Shown one piece after another: positions 1 to 64,000 of a stretch of DNA of 64,000 bases. How positions within the stretch are numbered: the stretch's first letter is position 1; every line of letters begins with the position of its first letter. The notes beneath the pieces were generated by a model, which made no database searches, was not told the DNA's origin, and saw only the letters and a program-made list of their open reading frames with translations. Both the position numbers and the translations under genes were made by a program. Source of the DNA: Salinigranum rubrum (GTDB lineage: Archaea; Halobacteriota; Halobacteria; Halobacteriales; Haloferacaceae); the NCBI RefSeq assembly GCF_002906575.1, contig NZ_CP026310.1, positions 124,001-188,000 of the forward strand. Reading direction: 5' to 3'.

Positions 1-152
1 GCGTAGAGGACTTGCGTGTACTCGTCGAACTCCACCCTCCCATCGACTCGCGAGCGCAACTCGCTCGCCAGTTCGCGGTACTCCGCGACGTCCGGGCGAG
101 GCTGGTCCAACTCTGTGGCAGACCAAGTAGCTGCGCCGTCTTCGATAGTCAT
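1..152 (-). CDS. FAD-linked oxidase, N-terminal fragment (runs off window)
   Basis: Only the first 50 or so codons are present; the gene continues beyond base 1. The visible peptide starts MTIEDGAATW and ends in VEFDEYTQVLYA, which resembles the segment just before the FAD-binding PCMH domain of haloarchaeal glycolate/D-lactate dehydrogenase-type proteins. Those flavoproteins oxidise 2-hydroxy acids. The start codon is the ATG whose complement ends at 152. A neighbouring malate synthase would be consistent with glyoxylate/2-hydroxyacid metabolism, but this is inference. The assignment rests on one short motif, so confidence is moderate. Confidence 0.5.
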   Translation of the reverse strand, partial: MTIEDGAATWSATELDQPRPDVAEYRELASELRSRVDGRVEFDEYTQVLY

Positions 153-255
153 GAATCTTTCTCGTATTCGACAATAAATAAACATTGTGTTGGGGAGGCA
201 CACGCGACGTGCTGATATCCCACACATATTTCACGCGCCATCTCTGACATGGGAT

Positions 256-636
256 ATGTCCGACGCAACGATACTGCACATGTGTCTGAACGTGGCAGAC
301 GCCGCGGAGTCGATCGCGTTCTACGAGCAGTTCGGATTCTCCGAGTCGTGGCAGTTCACCACGGCGGACGACGAGACGACGAACTACTACGTGGCCGACG
401 GGAGCGGCGTCGAACTCCAACTGTCCGAGACCAAGAACGAGACGGAGTTCGAGATGGGTACCGGGTGGGACCACCTCGCCCTCGGCGTCGAGGACGTGGA
501 CGAGACGGTCGAACGGATCGACCACTACGGGGTCGAGAAAGAACCCGGTCCCCAACCGGAGGCGGGAGCGTACACCGCGTTCGTGGAGGACCCGGATGGC
601 CACCTCGTCGAACTCATCGAACCGCTCGACGACTGA
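256..636 (+). CDS. VOC (glyoxalase/bleomycin-resistance) family protein, 126 aa
   Basis: Small vicinal-oxygen-chelate metalloprotein, the fold of glyoxalase I and related lyases and dioxygenases. The pattern of four metal-ligand positions is visible: His8 in ILHMC, Glu53 in VELQL, His73 in WDHLALG and Glu119 in GHLVELIEP. The ending EDPDGHLVELIEP is typical of lactoylglutathione-lyase-like proteins. An in-frame upstream start at 187 would add 23 residues without family character, so I start at MSDATI. It could act as a glyoxalase or a small-molecule binding or resistance protein; the substrate cannot be read from the sequence. It lies between the FAD oxidase fragment and the convergent malate synthase gene. 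Confidence 0.8.
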   Translation: MSDATILHMCLNVADAAESIAFYEQFGFSESWQFTTADDETTNYYVADGSGVELQLSETKNETEFEMGTGWDHLALGVEDVDETVERIDHYGVEKEPGPQPEAGAYTAFVEDPDGHLVELIEPLDD

Positions 637-729
637 ACAGGCCCGCTACCCCCGTCGGAATCCCGTAACGCGGGAACATCCCGTCTCGCTGGCTTCGAGG
701 AGAGACGGAGACGCTCCCTGTAACGCCGC

Positions 730-2034
730 TCAGTTACCGACGTCGGTCGCGCGTTCGACGACGTCCGATCCGTACATCTCCGCGAGTTCGTTGTGCTGGT
801 CGGGACGGTGCTCGTAGACGTCTTGGAACAGCGTGATCGGTGTCTGCGCCGCCTGATAGGTGGCTTCGTCCCACATCCGGTCTTTGCGTATTTCGACTTC
901 GATGCCGTCGATGACTATCGTCGTCGACTGCGTCATGGCGATAGCGCCCTTCCCGGCCTCCTTGGCCGCCTCGAACTCCTCCATCGAGTCCACGATGTCG
1001 TCCATGCTGGGGACGTACGCAGTCATGTCCAGCAGCGTCTCGCGGAGTTCGTCGTCGTCGAGTTCGTCTTCGTCGCTCCCGACGCGGAGGGTGTAGCCGT
1101 CGCCCGTCTCTTCGAGAGAGACGTCGTCCCCGTCGTAGACCTGCCGCCCGTCTTCCTCGACGAGTTCGACCGATCTGTTATCGACTTCGAGGAGCCAACT
1201 CCCCGTCTTCGGCGGGAGCGGTGCCGTGTTGGCTTCGACCACCTGACCGGGCGTGAGCGACCAGATGCCGAGCATCCCCTTGGCTTGGTTGTCCCGCATC
1301 CGTTCGTGGTAGCCTTCGACGTCGCGGATGTCGTCGTAGGGACCGTCGACGGCGATGAGACCGGCCGCACTCGCGCCTCGCGAGGTGTTGTGGCGGAGTT
1401 CCGGCCACGCCGGGAGTTCACCGGTCGGCGTCATCGCGCGCATGTCCTTCGTGTAGTCGACTTCGCCGTCGACGAGGAGGAACAGGCGTTCGAGGTTGTT
1501 CGAGGGCTTGCCCATCTCCTCGCGGAGGTCGCCCATCGCCAACTCGGCTTCCCCGCTCTCGACGATGACTGACATCGAGAGACTGCCTTCTTCGAGACCG
1601 TATTCGTTCTCGACGATGGTGAAGAACTCGTCGGCCTTCTTCCAGTCGTCGATGTCGCCGACTTCGGGGATGACGAAGCCGTCGATGTGTTGGATCGCTC
1701 CCTTCTCCGGGTCGGCTATCTCCAGCATGTGCTGAAAGCCCTGATAGCGAGTCGCCGGCGACTCGCGGTGCCACACCATCCGCGGGTGAATCTCACCGGG
1801 GAAGTCCGCGCCGTTCTCCGAGACGACGTCGACGATGTTCTGGACACCCTCATCACGCATCGATGGTGCCGTTGCGTCCTCGTTGTCTGGAACCCAGACG
1901 TCGGGCGCGCTCATCCCGCTGAGTTGCGACGCGCTTCGGATCATCTTCGCGGAGTCGTCTTCGCCCTTGACCGCCGTCGGCGAGGTGAAGAACGTTCTGA
2001 CGAACTCTCGTTCGTAGTGCCGTTTAACGCTCAT
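730..2034 (-). CDS. aceB: Malate synthase, haloarchaeal type (434 aa)
   Basis: Condenses glyoxylate with acetyl-CoA to give malate, the second step of the glyoxylate bypass. The sequence has the compact haloarchaeal form of about 430 residues, shorter than bacterial malate synthases A and G. Long stretches read as the family does, for example PDVWVPDNEDATAPSMRDEG near the N-terminus, IVESGEAELAMGDLREEMGK in the middle and HNTSRGASAAGLIAVDGPYD after it. I start at MSVKRHYEREF because a TATA-like CTTTAATC lies about 30 nt upstream, as expected for a leaderless transcript; an in-frame start at 2055 would fall inside that spacing. Isocitrate lyase is not in the window. A divergent IclR gene shares the upstream region and may control it, as IclR does for aceBAK in enteric bacteria. 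Confidence 0.93.
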   Translation of the reverse strand: MSVKRHYEREFVRTFFTSPTAVKGEDDSAKMIRSASQLSGMSAPDVWVPDNEDATAPSMRDEGVQNIVDVVSENGADFPGEIHPRMVWHRESPATRYQGFQHMLEIADPEKGAIQHIDGFVIPEVGDIDDWKKADEFFTIVENEYGLEEGSLSMSVIVESGEAELAMGDLREEMGKPSNNLERLFLLVDGEVDYTKDMRAMTPTGELPAWPELRHNTSRGASAAGLIAVDGPYDDIRDVEGYHERMRDNQAKGMLGIWSLTPGQVVEANTAPLPPKTGSWLLEVDNRSVELVEEDGRQVYDGDDVSLEETGDGYTLRVGSDEDELDDDELRETLLDMTAYVPSMDDIVDSMEEFEAAKEAGKGAIAMTQSTTIVIDGIEVEIRKDRMWDEATYQAAQTPITLFQDVYEHRPDQHNELAEMYGSDVVERATDVGN

Positions 2035-2464
2035 GTGACGTGTGGTCCACCTCACTCGAGACGATTAAAGATATCGCATGGGGGACGAGCGTGTTTCTGC
2101 CGGAAGAACTGTTCATCTCCGAGCACGTTCGACGTGAGGAAATAGGAAGGGTTGACTAGATAACTATCGGCGGGGAACTGCTAGTCGTCTGACCGCACGA
2201 AGCCCGTACTTATCGATAAATCAGCAGGGAATCGAACGGCGATAGACGGATTTCACCGGATTTTAACGTATTACTGTCGAGTGCGTATACTCATCAGCCA
2301 TGAGGCTCGTTTCCCCATTCCGAACGGATGCGAGGAGGGGTACATCCGCGTGCGGTCGGATCCGCCGAACAGTATCGCCGACAGAATCCACGCACGGGTC
2401 CGAGAGAGGTGGAATCGGATCCCGACGACAACACTTATTCGGTCGGATCAAGATTCGCAAAGTG
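2035..2464. promoter_or_regulatory. Divergent promoter region, malate synthase / IclR gene
   Basis: This 430-nt stretch has no gene I can support. A TATA-like CTTTAATC (minus strand, about 2063-2071) sits about 30 nt before the malate synthase ATG. CACTTATTC (plus, about 2428-2437) sits about 30 nt before the IclR ATG at 2465. Both spacings suggest leaderless messages. An open frame running into the IclR gene from 2300 is an upstream extension without family signal. Confidence 0.5.
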
Positions 2465-3229
2465 ATGAGAAAGGCAAAGACGGACTCGGTCCGAGCGACC
2501 GAGACTTCGTTGGCGGTGCTCTCGGGGATAGAGGCGCGTGACGGCGGGGCGACGCTCTCGGAACTGGCGGCGGATCTCGATTTCGCGAAGAGCACGATCT
2601 ACAAACACCTCAACACGCTGGAAGAGGGTGGATTCGTCGTCTTCCGCCACGACGAGTACCGCATCGGTCTGCGCTGTCTCGAACTCGGCGGGATCGCACA
2701 GCGCTACGACGGCATCTACGAGGTGGCGAAACCCGAGGTGCGGCGGATGGCGGTCGAGACCGGGGAACTCGCCAACCTGATGGTCGAAGAACGCGGCTAC
2801 GGGATCTACATTCACACGACCAGCGGGGACCGGGCGGTGAGTCTGGACACAAGTCTCGGGAAACGCGTCTATCTCCACCAGACGGCGATCGGTAAGGCAC
2901 TCCTGTCGAGTCTGTCGGACACGCGCGTCGAAGCGATACTCGAGAGGCACGGACTGCCCCAGGAGACGGACAACACGATCACCGACCGAGAGGCGTTGTT
3001 CGACGAACTGGAAGTGATCCGAGAGCGCGGGATCGCCTACGACAAAGAGGAGCGAGTGGACGGAACCGGGTGCGTCGGCGTTCCGATCGAGACCGGTGAC
3101 CGGCGCGAGGCGGCCATCAGTATCACCGCGCCGATCAACCGGATGACGTCGCCCGACGCCGAGAGCGAGATAATTGACACGGTCAAACAGGCGGCGAACG
3201 TCATCGAAGTCAATCTCGTGTACGACTAG
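2465..3229 (+). CDS. IclR-family transcriptional regulator (254 aa)
   Basis: Typical IclR layout. An N-terminal winged helix-turn-helix occupies about residues 10-70 (ATETSLAVLSGIEARDGGAT, then a recognition helix in FAKSTIYKHLNTL). A GAF-like effector-binding domain with HQTAIGKALLSSLS and the ending INRMTSPDAESEI follows. Haloarchaeal IclR proteins usually regulate sugar or organic-acid catabolism. The gene is divergent from malate synthase, so that gene is the most obvious target (inference). The longer frame from 2300 is rejected because the family normally begins just before the helix-turn-helix and a TATA-like box lies 30 nt before 2465. Confidence 0.9.
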   Translation: MRKAKTDSVRATETSLAVLSGIEARDGGATLSELAADLDFAKSTIYKHLNTLEEGGFVVFRHDEYRIGLRCLELGGIAQRYDGIYEVAKPEVRRMAVETGELANLMVEERGYGIYIHTTSGDRAVSLDTSLGKRVYLHQTAIGKALLSSLSDTRVEAILERHGLPQETDNTITDREALFDELEVIRERGIAYDKEERVDGTGCVGVPIETGDRREAAISITAPINRMTSPDAESEIIDTVKQAANVIEVNLVYD

Positions 3230-3424
3230 CCTCTCTGTTCAGACGAGTCCCGACGGGCGTGTTCTGCCGAGTCGCACGAACCGACGACTGACGAGGTCGC
3301 TCCAAGGTCGGTCGACGAGATCAAAGCGTTACAGACGTATGGTCGTAATACCACTGGCGGAGTCGCGTCGAGAACCGGGCCGGTGAACGCCGACCGACGA
3401 ATTCACGTCCGGATTGCCTGAAAC

Positions 3425-3632
3425 GACCGTCTGACGCCAATAAGCCGAAGAACCGTGTCTGTTTCACCGAAAGAAAGTCCCGCGTCAGGCGTTAGACGGC
3501 GAACGTCCTGACGGGCGTCCGCTCCCGCTGCCGACAGTCGAGCGTATCGGTGTCTACCAAGTGTTTAAACAGGTCTGGGAGTACATGCGTCACTAGCTCT
3601 TCGACCTGTTCATTCCTTCACTAGACGGTGCC
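3425..3632 (-). mobile_element. IS6-family transposase remnant, 5' end only
   Basis: Read on the minus strand, one frame gives PDLFKHLVDTDTLDCRQRER followed by TPVRTFAV. This matches the N-terminus of the better-preserved IS6 transposase near 22.3 kb (DLLSHYFAADYEECWERERT, then APIRAFAV). The element end is at 3621-3632 (CTAGACGGTGCC), comparable to the ends at 3930 and 22374. Stops and frameshifts show it is dead. The rest of the transposase is missing, and 3230-3424 holds nothing recognisable. Confidence 0.65.
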
Positions 3633-3929
3633 GCCGTCCACACCGAGTCAGCGTCTCCGGGCAGGTACCGGTCGAGCAATCACACGATTCGCTAGACGAG
3701 GTGAACGGGAATCGACCGATTCAGCGGATTCTCGGTGCGATTTCCTACAGGGATGGCGCCACCCAATGGATGCACGCCGAACATAACGGTGTCTCGCAGA
3801 AAACGAGGTGTAGTCTCAACTTCCCTCGGCCGCGAATTGGTATAGCATCCTCCCGCTGTGAACGGTGGTTTCACGTACGCAGGTGGGGCATTCGACGCGT
3901 AAGGAGGTCTGACATCGTGCCGTTCGCGC
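3633..3929. other. Spacer between two inverted IS6 ends
   Basis: About 300 nt enclosed by the outward ends of two oppositely oriented IS6 remnants. The open frames here overlap on both strands and show no family signal. I see no gene. It may be a host segment once carried between two IS6 copies. Confidence 0.35.
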
Positions 3930-4260
3930 GGCACCGTCCAGTTAGACCAGTTTGAGACGCGAGCCTCAGAAATCTACGATCTCTGAGACCGGCGCAGCCG
4001 ACGTGGTCGCGGACGACGAACCCGCTGATAAAAATGGACGGCGAATGGTCGTGGTTGTATACGGCAATACAGCTGACTCGACGTTGTTGCTCGCTGTCGA
4101 CCGCTTCTACACGTGGGTCGGAAGTCGGGTTCTCGTCGCCCGTGATATTGCATTTATCTTACGCTTCTACCCCGTTCAACGACCGCAGCGAGCGCTCGAT
4201 GAGCGACCGCCAGTCGACGTCGTTGGCGAGACAATCCTTCGGCTTGTTCCAAGTAATCTG
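3930..4260 (+). mobile_element. IS6-family transposase remnant, internally deleted
   Basis: Starts with the element end GGCACCGTCCAGTTAGACCA and then jumps into the middle of the transposase. A decayed copy of the hairpin seen in the other IS6 copies lies at 3963-3999. Scattered frames then give NGEWSWLYTAIQL, FYTWVGSR and QRPQRALDERPP, which correspond to the conserved DDE-transposase pieces NGEWSWLY, FHNSWVGSR and QRPHRALDGRTP. The 5' half of the gene is deleted and several stops interrupt the rest. It is head-to-head with the fragment at 3425-3632. Confidence 0.7.
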
Positions 4261-5079
4261 TCCCGCGGTGTCGCGGGGTCACACTCTTCGTGATATCTGC
4301 GGAGCGAGTCGAGGTCCTACAGGCAAAAACGGTTCTATTCTCTTTCCTGGTCTCATAGCAGATAAGCATGTGCTCACGAGGGTGAAGCCGTTGGTCATCT
4401 CGAACCCTATACTTACAGTTGTATGCGTGTAATCTATGGCCGCACCAAGAAATTACACCTAAACGTAAGTAATTCTCTGCTCTCTCCGTTATCTGACAGC
4501 CTGCTCGACGCTGTAGACTGCAGCGGCGAGTGTAACTTCACGGAGACACTTCAGTCGCGACCGAGCATCGGTCTTCGAGAGTGCTAACGGCGCACTCTCG
4601 TGTTCTCATCGAAGCGGGTGACGACACCGAAGAAGGAGACGAAGCGTTCGTTCACCAGACTGGTCGGGCGTGACGGTGCCGCGGAACTCGATATCGAGGG
4701 CCGAGGGCGATAGACAATCACTTTCACAGTGATTTGATAATAACAATTCGATACAGATCAGTAATCGAACCGATATTTTTCCCACTACATCTATTACTAG
4801 TTCGTATTTCACACGGTATATCCAGAAAAATCTCCTGGAATTTGTCTGCACTGTATCTAATGATAAAATATTGTATTTGGTATAGTCAATAACATCGACT
4901 CGGCGGTCGTTGCGTCCTCGATCGCGAGTGTGGACGGTGGATACGAGTAATCACCCCCGTTCGGAACCTGTTTCGTCCGATTGAGCGTTGATTTTCGGCC
5001 AACGAGTGGTGATATTATCGCCGACTCTCCGGCGTCTCGTTGTATCCGATCGAATCCATATGGAATGAAGATGAATATT
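4261..5079. other. Non-coding stretch, no gene seen
   Basis: About 0.8 kb without a convincing gene. The first half has short GC-rich open frames without family signal; the part after about 4720 is clearly AT-rich. A degenerate copy of the site repeated upstream of the next IclR gene lies at 4878-4891 (TGGTATAGTCAATA). Confidence 0.4.
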
Positions 5080-5344
5080 TGGTATTACCAATACACTCTC
5101 GATATGGGCTTTCGGACTGACACACAGGTCGTGGTACGGTATGGAGAAACCGACGTACGTCGAAAGGGTCGACCGGGATCGGGGGGCCTCGTGTTTACGC
5201 TCGTCTCTGACACTGACACACGACGATCACCGATCCACGCGGAGAACGGGTTCTCGGCGGAGCAGGTGTCTCCTCGGTCCCGACACGGGTTGCGTTATCG
5301 CCCGCCAGACGGCGAGTGGCCCTTTCGATTTGATATTACCAATA
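5080..5344 (+). promoter_or_regulatory. Repeated near-palindromic sites before IclR gene
   Basis: TGGTATTACCA (5080-5090) and TGATATTACCA (5331-5341) are each followed by ATACACT, so 17 of 18 bases of the longer unit match. A weaker copy lies at 4878-4891. The first copy has 5-nt inverted arms around one central base. The second lies 35-45 nt before the GTG start at 5376, overlapping where the TATA box should be. These are plausible operators, perhaps for autoregulation. Confidence 0.5.
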
Positions 5345-5375
5345 CACTTTTGCCGGTTCCCCTCCAAGCGATGCC

Positions 5376-6164
5376 GTGACGAACAATACCAACCCCCGGA
5401 CCATAAAATCCGTCGCTCAGACCACCAACATCATCAAACTCATTCGGGAGCTGCAGGGAGCGACGGTTTCCGAACTGACCGAACGGGTGCCCCTCTCCCA
5501 GCCGTCGGTTCACACCCACCTCGCGACGTTGAAACTGGCGGGGTTCGTCGTTCAAGACGGCCACACGTACGACCTCGGTCCGCAGATGCTCACCCTTGGA
5601 GAGTACGTGCGCAACCGGTCCGATCTCTATCAGGCGTCGAAAGATCAGGTCGAAAAGTTAGCCCGAGAGACGGGCGAATGTGCTCACCTCGGTATCGAGC
5701 ACAACGGCCAGATGTTCTACCCCTACGAGCACTACGGTTCGGAGGCAGTTGGGGCCGAGTACCACGAGAAGAAACGGGAAGGGCCACTTGACCACCTCCA
5801 CTGTACTGGTACTGGAAAGTGTATCTTGGCCTCTATGTCTGACGACGAGGTACATGCCATACTCGACGAGCGGGGGATGACTCAGTACACCCGGAACACG
5901 ATCATCGACCGCGACATCCTGTTCGAGGAGTTAGACGAGGTCCGAGAGCGGGGCCACGCCTACGGTGATCAGGAGTTCATACACGGCATACGGGCGGTCG
6001 GTAAGTCGATTGTCGGACCCGACGGCGATGTCGCCGGGGCGATCGCCGTCACTGGCCCGGTGAGTAGGCTCCAGGGCGAGCGGTTCGAGGAGGAACTGCC
6101 ACAGCAGGTGATCAACGCGGCCAACGTGTGCGAAGTCAACCTCCAGACCGTGACGTACGAGTAA
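5376..6164 (+). CDS. IclR-family transcriptional regulator (262 aa)
   Basis: Winged helix-turn-helix at about residues 10-60 (TTNIIKLIRELQGATVSELT, then QPSVHTHLATLK), followed by an IclR effector domain with HCTGTGKCILASMS and the C-terminal TGPVSRLQGERFEEELPQQV. The start is a GTG at 5376; no ATG exists in frame before the helix-turn-helix, and the ATG at 5371 is out of frame. Repeated near-palindromic sites upstream may be its operators. The next intact genes downstream are a minus-strand small membrane protein and, at 7.0 kb, the binding protein of module A, which is a candidate target. Its ligand is unknown. Confidence 0.9.
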   Translation: MTNNTNPRTIKSVAQTTNIIKLIRELQGATVSELTERVPLSQPSVHTHLATLKLAGFVVQDGHTYDLGPQMLTLGEYVRNRSDLYQASKDQVEKLARETGECAHLGIEHNGQMFYPYEHYGSEAVGAEYHEKKREGPLDHLHCTGTGKCILASMSDDEVHAILDERGMTQYTRNTIIDRDILFEELDEVRERGHAYGDQEFIHGIRAVGKSIVGPDGDVAGAIAVTGPVSRLQGERFEEELPQQVINAANVCEVNLQTVTYE

Positions 6165-6176
6165 GTGTCCGCTCCT

Positions 6177-6510
6177 CTCGGTGGCGTGGATCCACAGCTG
6201 TTTGGTGTCGCTCCACTCGACCAGTGAGCTTTCGGCCGTCAGCCCTTCCTCACACCGCAACCGGGTCGGTTCGGTGTCGAACCGTTCGGCGAGCACGTTC
6301 CCACCTTCCGTCTAATCGCTCCTTGGTTCACCCTCGACGAGGAGCGGCTTTTCGAGACGGAGGGAGAGCCAGACGATTGTGACGACGTCGTCTTCTCCGA
6401 CGTAGTCCCCCTCGTCCATGACCTCTCGGAGACGCTCCTCGGGAAGATTCGTCGATGCCGGCGACGACCTCCGGGAGGTCATTCACGGGACCACGATCGG
6501 CCACTGTCAC
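6177..6510 (-). pseudogene. MoxR/CoxD-like AAA ATPase fragment, inactivated
   Basis: After an N-terminal piece in one frame, a second frame gives LPEERLREVMDEGDYVGEDD and then VTIVWLSLRLEKPLLVEGEP. It continues through a stop to NVLAERFDTEPTRLRCEEGL and SSLVEWSDTKQLWIHATER. This is the start of a MoxR-type AAA ATPase of the CoxD branch, where EGEPGSGKT is the Walker A motif. Here that motif reads EGEPRSD-stop-T, so the catalytic lysine codon has become TAG. A frameshift lies just upstream and the gene is cut off near 6177 beside the IclR gene. Such ATPases help mature molybdenum hydroxylases; one lies at 15.7-19.4 kb. Confidence 0.65.
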
Positions 6511-6690
6511 CTACGTGTATTCGAAGTACAGACCCAACAGGACACCGAGAACGCTGCCGGCTGCTGGGCCCCACGGACCGCCCAACGTCGAGACGTCTCC
6601 CACCGATATCGCCGCTTGACCGACGATGAGTCCGAAGACGAGGCCGAAACTACCGAGGATGAGCGGCCAACCGAGGAGGCGCGATGTCAT
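6511..6690 (-). CDS. Small membrane protein, 59 aa
   Basis: Short frame starting MTSRLLGWPLILG and ending VLGVLLGLYFEYT. Two hydrophobic segments are separated by a Gly/Pro-rich turn with STLGGPWGPAAG, so a two-helix membrane protein is likely. The start is supported by a TATA-like CTTATTTT on the minus strand (6715-6722) about 29 nt upstream, the spacing of a leaderless haloarchaeal gene. I do not recognise the family. The dead MoxR fragment follows immediately downstream, so the two may once have been one unit. Confidence 0.6.
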   Translation of the reverse strand: MTSRLLGWPLILGSFGLVFGLIVGQAAISVGDVSTLGGPWGPAAGSVLGVLLGLYFEYT

Positions 6691-6923
6691 GCGTAGTCAA
6701 CTATTCGTACGGCGAAAATAAGTGTAGCGGCGATTCCGGACGAGCCGCGAGGAACGGTGTGTAGGACGGTTGCATCGGTTTCACGCCGTTCGAGCCGTCG
6801 AACTGGACTGGAGAACCCAAGTTTCACTCTCGTGCTGGCGACTGGTCGGACACGCGTACGAGAGAAGCCGAAACTACCCGGCGGCCATCAGGATACTGTT
6901 CACCTCCCAACCGTGATTTTACG

Positions 6924-6966
6924 AACTATTAAATAGTTGAACGCCAAGATTCGTCACATATATAAT
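6924..6966 (+). promoter_or_regulatory. Palindrome plus TATA box before the binding-protein gene
   Basis: AACTATTAAATAGTT at 6924-6938 has perfect 7-nt arms around one A. About 20 nt further on, TATATAAT (6959-6966) gives a likely start of transcription near 6990, just before the ATG at 7000. The palindrome lies directly upstream of the core promoter, where an activator would bind. Confidence 0.5.
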
Positions 6967-6999
6967 GTTGTGTGTATACATCCCGGCAGGGTAATCCCC

Positions 7000-8283
7000 A
7001 TGGTAAATGATAGCAATCGAACTGCGCGGACCGACCGTAGCGTAAACCGGCGAACGTTCCTGAAGACCACCGGCGTGGGTGTCGCCGGAATCGGTCTCGC
7101 GGGATGTACAGGCAGCGATGGTGGCAATGGTGGGAGCGGTGGTAGTAATGGCGGCAATGGTGGAGACGGTGGTAGCGATGGCGGCGGTGGTAGCGGTGGT
7201 GGCGGTGGTGGCGATGGTGGCGACGGAGGAGGCAGCAACGGTGAATCGACGGGCGGCGGTAGTAACTTCCCCGACGAGGTGACGATTACCTACCCACCGA
7301 CGGGATGGTGGGCGGTTCTCGGGGACATCATGGAAAACGAGGACCTGATACAGAAGTACAAGGACGAACACGGTGTCGATACCACGTTCAACGACGAGCG
7401 AACGTGGGACGACGTGCCGCTGTTCTCCTCCGGCCAGGCCCAAATCGCCCAGTTCGGTTCGCTCGAAGCGAGTCGACTCGGGCCGAACGAGGACATCCCG
7501 ATCACCGTCTTCGGCAAAGTCGTCCCGCAGGCCGCCGAACTGGTGGTCGCGGGCGGCGGCGACTACGACCCCGACAACACGGGAAGCGTGGAAGCCTCCA
7601 TCGACGCCCTCGCCGAGTCGGGCGAACCGTTCGGTATCGACGGGTGGGGGTCCGGTTCGACGCTCGGTGTGCAGATCACCATCGAGGAGAACTACGACTA
7701 CACCTTCCAGCAGGAGGATGCCGACTTCAACATCGTCACCGCGGACTACTTCGCGATGTGTCAACTGGTCGTGGAGGGCGAACTGGCCGCCGGTCTCTCC
7801 TCCCCGATGCTCGGCGGCGCACCGTTCTATTCGACCTCCCCACCCGAGGCAGTACCGCTGTTCCACTTCGGCGAATCGCTGAGCGAACTCGGCTTCGGTC
7901 AAGTCCCGCTCGAAAACCAGGTGACTCGAACGGAGTACTTCGAGGAGAACACCGAGGTCTGTCAGGTGTACCACGACGCGATGCGCGAGGCGATGAAACT
8001 CTTCCACGAGGACCCGGTCGGGATCGTCACGCAGAGCGACGCGATGATCGAGGCCCTCGGCGTCGCAAACGAACAGGAGGCGACCTTCGCGACGGAGTAC
8101 GAAATCCTCCTCGAGAACAACACGAACGACCTCGAACCGCCCGAGATGCCGTCCGTGTACGAGGAGTACGCGCTCGACGACGAGTGGATCCAGACCGACC
8201 GGAACGCGCTCGACCGGTTCGTGGAGATCGGCCAGACGAACGAGAACTGGGCCGAATACATCACCTACGAGTCGATGGCCTAA
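7000..8283 (+). CDS. NitT/TauT-type ABC transporter substrate-binding lipoprotein (427 aa)
   Basis: Extracellular solute-binding protein. The N-terminus has a twin-arginine signal (RRTFLK, residues 17-22) and a lipobox LAGC ending at Cys36, so it should be exported folded by Tat and lipid-anchored. A Gly/Ser/Asp-rich linker of about 50 residues follows, then an NMT1/SsuA-like domain (DEVTITYPPTGWWAVLGDIM, then SSGQAQIAQFGSL). I start at ATG 7000; the in-frame ATG at 6937 would add residues upstream of a normal Tat signal and ignores the promoter at 6959-6966. Matching permeases and ATPase lie at 13.1-15.5 kb on the same strand, with unrelated genes between, so the link is inference. Substrates of this class include taurine, nitrate, aromatic acids and pyrimidines. 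Confidence 0.85.
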   Translation: MVNDSNRTARTDRSVNRRTFLKTTGVGVAGIGLAGCTGSDGGNGGSGGSNGGNGGDGGSDGGGGSGGGGGGDGGDGGGSNGESTGGGSNFPDEVTITYPPTGWWAVLGDIMENEDLIQKYKDEHGVDTTFNDERTWDDVPLFSSGQAQIAQFGSLEASRLGPNEDIPITVFGKVVPQAAELVVAGGGDYDPDNTGSVEASIDALAESGEPFGIDGWGSGSTLGVQITIEENYDYTFQQEDADFNIVTADYFAMCQLVVEGELAAGLSSPMLGGAPFYSTSPPEAVPLFHFGESLSELGFGQVPLENQVTRTEYFEENTEVCQVYHDAMREAMKLFHEDPVGIVTQSDAMIEALGVANEQEATFATEYEILLENNTNDLEPPEMPSVYEEYALDDEWIQTDRNALDRFVEIGQTNENWAEYITYESMA

Positions 8284-8587
8284 CGGTGACGACCGAACCG
8301 CATTCGGCGTGACCTCGAAAAACCGGACGACTTCACGGCAGCCACTTGGTCGCCTTGTGGCACCATCGATCCGTACGTCTCGTCACATCCATCGTCGTGA
8401 CGGGGACGCCATCGACGCTACGAGAGTTCGAGGGGAAAGCCCCACCTTCGGTGTCGATCCTCCGCGTTGTCACTCCGACGGGGTCTTCTGACTGGCCGTC
8501 CCGATCGGTGTGACTCAGCCGCTAGCCGTCGCCTGTCGGTCCGAAACTCCCGCATCCTGTTCGTGATCCGACCAGAACGCCCGAGAC
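8284..8587. other. Intergenic, no gene seen
   Basis: About 300 nt between the binding-protein gene and the convergent alcohol dehydrogenase gene. Open frames here have no family signal. I see no clear terminator hairpin. Confidence 0.4.
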
Positions 8588-9612
8588 TCAGGCACCCGGA
8601 ACGAGGACGGCCCTGAACTCGACCGCCTGATCCTTCATCCGTTGATAGGCAGTCTCGGCCTCGGCGAGGGGAAACGTCTCGACCATCGGCGCGATCGATC
8701 TGAGAGCACTGAATTCGAGCACGTCCTGTGACTCACGTGCCGTCCCGGACGAGTGACCGTGCACCGATCGCTGGTTCTCGATCAGGTCGACGACGTCGAC
8801 GCCGAACCGGTTCTCGGGCACGCCCAGCGGATAGAGCTCTCCTTCAACTGCTAGTCCCGGGAGCGCTGTTTCGATCGCCTCCGTGGACGGCGCGGTCGCG
8901 ATGACGACTGACGCGCCGCCGAGAGCCATCAGTTGCTCGGCCGGGGACGACGCAGCCGCGTCGATGTAGTGATCCGCCCCGAGGTCCAACGCGAGGTCGT
9001 GTTTCTCTCTTCCCCGTGAGATCGCGACCGTTTCGAATCCGCCCGCCCGGGCGAACTGGATGCCGAGGTGACCTAGCCCCCGATCCCGACGACTGCCGCC
9101 ACGTCGCCGATCCGTGCGTTGCTCTTCCTGAGGACGTTGAAGGTGCTGACCCCCGCACACAACAGCGGTGCGGCGTCGATCGAGTCGAGGTCGTCAGGAA
9201 CCCGTGCCAGTGCGTGCTGTGACGCGATCACGTACTCTGCGTAGCCGCCGTCGGTGTCGATACCGGTCACCTGCTCGTTCGTGCAGTCGATGAACTCCCC
9301 GCTGCGGCAGGGGGCACAGGTGAAGCAGTGAGAGCCGTGCCAGCCGACTCCGACCCGCTCTCCCGCGGACCACTCCTCCACGGCATCGCCGACAGCGTCG
9401 ATGCGGCCGGCCACCTCGTGGCCGGGAACGCGGGGATATTCGATACCGGACCACGATCCTTCTCTGACGAACGTATCGCTGTGACAGACGCCGCAGGCTT
9501 CGACGGAGACCCGGACCTCGTCGGGACCCGGGACCGGAATCTCGCGCTCGACCAGTTCGAACTCCGCGCCGGGGCTGGGCACCTGTGCGACCTGCATGGT
9601 ATCACTACTCAT
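8588..9612 (-). pseudogene. Zinc-dependent alcohol dehydrogenase, one frameshift
   Basis: MDR-type alcohol dehydrogenase that interconverts alcohols and aldehydes with NAD(P). The first frame starts MSSDTMQVAQVPSPG and contains the catalytic zinc site CGVCHSD, the GHE motif and a cysteine cluster for the structural zinc (CAPCRSGEFIDC). It stops at the nucleotide-binding loop (VVGIGG-stop near 9079). The second frame resumes at once with GLGHLGIQFARAGG. Restoring one C or G in the GGGGGCTA run gives a continuous 341-residue protein, the normal family length. Nothing else is damaged, so a sequencing error is as likely as true inactivation. A TATA-like ACTTTAGC about 30 nt upstream supports the start. 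Confidence 0.85.
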
Positions 9613-10038
9613 CGGCTCTCTCTCCACCTTTGGGTGCTAAAGTCGTTGTGTTTGCGCCCACCTCACACACGTCCGGACGGATCGCCAACCGAGACGGGGT
9701 GATGCTCGGTACTGGTTCCGCGAGAGCGTTGTAACGGACGATGGGTGTTGAGGAACGGACGAAGGGATCCACTGGGAGCCACCGTCTCCAGCATAAAAAC
9801 ATCAAAAACACAGTCGAACGCGACCGACGGCGACCTGATCGTGAAGGCGATGAACTCGTCGGTCGGAGATGGTCCCCTGGCAATGCGATTGGGAGTACTC
9901 GGCCGGTTGTGGCCAGATACGAAGGGTGGTATGACTGCGTTGGCAGGTCGTGTTCCGAGAGTCTCCCCGTCGGATCTCACCGTTCTGCCCGTCCGACCCT
10001 CCCACAATTTTATCATAGCCGGGTTGGATACCGTTCCC
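9613..10038. promoter_or_regulatory. Divergent region between ADH and amidohydrolase
   Basis: No gene I can support in these 426 nt. A minus-strand ACTTTAGC near 9645 serves the alcohol dehydrogenase. TTTTATCA at about 10008-10016 lies 25-30 nt before the amidohydrolase ATG at 10039. A plus-strand frame running in from 9745 is an extension without family signal. Confidence 0.4.
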
Positions 10039-11045
10039 ATGCGGATAGATGTGCACAACCACTGTACGCCGGAACCGTTCGTTGATCTCCTCCTCGAGTG
10101 GGAGACGCCGGTCGGTATCGAGTCGGTTGACGACCAGCTGTATATGGTCCATCAGCGGTCCGGTGCGGCCGGTATCGGCGGCAACCGAATCCCCCTCGAC
10201 GAGGGGTTCTACGACATGGACTCGCGACTGGAGTGGATGGACGAACACGATATCGAGAAGACGGTGGCCTCGGTCTCGACGCCGAACCCCATCTCCGACG
10301 CGTTCACCCCGAGCAGTCGACAGAACTGGTCAGGGCTATCAACGACGGGTACGCCGATCTGGAGTCCCGTTATCCGGACGCGTTCGCCGGACTCGGTATG
10401 CTCCCGCTCCGCGAACCCGAGCAAGCCCTCGTCGAAGTCGACCGGATCGCCGGCGATCTGGATCTGAGCGGCATCGCGTTGCCCACTTCGATCAACGGCG
10501 ACAGGTTGTCGGCCCCGGAACTCGCGCCGGTGTTCGACAGGGTTGACGAACTGGGGCTGACGGCGTTCATCCATCCCCACGGTAACGTGCTCAGCGACAC
10601 GCTCGGGCCGGCGGAGACGATCCTCAATCCGCTCGTGATCTTTCCGACTGATACGACCCTCCAGGTCGCCCGGCTGATCTACGACGGCTTCTTCGACGCC
10701 CACGACTTCGACCTCGTCATCTCGCACATGGGCGGCGCGTTGCTCCATCTGGCCGGCCGGATCGACAAGGGCCGCCGCGAGATCAACGACCCCGACGCGC
10801 CGCCGACCAAGCCGTTCGTCGAATACCTCCAGGAGTTCTACTACGATACGATCTCGTTCCACCAACCCGCCTTGGAAGCGGCCCTCAAGACCGTCGGAAT
10901 CGACCGCTTCGTGTTCGGGACGGACTACCCGTTCGACATGGAGGAGTTCGACACCGCCGTCGGGGACGTCGAAGCCGTCGTCCCGGCGGCGGCCGACCGG
11001 GAGAAGATCATGTCGGAAACGGCCAGAGACCTCTTCGACTTCTGA
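10039..11045 (+). pseudogene. Amidohydrolase (ACMSD/amidohydrolase-2 type), one frameshift
   Basis: Metal-dependent TIM-barrel hydrolase or decarboxylase of the ACMSD-like branch. It starts MRIDVHNHCTPEPF, with the metal-binding HxH as His5 and His7. It carries AFIHPHGNV in the middle and the C-terminal signature DRFVFGTDYPFDME, whose Asp is the usual catalytic residue. The first frame is lost at DAFTPSSRQ near 10305; the second resumes as PEQSTELVRAINDGYADLES. One extra C in the ACCCCGAG run restores a 335-residue protein of normal length. The leaderless start is supported by TTTTATCA about 25 nt upstream. Relatives decarboxylate aromatic or semialdehyde acids, which would suit a ring-degradation module; the true substrate is unknown. 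Confidence 0.82.
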
Positions 11046-11092
11046 GGGTGGGTATCACCCGACCGCCCGGTTCCGCGGCGGTCCTCGAAACC

Positions 11093-12052
11093 CTAGAACA
11101 CCTCGATGAGAACGGACCCCCCGACGATTGCGAGGACGCCGACGAGCACCGTCGCGGACCGGGGGACCTCGCGTGCGATGGCGTACGTCAGGACGAGCAC
11201 GAGCAGTGGAAAGGTGTTGAATAACGGGATCACGGTGACGGCGCTGCCGAGATCGAGCGCGAAGAAGTTCGCGAGTTGCGCGCTGGCGGTTACGACGCCG
11301 GCGACCACGAACAGCCCCAGCGCGGGTCGGTTGACCGAGCGGACTTGACGCCTGGCCCCCGGCGACCATAGGAAGATGCACAGGAACGCGGCGAGGGCTG
11401 TCGTCTGCGCGACAGCGGTTCCGGCGACAGGGTCCGGGAACCGGTTCAACCCGAACTTGATGACGACGTACGAGATACCGAAGACGGCCATCGCGACGAC
11501 GGGAGCGAGGAGCGACCGGGTATCGGCCGCCGCCACGTGCCGCGCCACGAGGTCCAAGTCCCCGCTCCCTTCGCCTCCGTTCTCACGCTCGCCGGCAGCG
11601 TTCTGTACCGACTGGATGATCACCCCGCCGCCGACGATGCAGAGCATCCCCAGACCGGTCGCCGCCGTCACCGTCTCGCCGAGAACGGGAACGGCGAAGA
11701 CGGTCGCGACCAGCGGGTTCATCGCCATGAGCGCCGCCGCGACCGGGGCACCGACTTCGTCGATTCCCTTGAAGTACAGCAGCCGGAAGACCGCCGGATT
11801 GAGTATTCCGGCCACCACGAACGGACCGGCGTTCGCGAGCGAGAACACGCCCCTCGGCACCCCCTGTGCGAGCAGCAACGTCCAGAAGATACCCACGCTG
11901 ACGACGATGGTCGTGAACGCGGCCGTGAAGGCCGGTGACGCCGTCGTCGTCTCTCTGGCTTTCGCACTCCCGTACTTGATCGTGACCGCCTGAATCGCGG
12001 TACAGACCGCACCGGCGAACGCGAGTGCCGACGCAGGGGCAATAGGTGCCAT
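11093..12052 (-). CDS. EamA/DMT-superfamily transporter (319 aa)
   Basis: About ten hydrophobic segments in two repeated EamA halves (first about residues 5-145, second about 185-318) joined by a hydrophilic linker with GERENGGEGSGDLDLVA. Conserved features include GAPVAAALMAMNPLVATVFA in the first half and AVTVIPLFNTFPLLVLVL in the second. Members export metabolites such as amino acids and nucleosides; some import. A TATA-like TTTTATGCG about 30 nt upstream supports the ATG at 12052. It is convergent with the amidohydrolase. The substrate cannot be told. A second EamA gene lies at 56.6 kb. Confidence 0.85.
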   Translation of the reverse strand: MAPIAPASALAFAGAVCTAIQAVTIKYGSAKARETTTASPAFTAAFTTIVVSVGIFWTLLLAQGVPRGVFSLANAGPFVVAGILNPAVFRLLYFKGIDEVGAPVAAALMAMNPLVATVFAVPVLGETVTAATGLGMLCIVGGGVIIQSVQNAAGERENGGEGSGDLDLVARHVAAADTRSLLAPVVAMAVFGISYVVIKFGLNRFPDPVAGTAVAQTTALAAFLCIFLWSPGARRQVRSVNRPALGLFVVAGVVTASAQLANFFALDLGSAVTVIPLFNTFPLLVLVLTYAIAREVPRSATVLVGVLAIVGGSVLIEVF

Positions 12053-12348
12053 CCGGACGCACGTTCACCACCATCGCATAAAACGATCGAGGGTTCCCGT
12101 CCGGTCCGGCGACGTAACGGCCCGCGCGCTCGGTCGACGGAGACGCCGGTCACGACGACTCCGACACGGTTTCGCCTCGGCCCACGCTTTCTCTTCGCCT
12201 CACGTCGCGTCCTGCCGGACGCTTCCGTTCGACCGAGACGGAGTCCTCACCGACATCGTTAATATTCGCCCCCGTGAGAGTACGTTACAGTCACGGTCGA
12301 CGACAGAGCCGAACTGCGGGCTGTCCGGCCGTTTCAGCAAACGAAACC

Positions 12349-12798
12349 ATGCTTCAACGGGAACGCTTCATCGAACTCGGCCTCGCGATCGCTATCTTCT
12401 CGGTCGCATCAGTGGTACTGGTCGCCCCGACCTGGATCGTCGGGGTGTTAGCGCTGGCACTCGCCATCGGACAACTCGTTCGCGCCCGGCGTGCGGAGGG
12501 CTGGGCTATCGTCGACACGGGCTTCGGCGTGTTTCTCCTCCTGCTCGGTGGGACGACCGTCGTGACGCCGGAGTGGGGCGTTCCGCTGCTCTATATCGCC
12601 GGCGGAATCCAGCTCACCCGGGCGATCGGTGAGGTGGGGATGGCGATCAACCTGGCGCTGCTGGCCGCCCTGGCCTTCGCACGAGAGACTCCCGATTGGG
12701 CAGTCGCGATACTCGTCATCGCCGCCGTCGGGAAGGCCCTCTGGGTACTCCAGGAGTCGCTCCGTGACGGGTCTTTCGCCGAATCGATGGCGACGTAG
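12349..12798 (+). CDS. Small membrane protein, DUF308/HdeD-like (149 aa)
   Basis: Six hydrophobic stretches with short loops (for example IAIFSVASVVLVAPTWIVGV and GFGVFLLLLGGTTVV), the look of the DUF308/HdeD-like family of paired-helix membrane proteins. The start at MLQRERFIELG is preferred over the longer GTG frame at 12274, whose first residues are unlike membrane proteins; a TATA-like GTTAATAT lies near 12260. No enzymatic motif is visible. It sits between the EamA gene and the ABC operon without obvious functional coupling. The family call is tentative. Confidence 0.65.
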   Translation: MLQRERFIELGLAIAIFSVASVVLVAPTWIVGVLALALAIGQLVRARRAEGWAIVDTGFGVFLLLLGGTTVVTPEWGVPLLYIAGGIQLTRAIGEVGMAINLALLAALAFARETPDWAVAILVIAAVGKALWVLQESLRDGSFAESMAT

Positions 12799-13043
12799 CC
12801 GCTCACTCGTCGGGTTTCGGTTCGCTCTCGCGTGTCACTCCGAGCGGCGTCAGCAGGAGTGTCCGGATTCGATTGGGCGCGTCATCAGAGACTCGGATTC
12901 GTCCCGTCGATACGGGTGACTTCGGCGCGCTGACGGCGGTCGTGCGGTTCGGTCCTCTTCGCTCCTCTTTGTTCGTTTTCGACCTGTCCGGGCCTTGAGT
13001 GCCCGGGTCTACTGTCACGAAGCCTCAGATAACGATGAAAAGG

Positions 13044-13049
13044 TTTAAA
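13044..13049 (+). promoter_or_regulatory. TATA box of the ABC permease operon
   Basis: TTTAAA ends 27 nt before the ATG at 13077, which fits a leaderless message and decides the start codon of the first permease. Confidence 0.6.
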
Positions 13050-13076
13050 CCAGTTTGTGTGTCTCTTTCTAGCGAG

Positions 13077-13898
13077 ATGAGTCAGGACACGAGAGACGGA
13101 TTGGTATATACCTTGGCTAGGATCCGGCTGACCGACTCGCGGGTGATCTTCGTCGAGTCGGCAATCGTCGTCGTCCTGTCGTGGACACTCGCAGCCCACA
13201 TCTTCGACATCACGAACGTGATCTCTGAGCCCACCGCGATCGGGGCCGTGATGTACGAACTGGTCGTCACACGGGAGTTCCTCGACCACCTGGTCCCGAC
13301 GCTGCGGCGGACGGTGTACGGCCTTCTGGTCACGATAGTCATCGGGACGGCATTAGGCATCGCTATGGGGATGCGTGAGTGGGTCGAGAAGGTCTTCCAA
13401 GACTACGTGACCGTGGGACTCGCGATGCCCGGCCTCTTCATTGCCATCTTCACGGCGATGTGGTTCGGGATTAGCGACGTCACGCCGACGGTCGCGGCGG
13501 CGATAATCTCGTTCCCGTTTCTCACCCAGCAGGTGTACGAAGGCGTTCGAAATATCGACAACGACATCCTGCAGATGTCGAGTTCGTTCGGCGTCTCGAA
13601 CTGGCGTGCCATGCGTCGGACCGTCATCCCGGCGGTCATGCCGGAGTGGTTTGCCGGCACCCGGTACTCGCTGGCGATCGTCTGGAAAACGGTGACGCTC
13701 ACCGAACTCGTGGCTGCTTCGGACGGGATCGGCTGGATAATCCGATCTCAGCTCGAACGGTTGGACTTCACCGGCGCGATGGCGTGGACCATGCTGTTCG
13801 TGGTCGTCATCCTGACCGTCGAGTACGGGATCGTTCAGCAACTGGAGAATCGCATATTCAAATGGCGGCAGGAGGTTAGCGGAGTGATGGCACTATGA
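13077..13898 (+). CDS. NitT/TauT-type ABC transporter permease (273 aa)
   Basis: Inner-membrane channel subunit of the SsuC/TauC type with about six transmembrane helices. The cytoplasmic EAA loop, which contacts the ATPase, is at SSFGVSNWRAMRRTVIPAVM. The TATA box 27 nt upstream supports MSQDTRDG as the start rather than the longer frame from 12999. The stop codon overlaps the ATPase start (ATGA at 13895), so the two are translationally coupled. A second permease follows the ATPase, giving a heterodimeric channel. The likely binding protein is at 7.0 kb. Confidence 0.9.
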   Translation: MSQDTRDGLVYTLARIRLTDSRVIFVESAIVVVLSWTLAAHIFDITNVISEPTAIGAVMYELVVTREFLDHLVPTLRRTVYGLLVTIVIGTALGIAMGMREWVEKVFQDYVTVGLAMPGLFIAIFTAMWFGISDVTPTVAAAIISFPFLTQQVYEGVRNIDNDILQMSSSFGVSNWRAMRRTVIPAVMPEWFAGTRYSLAIVWKTVTLTELVAASDGIGWIIRSQLERLDFTGAMAWTMLFVVVILTVEYGIVQQLENRIFKWRQEVSGVMAL

Positions 13899-14686
13899 GC
13901 TCATCGAACCAGAAAGTAGACGGGGCGTCTCTCGGCGTCGACAGCGGTCGAGCCGGGTGGATTCACATAGAGAACCTCACCAAGGAGTTCGACACCCAGC
14001 AGGGGCACGAACTCGTCTTCGAGGACCTGAACATCGACATCGAACCGGGAACGTTCGTCACGCTCTTGGGCAAGTCCGGCAGCGGGAAGTCGACGCTGTT
14101 GAACATCATCAGCGGCGTGCTCGAACCGACGGCGGGACAGGTCCGGTTCGAGGTCGAGGGCGCTCCGGGTGACGTCACGCTCGGGCACGTCTTTCAGTCC
14201 CCGCGGCTCCTCCCGTGGAACACGCTGATCCAGAACATCGAGTACGTCCACGAGAACAACCCCGAGTACTCTCGGGAGCTGGCGGAGGACTACCTCGATC
14301 TGGTCGAACTGACCGAGCACTACGACAAGTACCCCACCCAGATCTCCGGCGGACAGAAACAGCGGGTGGGGATCGCTCGTGCGCTCAGCATCGATCCCGA
14401 GATCCTGCTGATGGACGAGCCGTTCAGCGCGCTCGACGAGATCACGGCCGAGGAACTGCGAACACAGCTCATGAACATCTGGAAACAGCTCAACAAGACC
14501 GTCTTCTTCGTGACCCACGACATGACGGAGGCGATCGAGCTGTCGGACCGGATGTTGATGCTCGGTGACGGGCGGATCTACGCCGACTTGGAGGTTCCGC
14601 TCGACCGCCCCCGTCGACTCGACTCCGACGAGTTCCTCAAGTTCAGGCAGAAAGCGCTCGATAAATTCCACAGCATCGAGGACTGA
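13895..14686 (+). CDS. NitT/TauT-type ABC transporter ATPase (263 aa)
   Basis: ATP-binding subunit of the SsuB/TauB type. Walker A GKSGSGKST is at residues 59-67, the Q-loop reads VFQSPRLLPW, the signature is SGGQKQR, Walker B is ILLMDEPF followed by SALDE, and the switch histidine is in VTHDMTEAIELSDR. It has a 20-residue N-terminal extension before the usual IHIENLTKEF. It overlaps the upstream permease by 4 nt and is followed after 1 nt by the second permease, so the three genes form one operon. Confidence 0.93.
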   Translation: MSSSNQKVDGASLGVDSGRAGWIHIENLTKEFDTQQGHELVFEDLNIDIEPGTFVTLLGKSGSGKSTLLNIISGVLEPTAGQVRFEVEGAPGDVTLGHVFQSPRLLPWNTLIQNIEYVHENNPEYSRELAEDYLDLVELTEHYDKYPTQISGGQKQRVGIARALSIDPEILLMDEPFSALDEITAEELRTQLMNIWKQLNKTVFFVTHDMTEAIELSDRMLMLGDGRIYADLEVPLDRPRRLDSDEFLKFRQKALDKFHSIED

Positions 14687-14687
14687 C

Positions 14688-15497
14688 ATGGCGACACGAG
14701 ACAAGCGCGTACGGCTGCCGGCGCTCGGAACGGTTGACGGCTGGATGGCTCGCGCCGGCGGTGTCTTGCTGTTCTTCGTCGGGTGGACGGCGCTTGCGTC
14801 CGTGTTCCCCGAAAACCTGATGCCGTTTCCACAGCAGGCGCTCGGGGACGCCTGGGAACTCGTCCAGAGCGGGCAGGTCTGGAGACACCTCGCGGCCACG
14901 ATGGCGGCGATGTTCTGGGGGTTCATCGGCGGAATGGCGCTCGGCATCCAGATGGGCGTGTTCATGGGAATCGACGACTACCAGCGGAAGTTCCTCACCC
15001 CGCACGTGATTCTGAGCCTCTCGATCCCGCACATCTCGTGGGGGATTACGGCGACACTCGTCTTCGGGTTCGACATCTTATCACCCATCTTCGCGACGAT
15101 CCTCGTCGTCTTTCCGTTCGTCGCGGTGACGATCTGGAAGGGTGTCGAGAACATCGACGCCGACCTGCTGAGAATGAGCAAGTCCTTCGAACTCTCGTTC
15201 GGTCGGACCCTCCGGCGCGTTATCATCCCGAACATCGCGCCGTCGCTGCTCTCCGCATCGCGTCTGGCGCTGGCGCTGTCGTGGAAAACCGTCGTCATCA
15301 CCGAGGTGTTCGCGGCGGGGCAGGGCATGGGATACAAGATCTTCTCGGCGTACGAAATCATCGACTTCGACGAGGCGTGGGGGTGGGCCGTGATCTTTAT
15401 GATCGTCATCCTCATCGTCGAGTACGGTATCTTCAAACCCGTTCAGCGGAAGGTGTTCGCGTACCGTCAGGACGCGGACTTCTCGATGTTGAGCTGA
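14688..15497 (+). CDS. NitT/TauT-type ABC transporter permease (269 aa)
   Basis: Second channel subunit, paralogous to the one at 13077. About six transmembrane helices are present, with the EAA loop at KSFELSFGRTLRRVIIPNIA. I start at MATRDKRVRL, 1 nt after the ATPase stop; the frame extends upstream to 14565 only as overlap with the ATPase. The operon probably ends here, since 190 nt and a new promoter precede the molybdenum hydroxylase genes. The tandem order transporter then hydroxylase suggests that the imported solute is the substrate of the hydroxylase (inference). Confidence 0.9.
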   Translation: MATRDKRVRLPALGTVDGWMARAGGVLLFFVGWTALASVFPENLMPFPQQALGDAWELVQSGQVWRHLAATMAAMFWGFIGGMALGIQMGVFMGIDDYQRKFLTPHVILSLSIPHISWGITATLVFGFDILSPIFATILVVFPFVAVTIWKGVENIDADLLRMSKSFELSFGRTLRRVIIPNIAPSLLSASRLALALSWKTVVITEVFAAGQGMGYKIFSAYEIIDFDEAWGWAVIFMIVILIVEYGIFKPVQRKVFAYRQDADFSMLS

Positions 15498-15610
15498 ATC
15501 GGTGTTCGCTCCTCCCTTCTCGGCTCTCTCACGGTCGATGCGCCGGAGCGGTATCGACCGCCATCGGACGCGTCGATCGGTCCTCGTCACACGGGAACAA
15601 GGCACGAAGA

Positions 15611-15618
15611 TTTAATTA
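15611..15618 (+). promoter_or_regulatory. TATA box of the molybdenum hydroxylase operon
   Basis: TTTAATTA is centred about 30 nt before the ATG of a 14-codon frame at 15645 and about 75 nt before the FAD-subunit start, so the mini-frame, not the enzyme gene, sits at the leaderless position. Confidence 0.55.
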
Positions 15619-15644
15619 CGTGGCCTGCAATGGCAAACCTGCGC

Positions 15645-15689
15645 ATGAACGTACTACCACCGTGGTTACTGGTCGTTAGGAGGTGGTGA
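15645..15689 (+). CDS. Possible 14-residue leader peptide (MNVLPPWLLVVRRW)
   Basis: This tiny frame begins exactly where a leaderless transcript from the box at 15611 would start, and ends with TGA one base before the ATG of the FAD subunit. Its last codons, AGG AGG TGG, contain the Shine-Dalgarno-like GGAGGTG that serves the next gene. Ribosomes translating it would therefore cover and release that site, coupling translation. No family can be assigned to so short a peptide. It could equally be a chance frame. Confidence 0.4.
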   Translation: MNVLPPWLLVVRRW

Positions 15690-15690
15690 T

Positions 15691-16530
15691 ATGCCCGTCG
15701 AAGCGTATCATCGTCCGACGACACTCGACGACGCCCTCGCACTGAACGCCGAACACGCTTCGCTCGAAGTCATATCCGGTGGCACGCTCACGATGCCGGC
15801 GGTGAACGAGGGCCACCTGTTTCCGGCTCACGTGATGGACCTTCGGGGAGTCGGCCTCGACTACGTCGACGAAGCCGACGGCCACCTTTCCCTCGGGGCC
15901 ACGCTCACCATGACCGAGGTCCTCGACCGGATCGACGTACCGATCTTACGACAAGCGGCCCGCCACACGGGCAGTTGGGCCGTCCGGAACATGGCGACTG
16001 TCGGCGGGAACCTGTTCGCGCCCCCACCGCTGGGAGACTTCGCTGTGGCGCTCCTCGCCCTCGACGCAGCAGTCGAAGTCCGAAGTAGCGACGCTGACCG
16101 ACACCTCCCGATGGCGGACTTTTACACCGCGGACGGCAACGCGCTCGCCCCCGACGAACTCGTCACGGAGATCCGAATACCGGTGCCCGCGGGCGAGACG
16201 GCGTTCCTGAAACTCACTCGCAAGCAAGAGCCCGCCCCGCCCGTGGTCACGGTCGCAGTCGACCTGATCCGCGACGGCGACACCGTCGACCGGGCCCGCA
16301 TCGCGATGAACGGTGCCGGCCCCCACCCCACCCGGATGGCGGAAGCCGAGTCGGTGCTGGAGGGATCCGGTTTGTCCGCTTCGACGATCGAACGCGCGGC
16401 CGACGCGGCCACCGAGGCGGCGAATCCCCCGGAAGACGCCGTGGCGAGCGCGTGGTACCGCCGGAAGATGGCCGGGACCTATCTCACGAAGGCGCTCGAT
16501 CAGATCTCTCACGGGGAGGACACACAATGA
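15691..16530 (+). CDS. Molybdenum hydroxylase FAD subunit (279 aa)
   Basis: Medium subunit of a xanthine-dehydrogenase-family enzyme; it passes electrons from the iron-sulfur subunit to the acceptor through FAD. The FAD-binding PCMH domain is N-terminal, with the NMATVGGNLF loop at about residues 100-109 and SGGTLTMP near residue 30. The C-terminal FAD_binding_5 domain has the ending ASAWYRRKMAGTYLTKAL. The start is set by the strong GGAGGTG site 8 nt upstream. It is the first gene of FAD-FeS-MoL-MoM and overlaps the FeS gene by 4 nt. At 279 residues it is a normal length. Confidence 0.9.
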   Translation: MPVEAYHRPTTLDDALALNAEHASLEVISGGTLTMPAVNEGHLFPAHVMDLRGVGLDYVDEADGHLSLGATLTMTEVLDRIDVPILRQAARHTGSWAVRNMATVGGNLFAPPPLGDFAVALLALDAAVEVRSSDADRHLPMADFYTADGNALAPDELVTEIRIPVPAGETAFLKLTRKQEPAPPVVTVAVDLIRDGDTVDRARIAMNGAGPHPTRMAEAESVLEGSGLSASTIERAADAATEAANPPEDAVASAWYRRKMAGTYLTKALDQISHGEDTQ

Positions 16531-17027
16531 GTTCACAAACCACCAATTCCAAAGTTGTCGAGTTAGAGATCAACGGGCGCACGGTCGAAGAGCTCGTCGA
16601 ACCGCTGGAGCCGCTCCAGTCCGTCCTCCGGGACAAGCTGGGAAACACCGCGACGAAGATCGGCTGCAAGCAGGGAGGCTGTGGGAGCTGTACCGTCCTC
16701 GTCGACGGCGAGCCCGTGGTCTCCTGTCTCCTCCCGGTCGAGGAGGCGCAGGGCCACGAGATAACCACGCTGGAAGGCATCTACAGCGGCGACGACCTCC
16801 ACCCCGTTCAGGAGGCGTTCGAGGAACACTTCGCTATGCAGTGTGGCTACTGTACCCCCGGGATGATCATGGTCGCCAAGGCGCTTCTGGATCGGAATCC
16901 CGACCCCTCGCGGGAGGAAATCGAAGACACCATCTCCGGCAACGTCTGTCGGTGCACCGGGTACGATCCGATCGTCGACGCGGTGGAGGCGGCCGCCGAG
17001 ACGATGAGCGGCCAGGACGGTGAGTAA
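16527..17027 (+). CDS. Molybdenum hydroxylase 2Fe-2S subunit (166 aa)
   Basis: Small subunit with two [2Fe-2S] clusters. The plant-ferredoxin-type cluster has Cys47, Cys52, Cys55 and Cys67 (CKQGGCGSCTVLVDG). The second cluster uses Cys106, Cys109, Cys141 and Cys143 (QCGYCTPGM and NVCRCTGY). All eight ligands are present. The start overlaps the FAD-subunit stop (ATGA), and the Mo subunit follows after 3 nt. It transfers electrons from the molybdenum site to FAD. It is slightly longer than average because of an N-terminal Ser/Thr tail. Confidence 0.94.
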   Translation: MSSQTTNSKVVELEINGRTVEELVEPLEPLQSVLRDKLGNTATKIGCKQGGCGSCTVLVDGEPVVSCLLPVEEAQGHEITTLEGIYSGDDLHPVQEAFEEHFAMQCGYCTPGMIMVAKALLDRNPDPSREEIEDTISGNVCRCTGYDPIVDAVEAAAETMSGQDGE

Positions 17028-17030
17028 CCG

Positions 17031-18371
17031 ATGAAAGAACTCAAATCGGTCGGGACGACGATCAAGCGCCGCGACGGTGAGGGCCACATCAAGGGCCAGA
17101 CGGAGTACGTCGACGACATCCCCTTCCAGAACCTGAAACACCTCCACGCCGTCCGAAGCCCGGTCGCACACGCCGAGATCAAGGGGCTAGACTTCAGCGC
17201 CGCCGAGGAGGTCGACGGGTTCGTCGACTATCTCACGCACGAGGACGTGCCCAACAACCTCTACACGATTCTCCGACTCGTCGGCGTCGGGCCGGACGAG
17301 GAACCGTTGCTGGCCGAAGACCGGGTCCGATACGAGGGCGAACCCATCGCCGCGGTCATCGCGGACTCGAAGGGGGCCGCGATGGAGGCCGCCTCGAAGG
17401 TCGAGGTCGACTTGGAGGAGCTACCGGCCGTCTTCGACGTCGAGGAGGCCCTCGAAGACGACGCACCGATCCTCAAAGACTGGGGAACGAACCACTTCGA
17501 GTTCGAGGGACACCACTGTCGGCGCGTCCGGCGGGGTGACGTCGACGCGGCGTTCGAGGAGGCGGACCACATCGTCGAGGGCAGATACCAGACCAGCCCC
17601 ATCGAACAGGCCCCGACGGAGACGACTTCGGCGACGGCGAAGCCGGAGGCGAACGGTCGCTTCACCGTCCACACGAACACCCAGGCGCTGTTCTTTTCGC
17701 TCGACAACACCGCGATAACGCTCGATATCCCCTTCGAGAAACTCCAGTTCAAGGGCGGGACCGTCGGCGGCGGCTTCGGCGGCAAGGTCGACGTCATCGT
17801 CGAGCAACTCGCGACGCTGGGGGCCAAGAAGACCGGCTACCCCGTACGGTACAAGTTCACTCGCGAGGAGGAAATGAAAGTCTCCTCGCCGCGGGGCGCG
17901 TGGCGGATGTACTTCAAGGACGGCGTGACCGACGACGGCGAGATCATCGCACGCGAGGTCACCAGCTACGCCGACGCCGGTGCGTACAACCGGCACACGC
18001 CGTACGCAGTGACGAAACACGCGGCGAACCTGGCGGGGCCGTACAACATTCCGAACGCCAAGTTCGACTGCTACTGCGTGTACACGAACAAGCAGCCGTC
18101 CAGCGCGATGCGCGGGTTCGGGGTCACACCCTGTTCGTTCGCCATCGAGAACCACATGGACAAGATCGCCGACGAACTCGGTCTCGATCGATGGGAGGTC
18201 CGCTTCAAGAACGCGTACAAGAACGGGGACATCACGCCCCACCGCAAGGAGGTCGAGGACGCGAGTCTCATCGAGTGTATGCAGTCGACCGCGGAGATGA
18301 TCGACGTCGACCTCCCGGAGGAATTCAAGCAAATGAGTTCGCTCGAAAACACGGAGGAGCACAATGTCTAA
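17031..18371 (+). CDS. Molybdenum hydroxylase, N-terminal half of Mo subunit (446 aa)
   Basis: Contains the aldehyde-oxidase a/b hammerhead domain (about residues 20-130) and the first molybdopterin-binding domain. GGGFGGK (about residues 245-251) is the cofactor-binding loop and SSAMRGFG (about 357-364) is the active-site segment of hydroxylases that act on aldehydes or N-heterocycles. It lacks the AYxCSFR loop of true CO dehydrogenase. The chain ends before the second Mo domain, and the gene overlaps the next by 8 nt (ATGTCTAA). The four subunit sizes (about 49, 37, 30 and 18 kDa) parallel the split large subunit of Eubacterium barkeri nicotinate dehydrogenase. Natural splitting is more likely than a frameshift because each half has its own start. 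Confidence 0.9.
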   Translation: MKELKSVGTTIKRRDGEGHIKGQTEYVDDIPFQNLKHLHAVRSPVAHAEIKGLDFSAAEEVDGFVDYLTHEDVPNNLYTILRLVGVGPDEEPLLAEDRVRYEGEPIAAVIADSKGAAMEAASKVEVDLEELPAVFDVEEALEDDAPILKDWGTNHFEFEGHHCRRVRRGDVDAAFEEADHIVEGRYQTSPIEQAPTETTSATAKPEANGRFTVHTNTQALFFSLDNTAITLDIPFEKLQFKGGTVGGGFGGKVDVIVEQLATLGAKKTGYPVRYKFTREEEMKVSSPRGAWRMYFKDGVTDDGEIIAREVTSYADAGAYNRHTPYAVTKHAANLAGPYNIPNAKFDCYCVYTNKQPSSAMRGFGVTPCSFAIENHMDKIADELGLDRWEVRFKNAYKNGDITPHRKEVEDASLIECMQSTAEMIDVDLPEEFKQMSSLENTEEHNV

Positions 18372-19410
18372 GCAACGCGGCCGCGGCATCGCAGCGGTCA
18401 ACTATCCGACCGGGATGAACCTCGGTGGCGACCCGACCCAGGCGCTTATTCACAGCACGACGACCGGTAACTTCGTCATCACCATCTCGAGCACCGATCT
18501 CGGGCAGGGAGCGAAGACCGCCCTGGCGCAGATCGGTGCCGACGCGATGGGAGTTCCGGTCGAGAACGTCATCATCGACACCGGTGACACCGACACTGGT
18601 CCTCACTGTATGGGGACGTTCGCCAGCCGACTCACACACCGGGCCGGGAACGCCATCATCGAAGCCGCCGACGAAGCGCGGGAGGTCATGATGGAGGTGG
18701 CCGCCGAGGAACTCGAGTCGTCCTCCTCGGACCTGGTCACCGACGGCGAGGGGAACATCCACGTGAAGGGCGCCCCGGGTCGCTTTATCACGGTCATGGA
18801 CGTCGCGATGGCCGCCCACTTCCAACAGGGGAAAACCATCTCGGGGCGTGGTATCGGCTTCAAGCCCAAGAGCGACGTCGATCCCGAGACCGGCGAGATG
18901 GACCCGGACTCCTCGGAGGCTCACGCGTGTATGATCGCGGACGTCGAGGTCGACACCGAGACCGGTGAAGTCGACGTCCTCAAAATCGCGTGCACCTACG
19001 AGATCGGGCAGGTGGTCAATCCGGCGCTCGTCGAAGGCCAGATCGTCGGCGGCGCCTGGATGGGTATGGCTCACGCCCTGTACGAGACGACCGAGCCCTA
19101 CTACCCGTATCCGGACAACAAGCCGAGCAACTTCGGTGACTACAGCCTCCCGGGTCCCTCCGAGGTTCCCGACATCGAGCACCACGTCCTCGAAATGGGC
19201 TCGCATACCGGTCCGTTCGGTGCCAAGGGTATCGGCGAGATGTCCGCCACGCCGCCGATCCCGGCCATCGTCAACGCGATCAACGACGCCATCGGCGTCC
19301 GGATCACGAAGGTTCCCGTGACGCCCGAGGACGTCCTCAGGGCGTTGGAGGAGAAAGAGGAGAACGACGGGGGCGACGCGTCCGAAACGGCGGAGACACA
19401 GGAAGCATAA
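18364..19410 (+). CDS. Molybdenum hydroxylase, C-terminal half of Mo subunit (348 aa)
   Basis: Second molybdopterin-binding domain. It opens MSKQRGRGIAAVNYPTGMNL, which is where domain 2 begins in undivided large subunits. It contains ISSTDLGQGAKTALAQI and ends with GPFGAKGIGEMSATPP, where Glu292 is the conserved catalytic base of the xanthine-oxidase family. A variable acidic tail (EEKEENDGGDASETAETQEA) follows. Together with the preceding gene it completes a normal large subunit of about 790 residues. The likely reaction is hydroxylation of a carbon next to a ring nitrogen with water as oxygen donor (family knowledge); the substrate is not known. Confidence 0.9.
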   Translation: MSKQRGRGIAAVNYPTGMNLGGDPTQALIHSTTTGNFVITISSTDLGQGAKTALAQIGADAMGVPVENVIIDTGDTDTGPHCMGTFASRLTHRAGNAIIEAADEAREVMMEVAAEELESSSSDLVTDGEGNIHVKGAPGRFITVMDVAMAAHFQQGKTISGRGIGFKPKSDVDPETGEMDPDSSEAHACMIADVEVDTETGEVDVLKIACTYEIGQVVNPALVEGQIVGGAWMGMAHALYETTEPYYPYPDNKPSNFGDYSLPGPSEVPDIEHHVLEMGSHTGPFGAKGIGEMSATPPIPAIVNAINDAIGVRITKVPVTPEDVLRALEEKEENDGGDASETAETQEA

Positions 19411-19415
19411 GAATC

Positions 19416-19460
19416 ATGTCCGAACGAGATACGAAGGCTCGAATTCGAGGTGGTCGATGA
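19416..19460 (+). CDS. Possible 14-residue frame before the cyclase gene
   Basis: MSERDTKARIRGGR, followed by a stop that overlaps the cyclase ATG (ATGA at 19457). It contains a GAGGTGG Shine-Dalgarno-like run ahead of that start. It fills the gap between the Mo subunit and the cyclase gene and could couple their translation. It may be chance. Confidence 0.3.
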   Translation: MSERDTKARIRGGR

Positions 19461-20131
19461 CGCGAATCGTCGATCTCTCCGTGACTATCGGCGAGGAGAC
19501 GCTCAGTCCTCCCTCGGTCGACAAGCGTCTGGAACTGACGACCCACACGATGGAGGGCAAGAGCCACTGGCAGGGGAGCGAAGTCAGCATGCTGTTGCAC
19601 ACCGGTTCGCACGTCGACTTCGAGTCCCACACCGTGAAAGGAGGTGAGACGGCCGCGGACGTCTCGCTGGACCGCGTCTGTGGCGACGCGTTCGTCGTCG
19701 ACCTCAGTGACGGCGGACCGAACTACGAGATCACTCTCGCGGACGTCAAGGAGCACGCTGCTCACGTCCGCGACGGCGACATCGTGTTGATCCGAACCGA
19801 CTGGTCCGACGCCGAGTGGGGTAACTACCCGACGTACTACATGGACTCGCCGTACTGCGCGCCCGAGGCGGCCCAGTGGCTCGTCGACAACGGCGCGAAG
19901 GCGGTCGGCTTCGACTGCTTCAGCGAGTATCCGGCTCGTCTCCCCGACTTCGAACCGGAGGACTTCCAGATTCACAAGGTGATTCTGGAGAACGACGCCA
20001 TCCTCATGCAGCACCTCACCAATCTCGGTGCGCTCCCCGCGGCGGGCCGGTTCCAGTTCTTCGGCCCGTTCATCAAGATGGCCGCTGCGGAGGGGGCACC
20101 GAGCCGGTTCTTCGCCGTCCTCGAATCCTGA
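19457..20131 (+). CDS. Cyclase-family (kynurenine formamidase/isatin hydrolase-like) hydrolase (224 aa)
   Basis: Metal-dependent hydrolase of the cyclase family, which opens cyclic amides or hydrolyses N-formyl amides. The family motif HxGTHxDxPxH appears as HTGSHVDFESH (His48, His52, Asp54, His58), with the usual Pro replaced by Glu; all metal ligands are kept. A later GDIVLIRTDWS and AVGFDCFS are also typical. It directly follows the molybdenum hydroxylase genes in the same orientation. A plausible scheme is that the hydroxylase makes a lactam from an N-heterocycle and this enzyme opens it (inference). An ATGA overlap with a 14-codon frame precedes it. Confidence 0.85.
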   Translation: MTRIVDLSVTIGEETLSPPSVDKRLELTTHTMEGKSHWQGSEVSMLLHTGSHVDFESHTVKGGETAADVSLDRVCGDAFVVDLSDGGPNYEITLADVKEHAAHVRDGDIVLIRTDWSDAEWGNYPTYYMDSPYCAPEAAQWLVDNGAKAVGFDCFSEYPARLPDFEPEDFQIHKVILENDAILMQHLTNLGALPAAGRFQFFGPFIKMAAAEGAPSRFFAVLES

Positions 20132-20353
20132 CACCCACCACAGACCACGTGATGTTCACCCCACCACGTGATATTCACCGCTGATGCCCTGTTCGGCGCC
20201 GCTTCTGGGCGTCCACGTTTCGTTCCGTTCTTCGGCCGGCGCTCGCGTAACGCGAGCCGTCAGCTTCGCCGCGTTCGGTCGCTTTTACGATATAGTAGAT
20301 CCGTCCTTCCGATATCTTTATGTGTCGTTGTTGATTCATTGAGAACGAGCAAC

Positions 20354-20797
20354 ATGGCTTACCAACCAAGAGTACGTGTCTCTCAAGTGATCCCGAGTTC
20401 GGCGCCCGCCGTCTGGGACGCCGTTCGCGAGTTCGACAGTATCGACGAGTGGCATCCCGTGATCGAAGACTGTACCATTGACGAGGGCAAATCCCCGGTA
20501 CAGATCGGCGCAGTCCGGGACTTCACGGCCGGCGACCGGACCGTCCGGGAACGGCTCGAGGCTCACTCGGACGTCGATCGGTACTACCAGTACTCCATGG
20601 AAGGGGAAGGCGGCGACAAGGTCGACTACCTCAGTGAGCTTCGGATCCAGCCGATCACGGAGACGAACGAGTCGCTGGCGACGTGGACCGCCCACTACGA
20701 TGTCGTCGAGGACGGTGATCCGGAGGGAGAAGCCGAACACCTGACCAAGGTCTTCTCCGGCGGACTCAACACGCTACGCGACCAGTTCTCGGAGTGA
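20354..20797 (+). CDS. SRPBCC (polyketide cyclase/CoxG-like) family protein (147 aa)
   Basis: Helix-grip fold protein of the START/Bet v1 class. The N-terminus VSQVIPSSAPAVWDAVREFD and IDEWHPVIEDC, with IGAVRDFTAG after it, are characteristic, as is the late GEAEHLTKVFSGGLNTLRDQ. CoxG, found in carbon monoxide dehydrogenase clusters, belongs to this superfamily; the location 220 nt after the cyclase gene and near a molybdenum hydroxylase fits, but many SRPBCC proteins simply bind hydrophobic ligands. The start follows a TATA-like TCTTTATG by about 33 nt. The longer frame from 20168 lacks family residues. Confidence 0.8.
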   Translation: MAYQPRVRVSQVIPSSAPAVWDAVREFDSIDEWHPVIEDCTIDEGKSPVQIGAVRDFTAGDRTVRERLEAHSDVDRYYQYSMEGEGGDKVDYLSELRIQPITETNESLATWTAHYDVVEDGDPEGEAEHLTKVFSGGLNTLRDQFSE

Positions 20798-20869
20798 GAC
20801 CCACTACGCTATCGAGCCGCGTCTGACGGCACCGATCCGTGTGAGTAGCTCATACGACGGACTTGCAAG

Positions 20870-21340
20870 CACTCTCCCGTCAGGTCCGACCGTCGGTGGC
20901 GTTCGCTCATCGAGCGCTCGATGCGGTCGTTGAACGTCATAATAGTACGAGAGATGTGCAAGACCGAGGGTGACGAGAACCCGACTTCCGACCTCCGGGT
21001 GATCGACGCGGTCAACCCTCGTTTCGAGCGTGCGAAGCCACTGTACGACGCGGTTTCGGCCCACGTCGTCCAGACAACCGACCTCGTCTACTCGAATGCG
21101 GGCGGTCGGGTCGTCGTCGCTATCGACGAGAGGGTCGGTGTCCGAGAGGTCGTCTCTCTCGGTGAGTCGCTGGAGAAACGCTGTTACTGGACCGATGTCT
21201 CGTCGTTCGAAGCGGTCGACGCCGGGAGTCGCTTCGAGCCGTCTATATTGCAGTGTACGATCACGACTACTCGCCGTCGATTTTACACGCGGTCCCGCCG
21301 ACAGCGACCCGCGTCGGTCGTGCCGTTCGCGGGAATTCGT
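20870..21340 (-). mobile_element. IS6-family transposase remnant, C-terminal two thirds
   Basis: Minus-strand frames give RVAVGGTACKIDGE (normally RVAVDETAVKIDGEWSW, so the first catalytic Asp is lost), then FLQRLTERDDLSDTDPLVDS and YYYDVQRPHRALDERTPP. The middle differs so much from working IS6 transposases (HPEVGSR for HNSWVGSR, and PLVDSDDD for FLVDGYGY) that the open frame left at 20804-21343 cannot be functional. It is one of four or five IS6 relics in the window. Confidence 0.7.
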
Positions 21341-21452
21341 CACTCACGGCGACAACGACAGCTGGAACGTCCGCGAGGGCGTACTGTTCGAGCCGTCTCT
21401 CGATGCGCTTCGTGATCTCCAGCGGAGACAGACGACGTGACACCGGGGGTGA

Positions 21453-21659
21453 ATCGGTTTCGCAGATAGCGAGTCGCGTGAGGCGTTCTACGACCTCCTG
21501 CACGACCTGAACCACGAGGGTATGACCGTCCTCCTTATCGAACACGACATCGGAATCGTCACGACGCACGCCTCGGAGGTGGCCTGTCTCAACCACGAGT
21601 TGTTCTTCCACGGCGACCCCGAGACGTTCGTCGAGACCGACGCGCTGTCGAAATCATAG
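21453..21659 (+). pseudogene. Fragment of zinc/manganese ABC transporter ATPase (ZnuC-like), C-terminus
   Basis: The frame reads SREAFYDLLHDLNHEGMTVL, LIEHDIGIVTTHASEVACLN and then HELFFHGDPETFVETDALSK to a stop. This is the D-loop/switch-histidine region and tail of ZnuC-type metal transporter ATPases (LIEHDIG carries the switch His). Everything before it, including Walker A, is absent. The fragment is squeezed between two minus-strand IS6 relics, which probably deleted the rest of a metal-uptake operon. Confidence 0.75.
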
Positions 21660-22374
21660 TAGTGGACGAGCACTGCAAACCACTGGCGGACGCTCAGCCG
21701 ACTGCCGACCCACGAGTTGTGGAAGCGGCCGACGTGCATCTTCGGTGTTTGAAACCACTTTCAATCAGGTTTCGGTCGGTGTAGTCGACCTGGCCGGACA
21801 GTCCTAATCGAGCAAATGCAGTCCGGTAGCCGAAGGCATCGGCCAGAAACACTGTGTTTGTACAGTCGTGTTTCTCGGTGACTGCATGGAGAAATGCAGT
21901 CGCCGGACCGGTTCCATGTTGCTCGAACACGGCGACGTGCAGAATCAACTTTGTGTCGACGTTCATTGCAACATATGAACAAGACCATTCGCCGTTGATC
22001 TTGACAGCGGTCTCGCGACCGCCTCGGCTGCGCCGTCCTCAGAAATCGAAGATTTCTGATGGGCTGCACGAGAGCTTTGCTCTCGTGAACGACGTCGGGT
22101 CGCAACCACTGTCAGCGATTCGATGTATCCATTGGTGAATCGTTTGAAACGAGCGTTTGACGCCGCGAATTCGAAGAACCGCTTCTGTTTCTCGAAGCGA
22201 AAGTCCCGCCGCGTGGAACCGGACGGCGAACGCCCTGATGGGCGCCGCCGTCCGCTCACGCTCCCAACATTCTTCGTAATCCGCCGCAAAATAGTGACTG
22301 AGCAGGTCTGCGGGCGACATTCCAAATTAACTTACCATCTGCTCGTTCCTCAAACTGGCCTAACTAGACGTGCC
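21657..22374 (-). mobile_element. IS6-family element, frameshifted and 3'-truncated
   Basis: The transposase begins MSPADLLSHYFAADYEECWE at 22320 and runs to HQWIHRIADSGCDPTSFTRA, where a 69-nt double-hairpin block (22026-22094) adds a stop. Other frames then give AVKINGEWSC-like sequence, NVDTKLILHVAVFEQHGTGP, FLADAFGYRTAFARLGLSG, VDYTDRNLIES and HVGRFHNSWVGSRLSVRQWF. It ends abruptly at VHYYD, where the znuC fragment begins, so the right end is missing. The left element end is at 22361-22374 (TAACTAGACGTGCC). Confidence 0.8.
22026..22094 (-). repeat. 69-nt double-hairpin block inside IS6 relic (copy 1)
   Basis: Identical over all 69 bases to 59519-59587. It contains two perfect stem-loops: CGAGAGC-AAA-GCTCTCG and TCAGAAATC-TTC-GATTTCTGA, followed by GGACGGCGCAGCC. 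The surrounding IS6 sequences of the two copies differ at roughly a quarter or more of positions. A decayed version of the second hairpin lies at 3963-3999. Confidence 0.85.
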
Positions 22375-22425
22375 TGCATGTTCCATGTAGAACAGCGAGC
22401 AATAGATCCAGTGCAGAGGGGTTCT

Positions 22426-22971
22426 TCAGTCGTCAGACGACTCCGTGGAGAAGTCACGATGGAACATCTTGTACGAGTTGGTGATCGGAACGACCGAGTA
22501 AGACTCCGCGATGTCGTTATCGTGAAGCAACTCGCGGACGTGTGCGTTAATCTCGCTGAGCGAGGACTCCCAGACACGAAGCATTAGATCGTGTGTCCCC
22601 ATACACTCGGCCACCTCGTACACGAGGCCATCGTCGAGCAACTTCTGGATGAATTGGTCGATTTGCTCTTGGCTCGCGGATACCGCATACGTTATCTGGA
22701 CTTCGGCGTACGTGTAGTCGGCCTGTTTGAACACGAGCAGAGCGAATATCTCGAGGATTCCTTCCTCCTGTAACCGTTTACGACGCCGTCGTGCCGCGGA
22801 TCGAGAGAGTCCGACCCGTTCTGCGAGTTCAGTGTCGGAGAGTCGACCGTTTTCGTTGAGTTCGCGGAAGATGAGGTAATCCTTGTGGTCCATCCGCTCT
22901 TCGAGCAGGTCGACGACACGCGGGTCCTCGATCCACTCACGCGCATCAGGCATACTCATATCTATGGTCAT
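22426..22971 (-). CDS. Lrp/AsnC-family transcriptional regulator (up to 181 aa)
   Basis: The N-terminal helix-turn-helix is at about residues 27-75 (DYLIFRELNENGRLSDTELA, then VGLSRSAARRRRKRLQEEGI), followed by an AsnC_trans_reg ligand-binding domain (YAEVQITYAVSASQEQIDQF, VAECMGTHDLMLRVWESS). Such regulators sense amino acids or related metabolites. Three in-frame ATGs lie close together (22971, 22959 and 22953); I give the longest. It lies 167 nt beyond the last gene of the module B operon, in the same direction, and is the nearest candidate regulator for it. Confidence 0.88.
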   Translation of the reverse strand: MTIDMSMPDAREWIEDPRVVDLLEERMDHKDYLIFRELNENGRLSDTELAERVGLSRSAARRRRKRLQEEGILEIFALLVFKQADYTYAEVQITYAVSASQEQIDQFIQKLLDDGLVYEVAECMGTHDLMLRVWESSLSEINAHVRELLHDNDIAESYSVVPITNSYKMFHRDFSTESSDD

Positions 22972-23138
22972 CCGTACATAGGTCCTGTCGTTGTGTTCGG
23001 CTCGACGGGCGCCTTCCTGATCTCACGGCCACGACGCTGCGTCCGTGTTGTGGATCGATCGTGCTCCACGGGTGTGATCGGCAAGTGAGTGCTCGTGGGT
23101 GAAATGCGGTGCGGTTTCGGCGGGCGTCGGCCGCCATG

Positions 23139-24209
23139 TCACTTGTCCGGCTCTTCGTGGGTGAACGCGTAGACGACCTTCCCACCGGATTCGATCGTCT
23201 GCATCCCACCAGAGGTGGCGAACTGTTGGGCGCCGGCGTACGCCCACAGGTAGCCATCTTCGGGCATTTCGACACGTTCGATGCGTTCGCCGTGAAGGTT
23301 CACGACATCGGCTACAACCTCGCCAGCCTCGATGAACGTTCCCGTCTCCGCCCGGGGATAGAGCAGTCCGCCGTGTTCGTTTCGGAGCATGCCGTACGCC
23401 CGGTTGACGCCACTCCCACCGGTGTACCGACAGGGGACCAGCGAGATATCCTCCTGTGGGCCCTCCTTGGCAGCACCCGGTAGGACGTCGAATTCCCGGA
23501 GTACGTTCATCGTGCCGGTGACACCGACGTCTAGACTCTTTGAGTCGAGGTATCGGCCGTCGATGAATTCGATCATCAGCTCGGGGATTCCTTTCGCGGC
23601 ACCCTTGTTGCTCAGGGTCGGGATACGGTCCGCACCGATCGGACTCGGCCCCGATTCGACGAGGTTGTCTTTTCGGATCGTCGTCACTCCGAAGGCCTTC
23701 GCTGCCCGCTCAAGATCGGCCTCGGTCTCCGCCGTCGGCTCGATGATTTGGAAGTACAGCGAGTCTGGATGGTCGTTACAGTGGAAGTTGAGGACGATGT
23801 CCGCGTCGCTCCACGCCTCGCTCCAGATGGCGTTCGCCATCCGCTCAGTCGTGTTCCCGTGTGGGTTCTCGACACTCACATAGCCCAAGTCGCGGTTATC
23901 TATCCACGTCCGGTAGGTAGCGTGCATAAACGCGAGTGGGTTCGCGACAGGGATGCCCACCACCGCACCGGCGACTAATTCAGGCGACAGTTCGTCGTGC
24001 ATCAGGCGGTGGACCACCTGTGTCCCCTGGAGTTCTTTCCCGTGTTGTGTCGAGAACAGAAGCGCCGTCGGACCGTCTTCAACTCCGTTGAGCACGATGA
24101 CGGGGATGTCGATTCGGTCGCCGGTCGTCAGTTCGACTCCCGGGATGTGGCCTGTGGCCAGCTCGCCGGGGGCCGCGGTCGCGTCACCGACCTGAATAGT
24201 GTCTGTCAT
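23139..24209 (-). CDS. Succinylglutamate desuccinylase/aspartoacylase-family hydrolase (356 aa)
   Basis: Zinc carboxypeptidase-like amide hydrolase (AstE/AspA group). Zinc ligands His56 and Glu59 lie in STQHGKELQG and His143 in LNFHCNDHPD. Glu214 in PELMIEFIDG fits the catalytic acid. Family members remove acyl groups from amino acids. It is the last gene of the 13-gene operon and overlaps the racemase gene by 4 nt. In this context it may split an N-acyl or N-carbamoyl product formed by upstream enzymes (inference). The C-terminal beta-rich domain (TGTFIEAGEVVADVVNLHGE) is complete. Confidence 0.88.
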   Translation of the reverse strand: MTDTIQVGDATAAPGELATGHIPGVELTTGDRIDIPVIVLNGVEDGPTALLFSTQHGKELQGTQVVHRLMHDELSPELVAGAVVGIPVANPLAFMHATYRTWIDNRDLGYVSVENPHGNTTERMANAIWSEAWSDADIVLNFHCNDHPDSLYFQIIEPTAETEADLERAAKAFGVTTIRKDNLVESGPSPIGADRIPTLSNKGAAKGIPELMIEFIDGRYLDSKSLDVGVTGTMNVLREFDVLPGAAKEGPQEDISLVPCRYTGGSGVNRAYGMLRNEHGGLLYPRAETGTFIEAGEVVADVVNLHGERIERVEMPEDGYLWAYAGAQQFATSGGMQTIESGGKVVYAFTHEEPDK

Positions 24210-24907
24210 GGGTGTTCGTGTCGCGTTGACGTTCGGTCAGTCGTCTCTTCACCGGGCCGTACCGCGGCCGCCGCTATCGCCCCCATCGCAACGACCGGGT
24301 CGATGATTGGAACGCCTGCCCGTCGTTGGATGTCCGCCAGCACACCGGATGTTGTGAGTCCAGTGCAACTCGGAGCGACGACGTCACAGCCGGCCTCTAC
24401 GAGGCGCGTGATGGCCTCATCGATCGCCGCTCGGCCCTCTCGAGTCGTCAGGTAGTTCGTCGTCTCTGCGCCCTCGACCGTCTCGGTAGCCTGTAGCTGG
24501 TCACCCAGGATATTCCTGATCACGCTCGGCGTTCCGCCCTCCAGTCCGAGCGTTCCGACATTCCTCCCGCGTGCGAGGGCGCTTCCAGCGACACTCGCAC
24601 CAGCCCCGACGACGGGGATATCTAGCCGTTGGTCGAGCGTTGAGACCCCCGGGTCGAGTGCACAACTGATCGCCAGCGCGTCGACCTGCGCCCCCATATC
24701 GGTACCCAGTTCAAGAACGTACGGCAGCGCGTCGACCTCGGCCTCTGCGCTGGGGATTCCGTCGGGATGGTTGGGGATACACCGCGAGCGCGTCGATGCA
24801 TGCGGGAAGTGCTGCTCGATAATCCGCCCATGTAACGCGACGTCTGCCTGGTCGTCGAGAGTCAGTACCCGGAGTACGCCAAGTTCAATTGTCTCGGCCC
24901 CCGTCAT
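24206..24907 (-). CDS. Asp/Glu/hydantoin racemase-family protein (233 aa)
   Basis: Two-cysteine racemase superfamily. The catalytic pair is likely Cys82 (ALAISCALDPGVS) and Cys181 (VVAPSCTGLTTSG), each at the start of the expected loop. The family includes aspartate, glutamate and hydantoin racemases, maleate isomerase and arylmalonate decarboxylase, so the reaction is open. Gene overlaps of 4 nt on both sides (nitroreductase upstream, aspartoacylase-like downstream) show tight coupling. Hydantoin racemase fits best if the operon acts on 5-substituted hydantoins, but this is inference. Confidence 0.83.
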   Translation of the reverse strand: MTGAETIELGVLRVLTLDDQADVALHGRIIEQHFPHASTRSRCIPNHPDGIPSAEAEVDALPYVLELGTDMGAQVDALAISCALDPGVSTLDQRLDIPVVGAGASVAGSALARGRNVGTLGLEGGTPSVIRNILGDQLQATETVEGAETTNYLTTREGRAAIDEAITRLVEAGCDVVAPSCTGLTTSGVLADIQRRAGVPIIDPVVAMGAIAAAAVRPGEETTDRTSTRHEHP

Positions 24908-25761
24908 GGCTGTGTAGTGTTCTCGTCTGCTCGTTCGTCGATGCCGCGGGCGGCGAAGAAGCCCTGCTGGCGGAGCGCATCGAGCAGCGTCCGTTCACGC
25001 CTGTTCATGAACCCTTCGGGACCCCAGTAGCGTTCGAGGGTCTCTTGCCATTCCCGCGTGGAATCGCCGTAGACGCTCTCGCCGTACATCGCGTTCATCG
25101 ACCGGTAACACTCCTCCAGCAGTTCCGTGGACGGGTCCTCGTATCCGTCCTCATGGAGGACGGCGTCGAGGGGGACCCGCGGCGCGTTCTCGGTCGCTTC
25201 GCCGTGTTTGGGCACGCCGATGCAGAGTCCGTAGAGAGGGAGTACCCCGGACGGCAAGTCGAGTGTCGAGGCTATCGCACCGAGGTTGTTCAGGATGTTC
25301 CCGATTGGACAGACGCCGTAGCCGCGACTTTCGGCGGCCACCATTATCCCCATCGCCGCCAGCGAGGCGTCGATAGATCCTTCCAGGACCCCCATCGTCG
25401 GGGCTAGCTGGAACTCCCGGTTGCGGTGTGTGAGGAGGTGCTCTATACGGCGCAGGTCGATACAGACTACGAGGAAGTGACTCGCCTCCTCGATCTGGAC
25501 CGTCCCACGGTCACAGAGGTCGTGAATTTGCTCGCGGACCGACTGGTCCCGGACCCAAACGAAACTGTACATTTGGGTCGTTCCACTCGTCGGCGCTTTC
25601 CGGCCGGCGTCGACGAGTTCCCGCACCTCCGACTCGGAAATCGTCGCCTCCGTGTCGAACTCTCTGACTGTGGCCCGCGAGGCGAGCCACGGTGCGAGGT
25701 CAGGCACCTCGAGTCGCTCCCCGTACCGTGTGGCGCGATCGGAACTTCCCGTCCCAGTCAC
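24904..25761 (-). CDS. Nitroreductase-family FMN oxidoreductase (285 aa)
   Basis: NfsA-like flavoprotein. The N-terminal ASRATVREFDTEATISESEV and GRKAPTSGTTQMYSFVWV supply the usual FMN phosphate and substrate-loop residues, and GYGVCPIGNILNN with LPLYGLCIGVPKHG is the family's second FMN segment. Members use NAD(P)H to reduce nitro groups, quinones, enones or flavins. The C-terminal extension after DPSTELLEECYRSMN is longer than usual. It lies within the operon with 4-nt overlaps and could saturate a double bond in a ring intermediate (inference). Confidence 0.86.
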   Translation of the reverse strand: MTGTGSSDRATRYGERLEVPDLAPWLASRATVREFDTEATISESEVRELVDAGRKAPTSGTTQMYSFVWVRDQSVREQIHDLCDRGTVQIEEASHFLVVCIDLRRIEHLLTHRNREFQLAPTMGVLEGSIDASLAAMGIMVAAESRGYGVCPIGNILNNLGAIASTLDLPSGVLPLYGLCIGVPKHGEATENAPRVPLDAVLHEDGYEDPSTELLEECYRSMNAMYGESVYGDSTREWQETLERYWGPEGFMNRRERTLLDALRQQGFFAARGIDERADENTTQP

Positions 25762-26714
25762 ACGATCACCTCGCCACCGCTGACGACGAGTTCGTCGTCG
25801 AGATACACCTCCGGCTCGAGAACGATACCGTCGAGGTGTGAATCACACTGGATCGTCCCACCAAAGCCGTGGTTGTCTCCGAACGCGACATGAGCGGTTC
25901 CGTACACTTTTTCATCTTCGAGAACGGTCCCGATAATCTCCGCTGCGGGGTTCGTCCCGAGCCCGAGTTCCCCAACCCGCCGGGCACACGGATCACCAGT
26001 GGTTGCCTTTAGGAACTCGTCGGCTGCCGGCCCTTCGACGTCGGTTATTGTCCCCGACTCGATGTCGATGAACAACGGGTCGTTGAGGACGCCGACGCCG
26101 GCGAGTCCCCCGTCGAAGACAATAGTGCCGTCGGCCGTGTCCTCAACGGGTGCGATGTAACTCTCTCCGGACGGGAGGTTGCCGGACTCACCTGGCTGTC
26201 GGATCAGTCCGTCGCTCGAGATTCCATCGCGACCTTCGATGGACATCGTCAGCACCTCCCCAGCGGACTCCAGTCTGACCTCCGAGGCGGCCGTCAGTCG
26301 GGACGTCAACGCAGCGGTGAGGCGCTCGACCTCGCCGTAATCGGCGGTGATCGCCCCCTCGCCGAACATTCGTTTGGTGATACCGGGCATCGTCGCCACG
26401 CGAGCGCCCGAGTCGGTCGCGGCCTCGCGCGCACGGGTGTGTGTCAGTGAGGCCGCTGTCGGACAGACGACGATGTCTGCGTTCCGCATGGCCGACGAGA
26501 CGAATTCCGGAGGCTCGACGCCGCTCCGCTCCAGAGGTTGGATTTCGAGCAACCCGGCGACGAGGTCGAGGTCATCGCCGGCCGCAAACAGCGCATGCCC
26601 GATGTCTATCGTCTCGGTGTCGGTGACGACGAGTAGTGAATCGCCCGCCTGCGCGCCCATGTTATCAGTCAGGACCCGGCGCGCGACCGAACGGAGGTCG
26701 GAGGCGTCGCCCAT
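25758..26714 (-). CDS. M29-type metallopeptidase/NicX-superfamily protein (318 aa)
   Basis: Resembles the thermophilic aminopeptidase T family, which also includes 2,5-dihydroxypyridine dioxygenase. Recognisable parts are CPTAASLTHTRAREAATDSG, RVATMPGITKRMFGEGAI and the C-terminal VYGTAHVAFGDNHGFGGTIQ with CDSHLDGIVLEPEVYLDD. The His in TAHVAFGDN and the His/Asp of SHLDG are the expected metal ligands. The ATG at 26714 is chosen because the frame upstream overlaps the AroM gene and has no similarity. Whether it is a peptidase or an oxygenase cannot be decided here. It is coupled by overlap to the nitroreductase gene. Confidence 0.8.
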   Translation of the reverse strand: MGDASDLRSVARRVLTDNMGAQAGDSLLVVTDTETIDIGHALFAAGDDLDLVAGLLEIQPLERSGVEPPEFVSSAMRNADIVVCPTAASLTHTRAREAATDSGARVATMPGITKRMFGEGAITADYGEVERLTAALTSRLTAASEVRLESAGEVLTMSIEGRDGISSDGLIRQPGESGNLPSGESYIAPVEDTADGTIVFDGGLAGVGVLNDPLFIDIESGTITDVEGPAADEFLKATTGDPCARRVGELGLGTNPAAEIIGTVLEDEKVYGTAHVAFGDNHGFGGTIQCDSHLDGIVLEPEVYLDDELVVSGGEVIV

Positions 26715-26716
26715 CG

Positions 26717-27382
26717 TTACAGCACCTCGGTCATCGTCTTTGCCAGCACTGACCGGCCGAGTAACACGCTGGTGTTGGTCTGTTCGCGAACAGTCGCTTT
26801 CATCGCTGGCGTGTACCCCATACAGTCCATCACGATGAGGTCCACGTCGGTGCCGATCGACTGTGCTGCCGGGGTGACCTCGTCCTCGTCGACGTACGGC
26901 GACCCGGCAGCGGTGCGCAGTTCGAACCCCTTCCACTTCTCGAAGGTCTGGTCGACTTGTTCCTGTTCGGGGACGATAACCCCGACGGTGCCGTCGAGCG
27001 CGATGCTCGTCGCCCACCCGTGGAGCAGGTCGCTCGGTTCGAGGATCGGGACGGAGGCCTCGAAGTCGGGGAAGTGACCGGTACAGAGGACGCCGATAGC
27101 GGAGACCTCCTCATTCGCGGCGACCTCGTCGATACGCGCCTGGACGAGGTCGACCACGGACGCACGATCGACCGTGACTGACGACCCGTCACGTAGGCGA
27201 GTGACGAATATCGGCTCCCCCTCCGTCGGTCCAACGGCAGCCTCGATCGCCTCGCTGGAGTCGAACTCGTCGAGCGCGCCGGCCTCAACGACGTCTACGC
27301 CGTCCGGCAGGAAGTCGACGATGTCAGGGGTGATGTCCGTTCGTGGTGCCTGCCCAATGGTGATGAGGCCGATCGTCGTCAT
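26717..27382 (-). CDS. AroM-family protein (221 aa)
   Basis: Matches the AroM family by GLITIGQAPRTDITPDI at the N-terminus, IGVLCTGHFPDF in the middle and LIVMDCMGYTPAMK near the C-terminus, with paired Cys (LCTG and DCMG) like the Asp/Glu racemase superfamily to which AroM is thought to be related. The biochemical role of AroM is not established. Its neighbours here, DUF1177 and DUF917 proteins and transport genes, are ones I recall it keeping in bacteria, which suggests a shared catabolic pathway. It overlaps DUF1177 by 4 nt. Confidence 0.85.
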   Translation of the reverse strand: MTTIGLITIGQAPRTDITPDIVDFLPDGVDVVEAGALDEFDSSEAIEAAVGPTEGEPIFVTRLRDGSSVTVDRASVVDLVQARIDEVAANEEVSAIGVLCTGHFPDFEASVPILEPSDLLHGWATSIALDGTVGVIVPEQEQVDQTFEKWKGFELRTAAGSPYVDEDEVTPAAQSIGTDVDLIVMDCMGYTPAMKATVREQTNTSVLLGRSVLAKTMTEVL

Positions 27383-28296
27383 CGCTCTGTCCCCATCGTC
27401 TGCAGTCGGTCCATCGACCCGTACAGCGCCTGCAAGCGTTCGAACTCGGAGCGGTCGTACAAGGTCGCCCGACCCCGGGTGAATTCCTTCGCTGTCTCGA
27501 CAACGAACCCGGTCGCCTCCAAGAGTTCCGGGAGGTAGTTAGCACCTGTCCCCGACCCTGGAATCGGACTTGTGCTCGTGGTGGCGACACCGACAACGGG
27601 TGCGTCCGTCGCGGTCGCCGGTTGCATGAGGCTGTTTATGTGGTGGACGTCGTTTCCGTACGGGGTGATGTCTTGGGTCGTGAGCGTTAGCGTGCTCGGT
27701 GGCTCTCCGGTGACCCGCTCTTGAATGTCGAGGAGCGCGTCGCTGGGTGGCAACAGCCACCCCTCCTTCGCCGTGGGCGTGATGGCGAACCCGCGCTCAC
27801 AATGGACTCGGTTGCCCTTGGTTGCGTCGACCGAGAGGACAGCGTCCATCTCCTCGTCGACCTCGTGGCGATTCATCGTCGCCATGTCGACGGGGCTTCC
27901 CATGAACGGGACCGGGTCGTGTGGCTGGGTCGGCGCGTCTGGACAGACATGTGTCGCGATCTGCACCTCCCCGGCCAGGTGGTCTCCCCGCTCGTACATC
28001 TCCGCGAGTTTGAACGCCGACGCGAGCGCCACGATGGCACCGTCCGCATCGGAAACCATCCCCACCTCTTCAGGACGGGCGCCGACACCGCCGAGTCGGC
28101 CGACGACGCCGAGCGTCGGTGCGTCCGGGTCCTGGCCCGGGACGGTGACGCGCACAAAGTCCGTCGACCCCTTGTCGGTCTCGATCGTCGTTACGTCCAC
28201 CGCGATGTCGGTTCCTCCCATGGCGTCTTGAACGGCAGCCCCGTCTGCTTCCGGGTGGTCGAGTACGCTGTACGCTTGCTGTATGTTATCTAACAT
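27379..28296 (-). CDS. DUF1177-family protein (305 aa)
   Basis: Recognised as DUF1177 by the N-terminal region ending in TLGVVGRLGGVGARPEEVGM, ERGDHLAGEVQIATHVCPDA, PFMGSPVDMATMN and the late TPYGNDVHHINSLMQPATAT. No function is established for the family. His and Asp/Glu clusters (ATHVCPDAPTQPHDPVPF and FVVETAKEFTRGRATLYD) would allow metal binding, but this is a guess. It overlaps AroM by 4 nt and follows DUF917 after 9 nt. Confidence 0.82.
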   Translation of the reverse strand: MLDNIQQAYSVLDHPEADGAAVQDAMGGTDIAVDVTTIETDKGSTDFVRVTVPGQDPDAPTLGVVGRLGGVGARPEEVGMVSDADGAIVALASAFKLAEMYERGDHLAGEVQIATHVCPDAPTQPHDPVPFMGSPVDMATMNRHEVDEEMDAVLSVDATKGNRVHCERGFAITPTAKEGWLLPPSDALLDIQERVTGEPPSTLTLTTQDITPYGNDVHHINSLMQPATATDAPVVGVATTSTSPIPGSGTGANYLPELLEATGFVVETAKEFTRGRATLYDRSEFERLQALYGSMDRLQTMGTER

Positions 28297-28305
28297 TATC
28301 TCGTG

Positions 28306-29391
28306 TCACTCCTGAGTGAACGCGTAGTTGATCACTGGTCTATCGACGGCCGCCTCAACCGGTTCGAACAGGGTCGGGTCCGCCATGCCCGCGCCCAGTG
28401 CGAGTGACGCTCCCGGTGCGGTGAGTACCGAGACTTGCTGTCCGACTTCGATCTCTGCGGTGGATATTGGGCGACCCGACTCAGCGTCGAGAGTCGTGAT
28501 GAGGTCGGGGAACGTGGAAACCCGCGTTCCGTCGTGGTCGAGCGTCATATACTCGTTCCAGAACGTCAGCTCGTAGCCGTCGACTGTCACCGTCCCCACG
28601 TCGAACCCGCCGGTGGTTTCGAGCGCACAGGAATCGACGGTCCCGGTGACGACGACGTTGCCGTCCAGTTCCTCGGCGATGTTCTCTGCCGCCGTCACGC
28701 CGTCGGTCGCAGTTCGGACCGCAGCCCCGACTGTCTCGGCCTGTTCGTACACACCGACGGCAGCGTGTTCGGTGGCGTAGTCAGCGGTGACCGGATTCCT
28801 CGCGACGGCGACCAAACCCCCCGCTGCCTCAGCAGTCCGTCTGATCGTCGACGCCGCAGTACCGAGTTGAGCCCGAACGATGACTTCGTGCCGGCGCTCC
28901 GTCTCCGGAACGCCGCCGACGCCCGACTGGAGTACGCGCGCGTCGTTCGCAAGGCCGATCGAACCCATTGGTCCGGTCGGGTGTGCCCGGCCGTTACACG
29001 CGGCGTCCACGAGCGGAAGTCCGGTCACGGCCGACTGTAGGAGGCCGTTCACCGACGCGAAGCCGCCCATCTCGTTGGTCATCAAGGCGCCGACAGTCGA
29101 TCCTTCCTCGGCGAGTCGGTCGACGAGCAACTTGACCGCGCGGACGTAGTCGGCTGGGTCGACGTGGCTCTCGGTCGCCGCCGGCGCGCCGACTCCGCTC
29201 ACCGTTAACACGACCTCGGACGGGTCGAGCGAGTCGAGCGGGACGACAGTCGGCGTCCCGTACTCAACGGCGAGTTCGCCGAATTCGATTCCTTCTCCGA
29301 GCGACCCGCCGCCGCCACCACCCAGCACCGCCCCGCCCGTAGCGACGTCCGTCACCCACTGTTCTGTGATATCGTACTCTCGTGTCGTCAT
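28306..29391 (-). CDS. DUF917-family protein (361 aa)
   Basis: Recognised by the glycine cluster GGAVLGGGGGGSLGEG near residue 20, ALMTNEMGGFASVNGLLQSA and LPLVDAACNGRAHPTGPMGS, the core of DUF917. As I recall, this domain is now described as an S-methyl-thiohydantoin desulfurase type and often accompanies hydantoinases. The C-terminal domain with YELTFWNEYMTLDHDG and GQQVSVLTAPGASLALGAG is complete. It is the first clear enzyme gene after the transporter genes. A hydantoin or thiohydantoin substrate is therefore a testable guess. Confidence 0.85.
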   Translation of the reverse strand: MTTREYDITEQWVTDVATGGAVLGGGGGGSLGEGIEFGELAVEYGTPTVVPLDSLDPSEVVLTVSGVGAPAATESHVDPADYVRAVKLLVDRLAEEGSTVGALMTNEMGGFASVNGLLQSAVTGLPLVDAACNGRAHPTGPMGSIGLANDARVLQSGVGGVPETERRHEVIVRAQLGTAASTIRRTAEAAGGLVAVARNPVTADYATEHAAVGVYEQAETVGAAVRTATDGVTAAENIAEELDGNVVVTGTVDSCALETTGGFDVGTVTVDGYELTFWNEYMTLDHDGTRVSTFPDLITTLDAESGRPISTAEIEVGQQVSVLTAPGASLALGAGMADPTLFEPVEAAVDRPVINYAFTQE

Positions 29392-29406
29392 TATATCTCT
29401 AGTAAG

Positions 29407-29778
29407 CTATGTTCTGTCATCGTCGCTCACCGCTGGCTGTGCACCGGTGAGTCGAACGAACGTGTTCGGAAACGCACGGTCGGCGGTTCGAAAGACCCCC
29501 TCATTCCGGGCGCGTAATCGTCTCATTCCACTCTCGAGGAGGTGATACACCTGGTCGCGGCCCATCGACTCGAAGAGATCTTGAGACTGTGCAACGGCGG
29601 TCGCACACACCTCGTCCTCCTCGCAGGGTCGTGAACAACCGGTACAGGTCGATTCGGTGGCTTTGAACGTGACTGGGTCCGAGGCGGCACGCAGGAGTAC
29701 CTCCGCGGTCCACGGGCGGTTTTCGCGAGCGCGCTTGAGAGCGGCTTTCCGTTCCTGACCGTGTTCGGGGGACGTCAC
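29407..29778 (-). CDS. Cys-rich small protein in transporter operon (123 aa)
   Basis: I do not recognise the family. The start is a GTG at 29778 that overlaps the DppF stop (GTGA), so it is co-translated with the transporter. The middle carries four closely spaced cysteines, CTGCSRPCEEDEVC, which could bind zinc or an iron-sulfur cluster. The rest is helical and charged (ERKAALKRARENRPWTAEVL; LFESMGRDQVYHLLESGMRR). There is no signal peptide or membrane segment, so it should be cytoplasmic. The ATPases of Dpp systems do not normally need such a partner, so it may belong to the enzymatic part. Confidence 0.65.
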   Translation of the reverse strand: MTSPEHGQERKAALKRARENRPWTAEVLLRAASDPVTFKATESTCTGCSRPCEEDEVCATAVAQSQDLFESMGRDQVYHLLESGMRRLRARNEGVFRTADRAFPNTFVRLTGAQPAVSDDDRT

Positions 29779-30828
29779 CAGTCCGGCACCTCCGCGAATT
29801 GATCGTCGTGGAGGTAACACCTGGCGAGGTGGTCGCCGCCCCGGTCGTACATCGCCGGTTCCTCCTCAGCACAGGCGTCGAACTCCCACGGACAGCGCGA
29901 CCTGAAGGCACACCCGCTTGGTTTCTCCCGCGGGTCGGGGATTTCGCCTTCGAGATACACGCTCTCCGGTTTCGCGCGTTCATCCGCTTCGCTGACGGTC
30001 GAAATCGCCGAGAGGAGCGCCCTGCTGTAGGGGTGTTCCGGTCTCGTGAACACCGACTCGACGTCGCCGATCTCAACGAGGCGACCGAGGTACATCACCC
30101 CGATTCGGTCTGCGACGTTTCGCAATAGCGAGAGGTCGTGCGTGATGAACAGGTACGTAATTCCGTACTCGTCTTGGATCGACTGGAGGATGTTGATGAT
30201 GCGCGCTTGAACCGAAACGTCGAGCGCACTCGTCGGTTCGTCGAGGACGACGAACTTCGGGTTCAGCGCGACCGCACGGGCTATACCGACCCGCTGTTTC
30301 TGCCCCCCGAGAGCTGGCCGGGATACCGGTACATGAACTCACGCGGGAGGTCGACCATGTCGAGCAGTTCTTCGATCCGGTTCAGCCGCTCTTTGGCTGT
30401 CCGTAGTCGTGGATCTTGAGCGGCGCCTCGATGATAGTCTTCACGCGGTGACGCGGATTGAGGCTCGATGTCGGGTCCTGGTGGACGATCTGCATGTTGC
30501 GGCGGAACCGCTTGAGCTCCGCCTGAGAGAGATCGACGACGTCCTGGCCGTCGATCTCGATCGTTCCGGCCGTCGGCTCCGTCAGTCGGAGCATCGACCG
30601 ACCGGTGGTCGTCTTCCCGGACCCGGATTCGCCGACCAGTCCGAAAGTCTCACCCTCTGCGATCGAGAAGCTGACCCCATCGACCGCCCGGACCGCCCCG
30701 ACGCGCCGCTGGAACACCCCCTCCTGGATCGGAAAGTGCTTCTGTAACCCCTCGACGCGAACCATCGCGTCCGCCTGGTCCACGCTCTGCTGTGCGTCTG
30801 GATCGTCTGTGGGTTCTGTGAGACTCAT
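29775..30828 (-). pseudogene. DppF/OppF-type ABC ATPase, two frameshifts
   Basis: Second ATPase of a peptide/opine/nickel importer. It starts [15 protein letters not shown] and has Walker [12 protein letters not shown], the Q-loop IVHQDPTSSLNPRHR, the signature QLSGG(Q)KQRVGIARAVALNP, Walker B FVVLDEPTSALD, the switch-His LFITHDLSL and the C-terminal oligopeptide_HPY Cys motif (GCAFRSRCPWEFDAC). The frame is broken twice: near 30395, where QPKSG-stop should be QPKERLNRIEELL, and near 30307, where one G is missing in the SGGQ run. Adding one base at each restores a 351-residue protein. All motifs are otherwise intact, so sequencing error is likely. Confidence 0.85.
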
Positions 30829-31960
30829 TGCTCTGATCCTCGGTTGACGACCGTGTCGGACGGCGCCTCCTCGTCGGAGCGAGACTCCCACGGTGGGGGC
30901 CGATGTCGATGGACGTGCTCGTGGTTCCCCGGTCGCGACTGTACGCTGCCGGCCCATCGAAGAGGTGACAGCCGACGGCGTGGCCGGACGTCGTCTCACG
31001 AAGGTGGGGAAACACCTCCGTACACTCCGGTTCCGCGTGGGGACACCGACTCGCAAACCGACACCCAGACGGTGGGTCGGTGTAGTCCGGTAGGTGCCCC
31101 TCGATGCCCGTCCCGATGCCGGTCGATAACATCGGGATGCTGTCCAGTAGACCGCGCGTGTAGGGGTGCTGTGGGCTTGAAAAGAGCTCTGCAGTCGGCG
31201 CCTGCTCGACTATCTCCCCGGCGTACATGACGTTGATGAAGTCACTCACCTCTCTCGCGACCCCAAGGTCGTGCGTGATGTACAGAACGCTCGTGTCACG
31301 TTCCTCGACGAGTTCGTCGAGTAGGTCAAGGACTTTGGCCTCGGTCGTGACGTCGAGCGCTGTGCCCGGTTCGTCTGCAATCAGCAGGTCGGGTTCCGAG
31401 AGGAGCGCGATAGCGATCAGCACCCGCTGTCGCATCCCGCCGGATAGTTCGACGGGGTAGCTGTTGAACACGCGTTCGGGGGCCGATATCTCGACGCTGT
31501 CGAGCATTCGTATCGCTCGGTCCCGGTACTCGCCGTCGGAGCCGGAGCCCGAGCCGACCTTGTCTCGGAGCCACTCCGTGACCGACAGCCGTGGCTTCCC
31601 CTGCCACTTCAGGACGTCGATCATCTGCTCGCCCACCTTCAGGACGGGGTTGAGCGAGGTCATCGGGTCCTGCATTATCATGCTCATCTCCTTGCCGCGT
31701 CGTGCGTGACGCTGCGAATCGGAGAGGTCGAGCACGTTCTCCCCCTTGTAGATGATCTCCCCCTCGGGGATACGTGCAGAGGGTAGCAGTCCCATGATGG
31801 CCTTGACCGTGACGCTCTTGCCACAGCCGGTCTCGCCGACCAGCGCGGCGGTCTCACCCCGGTCGAGGGTAAAATCGACGCCGTTGATCACCTCGGCGAC
31901 CCCGTCATAGGTGTCGAACTCTACGTGGAGGTTTCGCACCTCCAAGATGGGATTGTTCAT
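30825..31960 (-). CDS. DppD/OppD-type ABC ATPase, probable tail frameshift
   Basis: First ATPase of the importer: Walker [30 protein letters not shown], the signature [16 protein letters not shown], Walker [25 protein letters not shown], and the Cys-containing tail [20 protein letters not shown]. After CHLFDGPAA the frame runs on into dppF in an unnatural way to about 30650. The next frame instead gives an acidic end, [17 protein letters not shown], whose stop overlaps the dppF ATG. A one-base deletion near 30930-30965 explains this and makes a 378-residue protein. It is in an operon with dppB, dppC and dppF. Confidence 0.82.
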
Positions 31961-31961
31961 C

Positions 31962-32873
31962 TCAGTTCACCTCGACGTCGAGGATGTCACGGAGGCCGTC
32001 ACCGATGAAGTTGAACCCGAGAACGGCGAAGGAGATCGCCAGCCCGGGGAAGACCGCGATCCACCAGTAACTCGTGACGTAGTTGCGTCCCTGAGCAATC
32101 ATGGCTCCCCACGTCGGTGTCGGGGGCTGTGCCCCGAGTCCGAGGAAAGACAACCCGGCACCGACGAGGATGACGAACCCCATGTCGAGGGTTGCCTTGA
32201 CCGTGATCGGACTCACAACGTTCGGGAGGATTTCCTTGAACGTCGTCCGGAACCACCCGGACCCGAGAGCTCGACTCGACTCAACGAACTCGTCTTCTTT
32301 GATCGAGAGAACCTCCCCTTGGACGAGTCGGGCATACCACGACCACCACGAGAAGGCAATCGCGACCATCACGTTGAACAGTGACGCCCCCGTCGCGGCC
32401 ACGACCGCCATCGCGAGCAGTGTCGGTGGAATCGCGAGGAAGATGTCGGTCGTTCGCATGATGACGACGTTCGTCGTGCCGCCGAGGTAGCCCGCGACAA
32501 GCCCGAGGGTCACGCCGATAGAGATGGCGATCGAGAGGACGATGACGCCCATCAGCAACGAGAGACGCGCACCGAAGAGGACGCGACTGAAGATATCACG
32601 GCCGGTAGTGTCGGTCCCCATCGGGTGGTCGAAGCTCGGTGGCTGACTAGCCCGATCGAAGTTGACGCCAGCTCCAGCGTCCTCCGGGTATGGTGCGATG
32701 ACGGGTGCGAAGATGGCCGCTAGCACGAGCGCCACGATCATGGCCAGCCCGACGACCGAGAGCTTGTTCTCGGTGAAGCTCAGAAAGCTCCGGCGCAACT
32801 GTTCGATCCGCTCTTGACGGGCGATATCGTCCGAGCCGAAGACCCCGTCAGTGGATTCTGTTTCGGTGGCCAT
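31962..32873 (-). CDS. DppC/OppC-type ABC transporter permease (303 aa)
   Basis: Permease with an N-terminal OppC_N segment (FLSFTENKLSVVGLAMIVAL), the extracellular GTDTTGRDIFSRVLFGARLS motif characteristic of DppC, and the EAA loop SSRALGSGWFRTTFKEILPN. About six helices are predicted. It starts directly after the dppB stop and ends 1 nt before dppD. It forms the import channel with the dppB product. The substrate class is di/oligopeptides, opines or nickel in relatives; the enzyme genes downstream argue for an organic N-containing solute. Confidence 0.93.
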   Translation of the reverse strand: MATETESTDGVFGSDDIARQERIEQLRRSFLSFTENKLSVVGLAMIVALVLAAIFAPVIAPYPEDAGAGVNFDRASQPPSFDHPMGTDTTGRDIFSRVLFGARLSLLMGVIVLSIAISIGVTLGLVAGYLGGTTNVVIMRTTDIFLAIPPTLLAMAVVAATGASLFNVMVAIAFSWWSWYARLVQGEVLSIKEDEFVESSRALGSGWFRTTFKEILPNVVSPITVKATLDMGFVILVGAGLSFLGLGAQPPTPTWGAMIAQGRNYVTSYWWIAVFPGLAISFAVLGFNFIGDGLRDILDVEVN

Positions 32874-33893
32874 CTATCCGTCCTCCAATCTGACCCGAGG
32901 ATCGAGGTAACCGTACAGCAGGTCGACGATGAAGTTGGCAGTCACGAAGCCGATACCGACGACGATGGTGACGCCGACGATTGCGTTAAAGTCCTGATAG
33001 AGGATCGCTTGGACGCCGTAGCGAGCCATCCCCGGCCACGCGAAGACGATCTCCACGAGGAACGCGTTGCCGAGCAGGAATCCAAAGGCGAGTCCGATCA
33101 CCGTCAGTGAGCTGGTGAACGCGTTCCTGAGCATGTACTTGTACTCGATCAGGTTGTTCGGGAGGCCGTAGGCTCGAGCGGCCAGCACGTAGTCCTTCCG
33201 TTGCTCGTCGATCATGTCCGATCGGATCAGACGCATGACCTGGGCGAGCGTCGCGAGCCCGAGGGCGAACGCTGGTAGAACCAGGTGTGTGGCCGCGTCG
33301 ATGAACGTCCCGAACTGACCGGCGATGAGACTGTCGACCAGATAGAGGTGCGTCACGCTCGGTGGGGGTGTCACCCCGTCGCTCAGACGCCCGGACAGCG
33401 GGAGCAGCCCGAGTGAGACCACGAAGATGATCTGCAAGACGATCGCCACCCAGAACCGGGGCATCGACACGCCGAACAGTGCCGTAACCCGGGAAACGTG
33501 GTCCTGCCAGCGGTCCTTATTGGTGCCCGCAACAACACCGAAGGGTATCGCGAGCAACACCGCGAACACCAGCGTGACGGTCGTCAGTTCGAACGTCGCC
33601 GGGAGTCGCCCGACGATGTCGCTGAACACGTTATTGTTCGTCCGCAGCGACATCCCCCAGTCTCCCTGGACGACGCCGACGAGCCAGTCGAAGTACTGGA
33701 CCGGTAGCGGCTGATCTAAACCCATCTCAGCCCGCAGGGCCGCCACTTGGCTGTCGGATGCCTCGGGGCCGAGTGCTAACCGTACAGGATCTCCCGGTAT
33801 CACCCGAGAAATCCCGAATATGAGCACCGACAGCCCCAGAATCACGGGAACTGACTGGAGTGCTCGTTGGATGAGATAGTCTACGTATGACAT
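32874..33893 (-). CDS. DppB/OppB-type ABC transporter permease (339 aa)
   Basis: Permease with the DppB signatures YLIQRALQSVPVILGLSVLI, RVIPGDPVRLALGPEAS, MGLDQPLPVQYFDWLVGVVQ and GDWGMSLRTN, and the EAA loop RAYGLPNNLIEYKYMLRNAF. It ends FIVDLLYGYLDPRVRLEDG, a normal DppB C-terminus. I start at MSYVDYL (33893); the extra residues MFDSPVQQHNIH upstream do not look like the family. About 57 nt separate it from the binding-protein gene. Confidence 0.92.
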   Translation of the reverse strand: MSYVDYLIQRALQSVPVILGLSVLIFGISRVIPGDPVRLALGPEASDSQVAALRAEMGLDQPLPVQYFDWLVGVVQGDWGMSLRTNNNVFSDIVGRLPATFELTTVTLVFAVLLAIPFGVVAGTNKDRWQDHVSRVTALFGVSMPRFWVAIVLQIIFVVSLGLLPLSGRLSDGVTPPPSVTHLYLVDSLIAGQFGTFIDAATHLVLPAFALGLATLAQVMRLIRSDMIDEQRKDYVLAARAYGLPNNLIEYKYMLRNAFTSSLTVIGLAFGFLLGNAFLVEIVFAWPGMARYGVQAILYQDFNAIVGVTIVVGIGFVTANFIVDLLYGYLDPRVRLEDG

Positions 33894-33950
33894 GTGTATG
33901 TTGTGTTGTTGTACTGGACTGTCGAACATCGAACAGCCCGGTGCAGGATG

Positions 33951-35669
33951 TTATGCCCTTCCGTCACCCGTCCGGGTCATCGAATGGACGTCCCAGTCGA
34001 AGGACATGACCCCCTGGTAACTCCAGCCGCCGACGTTCTCGTTGATTCCGATTCGGTAGGGGGGATTGGCGACGTAGACGCTGGGCATCCCCTCGACGAT
34101 CAGGCCCTGTGCTTCCGCGTACTTGTTGAGGCGCTCTTGGAGGTCGGTTGTTTGCCGGGCCTCCTCGAGGACGGCCGTAATCTCGTCGGTCGTGTACCAC
34201 GACTGTGAGATGTACGACCCGAACGACGACGGGTGGTACATGAGGTAGGTGTGGCTGTCCGGCGAGGGCATCTTCGCCGTGTGGAAGATGTTGGTCACGT
34301 GGGCGGTCGAATCCGCGTTCGTCGCCCGGTCGGTGAGCGTGGCCCACTGTTGTGGGTTGATTTCGAGTTCGATTCCCAGTTCGTTCAGGCCCGCCTGATT
34401 GAGCAGACCAATCTGTCGCTGGAGTTCGGTGCCGGCAACGACAACGTGCTCGAGGCCGATTTCGTTGATCTCATCAACCGTGTAATCGGACCTATCCAAG
34501 AACTCCTTCGCCCGGTCGAGGTCCTGAGACATCGGAGACAGGTCGTCGTTGTGGCCGGCCATCTCGCGGGGCACCGGCCCGGCCGCGACGGCGCCGCCAC
34601 CGATGATGCTCTGGACCGCGCTCTCGTAGTCGAACGCGTAGGCGATCGCTTTCCGAACGTTGATATCGTCTGTCGGTGCCTTCTGGCAGTTCAGGGGGAG
34701 GTGGAACAACTGGAGTTGCGGGACTTCGGGGACACGGATGTTGTCCATCGACGCCATCTCCTCGTAGGCCTGCGTTCCCATATACTGGTCGGTCATGTCA
34801 CCGTTGCCTTGACGCATCGTGTTGATGATCGTCGATTGCTCGGTGATGACCGTTGACCGGAATGTGTCGAAGCTGTTGTCCTCCCAGCCCTTCCAGTAGT
34901 CCTCGTACGCCGACGTCTCGATCGAGTTGCCCTGCTCCCAGCTCTCCAAGACGTACGCTCCGGAGCCGGCCGAGTTCTGTTGCAGGTAACTCTGTCCGTA
35001 GTCGCCATCTTGTTCGTTCTCCTGTACGACGGCGCTGTTGACGATGTAGAACTGTACGAACGTCGCCAGTGCCGGCCCGTATGCTTGCTTGAACCCGAAC
35101 TCGACGGTCTGTTCGTCACGGGCGACGACGTCATCGGGGTTGAGGTACGCGAGCCAGAACGACGAGTAGCCTGCTTCGAGGTTCAGCATCCGGCGCATCG
35201 AGTAGACGACGTCCTCTGCGGTCAGTGGCTGTCCGTCGGTGAACGTCACATCGTCACGGAGGGTGAACACCCACGTTTGACCGTCGTCCTCGGTGTCCCA
35301 GCTGTCTGCGATGTGGGCGACCGGTTGCAGCGAATCAGGATCGACGGTGATGAACTCGTCGTACAGGTTCTGTGCGGCGAGCCCCTGGGTGTAGTCGACC
35401 TGTGCGGCCGGGTCGAGGGTCCCGAACACCTGACCCGCGATGAAGTGGAAGTCGTTCCCACCGCTCGAACTGTCGTCGTCTTCGGAGTCACTCGAAGAGC
35501 CGTCACCCGACGAACCGTCCCCTGATGCGCCGTCCCCCGACGACCCATCTCCCGACGATCCACCCTGGCCCGATTCGTCGTTGCCAGAGCATCCTGCGAC
35601 GGAAATCGAGGCAGCACCAGCCCCCAGCAGCTTTAGGAACTTTCGACGGTCTTTGTCATATGATGGCAT
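33951..35669 (-). CDS. Peptide/opine ABC transporter substrate-binding lipoprotein (572 aa)
   Basis: Family 5 solute-binding protein. It has a twin-arginine signal (DRRKFLK, from residue 7) and a lipobox SVAGC. A low-complexity anchor linker of repeated SGDG units and an acidic SSSDSEDDDSSSGG stretch follow. The binding domain starts DFHFIAGQVFGTLDPAAQVD and includes WVFTLRDDVTFTDGQPLTAE and DVVYSMRRML, the classic family-5 signature. The ATG at 35669 is 25 nt after a strong TATA box, so the message should be leaderless. It heads the module B operon. A recognisable substrate signature is not visible. Confidence 0.92.
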   Translation of the reverse strand: MPSYDKDRRKFLKLLGAGAASISVAGCSGNDESGQGGSSGDGSSGDGASGDGSSGDGSSSDSEDDDSSSGGNDFHFIAGQVFGTLDPAAQVDYTQGLAAQNLYDEFITVDPDSLQPVAHIADSWDTEDDGQTWVFTLRDDVTFTDGQPLTAEDVVYSMRRMLNLEAGYSSFWLAYLNPDDVVARDEQTVEFGFKQAYGPALATFVQFYIVNSAVVQENEQDGDYGQSYLQQNSAGSGAYVLESWEQGNSIETSAYEDYWKGWEDNSFDTFRSTVITEQSTIINTMRQGNGDMTDQYMGTQAYEEMASMDNIRVPEVPQLQLFHLPLNCQKAPTDDINVRKAIAYAFDYESAVQSIIGGGAVAAGPVPREMAGHNDDLSPMSQDLDRAKEFLDRSDYTVDEINEIGLEHVVVAGTELQRQIGLLNQAGLNELGIELEINPQQWATLTDRATNADSTAHVTNIFHTAKMPSPDSHTYLMYHPSSFGSYISQSWYTTDEITAVLEEARQTTDLQERLNKYAEAQGLIVEGMPSVYVANPPYRIGINENVGGWSYQGVMSFDWDVHSMTRTGDGRA

Positions 35670-35811
35670 TGGACAAGTATGTTAAGTACAGATATATAAA
35701 TATTTCGTCGATGACTTAATTTCGTGCGTGAGATAAGACGAATTATTGTCTTACTCGATAAAATGCGAACGAAATGTTCGGACCATGTAACGATTTGAAC
35801 ACAATAACGAA
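35670..35811 (-). promoter_or_regulatory. Promoter region of the module B operon with two hairpins
   Basis: The TATA box is ATTTATATAT on the minus strand (about 35691-35700), 22-31 nt before the dppA ATG. Upstream are two inverted repeats: TAAGAC(8 nt)GTCTTA at 35734-35753, extended by GAG/CTC after a one-base bulge, and CGAAC-GAAAT-GTTCG at 35766-35780. They could be operators for the importer operon or a terminator for the gene that ends at 35812. Confidence 0.55.
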
Positions 35812-36288
35812 TCAGCGATTAAATACATCTGTATCTTCGATTGTGAATCTATACGTTCTATTCTCATCAATTGTTGTAGTTTCGATCAAAATATGAGAAC
35901 AATTATTCACTGCTTCGGTTATTTCTGAGTCTCTCGTTGGGTCGTAGAAGACGGGGAGGAAGACAGCGCGTCGGAACGACGCCGCCTGCAAGACCACGAC
36001 GTAGAAAGTCAGGTCGTCGGTCGGCGCGTGGTACACCTCAAACTCGTCGAACGACGCTTCCGTCTCCCCGACGAGGTCCTCAAGCGCCTCCAACTCGGAG
36101 GAAGGTACCACGAGTCGGAACCCGGGGCTATCGTCACTCACGGTCCCGGCTGTCACGTCCCCCGGATGGAGTACCACGGTATTCCAGCCCGACGATTCAT
36201 ACTCCTCTCGTAATTGCGCTATCTCGTCTGTAATCTCATTCCAGTGGAGGAGGGCTTTGTTCATCCGGTTGATCTTGTCACGGCTCAT
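35812..36288 (-). CDS. Hypothetical acidic protein (158 aa)
   Basis: I do not recognise a named function; it looks like a haloarchaeal protein of unknown function. The N-terminus MSRDKINRMNKALLHWNEIT and a helix with IAQLREEYESSGW are followed by alternating strands (WNTVVLHPGDVTAG, SPGFRLVVPSSELEALEDLV, LTFYVVVLQAASFRRAVFLP). There is no signal peptide or transmembrane helix. ATG 36288 is preferred over a TTG at 36300. The base composition is more AT-rich at the 3' end than its neighbours. It is followed by the dppA promoter and is not obviously part of module B. Confidence 0.65.
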   Translation of the reverse strand: MSRDKINRMNKALLHWNEITDEIAQLREEYESSGWNTVVLHPGDVTAGTVSDDSPGFRLVVPSSELEALEDLVGETEASFDEFEVYHAPTDDLTFYVVVLQAASFRRAVFLPVFYDPTRDSEITEAVNNCSHILIETTTIDENRTYRFTIEDTDVFNR

Positions 36289-36392
36289 CGTCTCTTCCAA
36301 CGAGCAAGGGGCTACAAAACAATTATTGCGGTAGGACGGGTCGCGTTAAGTTGAGAAGTCAGAGTGGGGTGAGTGTGATTTCTACTAGTCCA

Positions 36393-36600
36393 TGGCGGAA
36401 ATCACACGCCTCAGCGGACGTATTGACTGGACCGACTTGAGGTTCACAAAGCGACAGCGGGCACCACCGCAGCTAATGAAGCTCGCATTGCGGCGAGCGC
36501 GATGAACAACGCGAGATTTCGGTAGCGAATGTCTCCGTTCACGGAGTACGGTTCGATGTTGGAAGATGTAAGCGCGGGAGTACGCAAATGGGAAGTCGGC
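36393..36600 (+). mobile_element. Transposase N-terminal remnant
   Basis: The plus-strand frame MAEITRLSGRIDWTDLRFTK, then RQRAPPQLMKLAL, resembles the first 35 residues of a common haloarchaeal DDE transposase (an MKLxIxxHLAGLSLSNTV-type N-terminus). It breaks at RRAR-stop; a further frame gives SMLEDVSAGV, where LSNTVxxLExLGV is expected. Only about 70 residues are traceable. I cannot name the IS with certainty. Confidence 0.45.
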
Positions 36601-36978
36601 AGGAGATTTTATATTGTAGTAATGACCGCCGACGCCGAGACGGACACCGACTGGCAGCGGACATGGAACGATCTCTGGAAAATACTCGGTGCAAGTGGAC
36701 GTTTCATCTCCTCCGAGTGCTTTCAATAGAACCGTGCGGATTCGACGAGATGGAACGGTAGAATCCACAATCTCGTCGGTGTCAGCGCTCTCTGGGTTGA
36801 TTCTGTACTCATAGTTGAGGGTAAGAGCAGTCACTAGGAGTGGAGGATAGGAGTCGAATCGAAGATGCAGCAGATCGACTCTACCTCTCACTCAGTCCCT
36901 TACGGGATGATAAATCTCGACTATCGAACGCTAGTCCCGAGGTACGGTCCACAAAGATAGAACAACGGCCACCAAGGG
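36601..36978. other. Intergenic, unassigned frames
   Basis: Overlapping plus and minus frames here (including a 168-codon minus frame through 36385-36891) show no family signal and low acidity, so I do not call a gene. The stretch probably includes the decayed rest of the transposase. Confidence 0.35.
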
Positions 36979-37341
36979 TCACTGGAGCCGAACAGTACCC
37001 CCGTCGCGCTTGAGAATATGCTGGTCGACCAAGCTATCAATAGCATCGTCGACTGCGTGCTTCTGGTCGTCCGAGAGCATTCTCACACTCGAGAGGACGC
37101 GCTCTCGGATTGTCTCGACATCATCTATCCCAACATCAATTGCCCCCAGAACAGTATACTCGACTTCGAACTCCGTCGCTTCCTCGACGGTTGCTTGCGA
37201 ATGTACCGGTGTCTCGCCGGTGAGCACGTTCACTGGGGTTTCCGTCTCGTCGGTGAACAGGACGTCTTCGAAGGTGTGTGTCCCGAGGATCGCCTCGGGA
37301 TCCAACTCGCAGTCGTGAAACGGGTCGTCACCTGAGGTCAT
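36979..37341 (-). CDS. Hypothetical acidic protein (120 aa)
   Basis: Strongly acidic, as haloarchaeal cytoplasmic proteins are (MTSGDDPFHDCELDPEAILG; FTDETETPVNVLTGETPVHS). The C-terminal 50 residues (IDDVETIRERVLSSVRMLSD, then KHAVDDAIDSLVDQHILKRD and GGTVRLQ) look like a winged-helix tail, so a DNA-binding or partner role is possible. There are no cysteine clusters or membrane segments. AATTTAAT-like sequence lies about 60 nt upstream. The family is not recognised. Confidence 0.55.
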   Translation of the reverse strand: MTSGDDPFHDCELDPEAILGTHTFEDVLFTDETETPVNVLTGETPVHSQATVEEATEFEVEYTVLGAIDVGIDDVETIRERVLSSVRMLSDDQKHAVDDAIDSLVDQHILKRDGGTVRLQ

Positions 37342-37472
37342 CGAATCACGAGCCTACGGCGGGACTCACCCATTCCAGCCCACGAAGAACAGCAGCTGTA
37401 TCGAATTAAATCCGATACCGAACCCTAGATTCGGGACGGTTTGAATCGGGAATCCTGTTCCTGCTCTTTAAT

Positions 37473-39842
37473 TCACGTGTCGGAGAAGTGGTCGGGCTCG
37501 ATCCGTGACAATCGCATTGCGTTCCCGGTGACGCCGAGGCTCATCCCCATGTCGCCGACCACGACCGCCAGCGCGACGCTTACGAGTCCCAGCGGCACGC
37601 CCAGCGCGAGCAGTGCCTTCACGCCGAGGCTCGTCCAGATGTTTTGCCGGATCACGCCGTTGGCCGTGTGCGACAGTTCGTACAGGTAGGGGAGCTTCCC
37701 GACGTCGTCACCCATCAGTGCGATGTCCGCAGTCTCGAGCGCGGTGTCGGTGCCGGCCGCGCCCATCGCGATGCCGACTTCCGCGGTGGCGAGCGCGGGC
37801 GCGTCGTTGATCCCGTCACCGACCATCGCCACCTCGCCGTACTCCGCCTGCAGTTCCTCGACTGCATCGACCTTCTCGTCGGGCAGGAGCTCGGCGCGGT
37901 ATTCGTCGACACCGACCTGCTCGGCGATGGCGCGGGCGGTCCCCTCGTTGTCGCCGGTCAGCATCACGACGCGCTCGACGCCCAACTCGTGCAGGCGCTG
38001 GACGGCCCGCTTCGAGGCCGGGCGCACCTCGTCGGCGATGGCGATGGCTCCCAGCAACTCGGTCTCCGTTCCGACGAGAACGACCGTCTTGCCCTCCCGC
38101 TCTAGTGCGGCGAGCGCGTCATCGGCGAACGCTCCGTCGTCGGACTCGGCCGTATCTTCTGCCACGACGCCTCCGTCTGTCTCGCGGCGCGTTCGCGAGA
38201 GGTCGAAGCCCAGCTCCTCGAAGAGTGCGGGCTTGCCCGCGTAGTACGTCTCGCCGTCGATCTCCCCGCGGATGCCCTTGCCCGTCAGGCTCTCGAAGCC
38301 CGATAAGTCGGGCAGATCGCCCACGCCCGCCTCGTCGGCCCGGGCGAGAATCGCCGCGGCGATTGGATGCTCGCTGCGCCGCTCCAGTCCGGCGGCGTGC
38401 TGGAGCAGTGTCGCCTCGTCGGTGTCACCGAGCGGGACGACGTCGGTGACGGCGAGCTCGCCCTTCGTGAGCGTCCCCGTCTTGTCGACGGCGACGGCAT
38501 CGACCTCGCCCATCGCCTCCAGATAGTTGCCACCCTTGATCAGGACGCCGTTCTTCGCGGCGCTGGTGATGCCTGATACCACTGAGACGGGCGTCGAGAT
38601 GACGAACGCGCACGGGCAGGCGATCACCAGCAAGGTGAGCCCACGGATGAACCACGTCTGCCAGTCACCGGCGAAGCTGATCCCGTACCCGGCCACGTTC
38701 ATCGACACCGGGTCGGCGATTACCAGCGGCGGAATGGCGGCGGTTAGAATCGCCAGTACAACCACGAGCGGCGTATAGTAGCCCGAGAATCGATCGACGA
38801 ACTGCTCGGTCTCGGTCTTGTTTGCCTGTGCGCCCTGTACCATCTCGATGATGCGCGAGAGCGTCGAGTCGCCCGCCGTCGAGGTAACCTCAACTTCGAG
38901 GTAGCCCTCCTCGTTGATTGCACCAGCGTACACCTCGTCACCTGCGGTCTTGTCGACGGGGACACTTTCGCCGGTGATTGGCGACTGGTCGACTGCACTC
39001 TCGCCCTCAACGACCGTCCCGTCGAGTGGGATCTTGTCGCCGGGTCGGACGACCACGGTCTCGCCCACCGCCACCTCGTCGGCGGGCACCGTCACTTCCT
39101 CGCCGTCTCGCTTGACGGTGGCCTCGTCGGGCGACAGCTCCATCAGCTCGCGCAGGGAGTCCCGCGCCCTGTCCATCGCGTAGTCTTCGAGCAGCTCGGC
39201 GATGCTGAACAGGACGGCCAACGTCGCGGCCTCGACGAAGTAGCCGATGCCGGTCGCGGCGATGATCGCCGTCCCCATCAGCAGATCGATGTCCAGACTC
39301 CGGTTCTTCGCGGAGTAGTAGCCGCCGCGGACGACGGGAATCCCGCTGGCCGCGACCGCACCGAGGAACAGCACGTCAGCGACGTGGAGCGGATAGTCAA
39401 GGACGCTCGCTACCGCAACGTTCTGGGCAGTAAGGAGAAACTCGAAGAGGAGTCCAAGGGTGACGAACGCCGCGCCGATCCACGTCTTCTTCGCCCGAGG
39501 GCCGGTCCAGACCTCCGACGGCGGTGCGATGTCGACGCCGTCATCCGCCTCGGTTCGCTCATCGCCCTCAGAGTCAGAGCCCCCGACGACCTCATAGCCG
39601 GCGCCTTCAATCGCTTTGATAACGTCGGCTTCGCTAGTGCGCTCAGGGTCGTACGTGACGGTGGCCGTGCCGGTGGTCGGCTGGAGCGTCGCGTCGACGA
39701 CGCCGTCGACGCGTTGCAGGCTCTTGTCGACCTTCTGGGCGCAAGAGGGACAGTCCATCTCGGGGACGGTAAGGCGGGCGGTCAGCTCCCGTCGCTGACC
39801 GCCCCCGCTCGCCTGTCCCGCTACATCCGGATTCTCTGTCAT
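37473..39842 (-). CDS. P1B-type heavy-metal ATPase, Zn/Cd subgroup (789 aa)
   Basis: Exports divalent metal across the membrane using ATP. The N-terminal HMA domain has the metal site MDCPSCAQ (Cys31, Cys34). ITGESVPVDK is the actuator motif, ACPCAFVIS (Cys-Pro-Cys near residue 410) is the transport site, DKTGTLTKGE (near 450) holds the phosphorylated Asp, RRSEHPIAAAI gives the HP motif, and GDGINDAPALA is the hinge. In the last helices, KALLALGVPLG and DMGMSLGVTGNAMRL carry the Lys and Asp that mark the Zn/Cd/Pb (P1B-2) group rather than copper pumps. MTENPDVAG is preferred to the frame from 39893. The regulator gene lies 60 nt upstream on the same strand. Confidence 0.93.
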   Translation of the reverse strand: MTENPDVAGQASGGGQRRELTARLTVPEMDCPSCAQKVDKSLQRVDGVVDATLQPTTGTATVTYDPERTSEADVIKAIEGAGYEVVGGSDSEGDERTEADDGVDIAPPSEVWTGPRAKKTWIGAAFVTLGLLFEFLLTAQNVAVASVLDYPLHVADVLFLGAVAASGIPVVRGGYYSAKNRSLDIDLLMGTAIIAATGIGYFVEAATLAVLFSIAELLEDYAMDRARDSLRELMELSPDEATVKRDGEEVTVPADEVAVGETVVVRPGDKIPLDGTVVEGESAVDQSPITGESVPVDKTAGDEVYAGAINEEGYLEVEVTSTAGDSTLSRIIEMVQGAQANKTETEQFVDRFSGYYTPLVVVLAILTAAIPPLVIADPVSMNVAGYGISFAGDWQTWFIRGLTLLVIACPCAFVISTPVSVVSGITSAAKNGVLIKGGNYLEAMGEVDAVAVDKTGTLTKGELAVTDVVPLGDTDEATLLQHAAGLERRSEHPIAAAILARADEAGVGDLPDLSGFESLTGKGIRGEIDGETYYAGKPALFEELGFDLSRTRRETDGGVVAEDTAESDDGAFADDALAALEREGKTVVLVGTETELLGAIAIADEVRPASKRAVQRLHELGVERVVMLTGDNEGTARAIAEQVGVDEYRAELLPDEKVDAVEELQAEYGEVAMVGDGINDAPALATAEVGIAMGAAGTDTALETADIALMGDDVGKLPYLYELSHTANGVIRQNIWTSLGVKALLALGVPLGLVSVALAVVVGDMGMSLGVTGNAMRLSRIEPDHFSDT

Positions 39843-39902
39843 CACTCTACGGTAGGAGCGGGAGTTCGATATGCCTTTGTTGGAATATTCCAACTCCGCG
39901 TG

Positions 39903-40652
39903 TCAGCGCGATATTAGCCGTTCTTCCGTGACCCGCTCGCCGGCAACGTGTTGCTTCGCTAAATGTTCCTCCGCCCGACGGAGTCGGTAAGTAAGTGTTG
40001 ACCGCGGCACGCCGAGATGCTCAGCCAGCTCACCGACGTCAACCTCTCGGGGCGACTCGTAATAACCGTGTTCGACGGCAGCCTGGAGTGCGGCCTCTTG
40101 AGCTGGAGGCAATCCACTCGGTGTCCCGTCGCTTCCCCCGGCTGATGTGGTTGTATTCGCGGTGCGGAGCATCTCCATCTGAGCGCATTCTCCGACGGCG
40201 ACCTCGAGGGCGTGAAAGAACGCAGCTACGTCGCCTTCGCCGGCGTGGATGAGCCGCCACGTGTAGTGGCGTCCCTCGTGACGCGTCTCGAACAGCACGC
40301 CGTCGCCGAAGTGGTCGCGAGCGATGTGGGGGACTGAGGCGCAAGTGGGGGTGCGCTCCCAGTCGGAGTAGAGGATGAGTGTGTCGTCCGCCCGATCCAG
40401 AATACGAGTGGTCTGCGTTGCGCCGCAGTCCTCGGTCGCGAGACAGTCAGCGTAGTAGTCGGCGCTGAGAAAGGCGTCCTCAACGGCGTCGAGCGCTTCT
40501 GGAGTTCCGGTGGCGTGGTCGACCCGCCAGAGGCGGTCGGCAGTGGCGTGCAGCGAGAGCGAGCGGACACGGGCGTCGGGGTGGTCGGCGAGGGCGTCCG
40601 CCACCCTGTTGCAGCCTGGCTCGTACTCAAGGGCGAAGACGAGTTCGCGCAT
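39903..40652 (-). CDS. Bacterio-opsin-activator-type HTH regulator, likely metal-responsive (249 aa)
   Basis: The C-terminal HTH_10 domain is at about residues 200-240 (REVDVGELAEHLGVPRSTLT, then YRLRRAEEHLAKQHV), preceded by the diagnostic LPPAQEAALQAAVEHGYYES. The N-terminal sensor region has Cys14, Cys70, Cys76 (DCLATEDCGATQ) and Cys104 near His109, which could form a metal site. It is followed directly by the Zn/Cd ATPase gene in the same direction, so it probably controls that pump (inference). Length and domain order match haloarchaeal metal-linked HTH_10 regulators. Confidence 0.85.
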   Translation of the reverse strand: MRELVFALEYEPGCNRVADALADHPDARVRSLSLHATADRLWRVDHATGTPEALDAVEDAFLSADYYADCLATEDCGATQTTRILDRADDTLILYSDWERTPTCASVPHIARDHFGDGVLFETRHEGRHYTWRLIHAGEGDVAAFFHALEVAVGECAQMEMLRTANTTTSAGGSDGTPSGLPPAQEAALQAAVEHGYYESPREVDVGELAEHLGVPRSTLTYRLRRAEEHLAKQHVAGERVTEERLISR

Positions 40653-40751
40653 ACCCTCGCGTACGGCCTGCTACGACATAACCCATGGCCCGGGGCGTTA
40701 TTCTACTGGTGGGGATCAGATCACGTCATCCGGGTCGTGTACTTCCTGCAT

Positions 40752-41000
40752 TCACCGGGCTTCGGCCGCGTATTGTTTTTGGAGGTCGGGGTCATCGACC
40801 ATGCCGAGATTGTCGGGTTTAGCATCAACTTCTGCGGTCGTATCTCGGACATCAGTGAAGGACGTGAGTGCCCGTTCCTTCCGATAGTACTGTTCCCCAT
40901 CGGGCGTCGCGTACGTGAGGATGATCAGGTTCTGTTCGTCATCGGAGTACGTTCGTTCGACGAGCCAGACACGAACGTCGTCTTTTGAATGATTTGACAT
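40752..41000 (-). CDS. Hypothetical protein (82 aa)
   Basis: Small, charged protein starting MSNHSKDDVRVWLVERTYSD and containing LIILTYATPDGEQYYRKERA, a beta-strand-rich pattern that I believe is conserved among haloarchaeal small unknowns. No membrane segment, cysteines or catalytic motif are visible. ATG 41000 is preferred over the frame from 41024 because of the conserved-looking N-terminus. It lies between the metal-resistance pair and the broken DUF6735 gene, without clear coupling. Confidence 0.6.
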   Translation of the reverse strand: MSNHSKDDVRVWLVERTYSDDEQNLIILTYATPDGEQYYRKERALTSFTDVRDTTAEVDAKPDNLGMVDDPDLQKQYAAEAR

Positions 41001-41037
41001 ACTTGTGCGTTTCCCGCTATCCACTAAGAAATGGGTG

Positions 41038-41476
41038 TTAGGGCTCGCTGCGGCTCGACTTCTCGAAGGGTGATTTTCCGGTCGGAATGAGCAGCTCCTT
41101 TCGGTCTCCGACCCGCTCAGCGAGCTTCCGTTTCAGGTACTGTCTTGCTGTCGATGGCGTGAAGACGCCGTTGTCGATCATATCGCCGACGACGTCTTTG
41201 AGGGCCGCGAACTGTCCCTGCAGGTGGCCGTCGCCGACCGGCTCGCCCTGTTCAACCGTCTCCGAGTCGTACTGCAGCCCGAACCACAGTGTCCGGTACG
41301 CGGTCACCTCGAACGTGGTCGATATTCACCCACTTGGAGTCGGTGTCTTCGCCACCGAACGGCGACTCCGCCGAGATTCGGTGCTTGAGATTCAGGTTCG
41401 CTGCGCCCCAGTGGCTGTAGTGGAGCGTGTACTGTCCGTCTGTACGTTCATACGCAACGAGTGCGCGGTGTCCCAT
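41038..41476 (-). pseudogene. DUF6735-type gene, internal deletion and frameshift
   Basis: The N-terminal frame MGHRALVAYERTDGQYTLHY, then SHWGAANLNLKHRI, is the usual start of this haloarchaeal family. It changes frame near 41310 and resumes as FEVTAYRTLWFGLQYDSETV and a normal C-terminus (GVFTPSTARQYLKRKLAERV). About 40-50 residues expected in between are missing, so this is true gene decay rather than a one-base error. The function of the family is not known to me. Confidence 0.65.
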
Positions 41477-41631
41477 CGAGCAATCACCTCGCAGGGCGAC
41501 CGCGACTGGATCGCCCCGCATCCCTCCCGGGGACGAACAACGCTACCAGTAGCTGCGACCGAGGCTTCTTTATTCGGGATGAGTAATGAAATCGGGGTGG
41601 TTAAATCGGTAAGTGGAATCACCTACTTAAT

Positions 41632-42237
41632 CTACAAAGCTAAGGAAGCTGTAGTAAGAATAACTGTCCAAAAGGCAATGGAGACTGTCATCCACAGCAA
41701 AGCCTTCCGTCTCTTCGCACCCATTGTAAGAACCAGAAACGCGGCAATGTGGACCCCGACCAGGAAGGGTGCGCCGACAGCGAACCCTGGAAGCCCATAT
41801 TTTTTGAAGAACTTATAAGATCGTTTTCTCGACTTGGCTGGGTTTTCGCCAATGTATTCCCTCGCTTGCAGCCAATTTTTGATACGGGTGAAAAATATAA
41901 TCACGAGGTATACTGGTATAATATTCCCCAAAAATCCGAATATGGCTACTCCAAGTGGATTCATTCCCAGTGCGATTCCGATTGGAATCACTGCCCACAG
42001 TTCCAACGCAGGAGTCGCCGCGAAAATGAATACAAGCACGTATTGGACAAGCGGACTGGTGTTTCGAAGACTCTCTTCGATAGATAGGTCACCAATGAGG
42101 AGGGGGTTTACTCCTAGTGAAAACGTTGGGTCTAGGCCTGTGAGATGAATCGCTAATAGAACCCCTCCACCAACGATTGAGAAACAACTTCTCGGGCGAC
42201 TACGTCCTAATAAGCGAGATACTAATTTCTCCTTCAC
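41632..42237 (-). CDS. Small-multidrug-export-type membrane protein, COG2426 (201 aa)
   Basis: Integral membrane protein with about five hydrophobic segments. The stretch TPALELWAVIPIGIALGMNP followed by LGVAIFGFLGNIIPVYLVII is the core of the PF06695 family. The positively charged loop RIKNWLQAREYIGENPAKSR and the Gly/Pro-rich YGLPGFAVGAPFLVGVHIAA segment are also typical. The transported compound is not established for the family. The gene is AT-richer than the catabolic modules. It is divergent from the TrmB regulator gene, which may control it. Confidence 0.78.
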   Translation of the reverse strand: MKEKLVSRLLGRSRPRSCFSIVGGGVLLAIHLTGLDPTFSLGVNPLLIGDLSIEESLRNTSPLVQYVLVFIFAATPALELWAVIPIGIALGMNPLGVAIFGFLGNIIPVYLVIIFFTRIKNWLQAREYIGENPAKSRKRSYKFFKKYGLPGFAVGAPFLVGVHIAAFLVLTMGAKRRKALLWMTVSIAFWTVILTTASLAL

Positions 42238-42386
42238 ACATTGATGTGCCGTTGGTAGTGTATACCCTTTCTCGAATAATCCGAAACATTATATCTGTTT
42301 ATTTACTAATATAGGGTGGTAAGAAGCTCGCCATGTAGTGATCTGATGACATTAATCCATTTACTCGTGGGTCCCAGAGACAGGGT

Positions 42387-43214
42387 ATGGCGAGTTTCTG
42401 TGATCTCGGGCTATCAAGCTATGAAGAACGAGTATATACTGCCCTTCTTGAGCTTCGCACCGGCACAGCAGAGGAGATCGCAGATCAAAGCGATGTCCCC
42501 ATGGGACGGATCTACGATGTGCTGAACAGCCTTGAGTCACGTGAAGTGGTGCGGAGAAACCCGAATTCACGTCCTCGAGAATACAGCCCTGTCGATCCCG
42601 AACTGGTCGTGTCCCGCCTGCTGGAGCAGCGAAAACAAGAACTGGACGTCAAACAAGCACAGTTAGAGTCGACTGCAGCCGATCTTCTTTCACAGATCGG
42701 TCAAAAGGCTCCCATCGACGGGAAGTTCTGGATAGCAAATGAGGATGAACGGTCATTGTTTGATGGCCTCGTCAACCGAGCCAACCGTGTGACAGATGAG
42801 TGGATGATGACGTGGACGGCGAGCGCTGGAGGGCTGTTCGGTCTTGAAGATCCTAATGATGAGATATGGCCGTATTTTGGGGATGTATTAGAGAAAGAAA
42901 CCCAATTTAAACTACTTATGACCACCCAATTGATTAACATACTCCCAAACGACTTTGTCGAGGAAATGGCGGACGCGATTGATGATTATCCTAATTTCGA
43001 AGTCCGAATTACCGACGGTGTATATAATTCACTAGATATAATCGATCAAACTGATCTCGCCGTCTACGTGGCTGACCCGTTTGACCCACAATCGATCCTT
43101 GGTATAACTCAAATAAATAATCCAGAATACATTAAATTGGTCAAGTCCTCATTTATTACCCATTGGAATGGAGCAGAGCAGTTCAAGAAGACCACGGGTC
43201 AGGGAGACGCGTAA
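42387..43214 (+). CDS. TrmB-family transcriptional regulator (275 aa)
   Basis: N-terminal TrmB winged helix (about residues 5-75: CDLGLSSYEERVYTALLELR, GTAEEIADQSDVPMGRIYDV, LNSLESREVVRRN), followed by a coiled helix (LLEQRKQELDVKQAQLESTA) and a PLD-like sensor domain (GKFWIANEDERSLFDGLVNR). TrmB proteins regulate sugar uptake and central metabolism in archaea. The ATG at 42387 is 25-30 nt after ATTTAC. The divergent membrane-protein gene is a possible target. The second half of the gene is AT-rich compared with the flanking modules. The start of an IS630 relic follows the stop codon. Confidence 0.88.
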   Translation: MASFCDLGLSSYEERVYTALLELRTGTAEEIADQSDVPMGRIYDVLNSLESREVVRRNPNSRPREYSPVDPELVVSRLLEQRKQELDVKQAQLESTAADLLSQIGQKAPIDGKFWIANEDERSLFDGLVNRANRVTDEWMMTWTASAGGLFGLEDPNDEIWPYFGDVLEKETQFKLLMTTQLINILPNDFVEEMADAIDDYPNFEVRITDGVYNSLDIIDQTDLAVYVADPFDPQSILGITQINNPEYIKLVKSSFITHWNGAEQFKKTTGQGDA

Positions 43215-43918
43215 GCTCACCGAAAAACAACAGAAGTAGTTAGAACAAATACTTCAGCAGACACCTACTGACCCAGGAATCGACGTGCCGGCGTGGACGC
43301 CGGAGCTTCTCCGCGAGTTTCTCGAGGAAACGTTCAACGTCGAGTACTTAACCCCCAGTTGTCGGCGGTTGATGAAAGAGCTGGGATTGAGTTATCAAAA
43401 GCCTCGTCGAACAGCCGCCGAAGCTGAGCCTGAAGACCGAGAGGAGTTCCACGACGACCTCAAAAAAAAGTGACGAGAGATGGACGCCACGGTAGTCTGT
43501 ATCGACCAAACCAAAAAAATCTGTCCGAACTGAGCCGCTTGCCGCGCGGAAACCACGCGGCACGCGGCCGTCGGTCGAACTCTCTAGTCAGCATGACTGG
43601 ACGTGCGTGCTTGGCGCGATCTCCGAGAACGGTGATCGCTTCTTCTCGCGATTCGAAGAGTACGTCACCGCCGAACACGCGAACCATTCATTCTGGCTCT
43701 GTGTGAAGGAGTCCAAGATTATCTGTTCATCACCCTCGATAAAAACTATACCTCGCGACGTCGGCCGTCACGGACTTGGCGCCCCGTGACGAACTTGCCT
43801 TAGTGAGATTCCTAGCGTATCCATCTTAATTGAACCCGGTTGAAGAGTGATCGACGAAGCACTCGTCCGAGTTACTGTCCAAACATGGGCAACTATTTTT
43901 GATTATTACTATTGAGTT
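43215..43918 (+). mobile_element. IS630-family transposase, decayed
   Basis: One frame gives PTDPGIDVPAWTPELLREFL, EETFNVEYLTPSCRRLMKEL and GLSYQKPRRTAAEAEPEDRE, then EMDATVVCIDQTKK. Others supply LGAISENGDRFFSRFEEYVT, HRTREPFILALCEGVQDYLF and LNPVE-like C-terminal pieces. This is the order of the haloarchaeal IS630 transposase, whose catalytic Asp is in the CIDQTKK strand. Frameshifts and an internal deletion before LNPVE inactivate it. It begins at the TrmB stop and abuts an IS5 fragment at 43920. Confidence 0.75.
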
Positions 43919-43919
43919 G

Positions 43920-44156
43920 TCAGGGAGCTCGCTCTCGTCTGGGCCGATCTCCCCCGAGAATTTGTGGCATTTTGCTCAAATAGTCCAGGGCGTCACGGTA
44001 CGATGAATCGAGGCAGACCCACAGAAGGTGAAGGGACACGAGTGCGTAGTCGGCTAAGCCGCCACCCCCCTTCGAGTGCGGTGACTTCGCCTCACCCACC
44101 AACAGCGATTTAATTAACGTGACTGCGTTGCTCGTGAAGCGAGAGAGTTTCCACAT
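43920..44156 (-). mobile_element. IS5-family transposase N-terminal fragment
   Basis: MWKLSRFTSNAVTLIKSLLV, GGGGLADYALVSLHLLWVCL and DSSYRDALDYLSKMPQIL match the first 65 residues of haloarchaeal ISH-type IS5 transposases. A G-run shifts the frame after QIL (expected LGEIG). The element is cut at 43920, where the IS630 relic ends, so one element probably inserted in the other or a deletion joined them. Confidence 0.7.
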
Positions 44157-44560
44157 ATACCATCGACAATATCCCGATTCAACTCCCTTCTTCTGGCGGA
44201 TGAGTCCGACGCAGTCTGGTGGTTTACCAAAGCCGTCGCATACACCTTTTTGTCACCACAGCCTACTTGGCAGGGACCTTGTCTGAATTCGTCCGGTCCT
44301 CGGTATACCAAAGAAAGGACCAATTGCTCTTAATATCTGGATATGTCCTCTCAAGGTTGTACCTGACAGACTGCAAGTCCGAGACGTAACGGCCGGATTC
44401 CACTCGTTGGTGAACGAACTCGCAGGGTCTTCGATGGCGGCTACCACGAGTCCAGCTCCTTGCGCTGCAACGCACGCTCGACCGTACGCATCACTTTGAT
44501 GCAGACAAGGGTGTTTTGTAATGGTGTACGGTAATACTAGAATTCCCACTGCTATGAGAT
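44157..44560. other. Unassigned decayed sequence
   Basis: Minus-strand frames contain PCEFVHQRVESGRYVSDLQS, then VRYNLERTYPDIKSNWSFLW, which looks like real protein but breaks on both sides. I cannot name the family. It lies upstream of the IS5 fragment and is probably a gene remnant. Confidence 0.35.
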
Positions 44561-45098
44561 ATACATTACAGATGTATGATTGTAATACATTCTACTAGGG
44601 ACGATTTGATCGGTATGCTACGCGGGAGAACTGAGGCACTGGTTTTACCATCCAATACAGTAAGGGCAAAATCTCCTGCAACACAACATCACATATCAGC
44701 CTTCGAGCGACCGATGAGGAGGAACGAACCCCCGAAAAGACCACCCCCCGATCATCGAAAACCCGGCCACCGACGGGGCTCTCGAAATCGATCCATCTCG
44801 GTCACACTAAAAATTGAGGTCAGTGTTTAAATTGTCGCGGACAGGGTGAACGCAGTCATCGCTTAACTCTACCCTGAGCGTAGCTGGTTTTGCGATTCAA
44901 AACAGAGTCACAGAATTGGCTAGTACCGGTGTAGCGTGTTCAGATCGAGGGAAGTCATACTCTCGGACACAACTCTACTGTAGCAAGAGAATAACTGGGT
45001 GATGTAACCGGTGAGTAGGTGGAGGGAAGAAGTGTCCATGATTGTCCGAACGGAGAGAGATGAGGCGAAGGATTAGAGACAAACCAGATGTGCTGGCG
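44561..45098. other. Intergenic, no gene seen
   Basis: About 540 nt of mixed composition with only short, unrelated frames. No repeats or promoters stand out. It ends at the symporter stop codon. Confidence 0.4.
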
Positions 45099-46646
45099 TC
45101 AGAGTTCGCGGTGGATGAGTCCGTGGTACGCTTCGATCTTGCGTAGCGGCTGCGGGCTCGTCAAGTAGCTCACGGCGACGAATACGACGATGTTGAGTAC
45201 CGACGCGGTGACGAGGCCAGGCACGAGCGGCGTCACGAACGGGTTCGGAATCATCTGCACCTGGAAGAGGAGGAGTGCGACCGCCCCCACTGCGGGGGAG
45301 ATAATCGCCGCTTCGGTGGAAGCACGCGGCCAGGCGACCGCACCGATGAGAGGCGGCAACAGCTGGACAGTGACTCCGCCAACGATGAGCGCAAGCGGCG
45401 TGATCAAACCAGGGTAGAGAAGCGCGCCGACGATCCCGGCGACCATCGTAACGACGATGACAACCTTATTCAACAAAAGCTCTGACGACTCGGTGAGATC
45501 CGATTTGACGAACGGTTTCACGAAGTCGCGGACGACGGTGGCAGCCATGACATGAGCGTAGGAGTCGGTGGTCGAGACGATAGCGGCGAGGATTCCGACG
45601 AGGAATAGTGCGGCAATAGCAAAGGGCATGACCTCGAACGCGAGCAACGACGAGACAGTATCCGGGTTCGTCCCGCCGGGCATCACCGACCGGCCGTAGA
45701 TGCCGATGAAACTCGTCCCGAACACGTAGATGAGCGTGAAGATGCCGACCATCGTCGCCGCGATCCGTGCGAAGTTACGCTCGTTATCGACCGTGTACAT
45801 CCGCACCCACGAGGCGGGGGCCACGAGCGAGTTCCCGACGGTGACGAGGATACCGAACAGGACGATGACTTCCGGTGTGAACAGCCCTGTCAGTCCGGGA
45901 ACTGTCGTATAACCGCCGAGCGAGCCGCCGAGTCCGGTGAACACAGTTTCTACTCCGCCGGCGTGGATCACGATGAAAATGCCGAACGCGCCAAGGAGCA
46001 CGGAGATGAGTGCCCCGTTGAACGTGTCGAGGTACGCGATACCGCGCATGCCGGTGCTGATGACATGCAGCACGACGACGATAGCGAGGATGAGGACGCC
46101 CGTGGTGAACGGGACGATACCGCCGGTGAGGACCGTCAGGATTAGACCACCCGCAAGTAACTGTGCGACGATGTACGTCGTATTGAATGCGACGCTCGCC
46201 AGTACGGTGTACAGGCGAATCGTGTCGCTCTGGTAGTAGTCACCCAAGAGGTCACCAGGCGTGTTGAGGTCGTACTCCTTGCCGACGACCCAGATACGCC
46301 GTCCGAGGTACCAGATCGCCGGAGCCGTCGCGGCATAGCCAACAATGATCATTGTGATGAACGGAATCCCCACCGCATAGACGGTCCCAGGGAAGCCAGC
46401 CATCCCGACCCCACTGAGCACTGTCGCAACGAGTGTGAGCGAGGCGACGATCCAGCCGAGCCCCCGCGACGCGACGACGTAGTCCGAGAGGTCTTCGGAA
46501 TAATTGCGCCGGGCGAGGTACGTTATCGTGAGGAACGCTACGATGTACGCCCCCAGCACGGCCAGTGCAATCGGCAGTCCGCTCGCGATCTCCTCCGCAA
46601 ACCTCTCCGGAAGAATCTGCAACGGAACCGTCGATAACTCAGTCAT
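45099..46646 (-). CDS. Sodium:solute symporter, SSS family (515 aa)
   Basis: About 13 hydrophobic helices, the number typical for the sodium/solute symporter family. DYVVASRGLGWIVASLTLVA at the second helix, GMRGIAYLDTFNGALISVLL, VPGLTGLFTPEVIVLFGILV and LAAIVSTTDSYAHVMAATVV are SSS landmarks. It takes up organic acids, amino acids, sugars or similar with sodium; the substrate cannot be read. Its ATG overlaps the stop of a small membrane protein gene (46639-46950), which fits the known two-gene arrangement of several such symporters. Confidence 0.92.
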   Translation of the reverse strand: MTELSTVPLQILPERFAEEIASGLPIALAVLGAYIVAFLTITYLARRNYSEDLSDYVVASRGLGWIVASLTLVATVLSGVGMAGFPGTVYAVGIPFITMIIVGYAATAPAIWYLGRRIWVVGKEYDLNTPGDLLGDYYQSDTIRLYTVLASVAFNTTYIVAQLLAGGLILTVLTGGIVPFTTGVLILAIVVVLHVISTGMRGIAYLDTFNGALISVLLGAFGIFIVIHAGGVETVFTGLGGSLGGYTTVPGLTGLFTPEVIVLFGILVTVGNSLVAPASWVRMYTVDNERNFARIAATMVGIFTLIYVFGTSFIGIYGRSVMPGGTNPDTVSSLLAFEVMPFAIAALFLVGILAAIVSTTDSYAHVMAATVVRDFVKPFVKSDLTESSELLLNKVVIVVTMVAGIVGALLYPGLITPLALIVGGVTVQLLPPLIGAVAWPRASTEAAIISPAVGAVALLLFQVQMIPNPFVTPLVPGLVTASVLNIVVFVAVSYLTSPQPLRKIEAYHGLIHREL

Positions 46647-46950
46647 CCCCGGCCTCCCCGCCTGACTGTACCTGTGTTACGTCTTTGACGACGCCCTGGC
46701 GGGCGAAACTGATGTACAGTCCCAGCATCACCAGTGCTGAAACACCGACTGTCAGCCACATTAGTGCGGGAATACCGGCAATCAGTGTCGGTTCGCTCAT
46801 GAAGCGAAGTGCGAAGTACGCGACACCGATGATGCCGGCAAAGTAGCCGATCATCAGGTTCTCTCTCATATTTGCGGATAGTCTGTACTCTTCGGGTATC
46901 TGACTGGTGTCTGGACGGTCCTCTGACCGCCAGCCTTCACTCCAAGCCAT
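46639..46950 (-). CDS. Small membrane partner of the symporter (103 aa)
   Basis: Two hydrophobic helices (LMIGYFAGIIGVAYFALRFM and LIAGIPALMWLTVGVSALVM) follow an acidic, cytoplasmic-like N-terminus with EDRPDTSQIPEEYRLSANMR. The stop overlaps the symporter start by 8 nt, so the two should be made together. Similar short membrane proteins precede SSS symporters in other microbes and are needed for transport in some of them (family knowledge, general). A TATA-like ACTATTTAAT lies about 25 nt upstream of the ATG. Confidence 0.8.
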   Translation of the reverse strand: MAWSEGWRSEDRPDTSQIPEEYRLSANMRENLMIGYFAGIIGVAYFALRFMSEPTLIAGIPALMWLTVGVSALVMLGLYISFARQGVVKDVTQVQSGGEAGDD

Positions 46951-47151
46951 GGCTTAGCAAGGTACACCATACTATTTAATATTATCGTTAGTGACAAACT
47001 GACAATCGTTCTCGAAAGAATCTACAGGAGTGAACCAAAACACGGCGATATCTAACTATTCATTTGTTTTCGACCGATTGACCGTCTCATCTCGGTGTTC
47101 AGACGGAAGACTACGTGCACGAATGAGTTGGCTCTCTAACCTGGGCGATAG

Positions 47152-47361
47152 TTATGGTCCTCCTCCGCGCTCGAACTGGGCGGCGAGTGACGACATCTCA
47201 TCTTCGACTTGTTCGACGTAGATCGGACACGGCATTTTCGGATTCTGGACGAAGTACTGAACGAGTACCGTGTTGAGTCTATGGGAACACGACCCCTTGA
47301 ACAGGTTTCGATGCGGGCAGAACTGACAGCAGCTAGGCATTTCCACGTCATGTGGTGACAT
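47152..47361 (-). CDS. Cys-rich miniprotein (69 aa)
   Basis: Short frame starting MSPHDVEMPSCCQFCPHRNL and containing FKGSCSHRLN and NPKMPCPIYVEQVEDEMSSL. The five cysteines (CCxxC, C, C) with nearby His suggest a zinc or iron-sulfur site. The start is well supported: TTTATATA on the minus strand (47388-47395) is centred 30 nt before the ATG. I do not recognise a named family. It stands alone between the symporter genes and module C. Confidence 0.65.
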   Translation of the reverse strand: MSPHDVEMPSCCQFCPHRNLFKGSCSHRLNTVLVQYFVQNPKMPCPIYVEQVEDEMSSLAAQFERGGGP

Positions 47362-47624
47362 GATATGTGGTCAGTTCATCATTAGACTATATAAATGTTT
47401 CTCAGCGTGGAAATTCCCGGCACGTATCTTCAGCACCGTAGACAACTGAACCCCCGACAGTCCGGGTACACAGCGGCAGAAATCGATCGGTACCCGGTAA
47501 GACCGGTCACGGATCGGTGCTTGTAGGAATTATCAAAGCAGTTCATTGATCCGGCGTCGTCGAATCGCGTCACGCGGACGATCGGCGTGTGGTAAAACTT
47601 CCAGCTGGGCACGATAGTTCTATC
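47362..47624. other. Intergenic
   Basis: Contains the miniprotein promoter (TATA at 47388-47395) and otherwise nothing I can assign. Confidence 0.4.
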
Positions 47625-47850
47625 AGTCGTCGATTTCGTCACTGATGAACGAGAGCGCCCGACCCGAGACTTCACCGATGTCACGTACCGACCGGCCGAG
47701 GTCCGTCCAGATAATAATCGGTCATCGGCCGGGATCAGTCAGCTGCCACGAGGGGAGGTACGCACCAGTGTACTCATTCGGTTCGAGAACCACGTCTATT
47801 GGATCAACCGAGGAGTTCAACTCCCGGCGAACGACCTCCCTTCGAGTCAC
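47625..47850 (-). pseudogene. Duplicated 3' end of an SDR gene
   Basis: One minus-strand frame reads VDPIDVVLEPNEYTGAYLPS, then a stop, then PIIIWTDLGRSVRDIGEVSG and RALSFISDEIDD. The intact SDR next door ends PLNIVPQPEDYTGAYVLLAS, TGTIIRADLGRSVRGITSVA and GRATEFVTDGLD. The two tails are clearly homologous but diverged, and the front of the second gene is absent. It is a remnant of a second, related dehydrogenase gene or an old tandem duplication. Confidence 0.65.
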
Positions 47851-47969
47851 CGGTCGAGGTGGTGGCCTTCATCGCACCGAGTCCCGTGGTTCCACCAAAC
47901 CAATAGTCCCGAACCAACGAGACCAACACCGAACGACATACCGGCGCAGAACGGACACACCAGCAAAAA

Positions 47970-48800
47970 TTACTGGGAGGGATCGAGCCCATCGGTGACG
48001 AACTCCGTCGCTCGGCCAGCGACCGATGTGATACCACGGACGGACCGTCCGAGGTCCGCGCGGATGATGGTTCCGGTCATCGGGCGTGAATTCGCCGGCG
48101 ACGCCAGCAGCACGTAGGCCCCAGTGTAATCTTCGGGCTGCGGTACGATGTTGAGCGGGTGATTGGCGGCCTCAAACTCTTCTGGGGAGACGATGCCGCG
48201 CTCACCACCGAGCGAGTCGGTGGTGCTGAGGTCGGTCGGCACGTAGCCCGGGGCGACGCCGTTGACCCGGACTGTCGGCGCGAGCTCGAACGCCAGTTGA
48301 CGGACGATGCCTGCGATGGCATGTTTCGAGGGGACGTACAGGATACCACCGCCGTCCGAGTGGAAACTCGCCTGCGACGCAGTAAACACCATGCGGCCCT
48401 CCGTCTTGACCAGTTCGGGAAGCGCAGTCCGTGCGCCCAGGAGGTATCCCAGCACGTTGACCTCGAATAGTTCGGCGAAGTTCGAGTCGACGTCGTCGAG
48501 GTCCAGTTCCGGCAACGAGATGTTGTCGTCGAAGACACCGGCATTCCCGACGAACACGTCGAGATGACCGAACGCGTCCACCGCCGTCGAGACTCCCCGT
48601 TCGTTGTCCGCGAGCGACGTCACGTCCCCCTGGACGGTCACGATATCGTCAAACTCGGCCTCTAACTCGTCAAGTCGCTCGCGATCAAGGTCGAGGACAG
48701 CAACCTGCGCACCCTCCTCGAGGTACCGTCGAACGACCGCCCGTCCGAGGCCGGAGCCGCCACCTGTGACCAGTGCTACCTGATTGTCAAGCCACGTCAT
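47970..48800 (-). CDS. Short-chain dehydrogenase, cis-dihydrodiol type (276 aa)
   Basis: NAD-dependent oxidoreductase of the SDR family, probably oxidising a cis-dihydrodiol to a catechol. TGGGSGLG (near residue 15) binds the cofactor, NAGVFDDN is the NAG motif, and YVPSKHAIAG gives the catalytic Tyr-x-x-x-Lys. GNAGVFDDNISLPELDLDDV and the ending TGTIIRADLGRSVRGI resemble BphB/HcaB dehydrogenases that follow Rieske dioxygenases. The ATG at 48800 lies about 28 nt after CTTATGTA, so the message is leaderless and the upstream extension to 48908 is discarded. It is divergent from the dioxygenase genes at 49.5 kb. Confidence 0.85.
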   Translation of the reverse strand: MTWLDNQVALVTGGGSGLGRAVVRRYLEEGAQVAVLDLDRERLDELEAEFDDIVTVQGDVTSLADNERGVSTAVDAFGHLDVFVGNAGVFDDNISLPELDLDDVDSNFAELFEVNVLGYLLGARTALPELVKTEGRMVFTASQASFHSDGGGILYVPSKHAIAGIVRQLAFELAPTVRVNGVAPGYVPTDLSTTDSLGGERGIVSPEEFEAANHPLNIVPQPEDYTGAYVLLASPANSRPMTGTIIRADLGRSVRGITSVAGRATEFVTDGLDPSQ

Positions 48801-48833
48801 CGTACACCGATATTGTCTGCAGGGTACATAAGT

Positions 48834-49485
48834 GTGTTCGAGTAGTGAAATGCTGTTCCGACCGGAGGTCGACGGCCCGGGGTGTTGGAGACGGCCACCC
48901 TCACGCACGGTCCCACCCCTCCTTGCCCTCCCCCGAAGTCCGTCGTATCTAGAATTCGGTCGGTGTCGATCTCTCCCTCATGAATCAGATACTCGACTGG
49001 GACTCGCGTCCACTCGCGCGGTTGGAACCCGGACCATCGAGTGGTGTGGCCGTTCCGACACACTAGATGTCGGGAATGCCGAGCAGTTCGCACAGATGGT
49101 GCTCCCTCGGTGAGCGACAGGTGACCCACGTCGTACGGAGGTCCCTTCGCCTGCGCGACCAAGTTGGACGATTCATACCGCGGTACTGCAGTGCGGGAAC
49201 ACTTTCTCGCGGGATCTGTTGGTAGTCTGGGACCACCACTGGTCGAACCGAGAACCGTCGGCACGGATAGTCATCAGTATCTCGAGACCGTCAGTTGTGT
49301 TGCGGCCAACCGGAGATGTCTGGTCAGTCTCTTGTGTGCACTGCGCTTCCTATACGAATGTCTTCGAGATAGCCCACCAGCGCTCTTCGTCCTTCACGAC
49401 GACGACGAACAGCCATGACCCATAGTTGGGTGTTCACGCCTGTATCGACCGTGTCACGACACCTCTATGGGATGTGGTGACGGAA
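48834..49485. other. Region between SDR and dioxygenase, possible gene remnant
   Basis: About 650 nt without an intact gene. Minus-strand frames contain KDEERWWAISKTFV-stop and DGLEILMTIRADGSRFDQWW, then SNLVAQAKGPPYDVGHLSLT in another frame. These look like a broken protein, possibly of NTF2/SnoaL-like shape, but I cannot assign it. Confidence 0.3.
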
Positions 49486-49521
49486 ATCATTAAGTGATGG
49501 TAGAACAGTTACAGGTTTGGA

Positions 49522-50894
49522 ATGGCGACTAATAATAGCCAATCTGAGGGTGGAGAGACGTCGCGAAGTCGCGCGCTAGGTCTCATCGACCGGATGCGAG
49601 AAACCCTCGAAGACGGTGAGGTACCGATGCAGATACTGAACGATGAGGCAGTTCATCAACTGGAACTCGAACGGATATTCGGACAGAACTGGGTGTATGT
49701 CGGCCACGAGTCCGAGGTTCCCGAACCGGGCGACTACCGCCAACGGACCATCGGTGAGGACCCGTTCATTTTCGTCCGCGGTGAGGACGGCAAGTTCCGG
49801 GTCCTGTTCAACAGCTGTCGGCACCGGGGGCGAACGTCTGCCGAGCGGAGAAGGGCAACACGTCTCACTTCCGGTGTCCGTACCACGGCTGGACGTACAA
49901 GAACACAGGCGACCTCGTCGGCGTCCCGCAGAAGGCTGCCGGTTTCGACCACCTTGACGCGGAGAAACGCGGCCTCCACGAGGCACCACACGTCGAAGAG
50001 TACAAGGGCCTCGTATTCGCCTGTGTTGCCCCGGAGGTGGAGCCGTTGGAGGAATTCCTCGGCGGGGCGACCTGGTTCCTCGATCTGTACTTCGACCTCA
50101 TCGACATGGAGGTCATCGGCGACCCGCACCGCTGGGAGGTGGAAAACGACTGGAAGACGCCGACCGAGAATTTCTACGGGGACAACTACCACATCCCGAT
50201 GGGTCACAAGTCAGCCATCGACGCCGGCGTCGGCAGCGATACGGCGACCGGCGAGAAGGAGAGCAACCTCATCGGTGTCGCGGACTGCGACGGTCACGGG
50301 TTCAGTTTCTACCAGATCGAGTCCGAGGAAGACAGCTACTGGGGTCACCCACCAGAGGTCGTGGAGACGTTCAACCACGACGCGCTGTCAGACGAACAGC
50401 ACGAGGTCGCCCGGAAGTCCGGCGTGACGCTGGGAACCATCTTCCCGAACCTTTCGTTCATCTTCTTGGGCGGCCGCGACGACCCAGAGAAGGACTCCGT
50501 CGGCACGTTCCTGTTACGGAAGTGGGAGCCCCGCGGCGCAGGCAAGATGGAGGTCGTCAACTGGATTCTCGCCCCGAAAGCCGCGTCCGAGGAGTACAAG
50601 GAGCGCGTCTACGAGGTCGGTATGTCGAACTTCAGCCCCTCCGGAAACTTCGAGGTTGACGATGTCGGCATCTGGTACGGCATCGACGACGCCGCGGGCA
50701 GCGTCTTTGCTCGCCAGAACGACGACGTGAACACGCTGTTCACGATGGGTCGCGGCGAGGACCCGGCAGCGACTGTCTACGAGGACTGGGTCGGCCCCGG
50801 CACGGCGTACCTCGAGGGGGGCATGACTGACGAGAACCAGCTCGATTTCTACCGAACCTGGCACGAGGCCATTACCTCCGACGGGGGGCTGTAG
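49522..50894 (+). pseudogene. Rieske ring-hydroxylating dioxygenase alpha subunit, one frameshift
   Basis: Catalytic subunit that dihydroxylates aromatic rings. The first frame runs MATNNSQSEGGETSR to NSCRHRGRTSAE; the correct frame resumes as ANVCRAEKGNTSHFRCPYHG. One G is missing in the CGGGGGCG run near 49830. With it restored the Rieske centre is complete (CRHRG, 15-17 residues, CPYHGW), and the mononuclear iron site is GDNYHIPMGHKS (two His and the bridging Asp region). The corrected length is 457 residues, normal for the family. TCATTAAG lies about 30 nt before the ATG. The beta gene starts at the next base. Confidence 0.88.
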
Positions 50895-51407
50895 ATGAGC
50901 GAGACCGTCTCGAACCCGCAGCTCCGGGCCAGGTGCGAGGAGTTCCTATACCACACGGCCGAACTCCTCGACAATCGTCAGCTCTCCGAGTGGCACGATC
51001 TCGTGACCGAGGACATCGACTACAGGGTTCCCATCCGCACGACTCGCGAGCGGTCGAACCGCACGGAATTCAGTGACTCCTCGTTCCACATGAAGGAGGA
51101 CTGGGGAACCCTGGAAGTGCGGACCGAGCGCATGCAGAGCGACTTCGCGTGGTCCGAGGACCCGCCGTCGCGCACCCGCCGTCACGTAAGCAACGTCCGT
51201 ATTGTCGACGACGATGGCGAGGAGGTCCGACTCAAGAACAACCTCCTCGTCTTCCGGCAGCGGGGCGACGAGACCGAACCGGAAATCCTCTCGATGGAGC
51301 GGCACGACACGCTCCGCCGTACCGATGACGGGTTCAAGATCGCCAAACGGCTCGTCCTGCTCGACCACACCATCATCCCGACGAACACGCTCTCCATCAT
51401 CCTATGA
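50895..51407 (+). CDS. Ring-hydroxylating dioxygenase beta subunit (170 aa)
   Basis: Small structural subunit of the alpha3beta3 dioxygenase, with the SnoaL-like alpha+beta fold. Family features are FLYHTAELLDNRQLSEWHDL, VTEDIDYRVPIRTTRERSN, SFHMKEDWGTLEVRTERMQS, PSRTRRHVSNVRIVDDDG and the ending RLVLLDHTIIPTNTLSIIL. The length is normal. It starts immediately after the alpha stop codon and overlaps the next gene by 4 nt. No ferredoxin or reductase gene is seen nearby, so electrons must come from elsewhere. Confidence 0.92.
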   Translation: MSETVSNPQLRARCEEFLYHTAELLDNRQLSEWHDLVTEDIDYRVPIRTTRERSNRTEFSDSSFHMKEDWGTLEVRTERMQSDFAWSEDPPSRTRRHVSNVRIVDDDGEEVRLKNNLLVFRQRGDETEPEILSMERHDTLRRTDDGFKIAKRLVLLDHTIIPTNTLSIIL

Positions 51408-51868
51408 CAACCGATACCACAAACGACCCGACGATCACGCTCCGAGCGGACGACCAGGCGGTATCGCTCACGCGGGAACCCACACCGGCCGGCGAGCGCC
51501 TCCGCGTCGATTCGAACGGCGACACGACGCGACTCGACGCCCTCGCCCTCGAGAGTCTTACGTGGCAGGACGACGAGTTCTTTGCGGAGTTGACTGGGGA
51601 GGAACACACCGCCGGCGAGAACGTGGAGCGAACCGACGAGTCACTCCAGATCGGCAACGAGTACACCGTCGTTCAACTGGCCGTGCTGGACACAGACGCC
51701 GGTCCACGACTCGTGATCGACTCGCCCAAGCTAGGCTACTCGTGTCAGCTCTCCGTCGCCGAACTCGCGGCACTGAGCCGACAGGAGATGGACCTGTTTT
51801 CCGATCTCCTCCGCACCCCGCTGGGACCCGTTGACGAGGAGGACGAGCATCCGCTGTTTCACCACTAA
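51404..51868 (+). CDS. Unknown third protein of the dioxygenase operon (154 aa)
   Basis: I do not recognise it. The start overlaps the beta-subunit stop (ATGA at 51404), so it is translated with the dioxygenase. It is very acidic, and only one Cys is present (GYSCQLSVAEL), so it is not a ferredoxin. Beta-rich segments (TITLRADDQAVSLTREPTPA, YTVVQLAVLDTDAGPRLVID) are followed by a helix (SVAELAALSRQEMDLFSDLL) and a His-ending acidic tail. It could be an assembly or specificity factor. The operon ends here and faces the convergent alpha/beta hydrolase gene. Confidence 0.75.
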   Translation: MTTDTTNDPTITLRADDQAVSLTREPTPAGERLRVDSNGDTTRLDALALESLTWQDDEFFAELTGEEHTAGENVERTDESLQIGNEYTVVQLAVLDTDAGPRLVIDSPKLGYSCQLSVAELAALSRQEMDLFSDLLRTPLGPVDEEDEHPLFHH

Positions 51869-51885
51869 CGTAGCCGGCTGTTTTA

Positions 51886-52767
51886 TCAGTGATCACGTGC
51901 ACGCTTGATGAACGACACCGTGAGCTCTGCAACCCGTCGTTCGTTGCCCGTGAAAAAATGGTCAGCGGCGATGGGCTCGACCTCGACGAGCGGACTCGCG
52001 GTAGCCGTCTCGGCAATCTCCTCCGCTTCGGTCGGCGTGACGTTCCGATCCGAGGAGTGCGGCACGAGCAGGATTGGAATCTTAATGTCGGGCGTCCAAT
52101 CGACGGTCGCACACTTGCTCTCCGGAGAGCGGTACGACAGGAACGACGCAGCCGTCATCGGGATGTACTCGATCTCATCCCCGACAGGCCGTGGGAGGGC
52201 GACGATTTCGTTGCCACGCCCCGCCTCGACGAGGTTCCGAGCTCGCTGGACGAACGTCTCGTACGCCTGGTCTGGATCATCGGAGATCGCCGCGAAGTAG
52301 CCTCTGGTTGACCGCTCACGGATGTCGGCGAACGGTGCCGCGAGGACGACAGCATCCACGTCTGGGTCGTTGCGCAGCCCCTGGTAGTATGCGGCTTCGG
52401 TCGCACCGAGGCTCCGACCCCAGATGACGATTTCCTCACAGCCCTGTTCGGTCAGTCGTTCGACCGCTCCGCGAATATCGCGATCTACCTCGGCGAAGTC
52501 GGACGTCTCGTACAGTTTCCCACTGTTTCGCTTGTTGATCGTGAGACACCGCATGCCCGCCCGGGCGAGCGGGTAGGCGACGGGCGAGATGCCGCCGCCG
52601 AGTGCGAACCCCCGAAGACCGTGGAGAAACACGGCCCCGGTCTGTCGCCCATCGAACGTGGTCTGTTCGCTCGTCATCTCGAATCCGTCGAACTGACGGC
52701 CGTCCTCGCTTTTGTAGTTGATCGCGCGCAGTTGAATGTCGTCTGGTGTCGGCTTCATTACAGGCAT
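51886..52767 (-). CDS. Alpha/beta-hydrolase (293 aa)
   Basis: Serine hydrolase fold. The nucleophile elbow is WGRSLGATEAAYY, the oxyanion-hole region is AVFLHGLRGFALGGGISPVA, and the catalytic His is probably in IAADHFFTGNE near the C-terminus, with PILLVPHSSDRNVTPTEAE giving the acid strand. It belongs to the general dienelactone-hydrolase/acyl-hydrolase shape; the substrate is unknown. It follows the ThDP enzyme gene after 50 nt in the same direction and may hydrolyse the ring-cleavage product (inference). ATG 52767 is used; ATG 52758 is possible. Confidence 0.83.
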   Translation of the reverse strand: MPVMKPTPDDIQLRAINYKSEDGRQFDGFEMTSEQTTFDGRQTGAVFLHGLRGFALGGGISPVAYPLARAGMRCLTINKRNSGKLYETSDFAEVDRDIRGAVERLTEQGCEEIVIWGRSLGATEAAYYQGLRNDPDVDAVVLAAPFADIRERSTRGYFAAISDDPDQAYETFVQRARNLVEAGRGNEIVALPRPVGDEIEYIPMTAASFLSYRSPESKCATVDWTPDIKIPILLVPHSSDRNVTPTEAEEIAETATASPLVEVEPIAADHFFTGNERRVAELTVSFIKRARDH

Positions 52768-52817
52768 TGGTAAGTCGTGAATAGCGTGGTGATGCTAAAT
52801 ACTGTTGTTTGTCGTCG

Positions 52818-54479
52818 CTACCAGATTTTCCGTGAGACGTACTCGGCTTTGGGGTCGGTGACGATGTCGAGGACGACGTGCTCGTCGGCCGCGAGCGCTT
52901 CTTCGAGCGCCGGGCGGACCTCCGAGGGGTTCTCGACGCGGATTCCCCGGGCGCCGAAGCCGTCGGCAATCGCTGCGATGTTCGTCTGCGGGATGTCCGT
53001 TCCAACGGAATCGTAGCCGCTGTTCCGCTGGTAGTTCCAGATCATCCCGTATTTTGAGTCGTTCATCACGATGGTGACGGCGTCGGTGGCCGTCTCAACC
53101 GCCGTTGCAAGTTCCATGTTGCACATGAGGAATCCACCGTCACCGATGAGATTGACGACCTGTCTCTCGGGGTCAACGAGTTTCGCCGTGTTCCCGGCCG
53201 GAATCGGGAACCCCATCGAGTCGTACAGCCGTGAGTGCTGGAACGAGTTCGGCGCCCGGTACTCGAACGCGTCGTTCGGCCAGGCACCCCCGGCGGCTCC
53301 CGCGTCGCCGGTGATAACGATGTCGTCGTCGGCAGCGTCACGAAGCTCGGTCATGATAAGAAGCGGGTGAATCGGCGTCTGGTCGCGAATCTCGTCGAGA
53401 TACGCGTCCGTGTCGACCGCGACGCGTTCCATCTCCGCGGCGACAGTCTCGCGGTACGAGCTATCGGTCGATCCGTCCCCAGTTTCGATATGTTCTCCCG
53501 TGGCTTTGAGAATCCCATCGAGTTCCCCGGCAACAACAGAGTTCGCCTGCGTCTGGGGATGCTCTCGGGCCCCCGCGTGGAAATACACGATCTCCGTGTC
53601 GAGACCGGTCCGATCGCCGAGGATGGCTGCTTCGTGCGAACTCGGGCGGACACCAATTGAGAGCACAGCGTCGGCGTCTGCGAGTGCACGGGTCGCCGCG
53701 GGGTGGTCCGCCATGCCGACCGTTCCCGCGAACAGTTCGTGGTCGTTCGGGAAGGAGTCCGGATAGTGCCGTGGACAAACCACGGGGCAGTCGAGTTGCT
53801 CTGCGATAGTGACCACCTCGTCCCACGCGAACGCTCGCAGAACGCCCTTGCCAACGTACAGGGCGCGGTGCGTCGTGTCGAATAACGGGCTGAGTGCGTC
53901 ACCAACCGCGTCCGCGGTCGGGGGGGCGTCCTCCTGCCGTGTCAGTCTAAAGGGCGGATCTGTGATGTCGACTTCCTCCATGAGAATCGTTTCGTCGATG
54001 CCGATGAAAACCGGTCCCGGTCGCCCGCTCATTGCGATATCGAACGCGCGATCGACGACCTCGGGCAGCAGATCCGGATCGTGGACCTGTGTACTCCACT
54101 TTGTGGCTGGCTTGAACGCCTTTTCGAGGAAATGCTGGTCGTCGACGCCGTGGAGCGCTTCGGTTGGAGCGTCTTCCGGAAGGACAGCGCTGATGCAGAC
54201 CATCGGGGACGCGGCGGTGTAGGCCTGTGCGACACCGGTCAGCGCGTTCGTCCCACCGGGGCCCGCGACGGTAATCGCGACGCCAGGATCGCCTGTGAGA
54301 CGCCCGTACGTATCAGCCATGACGGCGGCATTGTATTCGTGACGTGCAGTGACGACAGAGACGTCACGCTGGTCGAGACCGTTGACGAGACTAACAGTCT
54401 GGTTGCCTGCGAGAGTGTAGACCTCCGAGACGCTGTTATCGACTAGAAGCTGTGCTACAGTATCTCCTCCAGTTGTCAT
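52818..54479 (-). CDS. ThDP-dependent enzyme, acetolactate synthase-like (553 aa)
   Basis: Three-domain thiamine diphosphate enzyme that cleaves or forms bonds next to a keto group. The N-terminal pyrimidine-binding domain has the activating Glu48 in TARHEYNAAVMADTYGRLTG, the middle domain has ADADAVLSIGVRPSSHEA, and the C-terminal domain has NLIGDGGFLMCNMELATAVE, then VMNDSKYGMIWNYQ, the ThDP motif GDG-x(about 26)-N. It lacks a small-subunit partner nearby, so a decarboxylase or carboligase is as likely as acetolactate synthesis. TATA CATTTATT about 30 nt upstream sets ATG 54479; a palindrome lies between the box and the ATG. Confidence 0.87.
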   Translation of the reverse strand: MTTGGDTVAQLLVDNSVSEVYTLAGNQTVSLVNGLDQRDVSVVTARHEYNAAVMADTYGRLTGDPGVAITVAGPGGTNALTGVAQAYTAASPMVCISAVLPEDAPTEALHGVDDQHFLEKAFKPATKWSTQVHDPDLLPEVVDRAFDIAMSGRPGPVFIGIDETILMEEVDITDPPFRLTRQEDAPPTADAVGDALSPLFDTTHRALYVGKGVLRAFAWDEVVTIAEQLDCPVVCPRHYPDSFPNDHELFAGTVGMADHPAATRALADADAVLSIGVRPSSHEAAILGDRTGLDTEIVYFHAGAREHPQTQANSVVAGELDGILKATGEHIETGDGSTDSSYRETVAAEMERVAVDTDAYLDEIRDQTPIHPLLIMTELRDAADDDIVITGDAGAAGGAWPNDAFEYRAPNSFQHSRLYDSMGFPIPAGNTAKLVDPERQVVNLIGDGGFLMCNMELATAVETATDAVTIVMNDSKYGMIWNYQRNSGYDSVGTDIPQTNIAAIADGFGARGIRVENPSEVRPALEEALAADEHVVLDIVTDPKAEYVSRKIW

Positions 54480-54483
54480 GTAT

Positions 54484-54514
54484 AGCCAACGTTTGGCTTC
54501 CATAATAAATGTTT
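54484..54514 (-). promoter_or_regulatory. Operator-like palindrome and TATA box of the ThDP enzyme gene
   Basis: AGCCAA-CGT-TTGGCT at 54484-54498 (perfect 6-nt arms) sits between CATTTATT (minus, 54507-54514) and the ATG at 54479, that is, across the predicted transcription start. A protein bound there would block transcription. Confidence 0.5.
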
Positions 54515-54583
54515 CTTTGGAAAAAACCCCGAAACAAGGATAGCGTCTACACTACTCGCGGGCGAGCCGGCGGGGGACGCACA

Positions 54584-55636
54584 TCAGTCGACGAGGTCGC
54601 CGTCCTCGACGACTGTCTCGCCGTCGAGTGTGACCGTACAGCCCTTTTGCGCGATGTCGTAGTGACACGGCGTGTACCGCTCCTGGTGGGTGTTCGGCCC
54701 CGTACTCCAGAGCATGTTGCCGGACCAGACACGGCCTTCACTCGCACTGACACCAGTTTCGTCGGGTTTCCGGTCATGGATCGCCATGTTGTAGAACCGT
54801 CCGTTCTTGTTGAGTCCCCAGCCGAAGTGGCTCGTCGCGAACACGTCACGGTCGTCGTAGCTCCCCATGTGTCCACGCATCAGTTCGGCGTCGCCACCCT
54901 CACCGTTGATTTCGACGATGTAGCTGTCTTCGACGACGCACTCGACCGGCGCATCGTAGTAGTCAGCGAACGGAACAACGTTGTAGTCGCCCGGTCCGAT
55001 GACTATTGTCCCGTTGACGTTTGTCGGGTAGTTCGACACCATGTTCTGGCCCCAGACGTCCCACTTCCCGGGTTCGTCGACGAACCCGTAGGAAGCAAAC
55101 GCTGTATCGGGTTCGACCTCCATCGTGAGATCGGTCCCGTGGGACGACGTGATGCGCATCTCGTCGGCAGCAGCAAGTCGCTCGCTCGCTGCTGTCACCC
55201 GTGCTTTGACCTCCGCTGCCTCCTCGCTCGTCCAGGGCATCAGGCGCCGAAGCACGAACGGTTCGCGTGCACCGACCCGAAGGATACGCGTCCCCGCGTT
55301 TCTGATCGCGGTCCGCTCGGGAACGTGGATGAACCCTTCGAGCGTAAAGTCGAACACCAGATCGGCGGCCTTACACGCTTCGACGGGGCCGCCGGGCAGT
55401 CGCAGCGTTCCGCCCTGGCCGGCGGACACCTCGGCGCCGACGGAGTTCCGACCGTACTCCGGAACCTTCACTTCGAACGCGTCCGCTCCGATATCGTGTG
55501 CGGCCGCAAAGCTCGCACCAACGAACTCACGCTTGCTCTTGACGTCTGTGACGAGTGCCACAGTCTCATCCTCGGTCACGTTGCAGTGTTCCATCTGCCG
55601 ACGGAACAGCGGCACTAGTAGGCCTGCTTCTTCCAT
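54584..55636 (-). CDS. NicX-like 2,5-dihydroxypyridine dioxygenase-family protein (350 aa)
   Basis: Resembles the nicotinate-pathway ring-cleaving enzyme NicX, an M29-peptidase relative. Matching features are YGFVDEPGKWDVWGQNMVSN, VFATSHFGWGLNKNGRFYNM, SGNMLWSTGPNTH and YTPCHYDIAQKGCTVTLDG. The likely iron ligands are His270, His325 and Asp327, equivalent by motif to those reported for the Pseudomonas enzyme. The reaction in that family opens a dihydroxypyridine with O2. I start at MEEAGLLVPLF (55636); the longer frame starts with TTG at 55681. It shares a divergent promoter region with aspartate dehydrogenase. An aminopeptidase activity is the alternative. Confidence 0.78.
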   Translation of the reverse strand: MEEAGLLVPLFRRQMEHCNVTEDETVALVTDVKSKREFVGASFAAAHDIGADAFEVKVPEYGRNSVGAEVSAGQGGTLRLPGGPVEACKAADLVFDFTLEGFIHVPERTAIRNAGTRILRVGAREPFVLRRLMPWTSEEAAEVKARVTAASERLAAADEMRITSSHGTDLTMEVEPDTAFASYGFVDEPGKWDVWGQNMVSNYPTNVNGTIVIGPGDYNVVPFADYYDAPVECVVEDSYIVEINGEGGDAELMRGHMGSYDDRDVFATSHFGWGLNKNGRFYNMAIHDRKPDETGVSASEGRVWSGNMLWSTGPNTHQERYTPCHYDIAQKGCTVTLDGETVVEDGDLVD

Positions 55637-55795
55637 GTTGCCAGCTGATTGTTTCGGAGCCAGTATGATAACGTTTTCCAATTCTATAAATTTATTGATA
55701 TATAACTGCGCTTTGGACTACCCTTTCGTTCACAGAAGTCAGAAGAGCCCGTGATAGCCGAATCCTTTTTCAATAGGTGTAACAGTATCAGCAGT
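55637..55795. promoter_or_regulatory. Divergent promoter, NicX-like gene / aspartate dehydrogenase
   Basis: AT-rich core with TTATATAT and AATTTATAG (minus sense, about 55684-55706) suitable for the NicX-like gene, and TTTTTCAAT about 28 nt before the aspartate dehydrogenase ATG. The IclR gene at 58.4 kb is the nearest candidate regulator. I see no perfect palindrome here. Confidence 0.45.
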
Positions 55796-56617
55796 ATGCC
55801 GCGAACAGTAGCCTTGCTCGGATTCGGGACTATCGGTCAGGAAATTGCCCGCGCGATCGACGATGGGACGATCAGTTCGTCTCTGGGTGCTATCTACGAC
55901 AATCAGCCGGACCGCGTCGAAGAACGGATTCGACAGTTCTCGGTGGAGCCACGGATCGTCACGGAGATGCACCAGTTGACAGCCTCGGCAGACCTCATCG
56001 TCGAAGCAGCGGGACAGTCTGCAGTCAAGGAGTACGCCGTATCCGTGCTCGAATCCGGCTGTGACCTCATGCTGCTCAGCGTCGGCGCACTCGCGGATGC
56101 CGACCTCTGGAAGCACCTGTCGACGACTGCCGAACGGACCGGAGCGTCGATCTACGCCCCCTCAGGTGCTATTGCGGGAATCGACGCGATCAAAGCCGCT
56201 TCTCGTGTCGGTGCACTTGACTCGGTGTCGCTGACAACCATAAAGAACCCGAGCTCATTCGAAGGGGCGCCCTACCTCGACACGCTTGATTATCAAGTCC
56301 AGTCGTTGAGCGAGCCGAGGGTCGTATTCGAGGGGACCGCCACCGATGCTGCGGCAGCTTTTCCCTCGAACATCAACGTCGCTGTCATCCTGAGTCTCGC
56401 GGGACTCGGAACGGACCGGACGAGGGTTCGCATCGTCGCTGACCCCAACGAAAAAAGTAACGTGCACCAGCTCGACGCTACCGGCAGGACTGGTACGATT
56501 GAGACGACAGTTCGAAACGTACCTTCACCGAACAATCCTAAGACGAGCTATCTCGCTCCGGGCTCTGTCATCGAGAAACTGCAGGACTTGGAATCGACTT
56601 TCCACATCGGAACATAA
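55796..56617 (+). CDS. nadX: L-aspartate dehydrogenase (273 aa)
   Basis: NAD(P)-dependent interconversion of aspartate with iminoaspartate/oxaloacetate and ammonia. The N-terminal Rossmann motif GFGTIG is at residues 9-14, SADLIVEAAGQSAVKEYAVS is a family landmark, YAPSGAIAGIDAIKAAS is the catalytic-domain entry, and FPSNINVAVILSLAGLGTDR is the conserved helix of AspDH. The ATG at 55796 is preferred over the frame at 55751, which lacks similarity. Besides NAD synthesis, such genes occur in catabolic clusters, where they could release ammonia from a product such as aspartate (inference). It is followed after 6 nt by an EamA transporter gene. Confidence 0.87.
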   Translation: MPRTVALLGFGTIGQEIARAIDDGTISSSLGAIYDNQPDRVEERIRQFSVEPRIVTEMHQLTASADLIVEAAGQSAVKEYAVSVLESGCDLMLLSVGALADADLWKHLSTTAERTGASIYAPSGAIAGIDAIKAASRVGALDSVSLTTIKNPSSFEGAPYLDTLDYQVQSLSEPRVVFEGTATDAAAAFPSNINVAVILSLAGLGTDRTRVRIVADPNEKSNVHQLDATGRTGTIETTVRNVPSPNNPKTSYLAPGSVIEKLQDLESTFHIGT

Positions 56618-56623
56618 CGACTC

Positions 56624-57496
56624 ATGTCGGAAGTGATTGTCCCGATGGCACTTGCCCTCGGGACTGCGATTACGTTCGCATTGTCCGCGGTGCTCGTTAG
56701 GGTCGGCGTCGAGAAATCCACACCCCTGTCTGCGTTGTTCGTCACACTATCGGTCAACCTCGTCGTACTGTGGACGCTCAGCTGGGTCCGATACGAGGTG
56801 TCCTTCGACGTCTGGAACTGGCGGCACTTCGTCATTGCAGGGTTGTTCGCGCCGGTTCTCGGACGTCTCTGCAACTATACCGGTATTCAGCGGCTCGGCG
56901 TTAATCTCAGTGTCCCGATTAGCAACGCGAATCCCATGGTCGCCGTCGTCTTGGCGTTCGTCTTTCTCGGTGAAGCGCTCTCTCCATTCGGGCTTGTCGG
57001 TGCAGCAGGCGCAATCGCCGGGGGGATGCTTCTCGGGACGGTCCGCGGAGGCGAGAGATACACCGTCAACCGACGCGATTTCGTCTTTCCAGTCCTTGCC
57101 GCGATGCTTTTCGGGGGCGCACAGGTACTCCGGAAGGTCGGATTGGACCTCGTCGCCGCTCCGGCAGTAGGGGCTGCGGTCAACACGACAACATCGTGGG
57201 CACTCGTGGTCATCTATCTCACGCTCACCGGAAACTACCGGCAGCTCGAGCTACGAAATGGGGTCGGACTCTTCGTGCTCTCGGGCCTTGCATCGAGTAC
57301 GGGCATCGTCTTCTTGTACATGGCACTCCAGGGTGCACCGGTCGTTCTCGTTGCCCCCATATTGAACGCTTCACCGCTGTTCGCACTCGTGCTCTCGGCT
57401 GTATTCACCCGTGAGCTAGAGATGTTCACGCCCCGCGTCACAGTCGGGACCGTACTCGTCGTCGCTGGGATCACTGCACTTGTGCTCGCGAGCTGA
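56624..57496 (+). CDS. EamA/DMT-superfamily transporter (290 aa)
   Basis: Ten hydrophobic helices in two EamA repeats (about residues 5-140 and 150-288). Landmarks are GVNLSVPISNANPMVAVVLA with FVFLGEAL in the first half and GAPVVLVAPILNASPLFALV in the second. It starts 6 nt after aspartate dehydrogenase and is co-directional with the VOC gene, so it belongs to module C. It may import the substrate or export an intermediate. It is related in type, but not closely similar, to the transporter at 11.1 kb. Confidence 0.86.
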   Translation: MSEVIVPMALALGTAITFALSAVLVRVGVEKSTPLSALFVTLSVNLVVLWTLSWVRYEVSFDVWNWRHFVIAGLFAPVLGRLCNYTGIQRLGVNLSVPISNANPMVAVVLAFVFLGEALSPFGLVGAAGAIAGGMLLGTVRGGERYTVNRRDFVFPVLAAMLFGGAQVLRKVGLDLVAAPAVGAAVNTTTSWALVVIYLTLTGNYRQLELRNGVGLFVLSGLASSTGIVFLYMALQGAPVVLVAPILNASPLFALVLSAVFTRELEMFTPRVTVGTVLVVAGITALVLAS

Positions 57497-57581
57497 GCAG
57501 TCGGGTCGTACCCACACTTCGGTCGGATCAGAACAAACTCTACCGAAAACTTCATACCAGTCGGGGGATATCCTGTGAGTC

Positions 57582-58169
57582 ATGGTAGTACAAAACATGG
57601 GGCTAGACCATGTCGCTATCAAAGTCCGAGACCTCGAATCGTCAGTGGCGTTCTATCGCGACGTCATGAATATGGGAGTATCAGACCGAATCGGTGATGC
57701 GGTCGCGTTCCTGCGAACGCCGGCCGATGCCGAGGATTCACAGCACCATGAACTCAACCTCACACAGATGTCCGAAGAGGAGCTGAGTGTGCTTGAAGAA
57801 CGTGGTGAGCGTGAACTCGACCTCCACGAGTTCGAACGGGACCTCCACGAGGACGGCCCGCCGATGCTGCCGGCTTCTGGTCCGATATACCATATCGCGT
57901 TCGAGGTTCCGAACTATCAAGCGATTGTCAGAGCAGCAGAGGGACTCCGTGAGCGGAACCACCCGATCTACCGAGGACCAGGGCGCCACGGACCGGGGAA
58001 CAACATCTTCCTGTACTTTCCAGATCCCGACGGCTACCCCATCGAATTGACCGCAGATATGGAAGAGGCACCGGAAGTTGGAGGAAAGAAGCCGAAGCAG
58101 TGGCCCCAGACGAAGGAGACTTGGAACGTCTGGTATCACACGCAGGACCTCGACGAACCAGAAGAATAA
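57582..58169 (+). CDS. VOC-family protein, extradiol-dioxygenase-like (195 aa)
   Basis: Vicinal-oxygen-chelate fold with candidate metal ligands in LDHVAIKVRDLESSVAFYRD (His), SGPIYHIAFEVPNYQAIV (His) and PDPDGYPIELTADM (Glu), the 2-His-1-carboxylate set of catechol 2,3-dioxygenases and glyoxalases. It has a long acidic insertion (SEEELSVLEERGERELDLHE) and a C-terminal extension ending TWNVWYHTQDLDEPEE. With the Rieske dioxygenase and diol dehydrogenase genes nearby, extradiol ring cleavage is a natural guess, but a glyoxalase-type role remains possible. The start may be 57582 or the next ATG, 57597. Confidence 0.83.
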   Translation: MVVQNMGLDHVAIKVRDLESSVAFYRDVMNMGVSDRIGDAVAFLRTPADAEDSQHHELNLTQMSEEELSVLEERGERELDLHEFERDLHEDGPPMLPASGPIYHIAFEVPNYQAIVRAAEGLRERNHPIYRGPGRHGPGNNIFLYFPDPDGYPIELTADMEEAPEVGGKKPKQWPQTKETWNVWYHTQDLDEPEE

Positions 58170-58357
58170 ACCCGCATAGACCGAACCGTCTCTCTTCACA
58201 CCGTATCTCCGAACCGTTAGTTGGCGCTCAGTCCCGAAGTGAGGCGAGCAAATCGTACGACGCGGGTGCATAACCCATATGAGTTGGTACCAAATCGGCC
58301 GACAGGCCGTTTTAACATGCAAAACATTGATTGTCTAGGCTCTTGTGTACTATTCGC

Positions 58358-59128
58358 ATGAGCTCCGAAAAACGGTCGAACATCCCGGTCAAATCGGTTG
58401 TGAAGATGTTTTCCATCCTCGATTCCCTTCAGGAGTTAGACAGCGCGGGCCTGAGCACTGTCGCAAAACACGTCGGAATCTCGAAGACGACAGCGTACAA
58501 CCACCTCGAAACACTCGAACAGCTCGAGTACGTCGTTCGTCAAGATGGCGAGTACCACCTCGGCTTTCGGCTCCTTGACCTCGGTGGGTACGTTCTCTCG
58601 AGAGATCCGAGATTGTCGTTGGTCAGGCCGAAAGTCCGTGAGATAGCGATGGAGACGGAAGAACTCTGTCAATTCTTCGTTGAGGAACACGGTCAGGCAA
58701 TCATCGTGTTCCGTGAAGTCGGTGAAAATGCGATTGAAACCCGCACGCGATTAGGGACGCGACTTTACCTCCACCAAGCCACCGCTGGCAAGGCTATCCT
58801 CGCCAACCTCCCTGAGGGTCGGGTTCAAGAGATCATTGACAAACACGGGCTTCCCCAGAAGACCGAGCAGACTATCACGGACATCGACCGACTGTCGGCC
58901 GAGCTCGATGAAATACGGAAACGAGGGTACGCTTTCGACCAGGAAGAACACATCAAACGAATGTACGCGATTGGTGTTCCTGTGCGCGACTCGGAGAACT
59001 CCGTACTCGGCGCACTGAGCGTCGCCGGTCCGTCACACCGCATCAAGAATGAGGAGAGGGTCGAAGAGATCTCCGAATTATTGCTCGGCGTTGCAAACGA
59101 ACTTGAGCTTAGCCTCAGTTTGCGATAG
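58358..59128 (+). CDS. IclR-family transcriptional regulator (256 aa)
   Basis: Helix-turn-helix at about residues 10-65 (VKSVVKMFSILDSLQELDSA, then VGISKTTAYNHLETLEQL) and an IclR effector domain with LHQATAGKAILANLPEGRVQ and the end VAGPSHRIKNEERVEEISEL. It is the last gene of module C, 190 nt after the VOC gene, and probably controls the cluster. TTTTAACATG near 58310-58318 gives a transcription start about 20 nt before the ATG at 58358. It is clearly distinct from the IclR proteins at 2.5 and 5.4 kb. Confidence 0.91.
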   Translation: MSSEKRSNIPVKSVVKMFSILDSLQELDSAGLSTVAKHVGISKTTAYNHLETLEQLEYVVRQDGEYHLGFRLLDLGGYVLSRDPRLSLVRPKVREIAMETEELCQFFVEEHGQAIIVFREVGENAIETRTRLGTRLYLHQATAGKAILANLPEGRVQEIIDKHGLPQKTEQTITDIDRLSAELDEIRKRGYAFDQEEHIKRMYAIGVPVRDSENSVLGALSVAGPSHRIKNEERVEEISELLLGVANELELSLSLR

Positions 59129-59449
59129 TGTGATTTTGTTTTCTAAAACGTTCTTGATTATCTTAAGGTCGTTCGAGAACGTCGGTGCCATCCCACGATT
59201 CTGAGGAGGTCCTCGTAATCAGATGATCAACAAATGTGAATCTCCATCACATGAAGTGTTGTTTTACGAAACAAACCGTCGTGTGAGGACAGTACACATG
59301 AGTAAAACCGTGATGCAACCATTCCTGCGCTGACACTCCCGTCCGTTGATCAAGGTTACAGAGTGAAGGCACGAATGTCGTCAGTATCTTCCTCCATAAC
59401 CCACCACGCAAAATAAATTACAAATATAGATGCGTAATGGTCTTCGAAT
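59129..59449. other. Intergenic, no gene seen
   Basis: About 320 nt, partly AT-rich, with no coding signal. It separates module C from the IS6 relic. Confidence 0.4.
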
Positions 59450-60033
59450 CATGGCAGAAACACACGATCACATTCTGGCAGTGGGTGCATCGAATGGCTG
59501 ATAGCGTTCCCGACCCGCCGTCGTTCACGAGAGCAAAGCTCTCGTGCAGCCCATCAGAAATCTTCGATTTCTGAGGACGGCGCAGCCAACGCGGGTCGCG
59601 GTCAACGAAACCGCTGTCCGGATCAACGGTGATCTGTCTTGTCTGTACTCTACAATATAACTCGACACAAAGTTACTGCTTGGCGTCGACCTCTCCGAAC
59701 GGCGAGGCACCGGTCCAGCAACTGAATTCCCTCGGCAGCTCACCAAGAAACATGACCTCTCAGACACCGTGTTTCTCGTCGATAGTTATGGTTATCTGAC
59801 TGCCCTCTATCGATTAGACTTGAGCGAACATCTGGATTACATTGACCAAAACCTCATGGAAGAGTGATTTCATACGCAACACGAGGATTGACCGCTTCCA
59901 TAACTCGTGGGTCGGCAGTCGAGCTGCCGTCGCCCAGAGTCTTGCACAATTCTCGTACTACTATAACGTCTAACGACCGCATCAAGCGCTAAATGATCGA
60001 ACACCAGCTGAGGCTGTTAACTAGACAGTGACC
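59450..60033 (+). mobile_element. IS6-family element, 5'-truncated and frameshifted
   Basis: Frames in order give TFWQWVHRMADSVPDPPSFT, the 69-nt hairpin block, TRVAVNETAVRINGDL in a shifted frame, DTVFLVDSYGYLTALYRLDL, DYIDQNL, TRIDRFHNSWVGSRAAVAQS and RPHQALNDRTPAEAVN-stop at 60024. Several in-frame stops and shifts are present. The right element end TAACTAGACAGTGACC is at 60018-60033. The first third of the transposase is missing. Its right end cuts into the gene at 60034-60259. Confidence 0.78.
59519..59587 (+). repeat. 69-nt double-hairpin block inside IS6 relic (copy 2)
   Basis: Base-for-base identical to the reverse complement of 22026-22094. It holds the same two perfect stem-loops (7-bp stem with AAA loop; 9-bp stem with TTC loop) and lies at the same point of the transposase gene, just after the DPP codons. 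Confidence 0.85.
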
Positions 60034-60259
60034 TTTCATTTGAATTATCAGTTTCTCTATGCCGTCTGTGAGAAGGATCTATCAACGTACTCGCAGTCGC
60101 CGTGGACGACGTATTCACGAGGGGATGCGTCGTCGTCTTCAAGCGGCTTGTATGCCCGAAAGTATCAGTGCCTGATGCTGGTGGACGGGCAGTCGCGACG
60201 GGAGCAATTACACTCGTGACGAGGAGTGCAACCACCAGCAGGGACACATCTCGGTCCAT
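60034..60259 (-). pseudogene. Secreted-protein gene truncated by IS6 (75 codons left)
   Basis: Starts MDRDVSLLVVALLVTSVIAP, then VATARPPASGTDTFGH: a Sec-type signal peptide with probable cleavage after the ALA-like VATA region, followed by a Thr/Ser-rich mature part. The reading frame runs into the IS6 right end at 60033, so the original C-terminal part is gone. A TATA-like ACGTTAGC lies about 25 nt upstream. It lies 30 nt after the small membrane protein gene on the same strand; the pair probably belonged to a larger surface or conjugation locus (inference). Confidence 0.45.
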
Positions 60260-60289
60260 ACAGTTCGTGGAGTAGCTAACGTGACCCGG

Positions 60290-60709
60290 TTACCAGGGGA
60301 CGAGATCAACACACTGCGCCAGCGGGAGGCCCATCATCGACCCGGTGACCGTGTACAGCGGGCCGAGGATGACGAGGATAACAGCGGATTTCATCGCCGA
60401 CCGCTTGTGGCGTTTGAGTCCCTTCTTTTGCTCTGGGTTGAGAGTGAACATCTCGACGAGAGAGTCCGCCTGCCAGACCACGGCGAGACCGACGATGCCG
60501 AGGCCTGTCGTCAGCTGGAAGAAGCCCTCGATCATTCCGGGCAACTGGTCTGCATTGCAGACAGCATTCTGAGCGGCGGCAGGCTGGACAGCAAGGAGAC
60601 TGAAAAGGATTGTACTGATCGCCAGCTTCCGAATCAGTCTCTTACTCGACGTCGATTCAACTCCTGTACACAATTCAGCTTCAGTTTTCGGGGTGTCGTG
60701 TTGGGCCAT
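60290..60709 (-). CDS. Small two-helix membrane protein, pilin-like layout (139 aa)
   Basis: Signal-like N-terminal segment (LIRKLAISTILFSLLAVQPA, then AAQN), a short Cys-containing loop (NAVCNADQLPGMIEGFF), and hydrophobic helices GLGIVGLAVVWQA and AVILVILGPLYTVTGSMMGL with a positively charged loop between them (EQKKGLKRHKRSAMK), ending CVDLVPW. The layout of signal plus two helices resembles VirB2/TrbC-type pilins, but I cannot show homology. ATG 60709 is used; a GTG at 60745 would extend it. Similar genes occur, as far as I recall, in haloarchaeal integrative elements. Confidence 0.55.
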   Translation of the reverse strand: MAQHDTPKTEAELCTGVESTSSKRLIRKLAISTILFSLLAVQPAAAQNAVCNADQLPGMIEGFFQLTTGLGIVGLAVVWQADSLVEMFTLNPEQKKGLKRHKRSAMKSAVILVILGPLYTVTGSMMGLPLAQCVDLVPW

Positions 60710-60745
60710 TTCGATTATATGTTCTGGTTTTGAATGTGCTTGCAC

Positions 60746-61126
60746 TGCGGTCTGTTTCAGGCTGACTCGTCGGATTCACGGATAGGTGCCGTCTGTTGTC
60801 CCGGACAAGGATGTGAATCGATACAGACATCTCCGTTATCACAATACAGAATTAGATTTGGTAAGTATTTTCTGATGTATTGACTAGTAAAGTTCGTTAT
60901 GATATTTCATAGACTACTAACCGATTCTGATTTTCGTTTTAGCAGATCGAGGTATATCGTCCTCTGTTTAACCAACATAGAATCTTTTGAGATTAGTGTT
61001 GGTTAATCAAATTTCAACTTATTTACTCACCTATTCGATCTGGATCGGACCGGTTCCCATTTTCGACATTATACGAGCGCACAATCTGTAAGCCCCGGTA
61101 TAGCCAGTTGGTCAATTTGTTCGGGT
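60746..61126. other. AT-rich intergenic region
   Basis: About 380 nt, distinctly AT-rich, without a gene. It holds the nested hairpin at 60968-61006. No ORB-type origin repeats are recognisable. Confidence 0.45.
60968..61006. terminator. 39-nt nested hairpin
   Basis: TTAACCAACA (60968-60977) pairs perfectly with TGTTGGTTAA (60997-61006). Inside, AATCT-TTTG-AGATT (60981-60994) forms a second stem. It lies about 120 nt past the helicase stop codon and could end that transcript, but the position and AT-rich stem would also suit a protein-binding or recombination site. Confidence 0.4.
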
Positions 61127-63976
61127 CTATTCCTGAGGATTCATTGCCCCGTCTACAATCTCAACTAACTCTGGCATCGAGAGCGGATCTACGTCGACAC
61201 GGTACCCCTGCGCCGTGTAGAGGATTCCTGCAGTCACGTCCCGGTTAGGGAACCATTCGGCCAACACGTGATAGTACACGCTGAGTTGCTTCCGATACTC
61301 GTCCTCGGCGTGCCGTCCGAGGTCGGTCTTGAAGTCGATTATTTCGACAGTATCGGGACGAATGTGAACGAGGTCGACGATTCCCGAGATGGTGACCTGC
61401 TCGCCATCGACAGTGAGCGGGAGATACGCACCCTCCTCGACTCGTAGTTCTCCATCGAGAGAGTTCAGGAACGACTTGATGTGCCGTTCGTCGTCGTTCG
61501 AGGGCTCGACGTCTCCCTCCAACACGTATCGCTCAGCGAACTCGTGGGTCTGTGTTCCGAACGCGGTTCCTCTCCCGTCGTCGACGTCCTCGAACACATC
61601 GTCGCGCATGAGCGTGTGCGGCGAGTGTCCGACCGGGCCGTCCGGCGTCGGCACAGCAATCTGCAAGTGCGCCTGCGTCGTTTCGCTGATATCGTCTTCC
61701 TCAACATCAGGTTCCAGTTCCTCGATGTCGACTGGAAGCTTCTCGATGAACGTGTTCGGGCTCTCGCCTGCCGTGAACACGAGGTGGCTCTCAGCCCGTG
61801 TCATCGCGACGTAGAGCAAGCGTCGCTCCTCGTCGTATCCACGCGGCAGGCACTTCCGAAGGACGTCACTCCGCCAGTTGTCGTGAATGTGGGGATACCC
61901 GTGGTCGTCGGCGTAGAGTTTCCGCTGGCGTAAGCCAATTGGGTCGTCGAACGTGATCGCGTTACTGTTCCCGCCCGACGGTGGGAAGCGGTGTGAGTTC
62001 ATGTTCGCGAGCACGACAATGGGGTGTTCGAGTCCCTTGGCTGCGTGGATGGTCTGGACCGTCACCGAGTTCATCCCGGCGCTCGCGTGCACCTCGTGGG
62101 TGCTTCCGTCCTCGATGCCCCGCTCGATGAACCGGATGAGGTCACCTCGTGTCAGCGTCGTCGCGCTGTGGACGGACTGTATCGTCGTCAGTAGCACGTC
62201 GGCATACGCCCCGTCGTAGTCGTACTGGGAGAACACGCGCTGGGCAACCCCACCGACCGTCTCCAGTGTTCCAAGCTCCGACTTGAACGTCTGCATGTTG
62301 GCGGGGTATTCCTTACTCTCAAGGACGTGTTTGACTTCGTCGAGCGTGTAGCCAGCTTCCTCGAGGACGACGGCCCAGCCCCGATCCGCGTCGGATTCGA
62401 GAATTCGCAGCCACGCCAAGAGAAGCTTCGCCGGGTCAGACCGAAACAGCTCGATGCCGCCCTCGTACGCCATCGGCAACCCGTACTCCTCGGCGACAGA
62501 CAGAAGTTCCCGGCCGAAGTCACGAGTCCGGGTGAGCACGACGATGTCACCGTATTCCGGCAGACGAAGTTTATCGTCCTCTTCGACTTGATACGCGTCG
62601 TTCCCGGCGATCTCCTGTATCTTGGTCAGAACGGCCTCGTGTTCGTCTTCGTGTTGAATCGCCTCGATGCGGGAGTTCTCGTGCGCAGCGTTCGAGGAGA
62701 GCGACACGATGCGGTCTCGGACGGCCGCCTCGTCGACGTCGTCCTTGCTTGCAGCGGGTGTGACCAGGCTGTGCTCGGAGAAGTCGAGAATGGCCTGCGT
62801 CGACCGGTAGTTCTCGACGAGTTCGATATCGATGATCGGGCGTGTCGCCCATGACACTCGCTCGTGGTCCTCGTTGAGTTCGTCAACGAATCGGTCCAGT
62901 CGAGATTCGAACTCGGTGATGTTCTCGACGGCGGCGTACTGGAACGAGTAGATGCTCTGTTTCCAGTCACCGACGACACAGACGTTGTTCGTATCCGCGA
63001 GAAGGAGTGCGAGTTTGAACTGGATCTCGCTGGAGTCCTGGAACTCGTCGATCATCACGTACTCGAAGGCGACGTCGTCGCGGAGTCGGTGGTCGTCACA
63101 GAGCAGGACGAACGCAAATAGTTGAAGAAAGCTGAAGTTGAGGTAGTTTCGACTGAGCGCGAACTCCAGATACTCGTGATAGACGTCGTGGACGAAGTTC
63201 TTGAGGCCCTCTCGCGGTTCGTCAAACGCCAGTCGTGCAACGGCAGCGGGAATTTGCTTCTCTCCCCATCCGCCACGGATCTCATCTTCTTCGGGCGCGT
63301 CTGGGAGGTAGCATTTGTCGTTCCCGTAGCCTCCGAGTTTCGAGCGAAGCTTGGACTGCTTGTTCCCGTCGTTCCGGGGCTGATTCAGTTCGTCGAAGAT
63401 CTCACGGAACGCCTCGAAGTCACCATCCAGGTATCGCTCGCCATTCCGGTACCAGCCATCAACCGTCGGGAAGACGCCTTTCGCCGCGAGTTGATTGATC
63501 AATCCGAGGAGTTCGACTGGCTCCTTGACGGCGCGAAAGAAGTCATCGTACTCGGGGTGGTCGTCGCTGAATCGACGGATGAACTCGCGGAACTGCGCCT
63601 TCTCGACGTTCTCATCTTCGAGGACGCGTGTGGACCCCGTAATTCGGTCGTCGATGCCGAGGAGCGTCGGGGCCTCGAATCCGTGTTCCATGAGGATGTC
63701 GTGACAGAGGCTGTGGAACGTCTGGATCGGCGCGTCAGCGAGTTCACGCATCCCGTAGTCACAGTTGGTGACGATTCGCTCTCGCATCTCCGTCGCCGCG
63801 TTGTTGGTGAACGTCACGAGGAGGACGTCCTCCGGCTCGACGTCGTCTTTGTCGACGATCTCTGCGTATCGTCGGGTGACAGTGAACGTCTTCCCCGTCC
63901 CCGCGCCGGCGTCGACGACGTGGATGCCCTGTGTACTGTCGATGAGGTCTTGCTGTTGGTCGTTCGGCTCGGTCAT
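61127..63976 (-). CDS. UvrD/AddA-like helicase with C-terminal nuclease (949 aa)
   Basis: Superfamily 1 DNA helicase for end processing or repair. Walker A is DAGAGTGKTFTVTRRYAEIV (residues 22-41), motif Ia is LLVTFTNNAATEMRERI, motif II is YVMIDEFQDSSEIQFKLALL, motif III is CVVGDWKQSIYSFQYAA, motif V is VTVQTIHAAKGLEHPIVVLA and motif VI is ERRLLYVAMTRAESHLVFTA. The C-terminal 150 residues form a PD-(D/E)xK nuclease of the RecB/Cas4 type (GIVDLVHIRPDTVEIIDFKT, then RKQLSVYYHVLAEWF). That domain order is AddA-like. Its ATG overlaps the stop of an upstream gene, suggesting a two-gene AddAB-like unit. Confidence 0.92.
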   Translation of the reverse strand: MTEPNDQQQDLIDSTQGIHVVDAGAGTGKTFTVTRRYAEIVDKDDVEPEDVLLVTFTNNAATEMRERIVTNCDYGMRELADAPIQTFHSLCHDILMEHGFEAPTLLGIDDRITGSTRVLEDENVEKAQFREFIRRFSDDHPEYDDFFRAVKEPVELLGLINQLAAKGVFPTVDGWYRNGERYLDGDFEAFREIFDELNQPRNDGNKQSKLRSKLGGYGNDKCYLPDAPEEDEIRGGWGEKQIPAAVARLAFDEPREGLKNFVHDVYHEYLEFALSRNYLNFSFLQLFAFVLLCDDHRLRDDVAFEYVMIDEFQDSSEIQFKLALLLADTNNVCVVGDWKQSIYSFQYAAVENITEFESRLDRFVDELNEDHERVSWATRPIIDIELVENYRSTQAILDFSEHSLVTPAASKDDVDEAAVRDRIVSLSSNAAHENSRIEAIQHEDEHEAVLTKIQEIAGNDAYQVEEDDKLRLPEYGDIVVLTRTRDFGRELLSVAEEYGLPMAYEGGIELFRSDPAKLLLAWLRILESDADRGWAVVLEEAGYTLDEVKHVLESKEYPANMQTFKSELGTLETVGGVAQRVFSQYDYDGAYADVLLTTIQSVHSATTLTRGDLIRFIERGIEDGSTHEVHASAGMNSVTVQTIHAAKGLEHPIVVLANMNSHRFPPSGGNSNAITFDDPIGLRQRKLYADDHGYPHIHDNWRSDVLRKCLPRGYDEERRLLYVAMTRAESHLVFTAGESPNTFIEKLPVDIEELEPDVEEDDISETTQAHLQIAVPTPDGPVGHSPHTLMRDDVFEDVDDGRGTAFGTQTHEFAERYVLEGDVEPSNDDERHIKSFLNSLDGELRVEEGAYLPLTVDGEQVTISGIVDLVHIRPDTVEIIDFKTDLGRHAEDEYRKQLSVYYHVLAEWFPNRDVTAGILYTAQGYRVDVDPLSMPELVEIVDGAMNPQE

Positions 63977-64000
63977 CGCGAACCACCCTCCAGGATGCAG
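63973..64000 (-). CDS. C-terminal end of an upstream gene (runs off window)
   Basis: Only the end CILEGGSR-stop is visible. Its TGA overlaps the helicase ATG (ATGA), so the gene is translationally coupled to the helicase. An AddB-like partner would be expected, but eight codons cannot show this. Confidence 0.35.

Follow-up and report, generated by a model that had tools for sequence, protein, structure and literature searches.

CGTC-tagged REPs, which include Rickettsia RPE-4/RPE-6 and Neisseria dRS3, are listed for bacteria only by Di Nocera et al. 2013 (PMC3733652). The four published families carry an unpaired terminal CGTC tag (or TGTC/CCTC) and 8-9 bp stems, with a loop of 4-5 nt, a CCA tail and A-T pairs at stem positions 1-2; they occur mostly as head-to-head dimers, have intragenic copies and lack a dedicated transposase (PMC3733652). 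The SMRs of Haloquadratum walsbyi are non-coding elements of 80-110 bp with inverted ends unrelated to known transposons, which produce no target duplication and favor other mobile elements, IS605 palindromes among them (PMC3119063). For CGTC-type REPs, Rickettsia palindromic elements and haloarchaeal SMRs alike, the literature leaves the mobilizing agent open (PMC3733652, PMC3119063). Here we describe an archaeal, REP-dimer-like element that is real and apparently undescribed: our literature search, covering the main text of openly available papers, returned no report of its sequence or of REPs in haloarchaea.

The window analyzed is a 64,000-nucleotide stretch of the Salinigranum rubrum genome (NZ_CP026310.1, positions 124,001 to 188,000). 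Its initial annotation pointed to a 69-nt block shared by two diverged IS6 relics, and direct alignment confirmed that bases 22026-22094 (minus strand) and 59519-59587 (plus strand) are identical at 69/69 positions, while the 150 nt on either side of copy A and copy B match at only 49% and 65%. Chance is not the source of a 69/69 match at a flank identity of 65-75%. The two stem-loops with 3-nt loops reported for the block were recovered as 9 + 9 bp stems folding at -16.9 kcal/mol as DNA (z = -5.6), a stability reached by 0/200 shuffles. The host frames show the TGA stop codon and the frame change ascribed to the block, and the DPP codons do lie close to RVAVDE in working IS6 copies, with about 5 residues between them. 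The block had been taken as inserted in its entirety; an insertion is present, yet only the inner 56-58 nt move, the outer 11 nt being codons of the host.

This unit consists of CGTT, a 9-bp hairpin, the linker CAGCCCA, a second 9-bp hairpin and GGACG, and adds 56 nt net within CG...CG. Copy A, counted from CG to CG inclusive, spans 58 nt at 22034..22091 on the minus strand (56 nt net insertion), with hairpin 1 (CACGAGAGC-AAA-GCTCTCGTG) at 22067..22087 and hairpin 2 (TCAGAAATC-TTC-GATTTCTGA) at 22039..22059, both on the minus strand and both supported by the fold and by pair counts. Its host, an IS6-family transposase relic at 21650..22320 (minus strand) identified by tblastn and reading frames, is broken by the element insertion plus other frame changes. 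Copy B has the same dimensions at 59522..59579 on the plus strand (58 nt inclusive, 56 nt net). It comprises, all on this strand, the unpaired left tag CGTT (59522..59525, from the fold and the target profile), whose CG is common to element and target according to the target profile, hairpin 1 (59526..59546) and hairpin 2 (59554..59574), both from the fold, the conserved linker CAGCCCA between them (59547..59553, from alignment A1 and linker counts), and the right tag GGACG (59575..59579, reverse complement CGTCC, from end-tag counts). The host of copy B is a 5'-truncated IS6-family transposase relic at 59470..59975 (plus strand, tblastn and reading frames). Excising the unit from the 59519 copy leaves ...SVPDPPSAQPTRVAVNE..., the same motif that is found in working IS6 copies (DPPSAQPTRVAVDE).

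A third, decayed copy of a hairpin had been placed at 3963-3999. It exists, in the same codon region of a further IS6 relic, but is confined to hairpin 2 at 3966..3986 (plus strand), where the covariance-model match is weak (E = 0.037). Another strong copy (G000:C2:212928-212996) lies on the same contig 25 kb past the window and differs at 1/69 bases, and the S. rubrum genome holds in total three strong copies and three clear diverged relatives. One of these relatives (G000:C1:2680096-2680148, locus L085) encodes the last residues, or C-terminal tail, of a TnpB, and this TnpB adjoins the sole Y1 transposase gene found in the S. rubrum genome.

Lining up the flanks of BLAST matches delimited the conserved unit, which has the consensus CGTT-C(hairpin 1)G-CAGCCCA-(hairpin 2)-GGACG and a length that is usually 56-62 nt counted from CG to CG (modal length 58), with 53-62 nt as the full span of core lengths. 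The right end is GACG in 129/130 copies (CGTC on the opposite strand), and the left end is CGTT in 115/130 and CGTC in 15/130, so that the ends form imperfect inverted repeats, CGTTC and GGACG (CGTYC...GRACG), with CG on both sides. Sublineages can be told apart by their linker and tag (GCAGCCCA/GGACG, GAGCCAA/TGACG and TCGCACA/GGACG). Nearly all copies are a complete inverted pair, that is, a head-to-head dimer, and the seeming single halves are full elements that narrowly fail the scan criteria. Among copies chosen through BLAST alone, and thus unselected for pairing, 99.5% of stem cells were paired, and there were 31 double-change cells compared to 5.2 in shuffles, a sign of compensatory change; pair counts from the larger alignment A1 are weaker evidence because that alignment was filtered for pairing. 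A scan of about 1.1 Mb of loci turned up no autonomous, cargo-bearing version. A known RNA family was rejected, as no Rfam entry matched the element.

The element is widespread among haloarchaea. Queried with the 69-mer, BLAST returned hits in 269 of 392 Halobacteriales genomes and in 44 plasmid records, which among the matches listed are exclusively haloarchaeal. A covariance model (R1) detected it in 106 of 117 Halobacteriales genomes (about 90%), at 1-41 copies per carrier genome, a range that is a lower bound. Across a phylum sample of 197 genomes, 32 carriers fell within Halobacteriales and 3, with weak scores, outside; this is therefore essentially a haloarchaeal family. Phages gave no match, and viral contigs gave none in a weak search with a single exact pattern. 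In one genome (G113, C1) 10 of 11 high-scoring copies lie on the plus strand along a 2.8-Mb chromosome, and in another (G047, C8/C9) the high-scoring copies are nearly all on the minus strand.

Searching haloarchaeal genomes and tabulating the flanks, the check proposed for the block, grouped the copies into 28 flank clusters that share no detectable similarity. An IS6-only feature was rejected on this basis: insertion into IS6 genes is real, restriction to them is not, and the element is nearly universal in haloarchaea. We then removed the unit, left one CG, and aligned the result to element-free homologues. Gap-free empty sites were obtained for L069 against L148 (85% over 242 nt), a reciprocal pair in which each bears an element where the other is empty, for a tnpB gene (L005 against L060, 77% over 210 nt), and for copy B of the window against L092 (79% over 143 nt); an element-free IS6 relic in the same genome aligned at 78% over 117 nt that span the junction, which is itself free of gaps. 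From these homologues among species-level genomes we infer that the element is mobile. Two further observations concern its surroundings. A larger haloarchaeal multi-copy repeat (...GGGTGGGACTCAAAGGGGC...GGCTGGGGCTTT) often bears the element at one position; it makes up a flank cluster of 33 members (including L119, L053, L079, L054 and L132), and element-free versions of it exist. Within the near-terminal palindromes of IS605-type transposons, element copies were seen at four loci (L162, L174, L149 and L150).

The flanks also define a short target. To the left of the unit, R occupies position -1 in 98% of clusters, compared to 45% before random CGs, and G occupies position -2 in 68%, compared to 38%; base preferences on the right are weaker. 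Insertion is thus directly 3' of RCG, mostly GRCG, in an orientation set by the target, and no target duplication was seen beyond the common CG. Two units can abut with one CG in common. The right end of the element, GGACG, itself resembles the target GRCG. Over the 28 flank clusters, a preference for hairpins as targets was not significant (mean percentile 0.44, KS p = 0.10). One account of these junctions invokes a very short MITE that ends in CGTYC inverted repeats, duplicates 2 bp (CG) of its target and is moved in trans by a conventional double-strand transposase or a serine recombinase. The imperfect inverted repeats and the CG on both sides, which is all that the two sides have in common, fit it, and a CG duplication would leave junctions identical to those of a shared CG. 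However, the target preference is stronger on the left than on the right, the stems are kept by compensatory change, the terminal repeat is only about 5 bp, and no transposon with matching ends was seen. Overall, we regard a MITE as unlikely.

Within IS6 genes, insertions occur at residues ~26, ~77 (the DPP site of the window) and ~125, the sole exception being one opposite-strand copy near 101; one IS6 gene (L010) bears two elements. Because locus sampling began from an IS6-borne query, IS6 genes are over-represented among these loci. Intact genes lacking the element stand between the carriers on the IS6 protein tree; by parsimony, site 77 requires at least 11 changes, site 125 at least 7 and site 26 at least 3, indicating that these sites were struck repeatedly, though some changes may be losses and the branches to decayed relics are long. 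The chance that ~21 free insertions among the available GRCG sites (a mean of 12 per IS6 gene) would use only three is ~3e-11, which is a rough bound since losses may be included. Ranked by hairpin stability within intact IS6 genes, sites 26 and 77 come near the top (mean percentiles 0.09 and 0.07), and the mean percentile at site 125 is 0.42. Working haloarchaeal IS6 genes (e.g. L192-L218) keep strong hairpins exactly at sites 26 and 77.

Copy A of the window groups with an element-free IS6 gene (support 0.96) and copy B falls in another clade (0.92). The two copies are best read as separate insertions, and as they sit in separate IS6 lineages, their 100% identity would reflect recent separate arrival, not slow divergence. 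A different history would have a single old insertion into an IS6 ancestor spread with IS6, immobile and held identical by gene conversion or hairpin selection. While the DPP site is common to many carriers and stem pairing is under constraint, the element also occupies two other IS6 sites, tnpB and 25+ other contexts, its carriers are interspersed with intact element-free genes with ~11 changes at the DPP site alone, and the flanks of copies A and B (49-65%) are too diverged for short-tract conversion. These observations make such an old insertion very improbable. Gene conversion, which the initial annotation had offered as one source of the identity, is likewise unlikely as the main cause because the neighboring host sequence is only ~65% identical. 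Another of its suggestions, recent site-specific insertion by a small mobile element, is supported by the many unrelated contexts (at least 28 unrelated flanks), the clean and precise empty sites, the element-free working relatives, and the same IS6 codon having been struck in several lineages. The single recurrent IS6 site that its check asked about proved to be the DPP site in many carriers, with two other IS6 sites in addition. Intact IS6 genes without the segment show that it is not normal coding sequence in all of them, and flanks in general are far less conserved than the block.

The usual 56-nt net insertion shifts the reading frame, and most IS6 copies that carry it are broken. In several of these hosts the downstream frames are otherwise open, which points to recent insertion. 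Other inserts, chiefly in tnpB, are in frame: the IS6 gene of L148 retains a 248-residue frame, and the tnpB ORFs of L014, L017, L028 and L039 stay long. These tnpB ORFs read ...RLHRAIP-DVHESDSSRAAHQKSPISE-DDATLKQ... where the empty homologue reads ...RPLP-DDATVKE..., and an in-frame element adds 18-20 residues: an archaeal protein, TnpB, is lengthened by palindromic elements, as happens to proteins in Rickettsia. Two different in-frame copies of the family seem to lie in a single tnpB gene (L017:755-816 and L017:1501-1559).

These effects on hosts bear on two further explanations. An RNA-level element (intron-like, recoding or regulatory) could be removed or bypassed after transcription so that transposase is still made, in line with the exact restoration of frame on unit removal at all three IS6 sites and with some split IS6 genes whose downstream ORFs are intact. 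But removing any clean insertion restores the frame, copies also lie outside genes, the element has no Rfam match, additional disabling mutations are present in many hosts, and inserts differ in length, some being in frame; we give this explanation almost no credence. Alternatively, the element might attack transposons in the manner of SMR-A, spreading mainly into mobile elements and being favored by the host since it disables them. In its favor, the hosts that could be named comprise IS6 genes, tnpB, IS605 ends and another repeat family, a frameshift results from most IS6 insertions, and SMR-A inserts in IS605 palindromes with no target duplication (PMC3119063). On the other hand, transposons are also simply tolerant sites, sampling started from an IS6 query, the tnpB insert is in frame and leaves a long ORF, and the unit measures 56 nt compared to 80-110 bp for SMRs, all of which leave this role doubtful.

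Taken together, we think it likely that the block represents one copy of a palindromic element that is mobile but non-autonomous, a fixed head-to-head hairpin pair of the REP-dimer or REPIN-like kind, and that is moved in trans. The TnpA enzymes of IS200/IS605 and the RAYT enzymes recognize hairpin ends. By analogy with these systems, the resemblance between the GACG right end and the GRCG target, along with the conserved stems, suggests that the mobilizing enzyme probably acts in trans on a single strand. Such an enzyme would have single-stranded DNA as its substrate, recognizing both hairpins as well as the terminal GACG, and would join the unit to the 3' side of a GRCG target similar to that end. 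We found no dedicated transposase, and no Y1 link in 23 genomes: PF01797 (Y1_Tnp) is absent from six genomes with at least 20 copies each (G107, G047, G091, G089, G037 and G022), whereas PF01797 transposases are present in element-poor genomes. A resident Y1 enzyme is therefore not required for carriage. A broader proposal, which we put forward only tentatively, is that this is the first archaeal REP-dimer superfamily, with a non-Y1 mobilizer and recurrent targeting of hairpin sites in transposase genes, and so a possible parasite of, or brake on, mobile elements. The hosts belong to a genetically tractable group (Haloferax and Haloarcula relatives), and with a sharp unit, a short target rule, precise empty sites and three IS6 hot spots, the question of the mobilizer becomes directly testable.

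Among known systems, the element is most like the head-to-head dimers of CGTC-tagged REPs and the SMRs of Haloquadratum, though it lacks some of the traits that define each. With CGTC-tagged REPs the element shares a CGTC-type terminal tag at its right end, 9 + 9 bp stems, head-to-head dimers, intragenic copies and the lack of any transposase of its own found so far. It differs in its loops, mostly 3 nt, in having no CCA tail, in a left tag that is usually CGTT, in the linker CAGCCCA and in its form, a fixed heterodimer in nearly all cases; the first two stem positions are A-T pairs only in hairpin 2 of TGACG-end copies with AAT before the stem. Given these departures in loop length, tail and stem A-T pairing, we do not count it as a member of these families. 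Like SMRs (HqIRS40-43/55) as these are described in print, it is haloarchaeal and non-coding, has terminal inverted repeats (CGTYC/GRACG), makes no target duplication beyond CG and targets other mobile elements, including IS605 palindromes; its core of 53-62 nt is shorter than the 80-110 bp of SMRs. Near-terminal hairpins, the absence of target duplication, directional insertion 3' of GRCG and a GACG right end resembling the target recall PATEs and IS200-IS605 elements. Unlike these, it has terminal inverted repeats, no full-length parent or split cargo version was found, and its ends differ from those of IS605 in its own genome (L081). GTAG REPs and REPINs are likewise inverted pairs of tagged hairpins that jump as a unit, but the tags here are CGTY/GACG rather than GTAG, and many element-rich genomes, unlike the REPIN/RAYT system, have no Y1 transposase. 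Finally, as with Rickettsia palindromic elements, some copies lie in frame within protein genes.

Follow-up and report, generated by a model that had tools for sequence, protein, structure and literature searches.

A small protein of the phtU-position family, duplicated in haloarchaea, accompanies alpha + beta Rieske oxygenases and is a candidate accessory factor

Rieske oxygenases are central in pollutant breakdown and biocatalysis, and they are usually rebuilt from three components: oxygenase, ferredoxin, and reductase. The locus studied here, in a 64,000-nt stretch of Salinigranum rubrum DNA (the window), raises the question of what a further small protein, whose gene overlaps that of the oxygenase beta subunit, contributes to such an enzyme. 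As described below, this third protein belongs to a family that is internally duplicated in haloarchaea, keeps its place in the gene order, and occurs nearly exclusively with alpha + beta oxygenases. It is probably a helper used by this enzyme family. The features of the locus are as follows.

47970..48800, minus strand: HcaB/BphB-like SDR, candidate cis-dihydrodiol dehydrogenase, oriented divergently to the oxygenase genes (Pfam adh_short, 152 bits)
49522..49836, plus strand: N-terminal part of the alpha subunit, including the first Rieske motif, CRHRG; frame lost at about 49826-49836
49836..50894, plus strand: remainder of the alpha subunit in a different frame, with CPYHGW and the mononuclear-iron region (Pfam Ring_hydroxyl_A, 45 bits)
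50895..51407, plus strand: Rieske oxygenase beta subunit (Pfam Ring_hydroxyl_B, PF00866, 123 bits; cut-off, 27)
51404..51407, plus strand: ATGA, 4-nt overlap of the beta stop and the third-gene start; the same overlap occurs in 21 of 40 related loci
51404..51868, plus strand: third protein, 154 aa, one cysteine, a two-domain relative of PhtU-position proteins
51431..51595, plus strand: N repeat of the third protein, residues 10-64, keeping L49 E50 and W54 Q55
51626..51814, plus strand: C repeat of the third protein, residues 75-137, keeping N85 E86 Y87
51886..52767, minus strand: alpha/beta hydrolase, conserved-cluster member
52818..54503, minus strand: ThDP-dependent enzyme, conserved-cluster member
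54584..55681, minus strand: relative of 2,5-dihydroxypyridine 5,6-dioxygenase (NicX, PDB 7cn3; E 8.4e-49)
55751..56617, plus strand: aspartate-dehydrogenase family protein (Pfam, NCBIfam)
57582..58169, plus strand: VOC-family protein, extradiol-dioxygenase-like (Pfam, NCBIfam)

Several elements of a first-pass annotation, made from the sequence alone, held up. The beta subunit scores far above its family cut-off and is the sole PF00866 gene of the source genome, and the length, single cysteine, and 4-nt overlap of the third gene are evident from the sequence itself. The divergent dehydrogenase likewise proved to be BphB/HcaB-like, at 334 bits against NCBIfam PRK06200 (cut-off, 330), and scored under the cut-offs of the stricter NCBIfam HcaB and BphB models (324 bits for HcaB; cut-off, 450). 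The closest solved alpha subunit to the 49836..50894 piece is that of Rhodococcus naphthalene dioxygenase (2b1x; E 2.9e-62), and the beta subunit matches chain B of the same structure (E 3.4e-42).

The alpha subunit had been read as intact with full motifs, but its two domains are present only as pieces and its motifs are split over two frames, with a break within the Rieske domain at 49826-49836. The frame opened by the ATG at 49522 reads as alpha, CRHRG included, to about 49830 and then departs between the two Rieske motifs; CPYHGW and NYHIPMGH both lie in the other frame, from 49836 on. The two nearest relatives (Haloferax elongans and Halostella pelagica) carry alpha as an unbroken reading frame (458 and 457 aa). 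Because further genes in the window are apparently split likewise (8588-9627, 9745-11045, and 29501-31056), we consider an error of assembly or sequencing more probable than genuine decay of the gene. The other split genes apparently encode an alcohol dehydrogenase, an amidohydrolase, and an ABC ATPase, and such a pattern is that of an error-prone assembly.

We then considered whether the third gene encodes a real protein. Searches of Pfam and NCBIfam with the third protein gave no match, and no PDB sequence matches its family. Nucleotide differences from the nearest relative fall unevenly over codon positions 1, 2, and 3 (25, 17, and 71 over 152 codons), which points to a real, constrained protein; together with conservation across 35 genomes, this rules out a chance open reading frame. 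A frameshifted piece of another protein, which would have undone the first-pass interpretation, is also ruled out, since no match to a known family recurs among 40 members in Pfam, NCBIfam, or PDB searches. Scattered matches to DUF6420 (4 members, E 0.011) and the BrnA antitoxin (1 member, E 0.00088) were taken as chance.

To define the distribution of the family, we surveyed 391 Halobacteria genomes. A single-sequence search found the third protein in 36 genomes (47 places), a profile of 40 members found it in 37, and PF00866 beta subunits occur in 35 (46 places). All 35 genomes with a PF00866 beta subunit have the third protein, compared with 2 of the 356 without one: a lone fragment in G272 and a borderline match in G149 (E 9.8e-4) that we took as chance. 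Counting genomes as independent despite their relatedness, Fisher's test for beta and third protein by genome gives p ~6e-48. PF00848 alpha subunits are more widespread (96 genomes), 64 of these genomes lacking a beta subunit, and only one of the 64, G272, has a third-protein relic. The family thus accompanies alpha + beta oxygenases and not alpha-only ones, and the first-pass guess of an accessory factor is strengthened by homologues that sit beside dioxygenases. The G272 fragment (contig C4; L155 9231-9569), a relic or an independent use, has no alpha, beta, or SDR match in the 19 kb that surround it. Separately, a second match in G068 was taken as chance; a match in G045 (E 5.8e-4), lying in a frame of 980 aa, was dropped, as it was absent from the profile search and had no oxygenase near; and a Hyphomicrobiales match (H23) belongs to a 1027-aa ABC/cyclic-nucleotide protein.

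The gene order in Halobacteria is similarly consistent. The third gene lies directly downstream of beta on the same strand at 41 of the 46 beta genes, 40 by a scripted rule plus one in G017 that is counted although its single-sequence match is truncated. In all 40 loci fetched first, alpha and beta adjoin the third gene. Between the beta stop and the chosen third-gene start, these loci show a 4-nt overlap (21 loci), a gap of 2 nt (12 loci), 5 nt (1 locus), or 14-17 nt (4 loci), and in the last 2 the third gene is not downstream. Four haloarchaeal copies have been rearranged: the third gene adjoins alpha on the opposite strand in G070 and G233, and it is single-domain and 3 and 10 kb off in G289 and G215. 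Three haloarchaeal loci (L103, L104, and L108) encode a single-domain protein, in two cases at a distance from beta. No third gene was found in the 19 kb that surround one beta locus (G160:C33), though a second, sister oxygenase of that genome is accompanied by one.

The surroundings of the oxygenase are less constant. Alpha, beta, the third gene, the SDR, the hydrolase, the ThDP enzyme, and the NicX-like, aspartate-dehydrogenase-like, and VOC proteins are found as a set in 7 of the 40 loci, and most other loci retain alpha, beta, and the third gene with differing neighbors. Such variation among the neighbors links the third protein to the oxygenase rather than to any single pathway. The NicX relative hints at an N-heterocycle as a possible substrate class of the cluster. 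That protein, which has no match in Pfam or NCBIfam searches, keeps its place next to the oxygenase in several haloarchaea; the aspartate-dehydrogenase family protein and the ThDP enzyme of the conserved cluster are foreign to textbook aromatic pathways.

The family extends well beyond haloarchaea, into four bacterial phyla that include inhabitants of soil and hot springs. With the window protein as query, tblastn recovers bacterial copies without an intermediate profile (E as low as 2e-12). Bacterial frequencies refer to plasmid records, of which 58 have the third protein (E 0.01) and 221 have beta (E 1e-5). The bacterial relatives have one domain of 72-121 aa and are annotated as hypothetical or misnamed dihydrodiol dehydrogenase. 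We opened 14 bacterial third-gene places, and in 13 the gene comes right after beta: Rhodococcus nar on pNAPH, the pNAPH pht locus, Rhodococcus jostii RHA1 pRHL2, Rhodococcus USK13, Pseudarthrobacter Sphe3, Arthrobacter crystallopoietes, Arthrobacter keyseri pRE1, Gordonia, Pseudonocardia, Thermomicrobium roseum, Thermus thermophilus, Thermus oshimai, and Geobacillus pBt40. The exception is Rhodococcus pyridinivorans YF3, where the gene belongs to the oxygenase operon but follows alpha and beta, in the same orientation, only after several kilobases. The 4-nt overlap with beta recurs in A. keyseri and RHA1. In the reverse direction, we opened 13 bacterial beta places, picked by us out of 60 listed, and searched their flanks with the profile: the third gene was missing in 12, including bph, ben, and E. 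coli hca, and a further copy was present after beta in the dfd-like locus of Rhodococcus p52. This spread bears on the suggestion that the protein serves folding or docking in high salt. Since the family occurs in Rhodococcus, Arthrobacter, Thermus, Geobacillus, and Thermomicrobium, a high-salt role is unsupported and unlikely, and we rejected a salt-adaptation factor.

In pht operons (phtBAaAbUAcAdCR), the relative stands between phtAb and phtAc, which is the place of phtU; our use of the name PhtU rests on the gene order in PMC10134610 and not on a published PhtU sequence. PMC10134610 and PMC10434107 give phtU as a gene of unknown function, its role yet undefined in the former, and we found no paper assigning PhtU a function in the open-access literature searched. 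Nor did we find, in the same literature, a paper on a haloarchaeal alpha + beta Rieske oxygenase with the third gene. In PMC10134610, phtU is described as missing from the A. keyseri cluster; contrary to this, the RefSeq record of A. keyseri pRE1 holds a 112-aa family member at the phtU place (L119 4956-5294). The original label of an unknown third protein is therefore apt insofar as Pfam and NCBIfam contain no match, but it misses relatives that hold the phtU place, itself undefined in role. On sequence grounds, we regard the third protein as a member of a conserved unnamed family and no haloarchaeal oddity.

Structural and profile comparisons clarify how the haloarchaeal and bacterial forms are related. 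The AlphaFold2 model of the third protein (pLDDT 87.8, pTM 0.81) contains two beta4-alpha2 repeats. The N repeat is modeled with strands at residues 10-15, 18-27, 30-37, and 40-45 and helices at 46-52 and 57-64; the C repeat has strands at 75-85, 89-97, 100-107, and 112-117 and helices at 118-125 and 129-137. The two halves match each other by profile (E 9e-13), and the bacterial domain profile matches both the C half (E 3e-24) and the N half (E 5e-19). By hhalign, the window family and the bacterial phtU-position domain are related with 99.6% and 99.1% probability. The haloarchaeal third protein is a tandem duplication of the bacterial-type domain, and with its two tandem copies the window protein is a variant that falls outside the single-domain form (~70-120 aa).

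The halves have kept different motifs. In the N half, the LE..xWQ motif has W54 in 40/40 members and Q in 39/40, and a W at the equivalent place in the C half occurs in 0/40. In the C half, the NE(Y/F) motif has E and Y/F87 in 40/40 and N in 36/40, and a Y/F at the N-half equivalent occurs in 0/40. Bacterial single-domain proteins carry both motifs (NEF and LE, 14/14; LE..xW, 12/14). From this division we infer that the haloarchaeal protein is a fused dimer with one site kept per half and that in bacteria two single-domain chains pair as a homodimer. A composite site may form where the NE(Y/F) motif from one repeat meets the LE..xWQ motif from the other.

The best solved match found by Foldseek is the pair of repeats I-II of PUR-alpha (E 2.3e-5, TM 0.30), and a second aligner gave a Z of 5.3 (53 residues, 1.6 A), under the safe level. 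The third protein may fold as a PUR-like pair of beta4-alpha2 repeats; the modeled repeat pair resembles that of PUR-alpha weakly, and the protein is acidic and has no sequence match to it. The PUR-alpha rank could suggest a nucleic-acid-binding autoregulator of its own operon. We consider this very improbable, as a common fold does not show function, several of the operons have their own IclR or GntR regulators, and the proteins are acidic in 40/40 haloarchaeal rows (pI 4.1-5.4) and in 13/14 bacterial relatives.

If the protein serves the oxygenase, the two might be expected to have diverged together. Over 41 rows, evolutionary distances are correlated (Spearman) at 0.52 for alpha and the third protein, 0.44 for beta and the third protein, and 0.76 for alpha and beta, and each value exceeds all 2000 permutations. 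On a tree of 73 alphas, in which long branches leave some placements unsure, presence of the gene needs 7 changes, compared with a shuffled mean of 13.9 (0/500 as low). In the supported set of 61 alpha rows, the gene is beside the oxygenase in 56, further off in 2, and missing in 3; two bacterial alphas, of M. rufum and Sphingobium, lie inside the main clade without the gene. We are highly confident that the third protein is linked to the oxygenase.

One way in which it could be linked is through electron transfer. With one cysteine in the window protein and 0-3 across 40 relatives, it has no cluster-binding cysteines, so we rejected a ferredoxin or reductase, in agreement with the first-pass view that it is not a ferredoxin. 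Queries with pht- and bph-type ferredoxins and reductases found nothing in the window and a single weak match, of Rieske type, in 45 other haloarchaeal loci (L061, E 6e-4); ferredoxin motif scans near the loci gave only apparent shadow-frame matches plus one larger FeS protein (L044). The source genome has no match to Reductase_C (PF14759) or Fer4_13. It does contain plant-type Fer2 at 14 places, along with small Rieske proteins (137 and 158 aa) and a Fer4_15 ferredoxin of 80 aa (CIGMFQC...CP) whose middle cysteine is missing, as in PhtAc. The claim that electron-transfer genes are lacking thus holds for the neighborhood, that is, the window and, bar the one weak match, the 45 other loci, but not for the genome. 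With none near the locus and candidates present in the genome, the native electron donor is probably encoded elsewhere. The Fer4_15 gene (L157 1468-1710; G000:C1 ~4.099 Mb), a candidate donor, adjoins a bacteriorhodopsin-like gene, and a Rieske domain lies within a 619-aa frame at G000:C1:3486089-3486340 (L130).

Effector proteins such as MmoB, which gates methane monooxygenase, illustrate how a small partner can act on an assembled oxygenase. The third protein might similarly help a single-cluster or general ferredoxin dock on the oxygenase, or gate catalysis. Operon ferredoxins of pht, YF3, and dfd show the CxxxxxC...CP pattern of the single-cluster [3Fe-4S] type, the bph operon has a Rieske-type ferredoxin and no third gene, and the source genome encodes one member of this single-cluster family, Fer4_15; NarAaAb is also said to need a [3Fe-4S] ferredoxin (PMC11176777). 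However, the gene is retained with no such ferredoxin near in haloarchaea, nar, Thermus, and Geobacillus, and Croceicoccus has a small single-cluster-type ferredoxin beside an oxygenase without the third gene, which contradicts the gene as a strict marker of [3Fe-4S] ferredoxin systems. Moreover, Fer4_15 also occurs in Haloferax volcanii, which is absent from the PF00866 list, so that this ferredoxin is not dedicated to the oxygenase. We view a docking or effector protein as a serious but rather unlikely alternative.

Instead, the third protein would act on the oxygenase itself, a target favored by its pairing with alpha + beta enzymes only, its coupling to beta, and its retention across differing ferredoxin types. 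In this proposal, the haloarchaeal, internally duplicated version of the small phtU-position protein would be made together with beta via the overlapping start. Gene order and translational coupling with beta might equally suggest a stable third (gamma) subunit, but Rhodococcus naphthalene dioxygenase and phthalate 3,4-dioxygenase, close relatives that have been solved, consist of alpha and beta chains, and no PDB chain matches the third protein; we judge a gamma subunit improbable. According to PMC11176777, the NarAaAb of Hydrogenibacillus, which is of the Rhodococcus type, shows activity in E. coli with alpha, beta, and a foreign ferredoxin and reductase alone, which suggests that the factor is not strictly needed for that enzyme. 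Absence from the solved structures and activity of a related oxygenase made without it together point to a helper that the enzyme can at times do without and that does not bind it stably; on this ground we rank assembly or maturation first and a docking or effector role in electron transfer second. We tentatively favor, at a little under even confidence, an accessory factor dedicated to alpha3beta3 Rieske ring-hydroxylating oxygenases that acts in assembly or maturation, either by promoting alpha-beta association or by shielding half-made iron centers.

If an accessory role is correct, phtU would gain a role, and omission of a conserved gene product could explain poor activity or assembly of these oxygenases in foreign hosts. 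A broader proposal, possible but somewhat short of an even chance, is that a whole branch of Rieske oxygenases (naphthalene, phthalate, dibenzofuran, and all haloarchaeal alpha + beta types seen) works with one protein beyond those usually counted. This would be a PUR-like pseudo-dimer, fused through duplication in archaea with one functional site left to each half, that serves the oxygenase generally as an effector or in maturation. Because the family spans haloarchaea and four bacterial phyla, divides its motifs, and co-occurs almost perfectly with the oxygenase, the question is open to direct tests in Rhodococcus, Arthrobacter, or Haloferax.

Comparison with known systems places the locus among characterized dioxygenases while setting it apart from each. 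Alpha, beta, and the SDR all find their best NCBIfam matches in the 3-phenylpropionate dioxygenase system HcaEF/HcaB, but they score below the strict equivalog cut-offs (HcaE, 147 of 830 bits; HcaF, 104 of 230; HcaB as above), and the E. coli hca locus is without the third gene by profile search. The closest solved alpha and beta subunits are those of NarAaAb (2b1x) and phthalate 3,4-dioxygenase (9jp5), from which the window oxygenase differs in being archaeal and in its frame-broken alpha; nar on pNAPH resembles the window locus in that no neighbor of its oxygenase is annotated as a pht-type ferredoxin or reductase. MmoB and DmpM are small cofactor-less effector proteins encoded with an oxygenase, and the third protein, which has no Pfam match, would resemble them in role only, as a small cofactor-less oxygenase partner. 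The nearest counterpart is the PhtU-position protein, which shares the sequence family and the gene place directly after beta; the bacterial proteins are single-domain, whereas the window protein has two domains with divided motifs.
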